A DNA stretch of 42,344 nt from Acidobacteria bacterium 5-1 (lineage in GTDB: Bacteria > Acidobacteriota > Blastocatellia > Pyrinomonadales > Pyrinomonadaceae). The stretch covers positions 1-42,344 of the forward strand of contig MWZA01000170.1 in assembly GCA_002050455.1 (NCBI GenBank), written 5' to 3'. Under the pieces are notes generated by a model. The model had not been told where the DNA came from and made no database searches. It saw only the letters and a program-made list of their open reading frames with translations. Within the stretch, counting starts at the first letter, position 1, and the number at the start of each line of letters is the position of its first letter. The position numbers and the translations under genes were made by a program. Of this stretch, positions 1 to 42,344 are shown piece by piece.

Positions 1-449
1 GCGTAGAACAGCATAACATTTCCGGCTTTCATATCCGACACGCCCGTGCCGTAAGCCTTGTTGCCTTCGCGCCGGAATTTTTCACCGTATAAAACGGTAT
101 CTAGATGACCGAGCAGCAAAACGCGCTTGCCTTTCGTTCCGGTTTTCTCCGCCAGTAAATGACCGGCGCGTTTCATCTCGGCGGGCATCTCAATCCATTT
201 AGCGGCGAATCCGAGCGACTCGAATTCATTTTTGAAAATCATTCCGACCTGTTTGATGCCTGCCAAATTTTCAGTCGGGCTTTCGATGTTGACGGTTTTT
301 TCGAGCAGCGAGACCGCGCTTTTTGTTTGCGAGTCAATATAATCAATGATTTTTTGTTCCTCGGCTGAGATTTTTTGGGCGTAAATGAATGTTGAAGTTA
401 AAACAACAAACGCAAATGCGGCGGTAATCTTTTTGATTGTTTTTTTCAT
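1..449 (-). CDS. M20-family zinc peptidase, N-terminal part
   Basis: The minus-strand frame starts at an ATG at 449 and stays open to the window edge, giving about 149 residues of a longer protein. It begins with a lysine-rich n-region and a hydrophobic stretch ending near TFIYAQ, a plausible Sec signal peptide, so the enzyme is probably exported. The segment LLLGHLDTVL carries the HxD metal-binding and catalytic motif of M20 peptidases (carboxypeptidase G2/ArgE type), and GTGVSDMKAG carries the following conserved Asp region that bridges the two zinc ions. The substrate cannot be told from this part. The rest of the catalytic domain and the dimerisation domain lie outside the window. Confidence 0.8.
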   Translation of the reverse strand, partial: MKKTIKKITAAFAFVVLTSTFIYAQKISAEEQKIIDYIDSQTKSAVSLLEKTVNIESPTENLAGIKQVGMIFKNEFESLGFAAKWIEMPAEMKRAGHLLAEKTGTKGKRVLLLGHLDTVLYGEKFRREGNKAYGTGVSDMKAGNVMLFY

Positions 450-555
450 ATTAAAAATGGAAAGAATTCATCACTTACGTTATAAGTAACTCTACAAAAA
501 ACAACTTATCTTACGAGAGGCAAATATGAACCTGCGATAGGAGTTTCGCTTTCTC

Positions 556-730
556 AAGCAATTCGACAAAATTATTTTTATGAAACCACAGATGAACACA
601 GATAAACACAGATTTTTTTAGATATTTAAAAGTCTTTATATATCTCTTTTGAATTTATCTGCATTTATCTGTGTTTATCTGTGTAAATCTGTGGTTAAAA
701 TTCTTATAAAATAATTTTGTGCGACTGCTT
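556..730. repeat. MITE-like palindromic intergenic element
   Basis: The outer arms are imperfectly complementary (AGCAATTCGACAAAATTAT on the left, ATAATTTTGTGCGACTGCT on the right). The inner arms are built from the word ACACAGATAA and its complement (about 584-615 against 651-695). The whole folds into one long hairpin. It has no ORF and lies between two minus-strand genes, so it may also act as a transcript-end or mobile palindrome. A related word recurs at 18041-18066. Confidence 0.65.
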
Positions 731-811
731 AAATCACACTGCCGGAATAAATCTTAACCCAAAATCACGTTATTTTAGAATAGCAACCAAACTTTGAAAA
801 CTCTAAATCAA

Positions 812-970
812 AGTAACTTACTGATGTTACACAGAAAGAAAAAAGCAAGTAAATTGGAGCGCGGGCATCCTGCCCGCACATCTGCCAAGGCAGATGAAAT
901 GTTTTTCGCGCGAGCGCAAATGCGGGCAAGGATGCCCGCGCTCCAGTTTTGCGTAACATCAGTAACTTAT
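812..970. repeat. Second palindromic intergenic element with GC-rich core
   Basis: The terminal inverted repeats are AGTAACTTACTGATGTTAC at about 812-830 and GTAACATCAGTAACTTA at 953-969. Inside them, GGAGCGCGGGCATCC at about 857 is mirrored by GGATGCCCGCGCTCC at about 930-944, with a smaller ATCTGCC/GGCAGAT palindrome between. No convincing reading frame exists, although short ORFs run across it on both strands. It resembles a non-autonomous mobile or REP-like element. A short GCGGAGCG/CGCGCTCCG palindrome near 35265 resembles the core words. Confidence 0.65.
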
Positions 971-1003
971 TTTTTCGGGCAAGCCGCTTAAAACATTTGA
1001 CGG

Positions 1004-2332
1004 CTATTTGTTAAATGCTTGTCGTGTTTCCGCAATTTTCTGCCTGACCTTTTGTTTTTCATAATCGGTTTCCAAGGTTTGCTCAGCAAACTCTTCAATC
1101 AAATCAATTTGTTCGCGCACAACCGCATGGCGATTCTCGCTTTGCGTGTTTTTTGAAACGAAAATTAACGCGCCGAGAAGACGTTCAAAAATTGCTTGGT
1201 TGCCTTTACCGCTGATGCGGATTTGGTCGAAAGCTGTTTCGACATAATCTTCAAAATTTGGAACTTTTGCGAAAACACGCGGTTTTCCGTCTTTGACCCG
1301 AACTCTTTCAGGTAGTCGCCGCCGCGCGATTTCGCCGACGATAACGCCGAGAAAATCTATGCAGGTAACAGCGGTTGTCGTATCATTGACACCGGGCGAC
1401 AGGGCTTTGAGTGCGATGTCAACAATTTGCCGAATCCCGTAACCGACATCTTGTTCGATGGTTCGATAGCGATTTATACTGAATAACTCGTTGATTTCCT
1501 GTTCTGTTTGGTCATCAATTTTCATTTCGGAATTTTGCTCGTATTCGGTCAGGGAAACAAGCGTTGCGCCTTCGCCGATAAATTGTCCGATGCCGCGCTC
1601 CATTTTAATAATAAATTCATTTTCTTCGGCAAACTCAATCAAATTTTCCGTGTCAACTTGCTGAATATAACCGCTTTCCCGCGCCGGAATTTCCCGCCAA
1701 CCATTAGATGCACGAAGAACTTGCGCTTCGGTTTTTTCGGCTTCTTCGGCGGCTTTGCCTAATTCCTTTGGAAAGAGAGAATCAATTGCTTCTTTTGTTT
1801 CTTCGACAATGTTATCAATAATTTGTGAAACTTGAAGCGAACTGGCAATGTGATGAATAAAATAAATCAACACGACAATTCCGCCAATCGCCAGCACCAA
1901 TCCGACCAAAACCGCCAGCGAAGGAACGAATTTTATCTCGTCCGCGCCGCGAATTGTTCGCAAAACAACCAGACAATAAGCAAAAACGCTGACGAAATAG
2001 CCGAGAATAAATTGATTAACGCGGTCGCGCATAAAATTTCGCAAAATGCGCGGCGTGTATTGCGCCGAGGCTTGCGTCAACGCGCTGAGCGTCATCGAAA
2101 AAGCAAGCGCGGCAACCGTCAGCATCGAACCGGCAATCGCCGTCAACATTCCGCGTGAACCTTCCGACCCGACGCCGAACAGACGCGGATATTCCAAAAG
2201 CCATTTGCCGTCAATCCGTCCGTCAACTTCGATTAAAATTAAAGCCAGTGCGATTGAAGCCGTTACCATCAAGCCCGGCACAAACCAGAGCGACGAGCGC
2301 AGGACGACCCAAAAGTTTTTTATTTTCTGCAT
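1004..2332 (-). CDS. DUF2254 family membrane protein
   Basis: This 442-residue protein has about four N-terminal membrane segments: near residues 10-32, 62-85, 108-125 and 135-160. The segment SMTLSALTQASAQYTPRILRNFMRD between helices is the conserved DUF2254 signature. A long soluble C-terminal region follows, containing DIALKALSPGVNDTTTA, also typical of the family. The biochemical role of DUF2254 proteins is unknown. It lies 22 bases downstream of uvrB on the same strand and may be co-transcribed. The start has Met-Gln-Lys-Ile before the first helix. Confidence 0.85.
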   Translation of the reverse strand: MQKIKNFWVVLRSSLWFVPGLMVTASIALALILIEVDGRIDGKWLLEYPRLFGVGSEGSRGMLTAIAGSMLTVAALAFSMTLSALTQASAQYTPRILRNFMRDRVNQFILGYFVSVFAYCLVVLRTIRGADEIKFVPSLAVLVGLVLAIGGIVVLIYFIHHIASSLQVSQIIDNIVEETKEAIDSLFPKELGKAAEEAEKTEAQVLRASNGWREIPARESGYIQQVDTENLIEFAEENEFIIKMERGIGQFIGEGATLVSLTEYEQNSEMKIDDQTEQEINELFSINRYRTIEQDVGYGIRQIVDIALKALSPGVNDTTTAVTCIDFLGVIVGEIARRRLPERVRVKDGKPRVFAKVPNFEDYVETAFDQIRISGKGNQAIFERLLGALIFVSKNTQSENRHAVVREQIDLIEEFAEQTLETDYEKQKVRQKIAETRQAFNK

Positions 2333-2354
2333 AACTTTTGCTTAAAATTAACGA

Positions 2355-4343
2355 CTATGAAAGCTGAACTTGCCTTTCGCGCAGATAGTTGATTCTATCA
2401 CGAATTTCCGCCGCTTGTTCAAATTTCATATCCCGTGCGGCTTGGCGCATTTCGAGTTCGAGATTGGCGATTGTCTCCTTTAATTGTTTCGGCGAATACT
2501 CTTCAAATTTTTCGATTTCAAGCGGAATTTTGAAATAGTCCGCTTCATACGCCGTAACCAAAGTCGCGTCAATAGATTTAACAATCGTGGTCGGCGTGAT
2601 GCCGTTTTCTTCGTTATATTTTTCTTGCAATTTGCGCCGCCGCGCCGTTTCGTCAATCGCGTATTTCATTGATTTGGTAATTTTATCGGCATACAAAATC
2701 GCTTTGCCGTCGGCGTTTCGCGCGGCACGTCCGATGGTCTGAATCAAGCTTCTTTCAGAACGCAAAAAGCCTTCTTTATCGGCATCGAGAATTGCGACCA
2801 AGGACACTTCTGGCAAATCTAAACCTTCGCGCAACAAATTAATGCCGACTAAAACATCAAATTCGCCGCGCCGCAGATTCCGCAGAATTTTAATTCTCTC
2901 CAAAGTAACAATGTCCGAATGAAGATATTGAACTTTGACACCGACTTCGGCAAAGTATTCGGTCAAACTTTCCGACATTTTTTTTGTTAAAGTTGTTACC
3001 AAAACTCTTTCATTTCTTTCAGCGCGAATTCGGCATTCTTCCAACAGGTCATCAATTTGTCCGCGCACAGGACGAACTTCGACATTCGGGTCAAGCAGTC
3101 CTGTCGGGCGAATAACCTGCTCGACAATCTCGCCGTTTGTTTTCTCTAATTCATAATTTCCGGGCGTGGCTGAAACATAAATTGTCTGTCCGATGCGCTG
3201 GTTAAATTCCTCAAAGTTCAACGGGCGATTGTCCATCGCGCTTGGCAGGCGAAAACCGTATTCAACCAAATTTCCCTTTCGTGAGCGGTCGCCTTTATAC
3301 ATCGCGCCGAGCTGCGGCACGGTCTGGTGCGATTCGTCAATGACAATCATCGAATCTTCGTGCAGATAATCAAGCAGCGTCGGCGGCGGCGCGCCCGGCG
3401 GTTTTCCCGTCAGATGCCGCGAATAATTTTCGATGCCGCGACAAAATCCCATCTCTTTTATCATTTCAAGATCATACATCGTGCGCTGGTGAAGGCGTTG
3501 CGATTCGACAATTTTGCCTTGTTTGATAAGTTCTTCTTCCCACCAGACGAGTTCTTCTTTAATTGTTTTGAGCGCACGTTTTATTGTTGGTTTTGACATC
3601 ACGTAATGAGTTTTCGGGTAAATCGGCAGACGCGAATCGTGCTTTTTGATGACTTCGCCAAGCAGTGAATCAATCGTATAAACCGCGTCAACTTCGTCGC
3701 CCCAAAATTCGATGCGATAGGCTTGGTCTTGATACGACGGATAAACTTCGACGACATCGCCGCGCACGCGAAAAGTGCCGCGCTCAAATTCGATGTGTGA
3801 ACGCTCATACTGCAAATTAACAAGTTCTTTTAAAAATTCATCGCGCCCCAATTTTTGTCCCGGCTCGACAAAGAAAATCATACCGAAATAAGCGTCCGGG
3901 TCGCCCAAACCGTAAATGCAGGAAACTGACGCGACGACAATTACGTCGCGGCGTTCAAAAAGTGCGCGGGTCGCGCTCAGACGAAGGCGGTCAATTTCCT
4001 CGTTAATTGTCGCTTCTTTTTCGATATAGAGGTCGGCGGCGGGAACATACGCTTCCGGCTGATAATAATCGTAGTAAGAAACAAAATACTCAACCGCGTT
4101 TTCGGGGAAAAACGTCTTGAATTCTTGATAAAGTTGCGCGGCAAGCGTTTTATTGTGCGCCAAAACCAGCGTCGGGCGTTGAACTTCTTGAATAACATTA
4201 GCAATCGTGAAAGTTTTTCCGCTTCCCGTAATTCCCAAAAGAACTTGGTCTTTGGTGTTTTTGTTTAATTCGTTGACAAGCTGTGAAATCGCTTGCGGTT
4301 GGTCGCCTTTCGGCTCGTTATCCGAAACTAGTTTAAACTGCAT
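2355..4343 (-). CDS. uvrB: Excinuclease ABC subunit B
   Basis: UvrB is the damage-verifying helicase-like subunit of nucleotide excision repair. It is loaded by UvrA and recruits UvrC. The 662-residue product is full length. It has the Walker A motif GITGSGKT near residue 40, the beta-hairpin region [13 protein letters not shown] that clamps DNA, the DEAD-like box VIDESHQT, helicase motifs V and VI ([22 protein letters not shown]), and a C-terminal UVR motif ([18 protein letters not shown]) that contacts UvrC. The start is supported by the conserved N-terminus [17 protein letters not shown]. The DUF2254 gene follows after 22 bases. Confidence 0.98.
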
Positions 4344-4621
4344 TTGTAAATTTTATCGTGAATGCAGCGCAAATGCACGAGGGAAAATTTACAATTTTTT
4401 CAATAAACTTTTAACTGATTTGCACAGACAGAATTGTTTTTCTGCAAATTAGTTTTGAGTTTTGCTCCTGACATTTTGAGAAAGTCCTATTTGGATAATC
4501 GCCCGATTGTCGCCCGTCAAACACAGATGTTTTGTTTTCGCCATTTTTTCTCTCTTCAACCTTTACCAATTTTTATTTTCATACTAAAGTAGCTTAATCA
4601 AAATTTTTTACCCGCAAAGAA

Positions 4622-5536
4622 ATGTCAGCATCAAAAACGGTTCCTGAAACTAAAATACATGGTCTGCCGCTCGTTCATCGCGGCAAAGTGCGTGATGTTT
4701 ATGAAATCGGCGAGGAACAATTGTTATTGGTGGCAACCGACCGTATTTCTGCTTTTGATTGCGTTTTGCCGACACCGATTCGGCACAAAGGCGCGGTTTT
4801 GACGGCACTTTCAAAATTTTGGTTTGAGTATTTGCGCGAAGTTACGAAAAATCATTTGATAACTGCCGATTTTGAAAATATGCCCGAAATTGTTCGGCAA
4901 AACGAAGAATTGCGCGGGCGTTCAATGCTGGTGAAAAAAACGCGGGTTTTTCCCGTCGAATGTGTTGTGCGCGGATATTTGGAAGGTTCGGGTTGGAAAG
5001 ATTATCTGGCGACGGGCAAAGTTTGCGGGCAGGCTTTACCGCCCGATTTAAAGCAGTGCGACAAACTTCCCGCGACGATTTTTACGCCCGCCACCAAAGC
5101 CCGGAGCGGACACGACGAGAACATAAACGAGCAGGAATTTGCCAACATTGTCGGCGCGGAAACGGCAGAAAAATTAAAATCGCTTTCGCTTGCTATTTAT
5201 CAAAAAGCCGACAAATATGCTTTGACGCGCGGAATTATTATTGCCGACACGAAATTTGAGTTTGGTTTAGACAAGGACGGCACTATTTTATTGATAGACG
5301 AAGTTTTAACGCCTGATTCTTCGCGCTTTTGGTCGGTGGAAACTTTCGCACCCGGCAAATCGCAAGCGTCTTTCGACAAACAATTTGTCCGCGATTATCT
5401 GGAAACTCTGGAATGGAACAAACAGCCGCCCGCGCCCGCGCTGCCAAACGAAATTGCGGAAGCAACAACGGCTCGGTATTTAGAGGCTTACCGAATTTTA
5501 ACCGGAAATGCATTAGTTACAGAAAGTTCCAGTTAG
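4622..5536 (+). CDS. purC: Phosphoribosylaminoimidazole-succinocarboxamide synthase
   Basis: SAICAR synthase condenses CAIR with aspartate using ATP in de novo purine synthesis. The 304-residue product matches the long bacterial and yeast-type family. It has the N-terminal GKVRDVYEIG phosphate-loop motif, ATDRISAFDCVLPTPI, VVRGYLEGSGWKDY, and the C-terminal LIDEVLTPDSSRFW signature. The start chosen gives a short tail before the conserved HRGKVRDVY. No other pur genes are adjacent. The 278-base region upstream, to uvrB, has no recognisable gene. The 3' end runs into an inverted repeat, so the last residues (TESSS) are coded by repeat sequence. Confidence 0.97.
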   Translation: MSASKTVPETKIHGLPLVHRGKVRDVYEIGEEQLLLVATDRISAFDCVLPTPIRHKGAVLTALSKFWFEYLREVTKNHLITADFENMPEIVRQNEELRGRSMLVKKTRVFPVECVVRGYLEGSGWKDYLATGKVCGQALPPDLKQCDKLPATIFTPATKARSGHDENINEQEFANIVGAETAEKLKSLSLAIYQKADKYALTRGIIIADTKFEFGLDKDGTILLIDEVLTPDSSRFWSVETFAPGKSQASFDKQFVRDYLETLEWNKQPPAPALPNEIAEATTARYLEAYRILTGNALVTESSS

Positions 5537-5595
5537 TTGCAGAGTTTATAAAACAATTAAACTCTGCAACTTCCCGTAACTTTCTGCAAACTGCC
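5516..5595. repeat. Imperfect palindrome overlapping the purC 3' end
   Basis: An 11-base perfect inner stem (5537-5547 against 5559-5569, TTGCAGAGTTT and its complement) extends outwards imperfectly (AGTTACAGAAAGTT against AACTTTCTGCAAACT). There is no T-run after the stem, so an intrinsic terminator is unlikely. It resembles the other repeat-word palindromes at gene boundaries in this window. Confidence 0.5.
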
Positions 5596-5612
5596 TGCAA
5601 ACTTTTAAACCT

Positions 5613-5858
5613 ATGCAGCTACGCGACCAAATGGAAAACTTGATTGAAGAAATGCTCGACGGGCAAATTCTGCTGAACGAAGCAATGGCTGAATTTGAAA
5701 AACTGTATATTCAGAAAGCCTTAAAGCGTTGCGATAGACATCTGTCAAACACGGCTGAAATTCTCGGCATTCACCGCAACACGCTTTCCAAACGGGTCGC
5801 CGCTTACCAAACTCCGACAAAACCGCCGAAACGCCTGATTGCACGGCGTTCACGCTAA
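5613..5858 (+). CDS. Fis-type helix-turn-helix protein
   Basis: This is an 81-residue protein. The central part (FEKLYIQKALKRCDRHLSNTAEILGIHRNTLSKRVAAY, about residues 28-66) is a Fis/HTH_8 DNA-binding fold like the C-terminus of NtrC-type activators, without the AAA+ and receiver parts. The tail is basic and proline-rich (TPTKPPKRLIARRSR). It probably acts as a stand-alone nucleoid or regulatory protein; targets are unknown. It lies 76 bases after purC, and its last codons overlap the stop of the convergent MOSC gene by 9 bases. Confidence 0.8.
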   Translation: MQLRDQMENLIEEMLDGQILLNEAMAEFEKLYIQKALKRCDRHLSNTAEILGIHRNTLSKRVAAYQTPTKPPKRLIARRSR

Positions 5859-6650
5859 AATTTCAACTGCATCGCCAACCCGCAAAGTTTCGCCGAAATT
5901 TTCTGCAATCAAATTCTGCCCGAAAAGAATTTTTTGCCTTTTTTGACGAAAAGAAGCGAGCGTTTTCAATGGTTCTTTGCCGTCGGAAACGCCCGTTTCT
6001 TGATCAATTGTGGTTATGACGCAGCGGGCGCACGGTTTGACGACGTAAAAAACGACATTACCGATTTTGATTTTTTTCCAATCGTCTTCGGCAAACGCTG
6101 TCGTGCCGGAAACAACAAAATTCGGGCGAAAACGGTTCATCGGCAAGGGTTTTTCAAGCCGCGAATTCAACTCGTCGAGCGAATTTTCACCAATCAAAAG
6201 AAACGGATAGCCGTCGGCAAAACTCACCACGTCCTTGAATTTACGGACGGCGTAAAACGGATTAACCGCGCGGCGCACCTCATCCGGCATCAAAACGAGT
6301 TTGCAATTTGTTTGCAAAACGTCGCTAAACCAATTATTTATCTCGCTTTCATAAACTTTTGCACGGCATCGGCTCTGCCAAATTTTGACGCTTGCCGCAG
6401 CCGCCGTATTTGGCTCAAGCGAAATCAATTTTTCTTCATTATCCAGCACGACGCTTAAATTATTTTCCTGAATTTTCACGCTGATTGTCGCCATTTTCGG
6501 AAATTCGCGCTGCGTCAGAAATTCATTTTTCTCATCAACCAGCATCCAACGCCGGTCAAATTGTAAGCCGCGTTCTTCAACCACCGACCTTTCAAGCGAT
6601 ATTCCGCCTAAAGATTTGATTGGGTAGATATTTATTTCCGACAGATACAT
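5850..6650 (-). CDS. MOSC domain protein (YcbX/mARC-like)
   Basis: This 266-residue protein has an N-terminal MOSC_N beta-barrel (YLSEINIYPIKSLGGISLERSVVEERGLQFDRRWMLVD) followed by a C-terminal MOSC domain. The motif VKPCARCVITTIDQETG carries the conserved cysteine used to bind molybdenum cofactor sulfur. RFRPNFVVSG is also typical. Relatives such as YcbX and mARC are Mo-dependent reductases of N-hydroxylated compounds; the exact substrate cannot be read here. No ferredoxin domain is fused at the C-terminus, unlike E. coli YcbX. Confidence 0.88.
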   Translation of the reverse strand: MYLSEINIYPIKSLGGISLERSVVEERGLQFDRRWMLVDEKNEFLTQREFPKMATISVKIQENNLSVVLDNEEKLISLEPNTAAAASVKIWQSRCRAKVYESEINNWFSDVLQTNCKLVLMPDEVRRAVNPFYAVRKFKDVVSFADGYPFLLIGENSLDELNSRLEKPLPMNRFRPNFVVSGTTAFAEDDWKKIKIGNVVFYVVKPCARCVITTIDQETGVSDGKEPLKTLASFRQKRQKILFGQNLIAENFGETLRVGDAVEILA

Positions 6651-6692
6651 ATAGTTTGATTAGTTTTGAACAACTAAGCTAAACTTGATTAT

Positions 6693-6857
6693 ATGTCAAA
6701 TTCCGCGTTAGCCGAAATTTATTTTATTGCCGCAATGATGATTTTAACTTTTATAATCAGCGGTGTGGCGGTTTATTTTTTCTTTCGCACTTTTAAAAAA
6801 GAAAAAGCTGAAAAACAAATGCGAATTGAAAAACGAAACCCAAAATCCAAAATCTAA
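6693..6857 (+). CDS. Small single-pass membrane protein
   Basis: An ATG at 6693 opens a 54-residue frame. It has one clear hydrophobic helix (IYFIAAMMILTFIISGVAVYFFF, about residues 9-31) followed by a strongly charged tail rich in Lys, Glu and Arg. It lies 42 bases after the divergent MOSC start and 16 bases before the next gene. The last residues (RNPKSKI) are encoded by a seven-base tandem repeat (CAAAATC units), so the original end may have been different. I recognise no family. Confidence 0.55.
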   Translation: MSNSALAEIYFIAAMMILTFIISGVAVYFFFRTFKKEKAEKQMRIEKRNPKSKI

Positions 6858-6873
6858 AATCCAAAACTAAATT

Positions 6874-7464
6874 ATGTCGCAAAATGAAGACCTTCACGGA
6901 AACGCACCCGATGAATCTAATGTTGTGCTTCTTTTAATTGATGTCATCAGTGATTTTGAGTTTTCCGACGGCGAAAAGTTATTTGAAAGTGCTTTGCCGA
7001 TGGCGAAAAAACTTGCCGCTTTGAAGGAAAAAGCAAAAAAAGCGAATGTGCCTGTCATCTACGTCAACGACAATTTCGGCAAGTGGCAATCCGATTTCAG
7101 AAAATTGTTAAAGCATTGTTTGGATAAATCAGTCAGAGGTTCGCGCATTGCCGAACTTCTCAAACCTGATGAAGACGATTATTTTGTTTTAAAACCAAAA
7201 CATTCAGGCTTTTATTCGACCACACTTGAAACTTTACTGGAATATTTAAACAGCAAAACTCTTATTTTAACCGGTGTTGCGACAGATATTTGTATTTTAT
7301 TTACGGCAAGCGATGCGTATATGCGCGATTATAAACTTATTATTCCAAGTGATTGTGTGGCGGCAGTTGAAAAGGACGAAAACCAACATGCTTTGAAGTA
7401 TCTGGAAAAAGTGCTGGAAGCCGACACACGACCTTCCGACGAAATTGATTTTGAAAAATTGTAA
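6874..7464 (+). CDS. Isochorismatase-family cysteine hydrolase (first copy)
   Basis: This 196-residue protein has the Asp-Lys-Cys triad of the isochorismatase/nicotinamidase fold: Asp in LLLIDVISDFEF (near residue 23), Lys in VLKPKHSGFYST (near 108), and Cys in ILTGVATDICILFTASDAYMRDY (near 137), preceded by the cis-peptide Val-Ala. Family members hydrolyse amides, ureas or vinyl ethers; substrate is unresolved. A second family member of different sequence follows after 68 bases on the same strand. Confidence 0.85.
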   Translation: MSQNEDLHGNAPDESNVVLLLIDVISDFEFSDGEKLFESALPMAKKLAALKEKAKKANVPVIYVNDNFGKWQSDFRKLLKHCLDKSVRGSRIAELLKPDEDDYFVLKPKHSGFYSTTLETLLEYLNSKTLILTGVATDICILFTASDAYMRDYKLIIPSDCVAAVEKDENQHALKYLEKVLEADTRPSDEIDFEKL

Positions 7465-7532
7465 AGCAAACAAGAATAATTTTTAACTTTTGCATCCGTT
7501 TTCCGCACAAGTTAGATTTCCAAAACAAAATT

Positions 7533-8090
7533 ATGCTGCATCCGAAAATTTTAGATAAAGACAAAACCGCGCTTGTCGTCGTTGATTTCCAAGAAGCGTT
7601 TCGCTTTCCGATAAATGATTTCGCGCAAATTGCGTCGCGCATTTCGATTGCCGTGCGCGGTTTTCAGATCCTCGATTTACCCATCATTATCACCGAACAA
7701 TATCCGAAAGGCTTGGGCAGAACGGCGGAAGAAATTCTTTTTAGCTTGCCGCCTGAATTTGAGTTTGTCGAAAAAACGGCGTTTAGTTCGTGCGGCGCAA
7801 GTGCATTTATGGAAAAGCTGCGCGAAACCGGAGCAACTCAAATTGTGCTTAGCGGACTCGAAGCGCACGTCTGCATTAATCAAACCGCGCACGATTTATT
7901 AAACGAAGGTTTTGAAGTTCACATTTTAGAAGATTGCGTCAGTTCGCGTTTCACACGAGACAGAGAAACCGCACTTCGCAAAATGCAGATGAACGGAGTT
8001 CAGCCATCGTGCGTCGAGATGGCACTTTTTGAACTGATGCGCGATGCCCGACACGAGCAATTTAAGGAAATTCAGGAATTGATTAAATAA
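7533..8090 (+). CDS. Isochorismatase-family hydrolase (second copy)
   Basis: This 185-residue protein resembles the ISOC1/YcaC-like branch. The triad positions are Asp in LVVVDFQEAF, Lys in FVEKTAFSSCG and Cys in VLSGLEAHVCINQTAHDLL. RFTRDRETALRKMQMNGVQPSCVEMALFELMRD is typical of the C-terminus. It is the last host-like gene before the integron. Its stop codon at 8088-8090 abuts the point where recognisable integrase homology on the other strand ends, so the integrase deletion junction lies just at or past its 3' end. Confidence 0.88.
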   Translation: MLHPKILDKDKTALVVVDFQEAFRFPINDFAQIASRISIAVRGFQILDLPIIITEQYPKGLGRTAEEILFSLPPEFEFVEKTAFSSCGASAFMEKLRETGATQIVLSGLEAHVCINQTAHDLLNEGFEVHILEDCVSSRFTRDRETALRKMQMNGVQPSCVEMALFELMRDARHEQFKEIQELIK

Positions 8091-8219
8091 AGAGTTCGGA
8101 TGCCGGACATCGTAAAAGAAAATATACTTTTTCATCCAATAAATATAAGTTTTTTCGGTTTGCAGACTATAACGGCGAGTCCGCATAACAGCGCGGACTT
8201 GATTAAGTAGTGCTGACAT
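8091..8219 (-). pseudogene. intI: Integron integrase, N-terminal remnant
   Basis: From an ATG at 8219 the minus strand reads MSALLNQVRAVMRTRRYSLQ followed by TEKTYIYWMKKYIFFYDVRHPN, the N-terminal SAM-like DNA-binding region of integron tyrosine recombinases. About 43 of an expected 320-350 codons remain. The catalytic R-H-R-Y domain and the IntI-specific insert are gone, and the frame then runs into antisense of the neighbouring hydrolase. It points away from the cassette array, the usual arrangement in integrons. The remnant cannot have activity, so any cassette movement would need an integrase elsewhere. Confidence 0.75.
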
Positions 8220-8232
8220 ATTTTTATAATCG

Positions 8233-8306
8233 TGTCCGTTAAATAAATTCAACGGATGTCGGTTGAACTAATTTAACGGATGTCGGTTAAATTTATTTAA
8301 CGGACA
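8233..8306. repeat. Tandem and inverted repeats beside intI; candidate attI region
   Basis: A perfect 17-base inverted repeat (8233-8249 TGTCCGTTAAATAAATT and its complement at 8290-8306) flanks tandem 24-base direct repeats starting with AACGGATGTCGGTT at 8251 and 8275 and a partial third at 8299. It sits directly upstream of the intI remnant, where attI and the divergent promoters are expected. One GTT-containing core (GTTGAAC, about 8262) lies inside. Assignment as attI is inference. The following stretch to 8498 holds no convincing gene, only a small CGGCTT/AAGCCG hairpin near 8343-8359. Confidence 0.45.
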
Positions 8307-8498
8307 ATTAAATTACGACAAACAAACGAAGAAAACAAATATCGGCTTGCGAAAAGCCGAAACTTATTGTATGAATTACAAAATTAAAGCGGAAAAAGTT
8401 TCCGTATAATTCAAAGTTTGGTCAGACAGCCGATGCAACTTTTGAGCGTCCGACGGGTCGCCAACATCTTGACATATAGGTTACGCTCGAGAGCTTCC

Positions 8499-8653
8499 GC
8501 TCAACGGCGTTGGAGACGGAAAGCGAGACGCTCGTAACCGTCCTTCGTGGTTGACGTTCCCGCCTTTCGCTCGTGGCATCGTCTCTCTGCCAAACATTTC
8601 GCTATCTGCGGAAAAGCAAAAAACGCTGTTTCCTCTCAACTCTGACGTTATGC
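8499..8653 (+). repeat. attC site 0 (long, divergent)
   Basis: R'' GCTCAAC is at 8499-8505, L''-like TTGGAGACGG follows, and L' CTCAACTCTGAC is at about 8635. R' is GTTATGC at 8647-8653. The 155-base length and irregular middle differ from the 108-118-base sites downstream. It would end an upstream cassette that has no evident ORF. Confidence 0.6.
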
Positions 8654-8667
8654 TCTTCTCGTAATGT

Positions 8668-9138
8668 ATGAAATTCTCGAATCCTGTGTTTGCTAATTTT
8701 GTTTGGGCGGCTCTCTTTTTGGAAGGTCGGCTGCTTGCTATACCAATTATTTTGGCGGGATTAGTCATCGAGTTTTTCTTCGTTCGACGATTGACAGGAT
8801 TTAACGTAAAGCGTTCTATCGTTGCTGACGTTACAATGAACGCGGCTTCTTTATTGTTGGGCATTGTATTGATCCCTTTGGTTGGTCTTGCTTGGGAGTT
8901 TAGCGCAGGCGTGTTGCTTTACGAGCAATTCAACATTGGTTCATTTAGTTATGTGGCTTGGACGGCAACATTTATATTGGCGGTGCTGATTAACGCTGTA
9001 ATTGAAAATTTTGTTTTGAGGAGAATCTTTAAGTTGGAAAAAACTAAAGCAAGCTTTCGATGGCTTTGTGTGGCAAATGCTTTAAGTGTCGGAATCGCTT
9101 TTGCTAGTTTTTGGTTCTTTCCAATCAAGAACTCTTGA
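8668..9138 (+). CDS. Cassette 1: small multi-pass membrane protein
   Basis: This 156-residue protein has four predicted membrane helices (about residues 12-36, 52-75, 90-108 and 134-150). The charged segment FVLRRIFKLEKTKASFRW precedes the last helix. I recognise no family. The ATG lies 15 bases after the cassette's core site, without an obvious Shine-Dalgarno, as is common for first genes in cassettes. Partial copies of the same gene flank terC in cassette 8 (15310-15363 and 16175-16291), and both cassettes begin with the same GTTATGCTCTTCT. This shows that the gene is a recurrent cassette gene. Confidence 0.75.
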   Translation: MKFSNPVFANFVWAALFLEGRLLAIPIILAGLVIEFFFVRRLTGFNVKRSIVADVTMNAASLLLGIVLIPLVGLAWEFSAGVLLYEQFNIGSFSYVAWTATFILAVLINAVIENFVLRRIFKLEKTKASFRWLCVANALSVGIAFASFWFFPIKNS

Positions 9139-9150
9139 AAATAACGGCGA

Positions 9151-9264
9151 GCATAACAAGTCAATGGACGTGAGCGCGAAACAGCTACGCTGTTATTAAA
9201 CTTGTCCGTTAAACTTTAGCTTGTGTGATGGCGGTTTCGCGCCACGTCATCTCCGCCGTTCGAC
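9151..9264 (+). repeat. attC site 1
   Basis: R'' GCATAAC at 9151-9157 is complementary to the cassette's own start core GTTATGC at 8647. L'' is TGGACGTGAGCGCGAAAC and L' GTTTCGCGCCACGTCA, leaving one unpaired base in the stem as in classical attC hairpins. R' is GTTCGAC at 9258-9264. Confidence 0.92.
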
Positions 9265-9479
9265 GGCTTCACTTTATAACGCGGGCGACCAGATGCTTGA
9301 AGGCTAAACAATTGACGAGATTTTGTTCGAGTTCGTTCGTGAAATCATATCACGCAAAAAGCTGCTCCATTTCGCCGGCAGTCATTTTGACAACATCGCT
9401 CTCTCTCGACGTTTTGGCGGTTTGACAGTTCGCGTCGCCAACAGTTTGCTTTCGGTTGTTATTTTGAGAAAATCCGATA

Positions 9480-10331
9480 ATGATTAAAGTCGAAAATCTT
9501 TCATACACATATCCGAAGTCGAAAGAGATTGTTTTGAAAAATCTAAACTTTGAGATAGAGCGGGGCGAAATTTTCGGGTTTTTAGGACCTTCAGGTGCGG
9601 GGAAAAGCACGACACAGAAGGTTCTCTACAAAATACTTAACGACTTTGCCGGCGAAATTTGGATAGAAAATAAACCTTTGAAAGATTGGGGAAATGAATA
9701 TTTTGAAAAAATCGGAGTCGGTTTTGAACTCCCGAATCATTACCTGAAACTTACCGCGAAAGAGAATCTGAAACTTTTCGCTTCGTTTTATCCCGAAAAA
9801 AATCTGCAAAATTTTGACGCACTTTTTGAAATGTTCGGACTCGCGGGCGATGCCGATAAAAGAGTCGAAGAATTTTCAAAGGGAATGAAAATGCGCCTGA
9901 ATTTTATCCGTGCGATTATGCACAATCCCGATATTCTTTTTTTTGACGAACCGACCGCCGGACTTGACCCGGTAAATGCTCAAAAAATTAAGCGGTATAT
10001 CATCAAACTGAAAAATGAAGGCAAAACGATTTTCGTCACAACGCACGATATGACGACCGCCGACGAACTCTGCGACCGCGTTTCGTTTATCGCGGGCGGC
10101 GAAATTCGCCTGACCGAAAAGCCTTCGACTTTAAAGAACGAACACGGAAAACACACCGTCAAAGTCGAACTCGAAAACGGGCAAACGGCGGAGTTTCCAG
10201 TCAAAGATTTAGGAAATAATCGGAAATTTGCGGAGTTTATCGCACAGGGCGAAATCTTGAGAATCAACACGCAGGAAGCGACTTTGGAAGAAGTTTTTAT
10301 CAAAATCACCGGCACGAAATTAATGGAATGA
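9480..10331 (+). CDS. Cassette 2: ABC exporter ATP-binding protein
   Basis: This 283-residue nucleotide-binding protein has Walker A GPSGAGKST near residue 39, signature VEEFSKGMKMRLNFIRAI (FSKGM instead of LSGGQ, common in drug-type exporters), Walker B DILFFDEPTAGLDP and the switch VTTHDM. The C-terminal extension resembles CcmA/DrrA-type exporters. It overlaps the next permease gene by 4 bases. Upstream, 9265-9479 belongs to the cassette. It holds an open frame of about 60 codons lacking a good start and ending in the ATG of this gene (GATAATGATTAA), perhaps a decayed leader gene. Substrate is unknown; the three-gene layout resembles fluoroquinolone exporters of the Rv2686c-Rv2688c type. 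Confidence 0.93.
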   Translation: MIKVENLSYTYPKSKEIVLKNLNFEIERGEIFGFLGPSGAGKSTTQKVLYKILNDFAGEIWIENKPLKDWGNEYFEKIGVGFELPNHYLKLTAKENLKLFASFYPEKNLQNFDALFEMFGLAGDADKRVEEFSKGMKMRLNFIRAIMHNPDILFFDEPTAGLDPVNAQKIKRYIIKLKNEGKTIFVTTHDMTTADELCDRVSFIAGGEIRLTEKPSTLKNEHGKHTVKVELENGQTAEFPVKDLGNNRKFAEFIAQGEILRINTQEATLEEVFIKITGTKLME

Positions 10332-11026
10332 TTCAACTTTTCAAACAGATAAAATGGCAGTTTCTGATTTTTCAAAGGAACAATCTCATTACGATGATTG
10401 CCGGGATAACCGCGTTTTATGTTTTGATAATTTACTTGATTAAAGATTTCGCAAACGTGGAAAAATTCATCACGCTTTTGATATACAACGATCCGGCACT
10501 GGTCGGTTTTATTTTCATAGGAATTTCAATAATTTTAGAAAAAGACCAAGAAGTCCTTCCGGCTTTATTCGTTACTCCGTTTAGTCAACATATTTATCTG
10601 ATTTCTCGCATAATTACGCTCTCGGCAATCGGTTTTTTCGGTGCATTGGCGATGGTTTTGACGGCAAAAGGAACTTCGTTTAACGTCCTGCATTTTTCGG
10701 TCGGTGCGTTCTCAACCTGCATTTTATTTTCTTTAATGGGAATTTTCGTCGTCAGCTACACGACTGAAATTCTTCACTTTCTCCTGCGAGCCATTCCTCT
10801 TTTGGTTTTTATGAGTTTGCCGCTGCTCAATTACTTTGAATTAACGGATTTGAGTTTGCTCAAACTTTTTCCCGTTAAGGGCGGTTTGAATTTAATGGTC
10901 AATTCTTATCGGGAATCGCCGAATTTTTGGGAACTCGTTTTCGGCTATCTTTCAATTGCCGTCTGGACTCCTTTACTTTACTGGTTTGTTTATCGAATTT
11001 TTATGGCAAGGGTCGTCAAAATCTGA
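10328..11026 (+). CDS. Cassette 2: ABC exporter permease, first subunit
   Basis: This 232-residue integral membrane protein has about six hydrophobic helices (about residues 20-38, 55-70, 90-110, 120-145, 152-168 and 200-225). The charged motif SIILEKDQEVLPALFVTPFS after the second helix is typical of ABC-2 type exporters. It starts 4 bases inside the ATPase gene, and the next permease begins 5 bases after its stop, so the three genes form one translationally coupled operon. Its similarity to fluoroquinolone-export permeases is my reading of the overall arrangement and is not certain. Confidence 0.88.
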   Translation: MIQLFKQIKWQFLIFQRNNLITMIAGITAFYVLIIYLIKDFANVEKFITLLIYNDPALVGFIFIGISIILEKDQEVLPALFVTPFSQHIYLISRIITLSAIGFFGALAMVLTAKGTSFNVLHFSVGAFSTCILFSLMGIFVVSYTTEILHFLLRAIPLLVFMSLPLLNYFELTDLSLLKLFPVKGGLNLMVNSYRESPNFWELVFGYLSIAVWTPLLYWFVYRIFMARVVKI

Positions 11027-11030
11027 AAAT

Positions 11031-11741
11031 ATGAAGAAGCTCGTCAAAATCGCTATTAATGATTTCAGACTCGTTTTTCGGGACAATTCTTTAAAGATTT
11101 TCATCGCGCTTCCGCTAATGAATCTCGTTGTAATCCGTTACGCTGTGCCGTATGTCGCGGGAATTTATGAATTCTTGCAGGATTACATCGCCGTAATTTT
11201 AATGCTGGCGACAATGCAGGGTTCGATTGCTTTTGGGTTTATTTATTCGATGATTTTAGTTGATGAAAAAGATACGAATGTGGCAAAAGTTTACGGGATT
11301 TTGCCGGTTTCCAAATTCTGGTTTGTCGTTTTCCGACTGATTCCGCCGTTTCTTTTAGCAACTCTGGCGACTTTTTTACTTCTTTTGGTCGAACCTTTTT
11401 ACGGATTGCCTGTGCTTTCAAATCTCGTTTATTCGCTGCTCGCTGGACTTGTCTCGCCTTCGATGATTTTATTCATAGCGATAATCGCAAAAAATAAAAT
11501 CGAGGCAATGACGTGGCAAAAACTTTTTAATTTACCGCTTTTTCTGCCGATTCTGGCTTTTTTTGTTCCCGTTTCATTTTTCATTATTTTCGTAATTTTC
11601 CCAACCTTTTGGGCATATCAGGGATTTAATTCTTTAATTAAAGGTGGGAATTTTTGGTTTTATATGTCAATCGGATTTGCTTACAGTATTTTGCTGATTG
11701 CGCTGATGATTAAAAGATTTACAAGAAGTCATTTCAAATAA
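11031..11741 (+). CDS. Cassette 2: ABC exporter permease, second subunit
   Basis: An ATG at 11031, 5 bases after the previous stop, gives 236 residues. Six hydrophobic helices are visible, and SMILVDEKDTNVAKVYGILPVSKFWFVVFRLIPP carries the same exporter-type charged loop as its partner. An upstream in-frame ATG at 10956 would lie inside the previous gene and is rejected. Together with the ATPase it probably forms a heterodimeric ABC exporter. After the stop, about 75 bases lead to the attC of this 2.67 kb cassette. Confidence 0.88.
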   Translation: MKKLVKIAINDFRLVFRDNSLKIFIALPLMNLVVIRYAVPYVAGIYEFLQDYIAVILMLATMQGSIAFGFIYSMILVDEKDTNVAKVYGILPVSKFWFVVFRLIPPFLLATLATFLLLLVEPFYGLPVLSNLVYSLLAGLVSPSMILFIAIIAKNKIEAMTWQKLFNLPLFLPILAFFVPVSFFIIFVIFPTFWAYQGFNSLIKGGNFWFYMSIGFAYSILLIALMIKRFTRSHFK

Positions 11742-11815
11742 GCCGGTTATCCATAAGACTGGATTGAACAACCTTTGCTTGTGTAGGCAAGTTGCGCTTG
11801 AATCGCCAACGCGCC

Positions 11816-11929
11816 GTCGAACAATTCAATGGACGTGAGGGCGAAACAGCGATTTTGTTATTCGGCTTGTCCTTTTTCCCTCGCGTTGCGTGACGGCGGT
11901 TTCGCCCCACGTCATCTCAATCGTTCGGT
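11816..11929 (+). repeat. attC site 2
   Basis: R'' GTCGAAC at 11816-11822 matches the cassette start core GTTCGAC at 9258. Arms are TGGACGTGAGGGCGAAAC and GTTTCGCCCCACGTCA. R' is GTTCGGT at 11923-11929. Confidence 0.93.
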
Positions 11930-11976
11930 GCTTTCAGGTTTTGACGCAAAGTGTGCGCGATTTTCGTGTTTTGATG

Positions 11977-11982
11977 TATAAT
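11977..11982 (+). promoter_or_regulatory. -10 box of a cassette-borne promoter (cassette 3)
   Basis: A perfect TATAAT lies 11 bases upstream of the DUF433 start. A clear -35 at the usual distance is missing; a TTGACG at 11941 is too far. The antitoxin-first operon probably has its own promoter, as usual for toxin-antitoxin cassettes. Confidence 0.5.
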
Positions 11983-11992
11983 TCGAGTTGCT

Positions 11993-12214
11993 ATGGAAAT
12001 GAATTTAATTGAAACCAACCCTACCGTAATGATGGGCAAGCCCGTTATTGCCGGAACACGAATCACGGTTGAGCTTATTCTTGAAAAACTCGCTGCCGGA
12101 GAAACTGTCGAGCAAATTCTTGACGCTCATCCGCGTTTGACCAGACAGGCAGTTTCAGCCGCCTTGTTATACGCGGTTCAAAATTTACCGACCTATTCGC
12201 CGGAAGCGGTATGA
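11993..12214 (+). CDS. Cassette 3: DUF433 antitoxin
   Basis: This is a 73-residue DUF433 (VapB45-like) protein. The motif ETNPTVMMGKPVIAGTRITVELILEKLAAGETVEQILDAHPRLT is the canonical DUF433 helix-turn-helix, followed by a C-terminal hydrophobic and tail segment that would bind the toxin. It overlaps the downstream DUF5615 gene by 4 bases (ATGA), the standard antitoxin-toxin order. It is expected to repress the operon and neutralise the toxin. Confidence 0.88.
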   Translation: MEMNLIETNPTVMMGKPVIAGTRITVELILEKLAAGETVEQILDAHPRLTRQAVSAALLYAVQNLPTYSPEAV

Positions 12215-12573
12215 ATCTTTTAGGGGACGAAAGCGTTGACCGGCAAATTGTCGAACGCCTGCGGCACGACGGACACGACGTTTTATACATTGCTGAAGTC
12301 GAGCCGAGCGTTTCCGACAATGTTGTTTTTGACCGCGCCAATGAAAAGTCTGCACTGCTGGTAACGGGAGATAAAGATTTCGGCGAGATTGTTTTCCGTG
12401 ATAATCGTTTGAGTTCTGGCGGAGTTGTTTTGCTTCGGTTAGCGGGTTTATCCGCCGAAAAGAAAGCCGAGATTGTTTCTGACGTTTTTCGTGAGCGCGG
12501 AGCTGAATTTGCGAATCATTTTAGCGTCGTTACGCCGGGCAAAATCAGGATTCGTCCAAAAGAGACGACTTAA
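12211..12573 (+). CDS. Cassette 3: DUF5615 PIN-like toxin
   Basis: This 120-residue protein is of the DUF5615/Mut7-C PIN-like family. The acidic residues expected for metal-dependent RNase activity are present in LLGDESVDRQIVERLR, and TGDKDFGEIVF carries the second acidic pair. It appears intact, unlike its counterpart in cassette 6. It overlaps the DUF433 gene by 4 bases. It probably acts as an RNase toxin that is held in check by the antitoxin and stabilises the array. Confidence 0.87.
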   Translation: MNLLGDESVDRQIVERLRHDGHDVLYIAEVEPSVSDNVVFDRANEKSALLVTGDKDFGEIVFRDNRLSSGGVVLLRLAGLSAEKKAEIVSDVFRERGAEFANHFSVVTPGKIRIRPKETT

Positions 12574-12585
12574 AATCAACGCCGC

Positions 12586-12698
12586 ACCGAACAATTCAAT
12601 GGACGTGAGGGCGAAACAGCGTCTTTGTTAAAAACGTTGTCCGTTACCCTTAACTTGCGTGTATTCGGTTTCGCCCCACGTCATCTCAACCGTTCGGT
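12586..12698 (+). repeat. attC site 3
   Basis: R'' ACCGAAC at 12586-12592 matches the cassette start core GTTCGGT at 11923. The arms are the same as in site 2. R' is GTTCGGT at 12692-12698. Confidence 0.93.
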
Positions 12699-12736
12699 GC
12701 TTTCGGGTGAATTCGCGGCTTTCGTACAAAATAACG

Positions 12737-12742
12737 TATAAT
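12737..12742 (+). promoter_or_regulatory. -10 box of a cassette-borne promoter (cassette 4)
   Basis: A perfect TATAAT lies 10 bases upstream of the DUF4160 ATG, in the same relative position as in cassette 3. No good -35 hexamer is visible. Confidence 0.5.
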
Positions 12743-12751
12743 GCTTGAATT

Positions 12752-12994
12752 ATGCCGACCGTTTTGAGATACGAAGCGTATCGTATTTACTTTTACAGCC
12801 ACGAACCGAATGAACCGCCGCACGTTCATATTGACCGTGATAATTTGTCGGCTAAATTCTGGTTGAATCCTGTTTCGTTAGGGCGTAATCGTGGTTTTAG
12901 CGCACGGGAGTTGCGGCAAGTTGAAAGAATTGTTCGGGAAAATCGGCAAACTTTATTGGAGGCTTGGAATGAGTATTTTGGCATTAGCGGCTGA
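12752..12994 (+). CDS. Cassette 4: DUF4160 protein
   Basis: This 80-residue protein has the family hallmark YRIYFYSHEPNEPPHVHIDRD near the N-terminus (a His-rich loop) and a C-terminal helix RQVERIVRENRQTLLEAWNEYFG. DUF4160 genes are frequently paired with DUF2442 genes, as here. The function is not established; a toxin-antitoxin or defence-like role is suggested by gene pairing and mobility. It overlaps the next gene by 26 bases. Confidence 0.88.
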   Translation: MPTVLRYEAYRIYFYSHEPNEPPHVHIDRDNLSAKFWLNPVSLGRNRGFSARELRQVERIVRENRQTLLEAWNEYFGISG

Positions 12995-13244
12995 TGAGAG
13001 AGTCGCGGAAGTTGAAACAACGGAAGACGAACTAAGCGTTCGCTTGATGGACGGTAGAACAATTAGTGTGCCGCTTGTGTGGTATCCGCGCCTCTTGAAC
13101 GCAACAGCAGAACAGCGAAAGAACTGGCGGATTAGTGGCGGCGGTTACGGTATTCATTGGGAAGATGTGGACGAAGATTTAAGCACGGAAGGACTGTTGC
13201 GCGGTGCGCCCGCACCAAGTCCGTCGGCAGCAAAAGTCTTTTGA
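12969..13244 (+). CDS. Cassette 4: DUF2442 protein
   Basis: An ATG at 12969 inside the end of the DUF4160 gene gives 91 residues. The DUF2442 core is visible as VETTEDELSVRLMDGRTISVPLVWYPRLLNATAEQRKNWRISGGGYGIHWEDVDEDLSTEGLLRG. A longer in-frame start at 12891 is rejected because it would lie within DUF4160. The overlap implies translational coupling. The protein probably partners with DUF4160; the activity is unknown. Confidence 0.88.
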   Translation: MSILALAADERVAEVETTEDELSVRLMDGRTISVPLVWYPRLLNATAEQRKNWRISGGGYGIHWEDVDEDLSTEGLLRGAPAPSPSAAKVF

Positions 13245-13256
13245 ACCCCAACACGC

Positions 13257-13370
13257 ACCGAACAAGTCATTGGACGTGAGCGCAAAACAGCGGCTTTCTT
13301 ATCACGTTGCGTGGTTATCTCGGAGTTGCGTGGATTCGGCTGTCGCCCCACATCAACTCCGTCGTTCGAC
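13257..13370 (+). repeat. attC site 4
   Basis: R'' ACCGAAC at 13257-13263 matches the cassette start core GTTCGGT at 12692. R' is GTTCGAC at 13364-13370. The loop region differs from the other sites. Confidence 0.92.
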
Positions 13371-13417
13371 GCTTTCGGGCGCAAATCAGGCGGCATTTAA
13401 TTTAGGAGATTTTGAAT

Positions 13418-13594
13418 ATGTCTTGGAAACTACGAAAGAAACCTAATCCAAACGCGCCAAAAGTGCCAAAACCTCCTAAACCACCAAAGCCGCCTAAACC
13501 GCCGAAGCCTCCAAAACCTCCGCGTCCGTCGAAGCCGCCTGCTCCGCGAGGGACAGACGTATTATTGGAAGGACGATTAGCTTCTGCCGTTTGA
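13418..13594 (+). CDS. Cassette 5: Lys-Pro-rich miniprotein
   Basis: An ATG at 13418, 10 bases after a TTTAGGAG ribosome-binding site, gives 58 residues. They read MSWKLRKKPNPNAPKVPKPP, then about seven KPP units, then RPSKPPAPRGTDVLLEGRLASAV. The central part would form a rigid, positively charged polyproline-type segment. An in-frame ATG six bases upstream is less well placed. No family is recognised. Low-complexity coding such as this can be spurious, but the strong ribosome-binding site and the cassette context support it. Confidence 0.55.
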   Translation: MSWKLRKKPNPNAPKVPKPPKPPKPPKPPKPPKPPRPSKPPAPRGTDVLLEGRLASAV

Positions 13595-13607
13595 TATTCG
13601 ACGAAAG

Positions 13608-13706
13608 CTATTTCGCGGTAACATTGCGCCCAGCGTATGCGTCGGTTGCGTCGGAAGTGTTGCTGATTCGCTCAAGAATTTGTTGTTTAATTTGTTCGGT
13701 TGTCAT
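13608..13706 (-). CDS. Cassette 5: possible antisense miniprotein
   Basis: The minus strand has an ATG at 13706 preceded by AAGGGAAAACAAA and a 32-residue frame (MTTEQIKQQILERISNTSDA, then TDAYAGRNVTAK). It fills most of the non-coding half of cassette 5. The composition looks protein-like and the ribosome-binding site is plausible, but the length is marginal. It could be a truncated gene fragment. Confidence 0.3.
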   Translation of the reverse strand: MTTEQIKQQILERISNTSDATDAYAGRNVTAK

Positions 13707-13769
13707 TTTGTTTTCCCTTTGGCTTGGGCGCGGCGGCGAGAGAAGAAATCTTCTCTAGGCTCGCGCCGC

Positions 13770-13887
13770 GTCGAACAATTTATTGGACACCGAGCGCGGG
13801 CGCGGCGACTTTGTTTTCAAGTTGTCCGTTTCTTTTGGAGTTGCGTGGTTGCCCGCGCCCGCGCCACGCCCGTCTCAACCGTTCGAC
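13770..13887 (+). repeat. attC site 5
   Basis: R'' GTCGAAC at 13770-13776 matches the start core GTTCGAC at 13364. The arms differ from the other sites (TGGACACCGAGCGCGGGCGC against GCCCGCGCCACGCCCGTC), so this cassette may come from another attC family. R' is GTTCGAC at 13881-13887. Confidence 0.85.
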
Positions 13888-13948
13888 GCTTCGTGGTTAA
13901 TGTCAGCAATTCGCTTTATGATATGATTTGCATTGCAGAGGTGAATCT

Positions 13949-14179
13949 ATGAACTTAACTGAACGCATTACAATCAAACCTGAAATTTGTCACGGCAAAC
14001 CGACAATTCGCGGCTTGCGCTATCCGGTGGAGATGATTCTTGAACTTCTAAGCTCTGGAATGACACCGGACGAGATTTTAGCGGACTACGAAGACCTCGA
14101 ACGTGAAGACATTTTTGCAGCGTTAGCTTTTGCCACGCGATTAACTCAAATCAAGCGGGTTGAGTTGGCAGCAGTATGA
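13949..14179 (+). CDS. Cassette 6: DUF433 antitoxin
   Basis: The ATG at 13949 follows a CAGAGGTG ribosome-binding site and gives 76 residues with the DUF433 core ITIKPEICHGKPTIRGLRYPVEMILELLSSGMTPDEILADYEDLEREDIFAALAFA. It differs substantially from the cassette 3 copy. It overlaps the damaged toxin gene by 4 bases (ATGA). It seems intact and could still repress its promoter or protect against related toxins. Confidence 0.87.
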   Translation: MNLTERITIKPEICHGKPTIRGLRYPVEMILELLSSGMTPDEILADYEDLEREDIFAALAFATRLTQIKRVELAAV

Positions 14180-14509
14180 GATTTCTGGTTGACGCGCAAC
14201 TTCCGCGACGACTTGCGGCTTGGTTGAGCGAAACAGGTTTTGATACTGTTCACACTTTGGATTTACCGTTTGGCAATCGAACGCCAGACACACTAATTAA
14301 CGATGTTTCCACAGATGAGCTCGGATTTCGTGGATTCTTTTCTTTTGCAAAAGAAGCCTTATAAACTTTTGTTGATTTCGACAGGAAACATTCGTAACGC
14401 CGAACTTGAAGCATTGCTTCAGGCAAACATTGAAAAATTAAAAGAAGCATTTGACACAGGTTTTGAGTTTATTGAGCTAAACCAAAGAGCAATAGTTGTT
14501 CATAGCTAA
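14176..14509 (+). pseudogene. Cassette 6: DUF5615 toxin, disrupted
   Basis: The frame starting at 14176 reads MRFLVDAQLPRRLAAWLSET and on to TPDTLINDVSTDE, the start of a DUF5615 toxin. It then leaves frame. A second frame resumes SDFVDSFLLQKKPYKLLLISTGN to the stop at 14509, the normal C-terminal half. The residues expected between (a strand ending in a Lys-Asp pair just before SDFVDSF) are missing, so a small frame-shifting deletion near 14305-14320 removed part of the core. The toxin is probably inactive while its antitoxin is kept. Confidence 0.8.
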
Positions 14510-14515
14510 AGGCGC

Positions 14516-14623
14516 GTCTAACAAGTCATTGGACGTGAGGGCGAAACAGCTACTTTCGCGTTGCGTGGTTTCTTTCGGCTTGCGTGTTGGCGGTTTCGCC
14601 CCATGTCAACTCCGTCGTTCGGC
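14516..14623 (+). repeat. attC site 6
   Basis: R'' GTCTAAC at 14516-14522 fits the consensus RYYYAAC and pairs with the start core GTTCGAC at 13881 except at one base. The site is shorter (108 bases). R' is GTTCGGC at 14617-14623. Confidence 0.9.
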
Positions 14624-14640
14624 TCTTTCGGGTAAAATCA

Positions 14641-15162
14641 ATGGGTGTATTTATGAACGTTGAGCAAATCAAAAGCGCACTTATAATTCTTCGCGTTGGC
14701 AAAGCTGCCACTGAAGTTGTCGCGCAAATCAACGGCGACACTATTTATTCGCGGCAGTTCGCGGTTGGCACACAAACAATGGACGTGGCGGTTGTCGAAC
14801 ATTTCCAGCGTAAGCTGAACATGCTTATTGGCAATTACACTGCTGAAGCCATTAGAATTGCTGTTGGAAGCGCGTTTCCCGAAGATAGCGAATTAGCGAT
14901 ACAAGTGCGTGGACGTGACGTTGACGCTCAAATGCCGAGAACCGTGACGGTGACGGAAGCTGAAATCAGCGCGGCAATTTCAAATGTGGTGGAAACGCTA
15001 GTCAACGCAGTAAAAGTTGCCGTTCAGAGAGTTTCGTCAGAAGCGCGTGCGGCGTTGGCAGCGTTTGGAGCAATTGAGTTGACGGGCGAAGGCGCGTGTT
15101 TGCGCGGACTGGATAAGCGACTTATGTTTGCAACGGACTTGCTGGTGGTTATACCGGATTAG
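14641..15162 (+). CDS. Cassette 7: truncated MreB-like protein (C-terminal half)
   Basis: An ATG at 14641 (or 14653) gives about 170 residues that align with the second half of the actin-like protein MreB. YSRQFAVGTQTMDVAVVEHFQRKLNMLIGNYTAEAIRIAVGSAFPEDSELAIQVRGRDVDAQMPRTVTVTEAEIS matches subdomain IIB, and GAIELTGEGACLRGLDKRLM matches the adenosine motif (normally TGGGALLRGLD). The first actin subdomain is absent, and the phosphate-2 loop DIGGGTTE has become RVGKAATE. Nucleotide binding is therefore probably lost. It could bind host MreB and modulate cell-wall growth, or be a relic. There is no frameshift and the frame ends naturally. Confidence 0.8.
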   Translation: MGVFMNVEQIKSALIILRVGKAATEVVAQINGDTIYSRQFAVGTQTMDVAVVEHFQRKLNMLIGNYTAEAIRIAVGSAFPEDSELAIQVRGRDVDAQMPRTVTVTEAEISAAISNVVETLVNAVKVAVQRVSSEARAALAAFGAIELTGEGACLRGLDKRLMFATDLLVVIPD

Positions 15163-15182
15163 TCGTTAAAAATGAAAGCCGA

Positions 15183-15295
15183 GCCGAACAAGTCATTGGA
15201 CGTGAGGGCGAAACAGCTATTTTCTTAAAACGGCGCGTGGTTAATTTCACGTTGCATGTAGTCGGTTTCGCCCCACGTCAACTCCGCCGTTATGC
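15183..15295 (+). repeat. attC site 7
   Basis: R'' GCCGAAC at 15183-15189 matches the start core GTTCGGC at 14617. R' is GTTATGC at 15289-15295, the same core and following bases as at the start of cassette 1. Confidence 0.93.
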
Positions 15296-15309
15296 TCTTC
15301 TAGCAACGT

Positions 15310-15363
15310 ATGAAATACCTGACTCCCGTATTTGCCAATATGATTTGGAGAGAGAGTTTCTAA
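15310..15363 (+). pseudogene. Cassette 8: 5' relic of the cassette 1 gene
   Basis: The frame MKYLTPVFANMIWRESF stops after 17 residues. It parallels MKFSNPVFANFVW at the start of the cassette 1 protein, and the non-coding bases before it (GTTATGCTCTTCT to the ATG) are almost the same. It is the truncated front of a paralogous gene interrupted by terC. Confidence 0.75.
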
Positions 15364-15393
15364 ACAATTTAGCAGGGGGAGATTTTATAAAAT

Positions 15394-16164
15394 ATGGAAT
15401 GGCTGGCTGACCCGCAAATTTGGATTGCGTTTTTAACTTTAACGCTTTTGGAGCTCGTTCTCGGTATTGACAACATCGTTTTTATCTCGATTTTAGCGGG
15501 CAAATTGCCGCCTGAACAACAGGCGAAAGCGCGTTATATCGGATTGGCGTTAGCACTTGTGATGCGCGTGATTTTGCTTTTCTCGTTGTCTTGGGTTATT
15601 GGTTTGACCGCGCCTTTATTCACCGTTTTCGGACAGGAAATATCGGGACGCGATTTGGTTTTGCTCATCGGCGGTTTGTTTTTGCTGGCGAAAAGCACAC
15701 ACGAAATTCACGGCTCACTCGAAGGCGAAGAAAGTCATAAGTCCACGAAAATTTATCCGTCGTTTGTCGGCGTTCTTACCCAAATTATGCTTCTCGACAT
15801 CGTTTTCTCGCTCGATTCGGTGATTACGGCGGTTGGAATGGTTGATAATCTTTGGGTGATGATTGCGGCGGTAGTTATTTCTATCGGTTTTATGATGGCT
15901 TTTGCGGGAACAATCAGCGAGTTTGTCCAAAAACATCCGACTATCAAGATGCTTGCTTTGTCGTTCTTGATTTTAATCGGTGTCATGCTGATTGCCGAAG
16001 GTTTAGACCAACATATTCCGAAAGGTTACATCTATTTTGCGATGGCATTTTCAGTTCTTGTCGAAATTTTGAATCTGCGCCTTCGCAAAGTGAAAACTGA
16101 GCCGGTGCAGCTGCATAACGCTTACGACGATAAAGACGAAGCCAAACCATTGCAGACGGAATGA
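15394..16164 (+). CDS. Cassette 8: TerC family membrane protein
   Basis: This 256-residue, about seven-helix protein has the TerC/Alx signatures LLELVLGIDNIVFISILAGKLP (residues 19-40) and DIVFSLDSVITAVGM (about 133-147), each with the intramembrane acidic residues typical of the family. Relatives act in tellurite resistance, manganese export or metal loading of exported proteins. No CBS or CorC domain is attached. A strong AGCAGGGGGAGA ribosome-binding site precedes the ATG. The gene lies inside a split copy of the cassette 1 gene, so it has probably been captured secondarily. Confidence 0.93.
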   Translation: MEWLADPQIWIAFLTLTLLELVLGIDNIVFISILAGKLPPEQQAKARYIGLALALVMRVILLFSLSWVIGLTAPLFTVFGQEISGRDLVLLIGGLFLLAKSTHEIHGSLEGEESHKSTKIYPSFVGVLTQIMLLDIVFSLDSVITAVGMVDNLWVMIAAVVISIGFMMAFAGTISEFVQKHPTIKMLALSFLILIGVMLIAEGLDQHIPKGYIYFAMAFSVLVEILNLRLRKVKTEPVQLHNAYDDKDEAKPLQTE

Positions 16165-16174
16165 TTTGTTTGCC

Positions 16175-16291
16175 AATAAATTTAAGCTAGAAAAGAATAA
16201 AGCGGGCTTTAGATGGCTTTGTCTAGCAAACGCCCTAAGCGTTGAAATTGCTTTTCCTAGTTTTTGGGTTTTTCCAATCAAGAACTCTTGA
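16175..16291 (+). pseudogene. Cassette 8: 3' relic of the cassette 1 gene
   Basis: In frame up to the stop at 16289-16291 the sequence reads NKFKLEKNKAGFRWLCLANA and ends FPSFWVFPIKNS. It corresponds to IFKLEKTKASFRWLCVANALSVGIAFASFWFFPIKNS at the end of the cassette 1 protein. It starts within a few bases of the terC stop. The non-coding bases that follow (GAAAATAACGGCGAGCA) are also the same as after cassette 1. Confidence 0.85.
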
Positions 16292-16303
16292 AAATAACGG
16301 CGA

Positions 16304-16390
16304 GCAAAACAGCGACTCTGTTATCGCGTTGTCTTGTTCCCCTTAGCTTGCGCGTAGCGGTTTCGCGCCACGTTAACTCCGCCGTTCGGC
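16304..16390 (+). repeat. attC site 8, degenerate (R'' and L'' deleted)
   Basis: Compared with attC 1, which shares its flanks, 25 bases covering most of R'' and all of L'' are missing between GCGAGCA and AAACAGC. L' (CGCGCCACGTTAACTCC) and R' GTTCGGC (16384-16390) remain. The site should not fold into a recombination-proficient hairpin, which locks cassettes 8 and 9 together. Confidence 0.85.
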
Positions 16391-16399
16391 TCTTTCCTG

Positions 16400-16426
16400 T
16401 TGTCCCGGTTCTCGACCTGCTATAAA
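16400..16426 (+). promoter_or_regulatory. Possible promoter of the cassette 9 operon
   Basis: TTGTCC (16400-16405) and TATAAA (16421-16426) are separated by 15 bases, shorter than ideal, and lie 26 bases before the antitoxin ATG. This is a weak call. Confidence 0.3.
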
Positions 16427-16451
16427 CTGTTTTTTGTGAGGTTGTAATTTT

Positions 16452-16655
16452 ATGCTAAATACAGTTTGGGCTGTTGTCCACGAAGGCAGAATCGAAACGC
16501 TTGGTGAAGTTGACGCGCCTGAAGGCACAAGAGCTTTAGTTACGCTGCTCGTTGAAGATGAAGCCGACTTCTGGCAAGCAGCAAGCTCCGCACCATTCGA
16601 CGAAGTTTGGGGCAATGCGGAGGATGACGTTTATGCCGAATTACTCGAAGCCTGA
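16452..16655 (+). CDS. Cassette 9: small antitoxin of a PemK-type module
   Basis: This 67-residue acidic protein begins MLNTVWAVVHEGRIETLGEVDAPEGTRALVTLLVEDEADFW, a short beta-rich N-terminus, and has an acidic C-terminal tail (EVWGNAEDDVYAELLEA). This resembles small antitoxins (DUF104/AF2212-like and similar) placed directly before toxins. It overlaps the PemK-like toxin reading frame by 23 bases. Assignment as antitoxin rests mainly on this position and on its acidic tail. Confidence 0.7.
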   Translation: MLNTVWAVVHEGRIETLGEVDAPEGTRALVTLLVEDEADFWQAASSAPFDEVWGNAEDDVYAELLEA

Positions 16656-16966
16656 AATTGTGCTTCTCCGTTATCCGTTTTCGGATTTGACGAGCATAAA
16701 AGTCAGACTGGCGGTTATCGTTAATGCAGCGCACATTTCGCAAGATTTGTTTGTCGTCGCGCTAACGAGCAAAACGAGTAACTTGTTAGCCTGGTGAGTT
16801 TGTTCTTACCGAGTGGAAAGCGGCAGGCTTGAACTTGGAAACGATGGTCAAGCGCGGTATCTACACGATAAAAGAAACGCTGGTCAGAAAGCGCGTCGGC
16901 AAACTTGAGGATGCAGACGCGGAACAACTTGAAAAGTCCTTGCGTGATTGGCTGGATTTGCCATAA
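16633..16966 (+). pseudogene. Cassette 9: PemK/MazF-like toxin, frameshifted
   Basis: From the ATG at 16633 the frame reads MPNYSKPEIVLLRYPFSDLT, then IKVRLAVIVNAAHISQDLFVVALTSKTSNLLAW, and stops at 16797. The next frame continues directly with EFVLTEWKAAGLNLETMVKRGIYTIKETLVRKRVGKL to 16966. Removing one T near 16791 restores LLAGEFVLTEW, the usual PemK sequence, so a single-base insertion broke the gene. The PemK RNase fold is otherwise complete. A sequencing error cannot be excluded. Confidence 0.88.
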
Positions 16967-16986
16967 GCCTTCGAAAATAACGGCGA

Positions 16987-17099
16987 GCCGAACAAGTCAT
17001 TGGACCTGAGGGCGAAACAGCTACTTTCTTATCACGTTGTCTTTTGAACTCAAACAGGCTTGGTGGCGGTTTCGCCCTACGTCAACTCTACCGTTATAG
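16987..17099 (+). repeat. attC site 9 (last of the array)
   Basis: R'' GCCGAAC at 16987-16993 matches the start core GTTCGGC at 16384. R' is GTTATAG at 17093-17099, which differs from all other R' cores in its last base. No further attC is seen downstream. Confidence 0.9.
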
Positions 17100-17109
17100 G
17101 AGAACAGGA

Positions 17110-17469
17110 ATGGAAAATTCACCGAAATTCGACCAACGTCCGTGGGGAAGTTTCACGGTTTTGGACGAAGGCGACGGATTTAAGGTCAAAAGAATCGAAG
17201 TTTTAACCAACAAGCGTTTGAGTTATCAGAAACACGCCCGCCGTTCCGAACATTGGTTCGTCGTGCGCGGCACGGCTAAAGTAACGTTGGACGGAAAAGA
17301 ATTTCTGGTAAAAAACGGCGAAGCGATTGATATTGCCGTTGGCACGGCGCATCGCGTTGAAAATCCGGATGCCGAAGAATTACTCGTTTTTATCGAAACG
17401 CAAACCGGCGATTATTTTGGCGAAGACGATATTGTCAGGCTGGAAGATGATTTTGGAAGAATTGATTAA
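17110..17469 (+). CDS. Cupin, mannose-6-phosphate isomerase type II-like
   Basis: This 119-residue single-cupin protein resembles the isomerase half of ManC/GMP proteins. DQRPWGSFTVLDEGDGFKVKRIEVLTNKRLSYQKHARRSEHWFVVRGTAKVTLDG contains the metal-binding His and Glu residues (QKHxxRSEHW), and GTAHRVENPDAEELLVFIETQTGDYFGEDDIVRLEDDFGR is typical of the C-terminus. The ATG at 17110 follows an AGGAGAA ribosome-binding site starting within the R' core of attC 9. It may be a last cassette without its own attC, or a host sugar gene at the array edge beside LPS genes. Confidence 0.88.
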   Translation: MENSPKFDQRPWGSFTVLDEGDGFKVKRIEVLTNKRLSYQKHARRSEHWFVVRGTAKVTLDGKEFLVKNGEAIDIAVGTAHRVENPDAEELLVFIETQTGDYFGEDDIVRLEDDFGRID

Positions 17470-17470
17470 A

Positions 17471-18049
17471 TTACGAATTTGAGTGTCTGATTTGTTCGTA
17501 ATTCGTAATTGTCTTGACTGCTTCCAACAAATTTTCCGCAATTAAATCAGGCTTTTTTTGTAATTTCGCAACGTCCTTTTGCCCGTAACCGGTTAAAACC
17601 AACGCGGTTTTTGTTCCCGCGTTAAAACCTGTTTCAACATCAATCGCCTTGTCGCCAATCATCCAACTATTTTCCAAATCAATCGTAAAATCCGCACACG
17701 CCGTTTCAATCATAGCTAAACTTGGCTTGCGGCAAGCGCAGTTTTCGTCCGGGGGATGCGGACAAAAATAAAATGCGTCAATTTTGTCTCGGAGTCGGTA
17801 TTGAATTTCCGCGTGAATTTCGTGCATCGCTTTTTCTTCAAAAATCTTGCGTCCGATGCCCGATTGATTTGTTAGAACAATAATTAAAAATCCGCTGTTC
17901 TTTAGCAAATTAATCGCTTGAATTGTAAAAGGAAAAAAGCGTAAATCTGCCACGCGCGAAAGAAAATTCACTTCTTCGATAAGTGTTCCGTCGCGGTCAA
18001 GAAAAATAGCACGCGATTTTGGATTATCCGTAAAATTACCTGTGTTCAT
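17471..18049 (-). CDS. gmhB: D-glycero-beta-D-manno-heptose 1,7-bisphosphate 7-phosphatase
   Basis: This 192-residue HAD phosphatase of LPS heptose synthesis removes the 7-phosphate. The nucleophile motif is FLDRDGTLIEE, motif II VLTNQSGIGR, the zinc-binding loop FYFCPHPPDENCACRKP (Cys-His-Cys-Cys) and the motif III/IV region SWMIGDKAIDVETGFNAG. It overlaps the upstream heptosyltransferase gene by 4 bases and is convergent with the cupin gene, leaving 1 base between. The N-terminus (MNTGN) and the 3' end of waaF are coded by a repeat word. Confidence 0.93.
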   Translation of the reverse strand: MNTGNFTDNPKSRAIFLDRDGTLIEEVNFLSRVADLRFFPFTIQAINLLKNSGFLIIVLTNQSGIGRKIFEEKAMHEIHAEIQYRLRDKIDAFYFCPHPPDENCACRKPSLAMIETACADFTIDLENSWMIGDKAIDVETGFNAGTKTALVLTGYGQKDVAKLQKKPDLIAENLLEAVKTITNYEQIRHSNS

Positions 18050-19086
18050 CGATGTTTATCTGTGGACAATTCTTCTTTTGCCTTTGCAAAAACTTCCTGC
18101 GCCGAAATGCGCGTCATACAGCGATGGTCAATCGGGCAATCGCGCAGCATACAAGGCGAGCATTCGACATCTTGGCTGATAATTCCTGCGTTTAGCGGTC
18201 TGGTTGTCTGCGGATTTGTCGGACCAAAAATAACCAGTGTTTTTGTTTCCAGAGCCGCCGCAATATGCGCTGGACCCGTATCGTTGGAAACAAGCAAATC
18301 GCAGATGCTCAGGATTGCCGTCGCTTCCTCTAAATTCGTTTTTCCGGTTAAAATTATCGGTTTAATTTGCGATTTTTCAAAAACTTCCAGCGAAACATCT
18401 AATTCATCTTTCGCGCCGATTAAAATGACATTTATGTTTAACTCGGTTTGAATTTTGTCGTTAAGCGCGGCATAACTTTCCGCCAGCCAACGCTTGGCGC
18501 GGGAATTGGTCGAACCGGCGACAAAAGCGACAATTTTTTTTGACAAATCAACGTCGTTTTCCGCCAGCATTTTTCGCGCTTTGGCTTTTCTTTCGGCGGA
18601 AACTTTCAGCTCAAATCGCGGCTCGTTTTCTAAAACCATTGCCGTGCCGAAATACTTTTTCTCAATTTCTGCCACTAAGTTTAGATAATAAAAAATCTCG
18701 TGTTTTTCGTTTTTCCAATCGGGAATTTTTACCGCATCGGTTAAAAAAACACTTCTGCCGTCTTTGGCATAGCCAAATCTGACGGGAACTTTGCCAAGTT
18801 TTGCCAAAAGCGCGGATTCAAAGGAATTCGGAAAAAGAACGGCTAAATCAAAACCGTTCTCACGCCAGATTTTTGCCTGTGCAAGAACGGTTTTGAAGGC
18901 GGATTTTTCGCGCTCAAAAGTGAGAATTTCGTCAATAAAATCAGCGTCTTGGAAAATTCCGTTCGCCCAGCTTCGCGTGTGTAAAGTTATCTTTGAGTCA
19001 GGAAAAATGCGGCGCAGTTCTCGCAGAGCGGGGATTGTCATCACCGCATCGCCAACCCAATTTGTTCCGCGCACAACGATGTTCAT
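18046..19086 (-). CDS. waaF: LPS heptosyltransferase (WaaF-like)
   Basis: This 346-residue GT9 family protein transfers heptose to the LPS inner core in the cytosol. The N-terminus IVVRGTNWVGDAVMTIPALRELRRIFPDSKITLHTR is the GT9 signature, VAFVAGSTNSRAKRWLAESYAALND starts the nucleotide-sugar domain, and NDTGPAHIAAALETKTLVIFGPTNPQTTRPL contains the donor-binding loop. ECSPCMLRDCPIDHRCMTRI matches the C-terminal Cys-rich part typical of heptosyltransferase II. It is first in a waaF-gmhB pair. Confidence 0.92.
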   Translation of the reverse strand: MNIVVRGTNWVGDAVMTIPALRELRRIFPDSKITLHTRSWANGIFQDADFIDEILTFEREKSAFKTVLAQAKIWRENGFDLAVLFPNSFESALLAKLGKVPVRFGYAKDGRSVFLTDAVKIPDWKNEKHEIFYYLNLVAEIEKKYFGTAMVLENEPRFELKVSAERKAKARKMLAENDVDLSKKIVAFVAGSTNSRAKRWLAESYAALNDKIQTELNINVILIGAKDELDVSLEVFEKSQIKPIILTGKTNLEEATAILSICDLLVSNDTGPAHIAAALETKTLVIFGPTNPQTTRPLNAGIISQDVECSPCMLRDCPIDHRCMTRISAQEVFAKAKEELSTDKHR

Positions 19087-19131
19087 TTATCATTTACCGA
19101 ATTGTTTCCTTTTAATGTTAAATGATAAATG

Positions 19132-19977
19132 TTAAATGAACAATGACTTCAGTCCCTCATTTAAACTAACTTCGGGCGACCAATCCAACTCCTGCGTAAC
19201 CAAGCTCAAATCCGAAACATAATTTACCGGCACGGGCGCGGGCAGAGGATTTTCTTCGTCAACAACGGCTTGGTAACCCGAAATCTCTTCCATTTTTTCA
19301 GCCAACTCACGCAAAGAAAGCGCATTTTTCGCGCCGCCGCCCAAGTTATAAAGTCCGTGCCGGATAATCGAATCTATAAATGCCTTGCAAGCTCGCGCAA
19401 AATCTTCGACAGACAGCAAATCACGGCGCGGCGTGCCGTTTGCAGGAAGGCGCAGCGGCTCGCCTTGATTTATCGCTTCGGCGTAATGCGAAACAAAATT
19501 CGGCGTGTTGCCTTCGCTCGTCGGTGCATAGACGGTTGAGAGCCGGAAAATGCACGAGCGAAAATTATTTTGGTGCGCGTAAAATTCGACGTATCTTTCG
19601 GCAATTAACTTTGACCATTCAAGCGCGGATTGTCCGTTGTAAAGCGTCCGGCAAGTTTCAGGAACTTCGGCGAAAGTATCAGCAAAACGCCCGTAGACAT
19701 CTTTTGTCGAAGCGAAAATAAACACGGAATTTTCCTGCATTTCGCGGAGTAAATTAACTGTGCCTTCAACATTTGTAAGAAATACTTCTTCCGCCGCTTC
19801 GGGCGATTTGTCCAGTTTTGCTGCCAAATGTATGACCACATCGTAATCTTGCACTATTTGCGCGTCTTGCAGATTTAACAAATCAAGATGTTCACGGCGC
19901 GAAAAATCATCCGCGTCAAAAAATTTGCGGATGTGTGTGCCAAGAAAGCCGCTTCCGCCCGTAACGAGAATTTTCAT
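19132..19977 (-). CDS. NAD-dependent epimerase/dehydratase family protein
   Basis: This 281-residue extended SDR has the N-terminal NAD motif TGGSGFLG, VIHLAAKLDKSPE, and STKDVYGRF. The usual catalytic YxxxK is altered: the Lys lies in SALEWSKLIAERY and the position four residues before it is Leu, not Tyr. The C-terminal part (GTPRRDLLSVEDFARACKAFI, YNLGGGAKNALSLRELAEKM) is normal for nucleotide-sugar epimerases. It lies upstream of waaF and gmhB on the same strand, with a short seven-base-repeat palindrome between, and is probably part of LPS or surface-sugar synthesis. Confidence 0.88.
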   Translation of the reverse strand: MKILVTGGSGFLGTHIRKFFDADDFSRREHLDLLNLQDAQIVQDYDVVIHLAAKLDKSPEAAEEVFLTNVEGTVNLLREMQENSVFIFASTKDVYGRFADTFAEVPETCRTLYNGQSALEWSKLIAERYVEFYAHQNNFRSCIFRLSTVYAPTSEGNTPNFVSHYAEAINQGEPLRLPANGTPRRDLLSVEDFARACKAFIDSIIRHGLYNLGGGAKNALSLRELAEKMEEISGYQAVVDEENPLPAPVPVNYVSDLSLVTQELDWSPEVSLNEGLKSLFI

Positions 19978-20047
19978 AATGATAGATTTTAAATCTTGGT
20001 AAAACTCAATTGTAATGTTAAACTTAGCAAAAATGAAGGAGTTTTAT

Positions 20048-20414
20048 ATGGTAAAAGCAGTTGAAGCATTAGAAAGTTCTCAATTAAACAGTCTTTCTCT
20101 GAAAAATAATTATGCTTTATTTTTGGGAAACACTTCATAAGTATTATCTACTTTTCCAAATGAATGTATTGATTGTGTAATTACTTCACCGCCATAATGG
20201 AAACTTCGGGAATATGATATTGAAAGCAATTCAGCATAAGACGAAATTGGAATCGAAGAAAATCCTCAAGATTATGTAACTAAGTTATCAAAAATTTTTC
20301 ACGAGATAAAACGAGTTCTAAAACCTAGCGGTTTCAGTTTGGCTGAACATTGGCGACAAATATCACAATAAAAATTTGATGGGAATGCCCTGGCGGGTTG
20401 CTTTGGTAATCTAA
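20048..20414 (+). pseudogene. Site-specific DNA methyltransferase remnant
   Basis: An ATG at 20048 after AAGGAG starts MVKAVEALESSQLNSLSLKN NYALFLGNTS and meets a TAA. Read through, the frame gives VLSTFPNECIDCVITSPP-stop-WKLREYDIE, the SPPYW catalytic motif of N4-cytosine/N6-adenine methyltransferases with Tyr changed to a stop. A third TAA follows, then DEIGIEENPQDYVTKLSKIFHEIKRVLKPSG. A one-base shift at about 20335 restores SVWLNIGDKYHNKNLMGMPWRVALV. The C-terminal part is absent. It is a dead partial methyltransferase. Confidence 0.82.
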
Positions 20415-20441
20415 CTAAAATCAAGTTAAGAAATAACACTT

Positions 20442-21353
20442 ATGCCAAATTTATATGTGAATGATTTACTTGCGAAAATTCAGCAAGACTTCGGCAAAGT
20501 TCGCAAACTCGGAAATGGAAATTCACTTTACCAAATCATTTCAAATGAAGTTATTATTTATTTCAGATACTCAAAAATTCTTCCAAGCGGTAAATCTACA
20601 AAGGCGTTTTACGGGTTGCGAAATGAGGAGTTAAAATTGATGCAAGCAAGCAAATCTTTTATTTGTTTTGTTTGGGATAATGAAACCTCGCCTATTTTAT
20701 TTCCCTTCAGTCACTTTGAGGCACATCTAAACGAAAACGCTAGTTTGGCTTATGACGACCATTACAAAGTAACAATACTTTTCAATCCGACAGGAACAAT
20801 TCTAGCTATTCCGAATGTCGGAAAATTTAGCATAGATAGCTTCTACAGTTTGAGTGAACTTTATAACATTCAAAGCAAAAATATAATTATACCTGAGATT
20901 TCTCATTCAAAGATGCAGTCAATTATCGGTGTGATTGGTATGAAAAAAGGCTTTGATATTTGGATACCAGCAAGTGACCGCCTAGCTTTAGATTATGCAA
21001 TCTTAACAAACGAAAAAATGCGCTCCCAACTTCCTTTTTATAACAATGAAATATTGGATGTTATTTGTGAAATAGATGTAATTTGGCTTGAAAATACTAA
21101 ACCCGTCAGTTTTTTTGAAGTTGAACATTCAACGCCAATTTATTCAGGATTATTACGTTTTAATGATGTATTTCTGACTGTCGCGGACACCAACAATTTT
21201 AATATCGTTGCTGAAAGTGAAAGAGAAACTAAATTTGTAAAAGAAATCCAACGCCCAACTTTCAGACAAAACAAACTAAATGAAAAAGTTGCATTTCTCA
21301 ATTACGAAAATGTTTATCGGTGGTTTTTAAATACCGTTGATTATCAGATTTGA
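20442..21353 (+). CDS. Putative restriction endonuclease-like protein
   Basis: This 303-residue intact protein starts 27 bases after the methyltransferase remnant. The C-terminal part has DVICEIDVIWLENTKPVSFFEVEHSTPIYSGLLRFNDVFL, an Asp followed by an E-x-E on a beta strand, reminiscent of PD-(D/E)XK nuclease cores. The N-terminal half (LAKIQQDFGKVRKLGNGNSLYQIISNEVIIYFRYSKILPSGKSTKAFYGLR) could be a DNA- or ligand-recognition domain. The neighbour is a methyltransferase relic, which supports a restriction role. I am not certain of the family. AT-rich codon use differs from the flanking genes, which suggests transfer. Confidence 0.5.
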   Translation: MPNLYVNDLLAKIQQDFGKVRKLGNGNSLYQIISNEVIIYFRYSKILPSGKSTKAFYGLRNEELKLMQASKSFICFVWDNETSPILFPFSHFEAHLNENASLAYDDHYKVTILFNPTGTILAIPNVGKFSIDSFYSLSELYNIQSKNIIIPEISHSKMQSIIGVIGMKKGFDIWIPASDRLALDYAILTNEKMRSQLPFYNNEILDVICEIDVIWLENTKPVSFFEVEHSTPIYSGLLRFNDVFLTVADTNNFNIVAESERETKFVKEIQRPTFRQNKLNEKVAFLNYENVYRWFLNTVDYQI

Positions 21354-21566
21354 TTATTCGGCTTCTTCAACATCATAAAGTTCGATTTCTTCAACTTCTT
21401 CACACAAAGTTTCGCCAAACTCAAATTCGAGTTCGCGTGGTGGGTCGTCCCAATCAAACCTTTTCAATCGGTTCGATGCTTTTTCTTCGGTTTCATCATA
21501 AACAACAAAATGGTTTAATTGAATGTATTCGTATCTCAAAGTCCCGCGAAATGTAAATTTTTTCAT
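21354..21566 (-). CDS. Small acidic hypothetical protein
   Basis: This 70-residue protein begins MKKFTFRGTLRYEYIQLNHF and ends in a strongly acidic tail (EFGETLCEEVEEIELYDVEEAE). It is convergent with the endonuclease-like gene, the two stops being adjacent. An AGGAGG lies 17-20 bases upstream of the ATG, too far for a good ribosome-binding site, and belongs to the end of the NotI-like pseudogene. No family is recognised. The sharp change from the endonuclease relic suggests a recombination junction here. Confidence 0.5.
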   Translation of the reverse strand: MKKFTFRGTLRYEYIQLNHFVVYDETEEKASNRLKRFDWDDPPRELEFEFGETLCEEVEEIELYDVEEAE

Positions 21567-21574
21567 AATTGATT

Positions 21575-22093
21575 TTACCTGTTTCCTCCTAATTTGTAAG
21601 AATCCTTTTGAAACTTTCCATGTTTTTTCAAATCAAGAACGGCTTGCCAAGGCGAGCCTGTTGTTCCTGCTGCTTGAAACTCTACACAAAGAAAATCATC
21701 AATTTCATTATCAACAATTTCAGCCGCAACAAAATCAACATTGCCACCAACTCCAATACTGACTTCTCTTACCCATTTAACATTCTGCCATTGTGCAAAT
21801 AATTTTGTTGTATAGTTTGAAAAATTATACTCGTATCAAAACGATGCGGACATATAATTACAGGCAAAGCTCTCTTCAAAAATTTGCCTTTATATCCAAC
21901 GCTGTTTGCCTTTATATCCAACGCTGCAAGTTCCAATCTTTATATGAGGTTCGCTTTTTCGCGGTTTCTTACACTCTGTTTTAAGAAATGAACAATATTG
22001 ATTTTCTAAATCATCTTTTGCTTGTTTAGTTTGTTCCGTATAAGGATGACCAAAAATCTCAGTTGGAAATTTGGAAATAAAAGGTTCTTTCAT
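21575..22093 (-). pseudogene. NotI-like type II restriction endonuclease, broken
   Basis: From the ATG at 22093: KFPTEIFGHPYTEQ, then CSFLKTECKKPRKSEPHIKIGTCSV, and after repair ALPVIICPHRF. This Cys spacing and the FGH-start match the iron-binding N-terminus of NotI-type enzymes. A 22-base tandem duplication shifts the frame into a stop. A second frame change near 21810 leads to KWVREVSIGVGGNVDFVAAEIV, then DDFLCVEFQAAGTTGSPWQAVLDLKKHGKFQKDSYKLGGN, the catalytic region. It is truncated at 21575. Two frame-breaking lesions and the lost C-terminus make it inactive. Confidence 0.72.
21883..21926. repeat. 22-base perfect tandem duplication
   Basis: TTTGCCTTTATATCCAACGCTG occurs at 21883-21904 and again at 21905-21926 without a mismatch. 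Its length is not a multiple of three and it breaks the NotI-like gene. Perfect identity indicates a recent event. Confidence 0.95.
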
Positions 22094-22407
22094 AGTTTTT
22101 AGATTATATAATAACTGAAATTACGCAAAGCAAGTTAAGTATAGTTTATTGAGTGTGTTACAAACTCAAATAAGCAAAAGTAATCGCTAATTGAAAAAGC
22201 CAACTGTTGAAATAACACTACTTGGAAGCTGTTTGAAAACTCGCAGAGCGAAGGTAACACCAGCAACAAATGGATGAAAATATACAAGATTATTATCGCA
22301 AATAAAAATTGTTATAATTAAACGAAGATGTTAACTGTTTTCCGCTAACAGAAAAATATTTTGAGATTTTAACAAACAAAACTGAAATCTTTTTGAGGAA
22401 AAAATTT
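22094..22407. other. Gene-free AT-rich interval
   Basis: No reading frame or RNA fold that I recognise is present. A GTTATAAT at 22311-22318 could be a -10 box for rdgB, with a poor -35. A small CTGTT/AACAG hairpin occurs in the leader near 22335-22351. Confidence 0.4.
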
Positions 22408-23034
22408 ATGTTGGAACTTCTCGCTGCCACAAAAAATGCGGGCAAAATAAAAGAACTCAAAGAGTCGCTGTTGAATTTACATATTTGTTTTCGGGATTTA
22501 AACGAATTTCCGAACGTAATTGAAGTGGAAGAAACCGGCGGCACTTTTACCGAAAATGCCGTATTAAAAGCACAATCCTACGCATTACAAACGAAACTCT
22601 GGGCTTTAGCGGACGATTCGGGCTTGGAAGTTGAAGCCTTAGGCGGTGCGCCCGGCGTTTTTTCCGCTCGTTACGCGGGCGAAAATGCGACCAATGAAGA
22701 AAAAATTATCAAACTTTTGCAGGAATTAAATAAAACGCGGGAAGAAAGAAATGCAAGATTCGTCTGTGCGATAGCAATATCGGATGAAAAAGGCGAAATC
22801 AGATTTCTGGCAAACGGCGTGTGTGCCGGAAAAATCGCTTTAACTCCAAGCGGAACAAACGGTTTCGGCTATGACCCGATTTTTATTCCCGATGGTTTTG
22901 AGCAAACTTTCGGCGAACTTTCGAGCAAAACAAAGCAAAAAATAAGTCATCGGGCGCGGGCGATTAAAAAAATAATTCGATATTTACGCGATTTTATCGC
23001 CTCTTCACTTGACCAAACTGCTTTTCGCCTGTAA
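22408..23034 (+). CDS. rdgB: Non-canonical purine NTP pyrophosphatase (RdgB/HAM1)
   Basis: This 208-residue protein hydrolyses dITP and XTP to monophosphates to keep them out of DNA. The start ATG at 22408 follows TTGAGGA and leads directly into the family N-terminus [71 protein letters not shown] and [37 protein letters not shown] are all typical, including the general-base Asp of ADDSG and the terminal SHR motif. An in-frame ATG at 22393 is less likely. Confidence 0.96.
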
Positions 23035-23078
23035 AATTCGGCACTTGAAAGAGTTTCTCAAATGAAACACGAAAATCG

Positions 23079-23155
23079 CGGGGCGTAGCACAGCCTGGTA
23101 GTGCGCACGGTTTGGGACCGTGAGGTCGCAAGTTCGAATCTTGCCGCCCCGACCA
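23079..23155 (+). tRNA. tRNA-Pro (UGG anticodon)
   Basis: This is a 77-nucleotide cloverleaf. The acceptor CGGGGCG pairs with CGCCCCG, the D arm is GCACAGCCTGGTAGTGC, the anticodon stem CACGG/CCGTG holds the loop TTTGGGA with anticodon TGG, and the T arm is CGCAAGTTCGAATCTTGCG-like (GCAAG/CTTGC with TTCGAAT). The CCA end is encoded, followed by a short hairpin. Confidence 0.97.
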
Positions 23156-23175
23156 ATCAGTTTTTTCGGTTGGTC
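23151..23175 (+). terminator. Weak hairpin after tRNA-Pro
   Basis: GACCAA (23151-23156) pairs with TTGGTC (23170-23175) around a T-rich loop, followed by AGATTTTGTT. The stem is short and overlaps the CCA end. Possible intrinsic terminator or processing signal. Confidence 0.35.
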
Positions 23176-23271
23176 AGATTTTGTTACTTAACGCTTGTAA
23201 TTTTGCGGTTAAGTAGGTTCAATTAAGTAGTAATTTACGTCACTAAAACAATTTTGGAGGAAATTTATATT

Positions 23272-23577
23272 ATGGCAGCAGCAACAACTACAAATAAGCG
23301 CATGACGCAAACGAAAATTATCGACCACTTGGCGGATAAAACAGGAGTCAAAAAATCGGATGCAAAAGAATTTTTCAATGCTTTATCGGCTCTCGCCACC
23401 AGCGAAGTCAAAAAGAATGGAGAATTTACGCTTCCGGGTTTTGGTAAATTGGTGAAGGTGAAACGCAAAGCGCGTGAAGGTCGCAATCCGGCAACCGGAC
23501 AACCGATTAAAATCCCAGCCAAAACAACTGTTAAATTCCGTCTTGGAAAAGCGATGAAAGATGCCGTCGGCGGATAA
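23272..23577 (+). CDS. HU-family DNA-binding protein
   Basis: The ATG at 23272 follows TTGGAGGAAAT at good spacing and gives 101 residues, about 10 longer than typical HU because of the N-terminal AAATTTNKR. MTQTKIIDHLADKTGVKKSDAKEFFNALSALATSEVKKNGEFTLPGFGKLVKVKRKAREGRNPATGQPIKIPAKTTVKFRLGKAMKDAV is a complete HU/IHF fold with the DNA-intercalating NP of GRNPATG. It is a nucleoid architectural protein with its own terminator. Confidence 0.96.
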   Translation: MAAATTTNKRMTQTKIIDHLADKTGVKKSDAKEFFNALSALATSEVKKNGEFTLPGFGKLVKVKRKAREGRNPATGQPIKIPAKTTVKFRLGKAMKDAVGG

Positions 23578-23605
23578 CAATTCAACTAATTTTTAACTAA
23601 ACCTG

Positions 23606-23641
23606 ACCGATAAACTCAAGAGTTTATCGGTCTTTTTCTTT
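23606..23641 (+). terminator. Rho-independent terminator of the HU gene
   Basis: ACCGATAAACTC (23606-23617) is perfectly complementary to GAGTTTATCGGT (23620-23631), followed by a T-rich tail to 23641. It lies 29 bases after the HU stop. Confidence 0.88.
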
Positions 23642-23689
23642 TATTTCAGCGAGGGTTTGAGAAAAAAATCACAAAATTAAAAATAAATG

Positions 23690-23718
23690 ATGACAAAATG
23701 TAAATTCTTTGTTAAAAT
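23690..23718 (+). promoter_or_regulatory. Possible promoter upstream of the 89-residue gene
   Basis: ATGACA (23690-23695) and TAAAAT (23713-23718) are separated by 17 bases. The predicted leader of about 150 bases contains an 8-base hairpin TTAACAAC/GTTGTTAA (23761-23782) with a T-rich loop. This is moderate evidence only; the rest of the 23642-23874 interval holds no gene. Confidence 0.4.
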
Positions 23719-23874
23719 CAGTTTCTACAGAGTTGAAAAGTTACCGAACGAACAAAATTATTAACAACTTTTTGGTTGTTAATTTCAACTAAATTATATA
23801 GAAAAGCCTTGATTTTTCAGAAGTTTTGTTGCTTTTATGACAAGTTTCAAAGAGAACAAGGAGGATAATCCTGA

Positions 23875-24144
23875 ATGAAGGAAGGAGAATATAAAGTGGC
23901 AGCAGCTAAACAAATAACGTTGCAGGAGAGAATCTTGCAAATTGACCATATCCAAGCGCGTCGTTTCGCAAAACTAAGCGGTGCGCCGGCAGAAATCGCA
24001 ACGGAAGGAATTATCAGACACCTGCGAGCCTGCGCTCGAATGGATGTTAATCCTGATGCTTCCGCCGTCCGCGAAATAATTGATGATGCTTTAAATGGCA
24101 GAAGAGTCTTTGCGGAAACGTCAAACGACCTTCTCGCCGCTTAA
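23875..24144 (+). CDS. Conserved-looking small protein of unknown function
   Basis: This 89-residue protein has a strong AAGGAGG ribosome-binding site and its own downstream terminator, signs of a well-expressed gene. The sequence is mostly helical: QITLQERILQIDHIQARRFAKLSGAPAEIATEGIIRHLRACARMDVNPDASAVREIIDDALNGRRVF. No catalytic motif or membrane segment is seen. The second half is reminiscent of a small helical regulatory or adaptor protein. It is preceded by a leader of about 150 bases with a hairpin, so post-transcriptional control is possible. Confidence 0.72.
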   Translation: MKEGEYKVAAAKQITLQERILQIDHIQARRFAKLSGAPAEIATEGIIRHLRACARMDVNPDASAVREIIDDALNGRRVFAETSNDLLAA

Positions 24145-24173
24145 ATATTTTTATAATATAGTAATACTTAATT

Positions 24174-24200
24174 GACCGCCGAACATTGGCGGTCTTTTTT
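24174..24200 (+). terminator. Rho-independent terminator
   Basis: GACCGCC (24174-24180) pairs with GGCGGTC (24188-24194), followed by TTTTTT. It lies 29 bases after the stop of the 89-residue gene and close to the end of the convergent membrane-protein gene. Confidence 0.88.
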
Positions 24201-24214
24201 GTAGATTGAAGTTA

Positions 24215-26026
24215 CTAATTTTGCTGCTTTGGCATTTTTAATTTTACTTGATAAAGAATGAATGTGCCAAACTCTTCGCCCGCGCCGCGTTCATACCAAA
24301 CATCCAGATTCGTAAAATCCGTCGTCAAATCTTGCGGGACAACAACATAAGAAAGTTTCGGATTCGCTGCTTCTTTCAAGCTGAAATTTTTCCGGTATTC
24401 GCCGTATTTTCGTGCTTCTTCGGCAATTTCACCGTAAGTCAGCGGCTTGGCTTCGGAACTCAGGCGGTTTGTATGTCTGCCCCAACCGAACAGCGAAATC
24501 ATCGAAACAAAATCACCTTTTCTGAGCCGGTTTTCAAGCCAATCTTCATCGAGATTATTGTAATAAAGATATTGATAATAACGCTCTTTGCTTTCCTGCC
24601 ACGTCAGTCCCGCAAAAACGTGCTGATGGCGCGACCAAAGAACTGCAAGCGGCGCAACGGTCGGCGAATCGTCGGCTTGGATTAAACTGTAAGATAAAAT
24701 TGTGGCTTGATATGAATTTTTCTCCTCTTCTGCTAATTGTTCCAAACGACCCGCAAGCGGCATTCCTTCATCACGGATAACATTAGCTTCATCTAAAACG
24801 CGCACCGTGTAATGACATTCGACAAAACCCCAAATTACCGCGACCAGAGCAACGGCGGAAAAAGCAATTTTTGCAGTTCGCGGTTTATTGCGTCTAAATT
24901 CACTTAACAAAATTCCGACGGTTAAAACCAATGCCAAACCCGCCACATAATTGCCGATAAAAACTTGATAATGAATCGGTTGGAGCGAGCGACCTGTAAT
25001 TATCTGCTGATTAAACACGACAATGACCGCCAGCGCAAAAGACGCGGCAAAAAGCGTCGGACGGTCTTTTAATTTAATCACTTTGAAAACGATGCCCAAA
25101 ATCAACATCAGCAGCACGGCAAAACTAATCAGCGACGGAAGGCGAAAGATGTCGGGCGCGTACGTAAAAACAAGCAGCTGAACGTTATCCATTGTTGGCA
25201 CGCGGTTTGAGAGCAGAATTGCATACGGAACAAGCGACAGCAGACACGCCAAACCGAGCGCGATAAAGGCTTTAAAATCTTCAAACCAGCCATCGGGACG
25301 CGCAATCAGCCATAAAAATGTAACGCAGACCAGCCATGCGGCGGCGGTTGTCCAGATGTAAAAATATGAAAAACTAGTAAAGGCGAAACAAACGGAAGCC
25401 AAAACAGCGTAAAGAATGCGCGGTTTTCGTTCTTTGCTCGTAACGAGAAGCCAAACCAGAGCGCACATCGCAAAAAAGACTGGAAACGGCACGGCAGGAA
25501 TATATCTCCGCAAAAAAGGAAAATAAGGATATGAAAATCCTGTTCCCAATACTTCGCCGATTGCGCCTTCGCCCGCCGCCAAAGCACCGCCGCACAACAC
25601 GACAAGACTGCCCATCATTGCAAAAATCGAATCGCCGATAATTTTTCCAATCAGCCAAAACACCGCCAAAGCCGCAAAAAATCCAGCAAATGCACCGGCT
25701 AAAGTCATGGCAGTCGGCGCGGAAATGCCCAGAATACGCGACGGAATGGCAACTGCGTAAGGCGCGGCAAACTGAATAGAAAACAGCGATTCGGGTTGCG
25801 GATTGTCCGGCGTGTCGTCGCGTCCCGTGTAAGGGTCGTTTTTGCGCGGTCTGCCGTCAATCAACGCGCGGAGATAGGAAGCATACGCCACTTCGTCAAT
25901 GTCGTTATAAGCGTAATTTCCCTGCCAATCATCACCGCGCAGATAAAGCATTTTAAATTGCGGGTAAAGCGCGAAAATCGCTAGAAAAATTCCGGCGACA
26001 ATGCAGAATTGCCAACATAATTTCAT
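24215..26026 (-). CDS. Multi-pass membrane protein, GT-C-like
   Basis: This 603-residue protein has about eleven hydrophobic helices in the first 410 residues and a soluble C-terminal domain of about 190 residues. After the first helix the loop reads YAYNDIDEVAYASYLRALIDGRPRKNDPYTGRDD, with acidic residues where GT-C glycosyltransferases place their catalytic Asp-Glu. It lacks a named-family signature I can state. It may move sugars from a lipid carrier at the periplasmic face. The context (convergent with the 89-residue gene, divergent from the GatB/YqeY gene) gives no further clue. Confidence 0.7.
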   Translation of the reverse strand: MKLCWQFCIVAGIFLAIFALYPQFKMLYLRGDDWQGNYAYNDIDEVAYASYLRALIDGRPRKNDPYTGRDDTPDNPQPESLFSIQFAAPYAVAIPSRILGISAPTAMTLAGAFAGFFAALAVFWLIGKIIGDSIFAMMGSLVVLCGGALAAGEGAIGEVLGTGFSYPYFPFLRRYIPAVPFPVFFAMCALVWLLVTSKERKPRILYAVLASVCFAFTSFSYFYIWTTAAAWLVCVTFLWLIARPDGWFEDFKAFIALGLACLLSLVPYAILLSNRVPTMDNVQLLVFTYAPDIFRLPSLISFAVLLMLILGIVFKVIKLKDRPTLFAASFALAVIVVFNQQIITGRSLQPIHYQVFIGNYVAGLALVLTVGILLSEFRRNKPRTAKIAFSAVALVAVIWGFVECHYTVRVLDEANVIRDEGMPLAGRLEQLAEEEKNSYQATILSYSLIQADDSPTVAPLAVLWSRHQHVFAGLTWQESKERYYQYLYYNNLDEDWLENRLRKGDFVSMISLFGWGRHTNRLSSEAKPLTYGEIAEEARKYGEYRKNFSLKEAANPKLSYVVVPQDLTTDFTNLDVWYERGAGEEFGTFILYQVKLKMPKQQN

Positions 26027-26194
26027 AATCCAACCTAAAGTCCAAAGATTTCAGACCGGCTAATCTGTAACCAGTAAAGGACAAAAGAAAGCAAAGATTA
26101 GCATAAATTAACATAGATAAGAAAATGCGCCGGAAAATTAAATTTGAAACTTTAGACATTGGACATTAAAGGACATTGGACATTAAACTTTATT

Positions 26195-26638
26195 ATGAGT
26201 TTAAAAGACAAAATTACCGATGATTTAACAACCGCGATGAAAGCAAAGGACGTAGACCGTCTTTCCGTTCTGCGAATGGTCAAAGCCAATCTGATGAACC
26301 GGCAGATTGAAAAAGGCACGGATTTAACCGACGAAGAAATCACAAAAGCCCTGCAAACGTTGGTTAAACAGCGTAAAGATTCTGCCGAACAATACGAAAA
26401 AGCCGGACGCGCTGAACTTGCCGAAAAGGAAAAAACGGAAATCGTCGTAATTGAAAATTATCTACCACAGGCAGCTGCAAAAGAAGAAATCGAAAAGGCG
26501 GTTGAAGAAGCAATAAACGAAACGGGCGCGTCTTCGATAAGAGAAATGGGTGCGGTGATGAAAGCGGCGTTGGCAAAACTTGAGGGCAAAACGGCGGACG
26601 GCAGATTAGTGAGTGAAATCGTCAAAGCAAAACTTTGA
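26195..26638 (+). CDS. GatB/YqeY domain protein
   Basis: An ATG at 26195 gives 147 residues beginning MSLKDKITDDLTTAMKAKDVDRLSVLRMVKANLMNRQIEKG, the YqeY signature. EITKALQTLVKQRKDSAEQYEKAGRAELAEKEKTEIVVIENYLPQ and IREMGAVMKAALAKLEGKTADGRLVSEIVKAKL complete the domain. Relatives are tRNA-binding tails of GatB, but the stand-alone form has no proven role. The longer frame from 26159 is rejected because it is coded by GGACATT repeat words. Confidence 0.93.
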   Translation: MSLKDKITDDLTTAMKAKDVDRLSVLRMVKANLMNRQIEKGTDLTDEEITKALQTLVKQRKDSAEQYEKAGRAELAEKEKTEIVVIENYLPQAAAKEEIEKAVEEAINETGASSIREMGAVMKAALAKLEGKTADGRLVSEIVKAKL

Positions 26639-26689
26639 TAACGGTTTTTAGACTTTTATTAGGCGGCACCACCAATTTTTAATTAAGGT

Positions 26690-27475
26690 ATGACTCAAAA
26701 AGAATTATCAACTTGGCGGCGTTGGCTTGCCGAAAAGCATCGGCAGCGTGGTCAACGTGCGCTCGAACGTCAACTCGATTATCAAGAGGAAAAAGCGGAA
26801 CATCTGCGCGGAAGCGAAACAGAAATAAGTTTGTCAGTAATAAACCACGCCCAAACAGTCCGTAAAAAATTGGAAAAAATACAACCGATTTCTGAGGAAA
26901 CCCGCGTTCTGGAAGTCGGAAGCGGGGCACACGGTTTAATTTTCGGCTTTGGCAATAAATTCAAAGTCGGCATTGACCCATTGGCGGTTGATTACCGAAG
27001 ATTATTTCCGGCGTGGCAGCAAAATGCTCAAACCATTGCCGCCATTGGTGAAAAACTTCCGTTTGCCGATGCTTCTTTCGATGTCGTTTTAAGCGATAAT
27101 GTAATTGACCACGCGGAAAATCCGATTAAAATTGTTGAAGAACTGGCACGAGTGTTGAAACCTGAAGGCTTGCTTTATTTTACGGTAAATATTCATCATC
27201 CGATTTATTCGCTGGCTTCGGACGCGCATGGTTGGTGGAACGCGCTCGGCATTCGCTACGAAATATCGCCGTTTGCCGACCACACAATTCATTTTACCGA
27301 AAATAGAATTAAAAAAGTTTTCGCCCGTCTGCCTTTTCAAGTGTTGGAGGAAAGTTCTTCGATAGAACAAACAAAAGCCGCGTATCGCCAAATAAAATCG
27401 CTTCATTTCGAGAATCTGTTCAAAAAAGTTTTCTTCAAAAACGCGCTTTTCGAGGTGGTCGCCGTTCGTAAATGA
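26690..27475 (+). CDS. Class I SAM-dependent methyltransferase
   Basis: This 261-residue protein has the Methyltransf_11 fold. Motif I is TRVLEVGSGAHGLIFGFG, the acidic loop VGIDPL follows, GEKLPFADASFDVVLSDNVIDHAENPIKIVEELARVLKPEGLLYFTVN spans motifs post-I to III. The first 80 residues are a charged helical region. The C-terminal part (HPIYSLASDAHGWWNALGIRYEISPFADHTIHFTENRI) probably binds substrate, which is unknown. It follows the GatB/YqeY gene by 51 bases and converges with dnaJ, only 3 bases apart. Confidence 0.87.
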   Translation: MTQKELSTWRRWLAEKHRQRGQRALERQLDYQEEKAEHLRGSETEISLSVINHAQTVRKKLEKIQPISEETRVLEVGSGAHGLIFGFGNKFKVGIDPLAVDYRRLFPAWQQNAQTIAAIGEKLPFADASFDVVLSDNVIDHAENPIKIVEELARVLKPEGLLYFTVNIHHPIYSLASDAHGWWNALGIRYEISPFADHTIHFTENRIKKVFARLPFQVLEESSSIEQTKAAYRQIKSLHFENLFKKVFFKNALFEVVAVRK

Positions 27476-27478
27476 CAA

Positions 27479-28591
27479 TCAGCCAAAAATATTCCGCACC
27501 TTGTCAATAAAACTTGCGTCCCGAAAATCTATATCTTCAATGTCGGCAAGTTGTTCGAGCAGCTTGCGTTGTTCTTTATTGAGAGATTTCGGTGTAATCA
27601 GCGTTACGGCGACAAACAAATCACCTTTCCCGCGTCCGCCGAGCGCGGGCATTCCTTTTGATTTGAGACGAAAGACAGTTCCGGTTTGCGTTCCCGCCGG
27701 AATTTTCAAATTTTCTTCACCGTCGAGCGTTTTTACTTCAATTTCCGCGCCGAGTGCGGCTTGCGCGAAGGAAACCGGAACGGCGGAATAAAGATTCGCG
27801 CCCTGCCGTTCAAAGATTTCGTGTTCGGCAACGTGAATGACGACAAACAAATCGCCCGCTTGTCCGCCGTTAATACCCGCTTCGCCTTCACCACTAACGC
27901 GCAAACGCGAACCCGTTTCCACGCCCGCCGGAATTTTAACTTCAATAATTTTTTCCTTTTCGACGCGCCCCGCACCCTGACAATTTTTGCACGGATTTTT
28001 GATGATTTGTCCTTTACCGCCGCAGTTCGGACAGGTCCGCATAACATTGAAAAAGCCTTGCTGATAGCGTGTCTGACCGCTTCCGGCGCAGATGCTGCAA
28101 GTTATCGGTTGAGTTCCTTTTTCCGCGCCTTTGCCGTCGCATTCATCGCATTTTTCAAGACGCGGAATACGGAGTTTTTCTTCTTTACCGAGTGCAGCTT
28201 CTTCCAGCATAATTTCCAAATCGTAACGCAAATCCGCGCCGCGCTGTGCCGATGTGCGCGTTGAGCCGCCGCGCCCGCCGCCAAACATATCGCCGAAACC
28301 GAATAAATCAAAAAGGTCTTCGATGTTGGTAAATCCGGGACTAAAGCCCGCGCCGCCCGCGCCCGCGCCAACGCCTTGATGTCCGAAACGGTCGTAAGCC
28401 GCGCGTTTCTGCGCGTCGGACAATACGGAATAGGCTTCGGCTGCTTCTTTAAATTTTTCTTCTGCCGTGTGGTCGTCAGGATTTTTGTCGGGATGATGCT
28501 GTATCGCCTGCTTTCGGTAAGCAGCTTTTATTTCCATTTCGGTCGCGGTGCGGCTGACACCTAAAATTTCGTAATAATCACGTTTGCTCAT
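27479..28591 (-). CDS. dnaJ: Chaperone DnaJ
   Basis: The start at 28591 ([20 protein letters not shown]) is chosen over an upstream in-frame ATG. The 370-residue protein has the J domain with HPD in [11 protein letters not shown], a Gly/Phe-rich region ([26 protein letters not shown]), four zinc-finger repeats ([32 protein letters not shown]) and the two C-terminal substrate-binding domains. It stimulates the DnaK ATPase and delivers unfolded clients. No dnaK or grpE is next to it in the window. Confidence 0.97.
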
Positions 28592-28676
28592 AAATGACTT
28601 TTTATTCGATAATTTAAAAGTTAAAATCCAAGTCTCGAACACGAACTTGGACAATTCTTAATTATAACTGCTTATA

Positions 28677-28744
28677 TGGTAAATGGTAAATGGTAAGTGG
28701 TAAATGAAGAATTTATTTAACAATTAACCATTTACCATTTACCA
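28677..28744. repeat. Seven-base tandem repeats forming a palindrome
   Basis: TGGTAAA units (28677-28705) are mirrored by TTTACCA units, with a perfect 17-base stem (28677-28693 against 28728-28744). It lies between the divergent dnaJ and trpG starts and may carry or modify their promoters. Confidence 0.8.
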
Positions 28745-28754
28745 CTAATTTAAT

Positions 28755-29321
28755 ATGCTTCTGGTCATAGACAATTACGATTCTTTTACCTACAACCTCG
28801 TGCAATACTTAGGTGAACTCGGCGCGAAAATGGTTGTGCGCCGCAATGATGAAGTTTCGGTTGAAGAAATTGAAAACGACCTTCGACCCGAAAAAATTTT
28901 AATCTCGCCCGGACCCGGAACGCCTGACGATGCGGGAGTTTCATTAAAGGTTTTGGAGAAGTTCGCCGACAAACTGCCAATTTTGGGCGTGTGTCTCGGA
29001 CATCAATCCATCGGACAGATTTTCGGCGGCAAAGTCGTCCGCGCACCCGAACCGATTCATGGCAAACCCGTCGAGATTTGCCACGACGGGAAGACAATTT
29101 TTGCCGGTTTAGCTAATAGATTTCAAGCCGGACGCTATCATTCATTGGTCGTCGAGCAAACATCTCTGCCTGATTGTCTGGAAATTTCCGCCGCTTCGCC
29201 CGACGGATTGATTATGGGTTTGCGTCATAAAACTTATAAGGTCGAAGGCGTGCAGTTTCATCCCGAATCAATTTTAACGCCCGAAGGCAAAAAGCTCCTG
29301 CAAAACTTTCTTGAAATTTGA
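28755..29321 (+). CDS. trpG: Anthranilate/aminodeoxychorismate synthase, glutamine amidotransferase subunit
   Basis: This 188-residue class I glutamine amidotransferase supplies ammonia to anthranilate synthase (TrpE) or to PabB. The N-terminus [35 protein letters not shown], the nucleophile in [16 protein letters not shown], and the His-Glu pair in [13 protein letters not shown] are all present. The sequence alone does not separate TrpG from PabA, and many bacteria use one enzyme for both. No trpE or pabB gene is adjacent; lpxK follows after 63 bases. Confidence 0.94.
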
Positions 29322-29384
29322 GCTATAAGGCGTGCAGACTTCACGTAATTGCTTTATTTACCATTTATCTTTTACCATTTCACT

Positions 29385-30434
29385 ATGTTTGGCTGGCTGT
29401 ATGGAACAATCACTGAAGTGCGAAATTCGCTTTTTAAAAAAGGCATTTTCAAATCTTTTTCGCTCGGCGTTCCAACTTTCAGTATCGGAAACATTACGAT
29501 TGGCGGGACGGGCAAAACTCCGCTGGTCGCTTTTGTGGCGGAAGTTTTAGCCGAAAAAGGCGAAAAAGTCGGCATTCTTTCACGCGGTTACGGGCGCGAG
29601 AATCCAAAGCAAAGAGTTGTTGTTTCCGACGGCGAAAGGATTTTGACCAACGCCCGGCAAGCCGGTGATGAACCGTTTGAATTAGCTGATAAACTTTTGG
29701 GAAAAGCAATTGTTATCGCGGACGCAAATCGCGCGGCGGCGGGAAATTGGGCGCGTGAGAAATTTGGCATTACAGCTTTTGTGCTTGACGATGCGTTTCA
29801 GCACCGCAAGGTCAAACGCGATTTGGATATTGTAACGATTGACGCGAGCAATCCGTTTGGTAATAAAAAGCAGCTTCCGTCGGGAATTTTGCGCGAATCT
29901 TTGAAAAACCTGAAACGCGCCGATGCGATTGTCATTACGCGGGCAAATTTGACAAAAGAAATTTCAAATGTGAAAGCTCAAATTTCAAAATATAATCCGA
30001 ATTGCCCGATTTTTGTTTCAGAAAATAAAATTGCAAAATTAACGAAATTGGATAAATTTTCAGCGACGGCGCAAACTCCGCAAAGGGCAAACGACGAAGA
30101 ACAAAGGACAAAGGACAAATCACTAGCTTTTTGCGCACTGGGCAATCCGAACAATTTTTTTGAACAATTGCGGCGCGAACATTTTGATTTGGTTTCAGCC
30201 GAAACCTTTCCTGACCATCATTTTTACACACAAAGCGACATTTCAAAAATCGAAAAAAAAGCAAAAGAAAACGGCGCGGAAATTCTTCTGACAACCGTCA
30301 AGGATGCCGTTAAGCTAAAAGATTTAAAGCTTTCTTTGCCTTGTTTCGTAGTTGAAAGCAAGATGATTTTCGATGATGAAAGCGGATTTCGTGATTTGTT
30401 AATTGCAGTTTTGGAAAATGAAAACAAGATTTAA
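29385..30434 (+). CDS. lpxK: Tetraacyldisaccharide 4'-kinase
   Basis: LpxK phosphorylates the 4' position of the lipid A disaccharide at the inner membrane. The ATG at 29385 gives 349 residues; the frame from 29349 is rejected because it is coded by TTACCAT repeat words. The P-loop region is VPTFSIGNITIGGTGKTPLVAFVAEVLAEKG, followed by GILSRGYGRENP, DEPFELADKL and ILDDAFQHRKVKRDLDIVTIDA-like (VLDDAFQHRKVKRDLDIV). TFPDHHFYTQSDI is the conserved C-terminal motif. Residues near 240 (ANDEEQRTKDK) are coded by GGACAAA tandem repeats inserted in frame. Confidence 0.94.
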   Translation: MFGWLYGTITEVRNSLFKKGIFKSFSLGVPTFSIGNITIGGTGKTPLVAFVAEVLAEKGEKVGILSRGYGRENPKQRVVVSDGERILTNARQAGDEPFELADKLLGKAIVIADANRAAAGNWAREKFGITAFVLDDAFQHRKVKRDLDIVTIDASNPFGNKKQLPSGILRESLKNLKRADAIVITRANLTKEISNVKAQISKYNPNCPIFVSENKIAKLTKLDKFSATAQTPQRANDEEQRTKDKSLAFCALGNPNNFFEQLRREHFDLVSAETFPDHHFYTQSDISKIEKKAKENGAEILLTTVKDAVKLKDLKLSLPCFVVESKMIFDDESGFRDLLIAVLENENKI

Positions 30435-30709
30435 AGCTGCTGCGTGCAATCAAACCGTTTGAGTGTGAAAAATTAACCATTTGGCATTTGCGACATCTGT
30501 TTTTCAGTGATTTTGAGACCGCGATTTTATGGGAAAGTTTAATTTATCGTAAAAAAATTAGATTGTTTTTCTATGCAAGTTCTATTTTTTAACGCTATAA
30601 GAAACTTAAAAAACCTTTTCTGCATCAAACTTTAAGTTGCAAGAAGTCATTATAGAAGATTAAGATTTCCAATAAGTTTTTTATTATTTTTTATTATAAG
30701 GAGCAAAAA

Positions 30710-31768
30710 GTGAGATATTCAAGCTTCGCAATTTTTTTAATTGCAATTTTATTTTTAACAAATCTGTCGGTTTTCGCGCAAGAAACCGAATTAAAGGTTG
30801 TTGATGAGGTCATCGCGCAGGTCAATGACGGCGTGATAACGCTGTCGCGGGTGAAACGCGAAATGAACGAAGTGGTTAATTCTTTTGTGCAGGAAGGAAA
30901 ATCACGCGAAAAAGCCGAAGCCGAAGTTAAGGGCAAGGAAGGTGAACTGATTGCTAATATCATCAATGAAGAACTTCTTTTGCAAAAAGGTAAAGAATTC
31001 GGGGTTGAATCCGATGTTGAATCGCAAATCAATCAACGGCTTGGCGAGATTATGAAACAGCAGAACATTAAATCGCTGGACGTGCTTTACCAAGAAATGG
31101 AAAAAAGCGGTGTTAATCCACAGGAACTCCGCGAAGTTTGGCGCAAACAATTTACTAGAGATATAGTTCTCCAAAGGGAAGTTGATTCAAAGATATATTT
31201 TGGCTGGAAGCCGAAAGAAATTAAAAGCTACTATGAGGCAAACAGAGCAAAATTTACTAAACCGGAAACCGTTACCATCAGCGAAATTTTCCTGAGTTTT
31301 GCCGGGCGCGACGAGGCGGCAGTCAGAGAAAGAGCTCAAAAGCTCGTTGCCCAACTGCGCAGCGGTGCGGATTTTGCCAAACTTGCGGTGGAAAACTCAG
31401 ATCGTCCCGACGTGGCGACGACAAAAGGTAAAGCCGGAACGATTAATATTAAGGAATTGGATGCGAGATTTGCCAAACCTTTGGAAAATGTAAAGGTCGG
31501 CGGTGTCAGCGACCCGGTTGAGGTTGTCGAAGGAATTGAAATTTTTCGCGTTGACGAGCGTTCAAAAGCCAGCAGTGAATCGTTTTTTGACGAAACCGAA
31601 GTCCGAAAAGCGATGACTTATGAAAAACTACCCGAAGAACGCAAAAAGTATCTGGCAGCCTTGCGCGACGAGGCTTACCTAAAAATTAACGAAAAATATC
31701 GTCCGATAGTTGCGCCGTTTCTACCTTCGCAGGAAAGAAAAGCCGAAACCAAGAAAAGCGAAAAATAA
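30710..31768 (+). CDS. SurA-like periplasmic peptidyl-prolyl isomerase
   Basis: The product has 352 residues with a GTG start at 30710 behind AAGGAG. A signal peptide (FAIFLIAILFLTNLSVFAQ) directs export. A SurA_N-like helical chaperone region (VVDEVIAQVNDGVITLSRVKREMNEVV, residues about 28-150) precedes a PPIC rotamase domain (about 185-285: TVTISEIFLSFAGRDEAAVRERAQKLVAQLRSGADFAKLAVENSDRPDVATTKGKAGTI). It is expected to help outer-membrane protein folding. The 275 bases upstream carry no gene I can support. Confidence 0.88.
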   Translation: MRYSSFAIFLIAILFLTNLSVFAQETELKVVDEVIAQVNDGVITLSRVKREMNEVVNSFVQEGKSREKAEAEVKGKEGELIANIINEELLLQKGKEFGVESDVESQINQRLGEIMKQQNIKSLDVLYQEMEKSGVNPQELREVWRKQFTRDIVLQREVDSKIYFGWKPKEIKSYYEANRAKFTKPETVTISEIFLSFAGRDEAAVRERAQKLVAQLRSGADFAKLAVENSDRPDVATTKGKAGTINIKELDARFAKPLENVKVGGVSDPVEVVEGIEIFRVDERSKASSESFFDETEVRKAMTYEKLPEERKKYLAALRDEAYLKINEKYRPIVAPFLPSQERKAETKKSEK

Positions 31769-31781
31769 GTTACTAGTGGTA

Positions 31782-31839
31782 AGTGCTAAACGGTAAGTGG
31801 TAGCGGTTAATTTCCACTTACCACTTACCGTTTAGCACT
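31782..31839. repeat. Seven-base repeat palindrome between surA-like and S4 genes
   Basis: A perfect 21-base inverted repeat (31782-31802 and 31819-31839) is built of TAAGTGG-type words. No T-run follows, so termination is uncertain. The right arm ends 7 bases before the S4 start codon and could hide its ribosome-binding site. Confidence 0.8.
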
Positions 31840-31846
31840 AAAGAAG

Positions 31847-32143
31847 ATGCGTCTTGACCTTTTTCTAAAAGCCAGCCGTTTAATTCTGCGCCGAACTCTG
31901 GCGCAAAAATTTTGCGATGCCGGATTAGTAAAAATCAACGATTCAGCGGCGAAATCTTCGCGCGAAGTCAAAACGGGCGACGAGATTGAAATAAAAAAAG
32001 GAAATCGTTTAACAAAAGTAAAAATCCTTGAAGTTCCCGCCAAAAAACAAATTTCCCGCCAAGCAGCCGATAAACTCTATGAAGTTATTTCGGAAGAAAT
32101 TTTGGAAGAAGAAATACTGTTTGAGTTAAATTTCACTGATTAA
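31847..32143 (+). CDS. S4-domain RNA-binding protein (RqcP/HslR-like)
   Basis: This 98-residue protein has an N-terminal S4 domain: MRLDLFLKASRLILRRTLAQKFCDAGLVKINDSAAKSSREVKTGDEIEI, followed by a charged tail. Short stand-alone S4 proteins of this size include RqcP and Hsp15, which bind stalled 50S-peptidyl-tRNA complexes. The context does not confirm this. The strong palindrome just upstream leaves no room for a typical ribosome-binding site in an open form. Confidence 0.88.
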   Translation: MRLDLFLKASRLILRRTLAQKFCDAGLVKINDSAAKSSREVKTGDEIEIKKGNRLTKVKILEVPAKKQISRQAADKLYEVISEEILEEEILFELNFTD

Positions 32144-32152
32144 CGTAAAACT

Positions 32153-32989
32153 TTAGCTCTGTTTCTCGTTAACCGAAACAGGCGGCAGAAGAAAAAGTCC
32201 GAGCAGATAGAAAATAACGGCGAAAAATTGGATATAGCCTGTTCCGGCGGCAAAGCGCGGCAAATCAAATAGAAAGGTGAAAAATTCCTGCGTCGGATTT
32301 TCCAAGATTCCGCGCCACCAACTTTCGCTTGCCGGAGCGGTCAGATAAGCCAAAATCAAGTATTTTGAAACAAACGCGAGTGCGAACACGCTTCCCAAAC
32401 TCTGCAAAAGGCGTTTGCCTTGAAATTCGACAAACAGATTGTTCCAGAGCGTCCAGAAAAAACAGAACGCAAAAACCCAGAACGGCAAACCTTTTTCCGG
32501 CAAAAGCGAATTAAAAATTTGTATCGAAGCAAAGAAAAGTGTAATTAAAATCGTCGCGTTAGCAATATTTTTAAGCGTTGAAAAACTTTCGGAAAACCAG
32601 CCTTCGAGTTTCAGCAAACCTGCCCGAAAAAACAAAACAAGCAAAATTACGGCAAAAATCAAACAAACGAGCGGCGGTTTCAGAAAAATTAACGCGCTGT
32701 CCGCCGCGCTTAAACGCAACCCGCCGAGCAGCGTAACAGTCAGGAAAATCAGAGGCGAAAGGATGTATTGCAGGTAGAATTTTTGATTTTCGGTCTTTGG
32801 TTTTTGGTCTTTGACAATTTGATTTTTGGCTCGCGGCGCAACTTTAGTTTGCTCTTCATCACAATAATTAATGTCGTCGCTGCTTGAAACTTCCAATAAT
32901 TCGCCGTCTATTAATTCGCCGTCTATAATTTGCAAATTTTCGAAAGAATCATCTTCAACTTTGGACTCTGGACTTTGGACTTTGGACAT
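32153..32989 (-). CDS. Hypothetical membrane protein, about six helices
   Basis: This 278-residue protein has a soluble acidic N-terminus of about 70 residues and then six hydrophobic helices (about residues 73-95, 100-122, 140-162, 170-185, 195-215 and 245-270). The first residues MSKVQSPESKV and a later stretch VKDQKPKTENQK are coded by AAAGTCC and related seven-base tandem repeats. The soluble region thus seems to have been rewritten by repeat insertion. I recognise no family. The next gene upstream on the same strand ends 3 bases away, so they are likely an operon. Confidence 0.72.
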   Translation of the reverse strand: MSKVQSPESKVEDDSFENLQIIDGELIDGELLEVSSSDDINYCDEEQTKVAPRAKNQIVKDQKPKTENQKFYLQYILSPLIFLTVTLLGGLRLSAADSALIFLKPPLVCLIFAVILLVLFFRAGLLKLEGWFSESFSTLKNIANATILITLFFASIQIFNSLLPEKGLPFWVFAFCFFWTLWNNLFVEFQGKRLLQSLGSVFALAFVSKYLILAYLTAPASESWWRGILENPTQEFFTFLFDLPRFAAGTGYIQFFAVIFYLLGLFLLPPVSVNEKQS

Positions 32990-32992
32990 ATT

Positions 32993-33520
32993 TTACTTCC
33001 TTTCGCGCAAAACCTTGAACGGATTAAAATCATCTGCCGTAATATTCAAGCCTTCTTCAAATTCGTTTTTCAGTTCGACGGGCGTTTTCATCCGCAAATT
33101 TTCATCGTCGGATTTGAAATTTTTATCAAGCGCAATGACTTTATCAACTTCTTCCAGACCTTTTTTGAAAAGTTCATTGTCATTATAAACCTTGCCGAAT
33201 CCTTGTCTGTAAAAACTGTAAGTGATGTAAAACTGCGTTTTCGCGTCGCGCCGTTCGGGGTCGGCTCGCTGAAAATAATCCCGCGCCGCAATGAAATTAT
33301 CTTTTTTAAAAGCCGCTAAACCTGCATTAAATTTTTCTTGGTCAACTTCGTAAGTATTGGTTATAACCTGCGCTTTAGTCGTAACATTTTCGATGGTCGT
33401 CTGCGCTTTGGTCGGAACTTCGGTTAAAGACTTCGGCTCAACCAGATAAATCCAGATAATGAAAACGGCGTAAATTCCGGCAAGAATGATTCCGAGAAGT
33501 TGGATATGTTTTTCTTTCAT
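32993..33520 (-). CDS. Membrane-anchored TPR-like protein
   Basis: The start at 33520 (MKEKHIQLLGIILAGIYAVFIIWIYLVEP) is chosen because it gives a normal N-terminal membrane anchor; longer frames upstream are antisense to the amidohydrolase gene. The 175-residue product has a helical repeat-like soluble part (FNAGLAAFKKDNFIAARDYFQRADPERRDAKTQFYITYSFYRQGFGKVYNDNELFKKGLEEVDKVIALDKN), similar to tetratricopeptide motifs. Function unknown. Its first codons overlap a promoter-like sequence of the divergent amidohydrolase. Confidence 0.72.
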   Translation of the reverse strand: MKEKHIQLLGIILAGIYAVFIIWIYLVEPKSLTEVPTKAQTTIENVTTKAQVITNTYEVDQEKFNAGLAAFKKDNFIAARDYFQRADPERRDAKTQFYITYSFYRQGFGKVYNDNELFKKGLEEVDKVIALDKNFKSDDENLRMKTPVELKNEFEEGLNITADDFNPFKVLRERK

Positions 33521-33529
33521 TGGTATAAT
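33500..33529 (+). promoter_or_regulatory. Promoter-like sequence for the amidohydrolase genes
   Basis: TTGGAT (33500-33505) and TATAAT (33524-33529) are separated by 18 bases and lie 43 bases upstream of the amidohydrolase ATG. The site overlaps the 5' codons of the divergent gene. Confidence 0.55.
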
Positions 33530-33572
33530 CTGCCTGACTCTTAGAATACAACATTTATTAAGGAAAATCAGA

Positions 33573-35240
33573 ATGAAAAAAATGTTTGAAGTTCTTGCTC
33601 TTCTATTTTTTGTATGTTTAATTGTCGCAAATACAAACGCGCAGAAAATGTCGGTTGAGATGGTCGTCGTCAACGCTAAAGTGCGGACAATGGACACGGC
33701 AAAACCCAACGCCGAAGCGTTTGCCGTAGTGGGAAATAAAATAGTCGCGGTCGGCACAAACCAGGAAATTCGCGCGCTCGTCGGCGCGAACACAAAAATT
33801 TTAGACGCAAACGGAAAACTCGTTCTGCCGGGTTTTAACGACAGCCACGTTCACTTTTTAGAGGGCGGTTTTCAACTCTCGAATGTTGACTTGCGCGATG
33901 CGAAATCACCGCAGGAATTTGCGCGTCGAATTAAGGAATTTGCCGCGAAACTGCCAAAGGGACAATGGATTTTGGGCGGAAATTGGGACCACGAAAATTG
34001 GACACCGAACAATTTGCCGACAAAAGAATTGATTGATGCCGTAACGCCCGATAATCCGGTTTTTATTTCGCGGCTTGACGGACATATGGCGTTGGCAAAC
34101 AGTCTGGCGTTGAAAATGGCGCAGGTTACGAAAGACACGAAAGACGTTGCAGGCGGAGAAATTGTCCGCGATAAGAATGGTGAACCGACCGGCGTTTTGA
34201 AAGACGAAGCGATGTCGTATATTAATCGCATCATTCCCGAATTTTCGTTTGCCGAAAAAACAAATGCCGCGCAAGCCGCCACCGATTATGCCGCGAGTTT
34301 TGGCGTAACGAGTGTGCAGGATATGTCAACCGGAAACGATGTCGGCGTTTATCAGGAGTTGCTGCGGCAGGGAAAATTGAAGACACGGATTTACGGCGTT
34401 TCGCCGCTTCCGATTTGGCAAAGATTGGGAAATACGGGAATTCATTACGCCTTCGGCGACGAAATGCTGCGCGTTGGCGGTTTGAAAGGTTTTGCCGACG
34501 GAAGTTTGGGTTCGACCACCGCTTGGTTTTTCGAGCCGTATTTGGACGCGCCGAACTCGAAAGGCTTGATGGGCGCGGAAATGCCGAAGATGTTTGAAGA
34601 AGTGAAAAGTGCCGACAAAGCGAAACTGCAAATTATGATTCACGCCATCGGCGACCGAGCGAATGCGGAAATTTTGGACATTTATGAAAAAGTTGAAAAA
34701 GAAACCGGAATGCGCGACCAAAGATTTCGCATCGAACACGCGCAGCATATCAGACAGGAAGACATTCCGCGTTTCGGCAAATTGAAAGTTACTGCTTCGA
34801 TGCAGCCGTATCACGCGATTGACGACGGACGCTGGGCTTGGAAACGCTTGGATGAAAAGCGTTTGAAAGGAACTTATGCTTTTCGCACGCTGCTCGACAC
34901 GGGCGCACATCTCGCTTTCGGAACGGATTGGAATGTCGCGCCGCTCAATCCGATGCTCGGCATTTACGCGGCGGTAACGCGCCGGACGCTGGACGACAAA
35001 AATCCGAACGGATGGATTCCCGAACAAAAAATCTCGGTTGAAGAAGCAGTTCGTGCTTATACGATTGGTTCGGCTTACGCAGAGTTTCAAGACAACGTAA
35101 AAGGAACTTTAGCAGTCGGAAAATTAGCCGATTTCATAATTTTATCGGATGATATTTTTACGATAAATCCGGTCGAGATTGGGAAAACCCGAGTTTTGAC
35201 AACCGTTGTGGACGGGAAAGTCGTGTATGAAACCAAATGA
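33573..35240 (+). CDS. Secreted amidohydrolase, YtcJ-like (first copy)
   Basis: The ATG at 33573 after AAGGAAA gives 555 residues with a signal peptide (FEVLALLFFVCLIVANTNAQ). It is an amidohydrolase_3 family protein with metal ligands in LPGFNDSHVHF (HxH), IMIHAIGDRAN, RFRIEHAQHI and LAFGTDWNVAPLNP. The segment GGLKGFADGSLGSTTAWFFEPY is also typical. Relatives hydrolyse N-substituted formamides and other amides; substrate is unknown. A shorter paralogue follows after 66 bases. Confidence 0.92.
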   Translation: MKKMFEVLALLFFVCLIVANTNAQKMSVEMVVVNAKVRTMDTAKPNAEAFAVVGNKIVAVGTNQEIRALVGANTKILDANGKLVLPGFNDSHVHFLEGGFQLSNVDLRDAKSPQEFARRIKEFAAKLPKGQWILGGNWDHENWTPNNLPTKELIDAVTPDNPVFISRLDGHMALANSLALKMAQVTKDTKDVAGGEIVRDKNGEPTGVLKDEAMSYINRIIPEFSFAEKTNAAQAATDYAASFGVTSVQDMSTGNDVGVYQELLRQGKLKTRIYGVSPLPIWQRLGNTGIHYAFGDEMLRVGGLKGFADGSLGSTTAWFFEPYLDAPNSKGLMGAEMPKMFEEVKSADKAKLQIMIHAIGDRANAEILDIYEKVEKETGMRDQRFRIEHAQHIRQEDIPRFGKLKVTASMQPYHAIDDGRWAWKRLDEKRLKGTYAFRTLLDTGAHLAFGTDWNVAPLNPMLGIYAAVTRRTLDDKNPNGWIPEQKISVEEAVRAYTIGSAYAEFQDNVKGTLAVGKLADFIILSDDIFTINPVEIGKTRVLTTVVDGKVVYETK

Positions 35241-35306
35241 AGCCTTGCAAATTAGACCAAAGCGCGGAGCGTTCCCGCGCTCCGGTGCAGAGTTCAAATA
35301 TATACA

Positions 35307-36854
35307 ATGAAGATACTATGGCTGATTTTTTGTCTTTTGCCGTTTTATTTTCCGGCTTTTCCTCAAAACAAAACGGCTGACCTCGTTATCATAAACGCGA
35401 AAATTCGCACGATGGACAAAGAAAATCCGCAAGCCGAAGCCGCTGCCGTTACGGGTAATAAAATCTCCGCCGTCGGAACGAACAGGAAAATTCGCGCTTT
35501 AATCGGCGCAAAGACGAAAACCATTGACGCGGGCGGCAAACTTGTTCTGCCCGGTTTTAATGACAGCCACGTTCATTTTATGGGCATCGGCAATCAATTT
35601 TTCTCAATTGATTTACGCGAGGCGAAAACGCCGCAGGAAATTGTCGAGCGAATCAAATATTACGTCAAATTTCTTCCGAAAGGCAGTTGGATTTTGGGCG
35701 GCGGATGGAATCACGAAAATTGGATGCCGAACGAATTACCGACCAAAAAGTTGATTGATGCCGCAACGCCCGACCATCCGGTTTTTATTTATCATTCAAA
35801 TGCACGGATGGTGTTGACAAACAGTTTAGCTTTGAAAATGGCGGGCGTAAATAAAAATACGAAAGATGTCGAAGGCGGCTTAATTGTTCGTGATGAACAA
35901 GGTGAACCGACGGGAATTTTGAAAGATAAGGCAATTAACTTGGTCAAAGCGTCTGCTCCTAAAAATGCCATCAAAGACAAACTTGCGGCTGCCGAAACTG
36001 CTAGCAATTATGCCGCTTCATTAGGCGTAACCAGCGTGCAGGATATGCAATCGGATAACAATACAGATATTTTTCGGGAACTTGCGCGTCAGGGCAGATT
36101 GAAAACGAGAATTTATGATTGTTTGTCTTTATCCGAGTGGCAGAAATTAGCACAAGCCGGTGTTAAAAGAGCTAACGGCACGGCGATGCTTCGCAACGGG
36201 TGTTTGAAACATTTTTCCGAAGGCGATTCGGACTCAACGCCAAACTTGCTCAAAGATATTCTCGCGGCGGACAAGGCGGATTTACAGGTGATGATACACG
36301 CCATCGGAAATGAGGCAAATAATGAAGTCTTGACAATTTTTGAACGGGCAACAAAGGAAAACGGCGCAAAAGACCGCCGCTTCCGAATCGAACACGCGCA
36401 CAATGTTCGCCAAGAAGATTTAAGACGTTTCAGCAATTCAAAAATCATTGCTTCAATGCAGCCTTATCTTTTTTTCGGCGGAGTTTGGAATAATTCAGAG
36501 CCTTACCGTACGCTGCTTGATTCAGGCGCGGCTCTGGCTTTCGGTTCTGACGCGTCAATTACGGATTTCAATCCGCTTTATGGAATTTACGCGGCTGTAA
36601 ATCACAGAACTTCCGGCGGTAAAAGCGATATTTCCGACCAAACAATTTCGGTTGGAGAAGCAGTGCGAGCCTATACGGTCGGTTCGGCTTTCGCCGAATT
36701 TCAGGAAGATGTGAAAGGGACGATTTCAGTCGGGAAACTGGCTGATTTAGTTGTTTTGTCGGATGACATATTTACGATAAATCCGGCTGAGATTAAAAAA
36801 ACAAAGGTTTTGACAACGATTGTTGACGGAAAAATTGTTTATGAAGACAAGTGA
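35307..36854 (+). CDS. Secreted amidohydrolase paralogue (second copy, divergent active-site loops)
   Basis: This 515-residue protein has a signal peptide (ILWLIFCLLPFYFPAFPQ) and the same domain plan as its neighbour. HxH in FNDSHVHF, the later His in RFRIEHAHNV and Asp in FGSDASI remain. However, HAIGD has become HAIGN. The region around FADGSLGSTTAWFFEPY is replaced by a shorter HFSEGDSDSTPNLL. A segment with the GRWAWKRLDEKRLKG loop is also shortened. It is a tandem duplicate that has changed function or lost activity. A GC-rich palindrome lies in the gap between the two. Confidence 0.9.
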   Translation: MKILWLIFCLLPFYFPAFPQNKTADLVIINAKIRTMDKENPQAEAAAVTGNKISAVGTNRKIRALIGAKTKTIDAGGKLVLPGFNDSHVHFMGIGNQFFSIDLREAKTPQEIVERIKYYVKFLPKGSWILGGGWNHENWMPNELPTKKLIDAATPDHPVFIYHSNARMVLTNSLALKMAGVNKNTKDVEGGLIVRDEQGEPTGILKDKAINLVKASAPKNAIKDKLAAAETASNYAASLGVTSVQDMQSDNNTDIFRELARQGRLKTRIYDCLSLSEWQKLAQAGVKRANGTAMLRNGCLKHFSEGDSDSTPNLLKDILAADKADLQVMIHAIGNEANNEVLTIFERATKENGAKDRRFRIEHAHNVRQEDLRRFSNSKIIASMQPYLFFGGVWNNSEPYRTLLDSGAALAFGSDASITDFNPLYGIYAAVNHRTSGGKSDISDQTISVGEAVRAYTVGSAFAEFQEDVKGTISVGKLADLVVLSDDIFTINPAEIKKTKVLTTIVDGKIVYEDK

Positions 36855-36943
36855 GTTATAAAAAAGCATAGAAATTTTGTATAATCTTTGCCTGCACAAC
36901 TTAATTTTTGAAAAATTAGAAATTTATTTAGGAGTGTTTATCA

Positions 36944-37462
36944 ATGAAAAACTTTTTATATTTAGTAATTTTACTTTCAGCTTTTTCATTTAGTGCGTTT
37001 GCCCAAGAAAAAATAGAAAAGGCAAAACCAACCGACACTGATAAAGCTGCAAATTTTGACGCTGACGGCAAAATAAAACGCGGTGCGCCGATAAGCAATG
37101 CGAAAAAGGTTTCGCTCGCAAGAGTATTAAAAGAGCCAAACAAATATGTCGGAAAAAACATTTTGGTTGAAGGCGTGATTGTCCGTTCCTGCAAAATAGA
37201 AGGCTGTTGGATGGAACTTACGCCGTCAAAGGATGCTCAATCGGTGCGCGTCAAATTCAAAGACCACGCCTTTTTTATTCCGCTTGATTCGGCGGGAATG
37301 AACGCGAAAGCCGAAGGCGTTTTCAGTATTAAAACTTTGAGCAAAAAAGAAGTCGACCATTTGATGAACGAAGACGGTGCAAAATTCGCCGACATTAACA
37401 AAGACGGCACGGTAACGGAAATTTCCTTTGAAGCGACAGGCGTTGAATTGACCAAGAAGTAA
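36944..37462 (+). CDS. DUF4920 secreted protein
   Basis: This 172-residue protein has a signal peptide (NFLYLVILLSAFSFSAFAQ) and the DUF4920 core KKVSLARVLKEPNKYVGKNILVEGVIVRSCKIEGCWMELTPSKDAQSVRVKFKDHAFFIPLDSAGMNAKAEGVF. The two cysteines in SCKIEGCWM could bind metal or form a disulfide; the fold is probably an OB-like beta barrel. A TATAAT at 36880-36885 lies 58 bases upstream. Function is not established. Confidence 0.88.
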   Translation: MKNFLYLVILLSAFSFSAFAQEKIEKAKPTDTDKAANFDADGKIKRGAPISNAKKVSLARVLKEPNKYVGKNILVEGVIVRSCKIEGCWMELTPSKDAQSVRVKFKDHAFFIPLDSAGMNAKAEGVFSIKTLSKKEVDHLMNEDGAKFADINKDGTVTEISFEATGVELTKK

Positions 37463-37561
37463 TTTGACGTTTTAAGTTCGGGTTTAGTTTTAGTAAAGTT
37501 TAGCCGCCTAAAGGCGGAACTCAAAACAACCTGCTTGGACAAAAGCTGCTACAAATACAAT

Positions 37562-37616
37562 ATAAAAATAAAAAGGTGAACAGTTTTTTGACAACTATTC
37601 ACCTTTTTATTTTTAT
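37562..37616. terminator. Bidirectional terminator
   Basis: A perfect 19-base inverted repeat (37562-37580 and 37598-37616) has a run of A on the left and T on the right, so it can end both the DUF4920 transcript and the convergent transglycosylase transcript. Confidence 0.9.
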
Positions 37617-37629
37617 AAATTGGGCGTGT

Positions 37630-39438
37630 TTATTTTGACGGAATTTTGATTTCGCGTCCGGCGAGTAAAGCCGAAGTTGTCAAGAGTCCGTTGAACTTAG
37701 CAAGTTCAGCCGCCGAAACGCCTTCGCGCAGCGCAATTTTCGCCACCGTGTCGCCGGCTTTCGCCTTGACTACGCGCACGCGACTGATATTCGCCGGAAC
37801 ATTCGGCGTGGTTGGACGCGAATAAACAATATTCTTTACACCGTTGCTTTGCGGCACAACAACTTTGCCACGCGGTGCGATTGCGCCGCCATTAGCCGCT
37901 ATTAAATCTTCAACACTAATGCCGGTGCGGTTAGATATATTCTGCCAACTTTCGCCTGCCGCAGTTTTTGTAACGGATGCCGTGTTCCGGCTTGATGCCG
38001 GAAGTTTTCTGAATAAAGCAACAACTTCATTGGCTTTTCCGGCGGGAACGCGCACGATGTACGGTTCTGGCGGCGATGTATTTGTGCGAAGTTCGGGATT
38101 GAGATAACGCAGATATTCAACCGTTGTGTCTGAAGCCTGTGCCAGAAGACTCAAATTGGTCGAAGGCGGAACGCGAATCTGGTCATACATCAATCGCGGC
38201 GCGGGGCGAATATGTCCGAAACCATATTGGCTCGGATTGTTGGCAATTAAAATTGTCGCTAAGATATTCGGCACATAGTTGCGCGTTTCCCGCGGCAAAT
38301 ACGGATAGGCAACCCAGAAGTTTGCAACTCCGGCGCGGCGGATGGCGCGGTCAACATTACCTTCGCCCGAATTATAAGCCGCCATTGCCAGTTCCCAATT
38401 GCCGTTATAACGATTGGCAAGAAATTTCAAATATCTTGCCGATGCGCGGGTCGCGCCTTCAAAACCATTCCTTTCGTCAACGTGAGCCGTGCGGCGAAGT
38501 CCGAAGCGTGCACCCGTTCCCGGAATAAACTGCCAGAGACCGGAAGCCGCCGCCCACGAAAGTGCCGACGGTTTCCACGCGCTTTCAACTTGTCCGAGCC
38601 ATGCGACATTTTCGGGAACGCCTTCTTCGCGGAAAGTTCGGCGAGCCATCTGCATAAACATTCCCGAACGGTAAAGTCCGGTTGACATTGTGGCACGCCC
38701 GCGTCCTTGATAATAATTAACAAATTGCTGAATCATCGGATGAACTTGAAAACTAAATCCGAGTGATTTATTGGAAACGGCGTATTGAATGTATTGATAT
38801 TGCTGCTGGGCGACGGGATTATTTTCGATTTGCTGTTCTTCCGGTGTCAGTTCGAGTTTTGCCAACTCGTCAAGCGGTGAGGCTTCAAATCTTTGTTCGT
38901 TAAATCCAACCTGTCCGCTGTCGGTTTGCGTGCCGCCAACAACCGAAGTAATCAAAGCCTTATTGTTAGCTGCGTCCGCAGCAGGCGGCGCGGCTTGGAC
39001 AATTTTGGCAATTTCATCTGCCGTCTTATTGTCAATATTCCAGCCGCAAGTCGCTGACAGACTGCGGATGTTCGGTTGTTGACTTGACGGAAATTCAATA
39101 CGGTAGACTGTTTCAATCAATTGATTGTAACAATCGCTCAACCTTTGATTTCTCTGCACGTTAAGCGTCGAATACAAAAAAACTTCGACCGACTTGTCAA
39201 ATTTTTCGCCTGCCTGCGAGCGAAGATTTTCTTTTAGCGCGGATAAGCCTTCTTTAAAGAGCGTGCCGGATTTATCGGTTACTAAGTTAACCTGTGCCTG
39301 ACTTTGCTCAACTTCCGGTGTTCGAGCGTTGTTCCTTCCGCTTGAACTCGAACTTGTAATTTGTCCGAAAGCGAAAGAAGCGGATATGAAAATTAAAATT
39401 GCGGTTAAACTGAAAACCTTAATAAGGTGTGTTTTCAT
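37630..39438 (-). CDS. Lytic transglycosylase with LysM domains (MltD-like)
   Basis: This 602-residue protein has a signal peptide (VFSLTAILIFISASFAFG). Residues about 50-240 are helical and rich in Gln. The SLT domain (about 255-400) has the catalytic Glu in VAWLGQVESAWKPSALSWAAASGLWQFIPGTGARFGL and AMAAYNSGEGNVDRAIRRAG. C-terminal LysM-type motifs follow (SVTKTAAGESWQNISNRTGISVEDLIAANGG and VVKAKAGDTVAKIALREGVSAAELAKFNGL). It cleaves peptidoglycan strands to 1,6-anhydro-muropeptides in the periplasm. Confidence 0.94.
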   Translation of the reverse strand: MKTHLIKVFSLTAILIFISASFAFGQITSSSSSGRNNARTPEVEQSQAQVNLVTDKSGTLFKEGLSALKENLRSQAGEKFDKSVEVFLYSTLNVQRNQRLSDCYNQLIETVYRIEFPSSQQPNIRSLSATCGWNIDNKTADEIAKIVQAAPPAADAANNKALITSVVGGTQTDSGQVGFNEQRFEASPLDELAKLELTPEEQQIENNPVAQQQYQYIQYAVSNKSLGFSFQVHPMIQQFVNYYQGRGRATMSTGLYRSGMFMQMARRTFREEGVPENVAWLGQVESAWKPSALSWAAASGLWQFIPGTGARFGLRRTAHVDERNGFEGATRASARYLKFLANRYNGNWELAMAAYNSGEGNVDRAIRRAGVANFWVAYPYLPRETRNYVPNILATILIANNPSQYGFGHIRPAPRLMYDQIRVPPSTNLSLLAQASDTTVEYLRYLNPELRTNTSPPEPYIVRVPAGKANEVVALFRKLPASSRNTASVTKTAAGESWQNISNRTGISVEDLIAANGGAIAPRGKVVVPQSNGVKNIVYSRPTTPNVPANISRVRVVKAKAGDTVAKIALREGVSAAELAKFNGLLTTSALLAGREIKIPSK

Positions 39439-39686
39439 TAAGTTCGTCTATACTCCTCATAATTTATTTTGGGGTTAGGGCGAATCGGTAAAACGACCTA
39501 AATGTTATAAGCATTAGAACATCTAACGCCAATTGCTCAAAAAAGTTTCTTTATTTGTCGTTAAGATTTATTTTTCAAGACAGAAAACTTTTCCAAAGTA
39601 TCACACGAAAACAGCAGTGTCAAAGTGCATCTATACAAATAAAAACCGAGTGTTATCTAAACCATTGAGAAAACTTACGGGTTCTA

Positions 39687-42128
39687 TCAGATTTGGTTAT
39701 TGCTCGGTTTTGCGGCGCGAGCCTTTGCTTTTTCAACCGGAAGTTTTCTCTCCCGCAGTGCTTCGCGGAAAACTTCGCGCACGTTCTCGACAAATATAAA
39801 TGTCAAATCGTGCAAAACTTCCTGAGGTAAATCTTCCAAATCACGTTTATTCGGCGCAGGCAGAATTACCGTCTTAATATGCGCCCGCCGTGCCGCCAGC
39901 AGTTTTTCTTTGACTCCGCCGACGGGCAAGACGTTGCCTCTTAAAGTAATTTCACCCGTCATGGCGACATCTTTTTTAATCGGGCGTTGCGACAAAACGG
40001 AAACAATCGCCGTTGCCATTGTAATTCCCGCGCTCGGTCCGTCTTTCGGAATCGCGCCTTCCGGCAAGTGAACGTGAATATCGTATTTTTCAAAATCATC
40101 TTCATTGATGTCGAGTTCATCGGCACGCGCTTTGGCGAATGAAAACGCCGCTTGCGCCGATTCCTGCATCACTTCGCCGAGTTGTCCAGTCAGCGTTAAT
40201 TTGCCTTTGCCGCGTGTTTTTATCGCTTCAATAAACAAAATATCGCCGCCAACCGCCGTCCACGCCAAACCTGTGGCAATACCGATTTCATCTTTTTTCA
40301 ACGCTTCTTCGGGGAAAATTCTCGGCACGCGCAAGAAATCTTTGACATTCTGCGGAGTAATTCTTATCGGTTTAAATCCTTCTTCGAGTTCCGCTTTCTG
40401 CCGCGCTACTTTGCGGCATACTTTGCCGATTTCGCGTTCGAGATGGCGCAATCCGGCTTCCTGCGTGTATTGGCTGATAATCTGCATCAACGCCTTGCGG
40501 TCAAATTTTATGTCGCCTTTTTCGAGTCCGTTTTCTTCGATTTGTTTCGGCAACAGATGGCGTTTGGCGATTTCGAGTTTTTCTTCTTCCGTGTAGCCCG
40601 ACAGAAAAATAATCTCCATCCGGTCGCGCAGCGCAGGCTGAATCGTGTCCAAAACATTCGCCGTCGTCATAAACATGACATTCGACAAATCGAACGTAAC
40701 GCCCAAATAATTGTCGCGGAAACTGCTGTTTTGTTCCGGGTCAAGAACTTCTAAAAGCGCGGAACTCGGATCGCCGCGAAAATCCGCGCCGACTTTATCG
40801 ATTTCGTCGAGCATAATTAGCGGATTATTTGTTCCCGCTTGCTGAATCGCCTGAAGAATTCTGCCCGGCATCGCGCCGACATAAGTTCGCCGATGTCCGC
40901 GAATTTCGGCTTCGTCGTGCAGTCCGCCCAAAGAAAGCCGCATAAATTTGCGATTCAAAGCGCGGGCAACCGAACGTCCGAGCGAGGTTTTACCAACGCC
41001 CGGCGGTCCGACCAGACACAGAATCGAGCCTTTCGGTTTTTTCTTTAATTTGCGAACCGCCAACGCTTCAACCATTCGTTCTTTGACGCGCTCAAGTCCG
41101 TAATGGTCTTCGTCCAGAATTCGCTCGGCTTTTTTCAGATTCAAATTATCTTTTGAAGCGTTTGACCAAGGAAGTTCGGTCATAATGTCGAGCCAATTCC
41201 TCAAAGTTGCCGTTTCGGCTGTGTCAGGATGCATTCTTTCCAGCTTTTTTAGTTGGCGAAGTGCTTCTTCTTCCGCGTGCTGCGGCATTTTTACTTTGAG
41301 AATCTTGTCGCGGTATTGTTCGATTTCCTCAAACAGTTCGTTACCTTCGCCAAGCTCGGCTTGAATCGCTTTGAGCTGTTGGCGCAAGAAATATTCGCGC
41401 TGCGAACGGTCAATTTCGCCGCGGGCTTGCGTGTTGATTTCCTGCTGAACCGTCAGAACGTCAATTTCTTTGCTCAACAAATCATTTACGCGGCGCAGAC
41501 GTTTTACCGGGTCGAAAATATCCAGAACGCTCTGCGCGTGTTCAACTTTCAGTTCGAGATTCGACGCAGACAAATCGGCTAATCTTCCCGCGTCGTCCAA
41601 GTTTGCAATAATCGCCAAAACTTCGGGCGAGATGTTTTTGCCAAGATTCGCGGCGCGTTCCATCGAACCGCGCACGTTGCGAACAAGTGCTTCGACTTCC
41701 AGCGAACCGGTCGGCGTAAACGGTTCGGAAATCGGCGTTATATTTGCTTTGACATAATCGCTTCCTGCCGAAACCGAATCAATGCGGGCACGTGAAAGTC
41801 CTTGTATAAGAATGCGGATTCGTCCGTCGGGCAATTTCAGCATCCGCATAATGACGGCAACCGTGCCGACTGTGTAAAGGTCTACCTGCGTTGGTTCTTC
41901 CTTGTCAACGTCCTGCTGCGAAACGAGCATAATCATCCGGCTTTTCCCCAACGCTTCGTCAACGGCTTTGATGGATTTGTCGCGCGACACAAACAGCGGC
42001 ACAATCATAAACGGATAAATCACGATATCGCGCAGAGGCAAAACGGGCAATTCGGCTGGAATGTGAATTTGCGGGTCGCTCAAGTCAGCTTCACCTAATT
42101 TTTCAGAGAAATCTTCGGTTTCATTCAT
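39687..42128 (-). CDS. lon: ATP-dependent protease Lon
   Basis: This is an 813-residue LonA protease that degrades misfolded and regulatory proteins in the cytosol. The LON substrate-binding N-domain begins near PAELPVLPLRDIVIYPFMIVPLFVSR. The AAA+ module has Walker A GPPGVGKTSLGR and Walker B LIMLDEIDKVG. The proteolytic domain has the Ser699 nucleophile in PKDGPSAG and Lys742 in GGVKEKLLAA. The tail is basic (VEKAKARAAKPSNNQI). The 248 bases downstream, to the transglycosylase, contain nothing I can assign. Confidence 0.98.
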   Translation of the reverse strand: MNETEDFSEKLGEADLSDPQIHIPAELPVLPLRDIVIYPFMIVPLFVSRDKSIKAVDEALGKSRMIMLVSQQDVDKEEPTQVDLYTVGTVAVIMRMLKLPDGRIRILIQGLSRARIDSVSAGSDYVKANITPISEPFTPTGSLEVEALVRNVRGSMERAANLGKNISPEVLAIIANLDDAGRLADLSASNLELKVEHAQSVLDIFDPVKRLRRVNDLLSKEIDVLTVQQEINTQARGEIDRSQREYFLRQQLKAIQAELGEGNELFEEIEQYRDKILKVKMPQHAEEEALRQLKKLERMHPDTAETATLRNWLDIMTELPWSNASKDNLNLKKAERILDEDHYGLERVKERMVEALAVRKLKKKPKGSILCLVGPPGVGKTSLGRSVARALNRKFMRLSLGGLHDEAEIRGHRRTYVGAMPGRILQAIQQAGTNNPLIMLDEIDKVGADFRGDPSSALLEVLDPEQNSSFRDNYLGVTFDLSNVMFMTTANVLDTIQPALRDRMEIIFLSGYTEEEKLEIAKRHLLPKQIEENGLEKGDIKFDRKALMQIISQYTQEAGLRHLEREIGKVCRKVARQKAELEEGFKPIRITPQNVKDFLRVPRIFPEEALKKDEIGIATGLAWTAVGGDILFIEAIKTRGKGKLTLTGQLGEVMQESAQAAFSFAKARADELDINEDDFEKYDIHVHLPEGAIPKDGPSAGITMATAIVSVLSQRPIKKDVAMTGEITLRGNVLPVGGVKEKLLAARRAHIKTVILPAPNKRDLEDLPQEVLHDLTFIFVENVREVFREALRERKLPVEKAKARAAKPSNNQI

Positions 42129-42217
42129 ATGAATTTATGTTAGGAAAAAATGGGGAAAAGGGCAAAGATAGATGCGAGAAGCACAAATTATGAAAAGCCG
42201 CCCCAATTTAAGAAATA

Positions 42218-42244
42218 AGAGGCAGACCAAAAATGACTGCCTCT
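42218..42244 (-). terminator. Terminator of the partial minus-strand gene
   Basis: AGAGGCAG (42218-42225) pairs with CTGCCTCT (42237-42244). On the minus strand a T-rich tract (TTATTTCTTAAATT) follows the stem. It lies 29 bases after the stop of the partial gene and upstream of lon. Confidence 0.7.
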
Positions 42245-42272
42245 GACAAAGTTAAAAACAAATTTGTGTATA

Positions 42273-42344
42273 TTATCTGTAATTTCTCGAACCGACTGCC
42301 GACAATCCGTAAAGCCGCGCTAAAGTATTAAGTTCGGTGCGAAG
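42273..42344 (-). CDS. C-terminal end of an unidentified protein
   Basis: The minus strand is open from the window edge to a TAA at 42273-42275, reading LRTELNTLARLYGLSAVGSR NYR. The terminator just downstream supports a real gene end. The fragment is too short to assign a family. Confidence 0.5.
   Translation of the reverse strand, partial: LRTELNTLARLYGLSAVGSRNYR

Follow-up and report, generated by a model that had tools for sequence, protein, structure and literature searches.

The window analyzed here is the whole of contig C20 (42,344 bases) of Acidobacteria bacterium 5-1, whose genome assembly comprises 3.2 Mb and is 79% complete. On its forward strand, positions 14618 to 15289 form a gene cassette of 672 bp with a single ORF, its limits being set by the G/TT cut points of two attC R'' cores (14617-14619 and 15289-15291). 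The earlier note had described an intact frame inside matching attC cores at this place, and its span proved to be the cassette exactly. The ORF (14653 to 15162, forward strand) has 169 codons plus a stop and encodes a protein of 169 aa, hereafter half-MreB; we took the start that is common to its homologue, and an in-frame ATG also lies at 14641, which yields the 173-aa version P0001. The 5' boundary of the cassette is the GTT at 14617-14619 within the attC site of the preceding DUF433/DUF5615 cassette (14514 to 14619, forward strand), a site with exact or nearly exact cores and a weak bottom-strand stem-loop (z -0.8 versus shuffles). The cassette's own attC site follows the ORF at 15181 to 15291 on the same strand (AACAAGTCATTGGACGTGAGG ... 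TTTCGCCCCACGTCAACTCCGCCGTT), and its bottom strand folds (z -2.6 versus shuffles).

The cassette sits in an array that extends from 8647 to 17095 on the forward strand, with attC 5' cores at 9155, 11820, 12590, 13261, 14520, 15187, and 16991 and with eight 3' cores. Genome-wide, the attC core AACAANTCANTGGACGTGAG has 77 matches with at most one mismatch, spread over about 10 contigs, whereas the reversed control pattern has none. Among these contigs is G000:C184, which carries the same attC family and encodes an intact integron integrase, IntI (458 bits for a cut-off of 265). The number of cores, the empty control, and the intact IntI together exclude chance repeats and identify a large chromosomal integron, in which half-MreB has the anatomy of a cassette gene: an ORF followed by attC, a G/TT junction, and an integrase in the genome. 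A probable remnant of an integron integrase N terminus (residues 1 to 50) lies on the reverse strand at 8064 to 8210, its TIGR02249 match (3.5e-8, 34 bits) being far under the cut-off. Between this remnant and the first cassette, positions 8233-8304 hold a 24-bp unit (TGTCGGTTAAATTTATTTAACGGA-like) three times in tandem, every copy being an inverted repeat. A scan for sigma-70 promoters gave no match better than shuffles.

Several neighbors in the array deserve mention in their own right. Positions 9480-11741 encode an ABC-transporter-like three-gene unit (an ATPase, an FLQE3-type permease, and a third ORF with no Pfam match). In the adjoining upstream cassette, the DUF5615 (PIN-like) gene at 14176-14509 is frameshifted, with profile positions 1-47 in one frame and 56-106 in another; its DUF433 partner is intact (13928-14179), and the array also has an intact DUF5615 gene at 12211-12573. 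The cassettes at 8636-9260 and 15278-16387 are alike over their first 71 nt (79%) and their last approximately 235 nt (73%, with 131 nt at 85%). The former contains a small ORF that resembles a membrane protein gene (8668-9138); in the latter, a TerC gene that is complete (15394-16164) precedes a remnant of the C terminus of that same small ORF. TerC seems to have taken the place of the middle of an existing cassette, which would possibly make this cassette a snapshot of a gene in the course of becoming one.

The proposal that the cassette encodes a domain II portion of MreB was borne out. The product of 14653-15162 matches Pfam MreB_Mbl with an E value of 5.4e-30 (104.8 bits, cut-off of 27) over profile positions 135-303 of 327, and, in the PDB, it matches residues 152-311 of Caulobacter crescentus MreB (1.9e-23). 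NCBIfam MreB models also recognize it (1e-31), but with 110 bits against a full-length cut-off of 293. Identity to the host MreB of the mreBCD type is 42%; the host encodes mreBCD, a second full MreB, and HTH_25 (RodZ-type) domains. Convincing homology is confined to domain II (IIA plus IIB). As the earlier note had stated, the N-terminal part of domain I (about 150 residues) is absent; the C-terminal segment of domain I, which in canonical MreB comes after "LPVVIAD", is absent too, a point that the note had missed. Both ends of half-MreB thereby coincide with structural domain limits. The protein matches the MreB/Mbl family profile and, as domain II only, does not possess the two-lobe fold around a nucleotide cleft. 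By the defining features that we tested, it is not an MreB, having one lobe and no catalytic residues, but an MreB-derived single-lobe protein.

The residues that serve the nucleotide in canonical MreB are largely replaced. In the window copy, the phosphate-2 loop has changed from DIGGGTTD to RVGKAATE, as the first reading of the sequence had suggested; the adenosine motif, reported there as present, is kept only in part, GGGA having become GEGA. Across the three copies that we identified (see below), D161 of the phosphate-2 loop is R, S, or Y, the middle glycine of the adenosine GGG is a charged residue, E, E, or K (GEG or GKG), and A, E, or L stands in place of the catalytic T167 of C. crescentus. 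Both catalytic E140 and the MreB helix of the inter-protofilament contact (V118) lie N-terminal to the point where the lobe begins, and subdomain IA contains the membrane elements (PMC4051119, PMC10279915), so all of these domain I features are absent from half-MreB. The residues examined for ATP binding and hydrolysis (E140, T167, the phosphate-2 GGGT, and the adenosine GGG) are thus not retained as a set, and, judged by them, half-MreB should no longer bind or hydrolyze ATP. Double filaments and membrane binding by the known MreB elements would likewise be excluded by anatomy, given the established biochemistry of MreB.

Changes reach beyond the nucleotide site. Of 30 lobe positions that are invariant in 37 canonical MreBs, 8 are kept in all three copies and 11 are changed in all of them, namely, G165, T166, A170, K215, G240, L271, P276, D281, R285, G292, and L295 (numbered after the canonical MreB in L007, whose T166 is T167 of C. 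crescentus). The lost invariant residues were not enriched in the nucleotide site (5/10 there versus 6/20 elsewhere), and P276, D281, and R285 adjoin the C. crescentus intra-protofilament residue S283. The best-kept segment is IIB, within approximate boundaries: it is 64% identical between the two close copies, compared with 43% for the first IIA part, and 51 to 56% identical to host MreB in each of them. At 26 positions, the two close copies agree on a residue that none of the canonical MreBs examined has, which, as read from the alignment, indicates that the lobe is under a constraint of its own.

AlphaFold2 predicted a complete actin lobe for half-MreB, with a pLDDT of 89 and a pTM of 0.82 for the best model and pLDDT values of 71 to 77 for the other four, from an alignment of four rows (two halves and two full MreBs). 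A Foldseek search with this model returned MreB at the top, with a TM score against Caulobacter MreB of 0.90 normalized by the query and of 0.49 by the target, since the model is half of an MreB. When the two half sequences alone were supplied as a control, no good model was obtained (pLDDT of 35). The actin-like fold that the earlier note had expected from prediction was thus recovered for the isolated lobe only with MreB rows in the alignment, and the fold claim stands on homology together with the first model.

Two relatives of the window copy were found. The genus-mate Acidobacteria bacterium 28-9 (G001:C117) encodes a 173-aa copy that is 57% identical to it; between the two genomes, DNA homology begins exactly at 14617, the GTT of the cassette start, the initial 20 bases being 85% identical and the sequence upstream 20 to 27%. 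This break at G/TT implies that the unit moved as a cassette and supports the earlier view of a mobile fragment of the cytoskeleton. A candidate empty site beside an isoaspartyl peptidase gene in G001 differs in synteny. The second relative is a diverged domain-II-only ORF of the host itself, located on G000:C151 in an array other than that of the window copy (167 aa, Pfam E value of 8e-19). All three copies have intact frames and the same domain limits at both ends, and both domain I segments are missing from each. In a tree of the lobe they form one clade (100/98) on a long branch, a grouping that rests partly on the very long branch of the C151 copy and may possibly reflect long-branch effects; a topology joining the C151 copy to the second MreB type of the host was rejected (p-AU of 0.014). 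The two ORFs upstream of the C151 copy were considered as operon partners and dismissed, as they form a module that occurs elsewhere without half-MreB. This two-gene module (L020:4094-5421 on G000:C151, L101, and L103) encodes proteins of about 195 aa and 247 aa with hydrophobic N termini and no known domains, and it recurs in several cassettes, across several genera of the family.

The half-MreB family was found in two genomes of a single genus. No further window-type copy occurred in 119 genomes of the family, 162 of the class, and 396 sampled from the phylum or in a scan of GTDB contigs; no C151-type copy was found in other genomes of the family, and three scans of viral contigs returned no relatives of half-MreB. 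MreB-like matches in phage and plasmid records were all below 40% identity, and those with annotation were ordinary mreB. Short MreB frames in six family genomes (G017, G021, G078, G042, G049, and G112) were rejected as members because they lay at contig edges, had an internal gap, or were fragments that did not follow the domain limits.

Comparison of the window and G001 copies gave a dN of 0.31, a dS of 1.10, and a dN/dS of 0.28 (bootstrap range, 0.18 to 0.44), so that a homologue under purifying selection, which the earlier note had called for, does exist. In this pair of genomes, canonical mreB has a dS of 0.91 and a dN/dS of 0.03. By this measure, the lobe is about 10 times freer in its evolution than MreB, yet clearly not neutral. 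As both copies compared were already truncated and carried in cassettes, the constraint most simply acted on the lobe itself. Half-MreB is almost certainly a real, selected, single-lobe protein derived from MreB.

What such a lobe does is a question on which we are more reserved. We favor, tentatively and short of even confidence, the reading that half-MreB is a nucleotide-blind lobe that docks on the host MreB machinery as a one-sided filament cap or competitor. A stand-alone domain II, derived from full-length MreB, would fold alone and would dock through its retained surfaces, of which IIB is the most conserved block; the docked lobe would then cap MreB filaments on one side or compete with them or with RodZ, the IIA partner of MreB, and expression of the cassette would tune or block cell wall elongation. 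RodZ is known to bind subdomain IIA of MreB (PMC6946637). The conservation of the IIB face and a cut that follows the domain limits point to docking on MreB or on RodZ, whereas the missing inter-protofilament and membrane parts and the altered IIA residues of the longitudinal contact argue against simple co-polymerization, which leaves a one-sided cap or competitor. That MreB or its direct partners are the main target is, in our estimation, plausible though somewhat less than an even bet.

The 26 shared derived positions fit a new role as well as they fit MreB binding, and half-MreB may have been repurposed as an adaptor or self-assembling protein of a new kind that has lost every link to the elongation machinery. 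The loss of longitudinal and nucleotide residues, the long branch of the clade, and a weak additional match of the G001 copy to PilM (0.0013) point the same way; nevertheless, MreB models score 110 to 123 bits on half-MreB compared with 18 for PilM, and IIB of both close copies still resembles that of host MreB. We regard this alternative as less probable than the docking role but as a serious rival to it. A decoy role, antitoxin-like or anti-phage, is another serious rival, although it seems to us unlikely. The lobe would display an MreB surface and absorb an MreB-directed toxin or phage inhibitor, so that the real MreB is spared. MreB is a known target of CbtA and YisK, and E262 of E. coli MreB, which is required for CbtA binding, belongs to a surface in domain II (PMC5624674); toxin-antitoxin-like cassettes (DUF433/DUF5615) occur in the array, and the faster evolution of the lobe relative to mreB would suit an arms race. 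However, the three copies have N, K, or G in place of E262, and PADLOC returned no match for P0001, which leaves the suggestion of defense against, or sensing of, cell wall attack with no direct support. The intact frames and identical domain-exact ends of all three copies and a dN/dS whose upper bound of 0.44 applies after truncation make it very improbable that the cassette carries the debris of a decaying truncated mreB, despite the few copies in a single genus, the broken DUF5615 gene directly upstream, and the existence of a random mreB fragment in G112. Finally, a split MreB, in which the lobe and a domain I from a separate gene would together make up a whole MreB, would suit the domain-exact cut but is hardly conceivable, as no free domain I gene was found in nine genomes of the genus (that of the host being 79% complete) and the nucleotide residues of the lobe are lost.

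Half-MreB can be set beside several known systems. It resembles MreB of C. crescentus (4czf/4czj) and Thermotoga maritima (1jcf) in the sequence and fold of domain II but lacks domain I, the C-terminal return segment, the catalytic Glu and Thr, and the membrane and inter-protofilament elements, and its gene sits in an integron cassette. Lobe II of the DnaK nucleotide-binding domain (PDB 5oow; TM scores of 0.67/0.63 in the fold search) is likewise a single actin-fold lobe II, crystallized alone, but it is a laboratory construct that binds nucleotide, whereas half-MreB is natural and has lost the nucleotide residues. CbtA/CbeA, YisK, and YodL, small proteins with an accessory role that target MreB-type filaments, may be analogous in function; unlike half-MreB, they are not homologues of MreB. 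With integron cassette ORFs of unknown function, half-MreB shares flanking attC sites, one gene per cassette, and presence in few genomes, and it differs from them in that its descent from a core gene of the cytoskeleton is clear.

In the open literature that we searched, most subscription journals being outside its scope, we found no report of a naturally occurring single-lobe MreB or of a cassette derived from MreB. With still more reserve than for the docking role itself, we propose that half-MreB may represent a new single-lobe actin-like class, a nucleotide-blind domain II spread on integron cassettes that would work in trans on the host MreB machinery, capping it or competing with it, and so provide a mobile handle on cell wall elongation. 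If half-MreB binds MreB, integrons would be carriers of proteins that modulate an essential cytoskeleton, and the lobe would be a ready tool for telling apart the IIB and IIA surfaces of MreB in the control of filaments and RodZ. Whether or not it binds MreB, half-MreB is a clear case in which a single domain of a core gene has become mobile cargo maintained by selection.

Follow-up and report, generated by a model that had tools for sequence, protein, structure and literature searches.

How an intact endonuclease-like gene can persist beside a dead DNA methyltransferase (MTase) is the question raised by a locus of Acidobacteria bacterium 5-1. Loss of the MTase of a restriction-modification (R-M) system with an active endonuclease left behind should kill the cell, which makes such an arrangement look paradoxical. 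The locus lies in a stretch of 42,344 nucleotides, analysed as a whole and hereafter called the window, which corresponds to contig C20 in a draft genome, G000, of 3.2 Mb (79% complete, 223 contigs). Its features are as follows.

20048 to 20411, plus strand: relic of an MTase of the beta-class SPPYW type, first part only (Pfam, PADLOC, tblastn)
20138 to 20140, plus strand: first TAA within the relic frame (read from the sequence)
20195 to 20197, plus strand: second TAA, at the Tyr position of SPPYW (read from the sequence)
20237 to 20239, plus strand: third TAA within the relic frame (read from the sequence)
20332 to 20334, plus strand: +1 frameshift of the MTase relic (homology segment ends at 20332 and resumes at 20334)
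20442 to 21353, plus strand: intact 303-codon gene; N-terminal domain 1-149, predicted C-terminal PD-(D/E)XK-like domain about 150-300
21354 to 21566, minus strand: 70-codon acidic ORF (pI 4.4), convergent to the 303-codon gene
21577 to 22099, minus strand: relic of a NotI-family endonuclease that has lost its C-terminal half, the one next to the candidate cassette with the 303-codon gene (tblastn, PADLOC)
21883 to 21926: 22-bp tandem duplication within the NotI-like relic (copies at 21883 and 21905)

In the frame opened by the ATG at 20048, the MTase relic reads ...ITSPP*WKLREYD..., and its decay is as the preliminary description had it: three in-frame TAA codons (20138, 20195, and 20237), one of them in place of the Tyr of SPPYW (20195-20197 reads SPP*W), a frameshift (a +1 jump between 20332 and 20334), and no C-terminus, with homology to residues 21-112 of a 349-aa full-length MTase that ends at 20411. 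The relic is matched by Pfam (N6_N4_Mtase, E=1.4e-4), PADLOC (MTase_II, 6.6e-18), and tblastn with the MTases of loci L151 and L164 as queries. An alternative genetic code was rejected as the reason for the three TAA codons because the frameshift and the missing C-terminus would still be unexplained. Frames of at least 285 aa are present in 33 of the 38 order-wide matches of this MTase.

A second relic, overlooked by the preliminary description, lies 1.2 kb from the first on the minus strand and is NotI-like. In it, 143 residues at 22099-21647 align with residues 4-146 of a 328-aa relative; the frame, readable to 21577, is broken by the 22-bp tandem duplication and two stops, and PADLOC reports REase_II (E=0.0047). 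Both relics lack the half that faces the 303-codon gene, and tblastn found the missing halves nowhere in the whole window. The 70-codon acidic ORF, for which the loci searched hold no relatives, lies between the NotI-like relic and the 303-codon gene. Of 119 genomes from the order, 4 match the NotI-like relic, one being the genome of the window itself; the best match, on G105:C140, shares its contig with a full-length relative of the MTase relic. At four NotI-family loci that we read, an SPPYW MTase is followed in tandem by the endonuclease: L151 (a 349-residue SPPYW MTase frame overlapped by a 328-residue NotI-like frame), L153 (the end of an MTase and a 309-residue NotI-like frame), and the plasmid loci L164 of Klebsiella and L165 of Acinetobacter sp. 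NEB 394, in which an annotated MTase precedes a NotI-family endonuclease. The NotI-like protein is matched by nine plasmid records, and four of the best eight plasmid matches of the MTase relic are records holding NotI-family endonucleases; the Klebsiella and Acinetobacter records rank among the top matches of that relic. The second segment of the MTase relic has the short loop seen in L151 (71% identity) and L153 (65%) whereas in most other SPPYW MTases the spacing is 41-47 residues; the L056 MTase, which is paired with another partner, has the short loop too (62.5% to the relic). In Sphingobium, a NotI-like gene is paired with a cytosine MTase instead, so the SPPYW-NotI pairing is common, not universal. 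A third NotI-like locus, L152, adjoins frames that by eye are D12-like MTase and ATPase-like.

Lying side by side, the two relics match the pairing of NotI-family R-M systems (RsrI-like SPPYW MTase and NotI-like endonuclease). Unlike those systems, in which both genes are open and M precedes R on one strand, the window genes are dead and truncated through stops, frameshift, duplication, and missing halves, the R relic is inverted relative to the MTase relic, and an unrelated intact gene stands between them. From these sequence comparisons we conclude that both relics probably stem from one NotI-family R-M system, with the reservation that the inverted R relic obliges us to allow for a further rearrangement or for two separate systems. 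The preliminary description had taken the dead MTase as the partner of the 303-residue protein; this is probably wrong, as the nearest named relatives of the relic include NotI-family MTases and a NotI-like relic lies so close to it.

The 303-codon gene itself runs from 20442 to 21353 without stop or frameshift, undamaged as first described. Pfam and NCBIfam scans of its product returned no match, including no modification-reader domain recognized by Pfam, and convincing sequence relatives were not found in the PDB. The PADLOC REase_II profile PDLC03534 matches its C-terminal domain (E=7.7e-9, residues 152-277) and that of 9 of the 10 relatives scanned; the match spans only positions 175-310 of the 351 in the profile, the N-terminal domain is unmatched, and there is no MTase partner. 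An AF2 model of residues 132-303 (172 residues; pLDDT 84, pTM 0.80) has the elements H24-37, E41-43, E82-86 (bearing D212), E89-96 (E226 and E228), H102-115, and E122-126, the alpha-beta-beta-beta-alpha-beta order of the PD-(D/E)XK fold, in which strands two and three carry the acidic residues. The core proposed at the outset as the target for structure prediction is thus present in the modeled C-terminal domain, and the endonuclease likeness stands as a prediction based on the PADLOC match and this order of elements. VIA ranks nucleases first for the model: EcoT38I (Z 8.6, rmsd 3.0, 115 aligned), then Nt.BspD6I (8.4), PaqCI (7.5), BamHI (6.2), and MspJI (6.1), with Z near 8 being borderline by the tool's own note; Foldseek against the PDB gave no match at E<=0.001 for the whole-protein or the C-terminal model. 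D212, E226, and E228 are invariant among 30 aligned sequences (one row of a 15-sequence set has K at 226) and conform to the catalytic pattern D...(D/E)-x-K/E, with Glu in place of Lys as at the catalytic site of BamHI. The whole-protein model is poor (pLDDT 57); its N-terminal half finds PD-(D/E)XK enzymes as its best VIA rows (Z up to 8.0) and may be an inactive second copy of that fold. A match of this half to Eco15I/NhoI was dropped as a sign of methylation reading, since the region matched is, according to PMC11347163, their catalytic domain. An EVE domain (PF01878, 3.3e-7) is fused to the nuclease domain in the cousin at L093 only. Taken together, the 303-residue protein is probably a nuclease with a modeled C-terminal PD-(D/E)XK-like domain, belonging to a family without a name.

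If this protein were the partner of an MTase, an intact MTase might be expected beside its relatives. We sought MTases within 3 kb of family genes with profiles built in this analysis and with PADLOC results. The preliminary description had noted that the 303-residue gene lacks an intact neighboring MTase and had proposed a search for homologue pairs: a full-length MTase lies within 3 kb of a 303-type gene at none of ten places, among which the flanks are short at L143 (663 nt upstream), L159, L109, and L110. Thus, the cognate intact MTase that should adjoin a type II endonuclease gene is present at 0/10 places found, and the 303-type gene stands alone without a cognate MTase, as type IV genes do. 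Pieces of MTases are frequent instead, lying near the 303-type gene in 4 of the 10 places (the window, L092, L109, L110), near all four cousins with a related N-terminal domain (L020, L028, L032, L091), and near 7 of 13 cousins with a short N-terminal region, one of the seven being full length (L025, a DpnII-type system). We take this short region, by eye, to be HARE-HTH-like; Pfam found no match in the two such cousins scanned, L021 and L002. With the three groups combined, an MTase is near 15 of 27 genes, and 14 of the 15 are truncated (Fisher p=6e-8 against the 33/38 long frames above, a rough yardstick not matched for MTase type); these loci are not independent, MTase types being common to L026/L029/L031, to L028/L032/L091, and to L022/L024. 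In seven loci (the window, L020, L022, L024, L029, L031, L132), the stump ends 0-62 bases from the family gene. Several 303-type places also adjoin other restriction debris, and BglII-like endonuclease frames follow the 303-type gene at L142 (5699-6259) and L110 (3380-4081), both matched by PDLC03442 and the latter by PF09195, with no intact MTase nearby.

These neighborhoods bear on the possibility that the dead MTase did have the 303-codon gene as its genuine endonuclease partner, and that a different MTase with identical specificity shields the host. The MTase relic and the 303-codon ORF are adjacent on the same strand, and the genome is rich in MTases: PF01555 finds 21 matches, of which 6 have stops, PF02384 finds 8, and PF00145 finds 1, and many of the PF01555 and PF02384 matches keep long open frames, so protection in trans is possible there. 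Cousin genes and neighboring stumps diverge at like rates (68% versus 64%, 82% versus 83%), as cognate pairs would, although common descent suffices to explain this. Against it, NotI-like endonucleases are the partners of this MTase subfamily and the relic of one is at hand, the 303-type gene lacks a full-length MTase within 3 kb at all ten places, and the stumps that adjoin family genes are of unrelated types. We therefore regard a true partnership as unlikely.

Direct evidence for another history comes from sister genomes that carry cousin genes. The stump type of L029, L031, and L026, here called M1, was matched in 16 of 118 genomes, seven of them by distant matches only (30-45% identity). 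It is full length (frames of 255-316 aa) in all six genomes without a cousin at the locus (G051, G073, G069, G029, G033, G041; the flanks of L173-L175 are only 1.5 kb) and truncated in all three with one (G058, G066, G055). In G051 and G069, M1 is accompanied by an R-like frame (305-308 residues) and by M2, another MTase frame; G073 has this arrangement as far as its contig reaches. In G058, a cousin gene and a transposase-like ORF, which we take by eye to be TnpA-like, stand in place of everything between M1 codon 118 and M2 codon 147; in G066, M1 codon 76 to M2 codon 237 is replaced, and the cousin gene points in the opposite direction. In both, the cousin gene is flanked by a 5' stump of M1 and a 3' stump of M2, the breakpoints being different, and among the sister loci compared these two alone (L189 and L188, respectively) match the family. 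A family member has thus taken the place of the R-M core on two occasions that differ in structure.

The anatomy of the window, an M stump, an intact family gene, and an R stump, is the same as that of these replaced loci. An unreplaced sister allele of the window locus itself was not found, and the cousin gene of G058 and G066 has an N-terminal domain other than that of the 303-residue protein; replacement at the window is read by analogy. A homing-type insertion, which would have left the 3' half of the MTase on the far side of the gene, was rejected: the missing halves are absent from the window and the far flank in G058 and G066 is an M2 stump, so replacement fits better. Terminal repeats that might mark a cassette amount to weak short repeats. 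G073, G029, and G033 have another family gene elsewhere in the genome alongside intact M1, which does not support a general clash of the family with methylation. In L173 and L174, the same M1 is followed by genes that differ by genome, some with HNH-like motifs by eye, and R genes appear to have been exchanged beside a constant M1.

Neutral decay offers another account, in which the locus is a graveyard within a decaying defense island and the 303-codon gene is merely not yet hit. Two R-M relics stand side by side here, 6 of the 21 PF01555 matches of the genome have stops, and several 303-type places adjoin other debris. Yet the MTase relic has taken 3 stops with 50 one-step paths to a stop remaining, whereas the 303-codon ORF has taken none of 137; about 8 would be expected at the rate of the relic (Poisson P about 0.0004). 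In an NC10 pair (L106/L159), 117 codons of the 303-type gene have 16 synonymous versus 5 nonsynonymous changes (dN/dS 0.09; Fisher p=5e-7 with rounded site counts), and the catalytic residues are invariant in 30 sequences. An intact 303-codon gene between decayed stumps implies selection for it, making neutral decay improbable. Five more PF01555 matches with internal stops, on contigs C30, C95, C128, and C153, point to R-M decay being common in this genome. In the same NC10 pair (L106 1263-2477), synonymous divergence is 0.21 in the 303-type gene and 0.02 in the genes directly downstream, as if that gene alone had been swapped by recombination; the L106 genome has no PF01555 or PF00145 match and five PF02384 pieces.

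That the family is instead an accessory third R-M component, such as a helper or guard retained after loss of M and R, is very unlikely: intact DpnII-type M and R do directly precede the cousin gene at L025, L142 and L110 keep a BglII-like endonuclease downstream, and a small ORF of 60-70 residues follows in L106, L109, L141, and L142, but most members outside these groups are solitary, with an MTase within 3 kb in only 1 of 41 EVE-type and 430-residue-type loci, many of whose flanks are short.

We thus favor, with a probability of about 60%, the explanation that a NotI-family R-M system was overwritten by a cassette with a stand-alone predicted restriction nuclease. The R-M system would first have occupied the locus; the cassette with the 303-codon gene would then have replaced its core, taking the 3' parts of the MTase and endonuclease genes. 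R and M would have been lost in one change or in close succession, and with both lost together no unprotected endonuclease would have remained; both stumps would then have decayed while selection kept the 303-codon gene. The paradox dissolves under this replacement because the endonuclease of the MTase would be dead too and the intact gene would come from another family. The most likely role of the 303-residue protein is that of a restriction nuclease of two domains that acts alone, possibly modification dependent, whose N-terminal domain would read DNA and whose C-terminal PD-(D/E)XK-like domain would cut it via D212/E226/E228. As for why the host is spared, the absence of an intact MTase beside the 303-type gene everywhere it was seen makes it most likely, at slightly less than even odds, that the predicted nuclease acts in the manner of type IV enzymes and needs DNA that is modified or foreign in some other way. 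Protection through a different MTase, of which this genome has many, is rather unlikely, and the remaining probability goes to a protein that is inactive or regulated otherwise.

Close relatives of the 303-residue protein (33-39% identity) come from Acidobacteriaceae (L092/L108), Acidobacteria gp2 (L109), NC10 (L106 and, at a contig edge in a closely related genome, the piece L159), Deltaproteobacteria (L107 and, in two pieces, L110), and further genomes (L141, L142, L158). The 303-type occurs in 3 of 395 genomes of the phylum of G488 (where ten genomes match, seven by the nuclease domain only), 3 of 95 of that of G487, and 1 of 3 of that of G490. A contig scan of genomes with the 303-residue protein as the single query gave no match, nor did the phage collection; viral contigs hold three EVE-type cousins and none of the 303-type. 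Among plasmids, 170 records match the nuclease domain only and none covers 80% of the query, with a similar outcome for the L109 query. At L110 (662-3483), about 1.7 kb with a membrane-protein-like ORF separates two parts of the 303-type gene, through insertion or an assembly fault. A small ORF (VVxVWRGF...) directly follows the gene at L106 (1572-1802), L109 (5899-6096), L141 (6865-7074), and L142 (5477-5695); it is frameshifted in L107 (the L106 and L107 copies being recognized by eye) and absent from the window. The idea that the small ORFs are a single antitoxin family was rejected, as they form separate families with pI 4.2 to 9.5. Cousins of 430 residues on plasmids (L035-L038, L086-L090) are annotated as 'type II restriction endonuclease' or hypothetical and lack any MTase; in seven of the nine loci read (Novosphingobium, Sphingomonas, Rhodococcus, Fibrella, Cupriavidus, Caulobacter, Bradyrhizobium) they sit amid copper/heavy-metal resistance genes or a CopY-family regulator, and an Enterococcus locus has DUF2933 ORFs, as does that of Cupriavidus.

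Parallels exist among described systems. In PMC11037411, the PD-(D/E)XK-winged-helix type IV family consists of stand-alone genes, and in some cases a frameshift is reported to have inactivated a 4mC or 6mA MTase immediately next to them. The present family resembles it in both respects and has a cousin with an EVE fusion; the N-terminal domains differ, and for the 303-residue protein modification dependence is a prediction. R-M gene replacement is likewise already known: PMC4615327 describes, for the PabI family, hrgC, and hrgA, an R gene replaced and the neighboring M disrupted at one locus among related strains, as here. The difference is that the incoming gene in our case belongs to a solitary nuclease family that recurs at unrelated MTase types. 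In searches covering mostly openly available literature, we found no published account of the 303-type family or of its recurrence inside decapitated MTase genes.

These findings warn that neighboring restriction genes should not be paired by adjacency alone, and the sister genomes with unreplaced alleles allow a direct test of whether solitary nucleases take over R-M loci. A bolder and rather unlikely reading is that the family is mobile, a restriction gene without a partner that overwrites R-M loci as it spreads. It would settle preferentially at sites in which it destroys the MTase (and R) on arrival, because with methylation still in place the host itself would be attacked. If this were true, the beheaded MTases, of unrelated types and in several lineages, would be the footprint of takeover by a methylation-dependent competitor.
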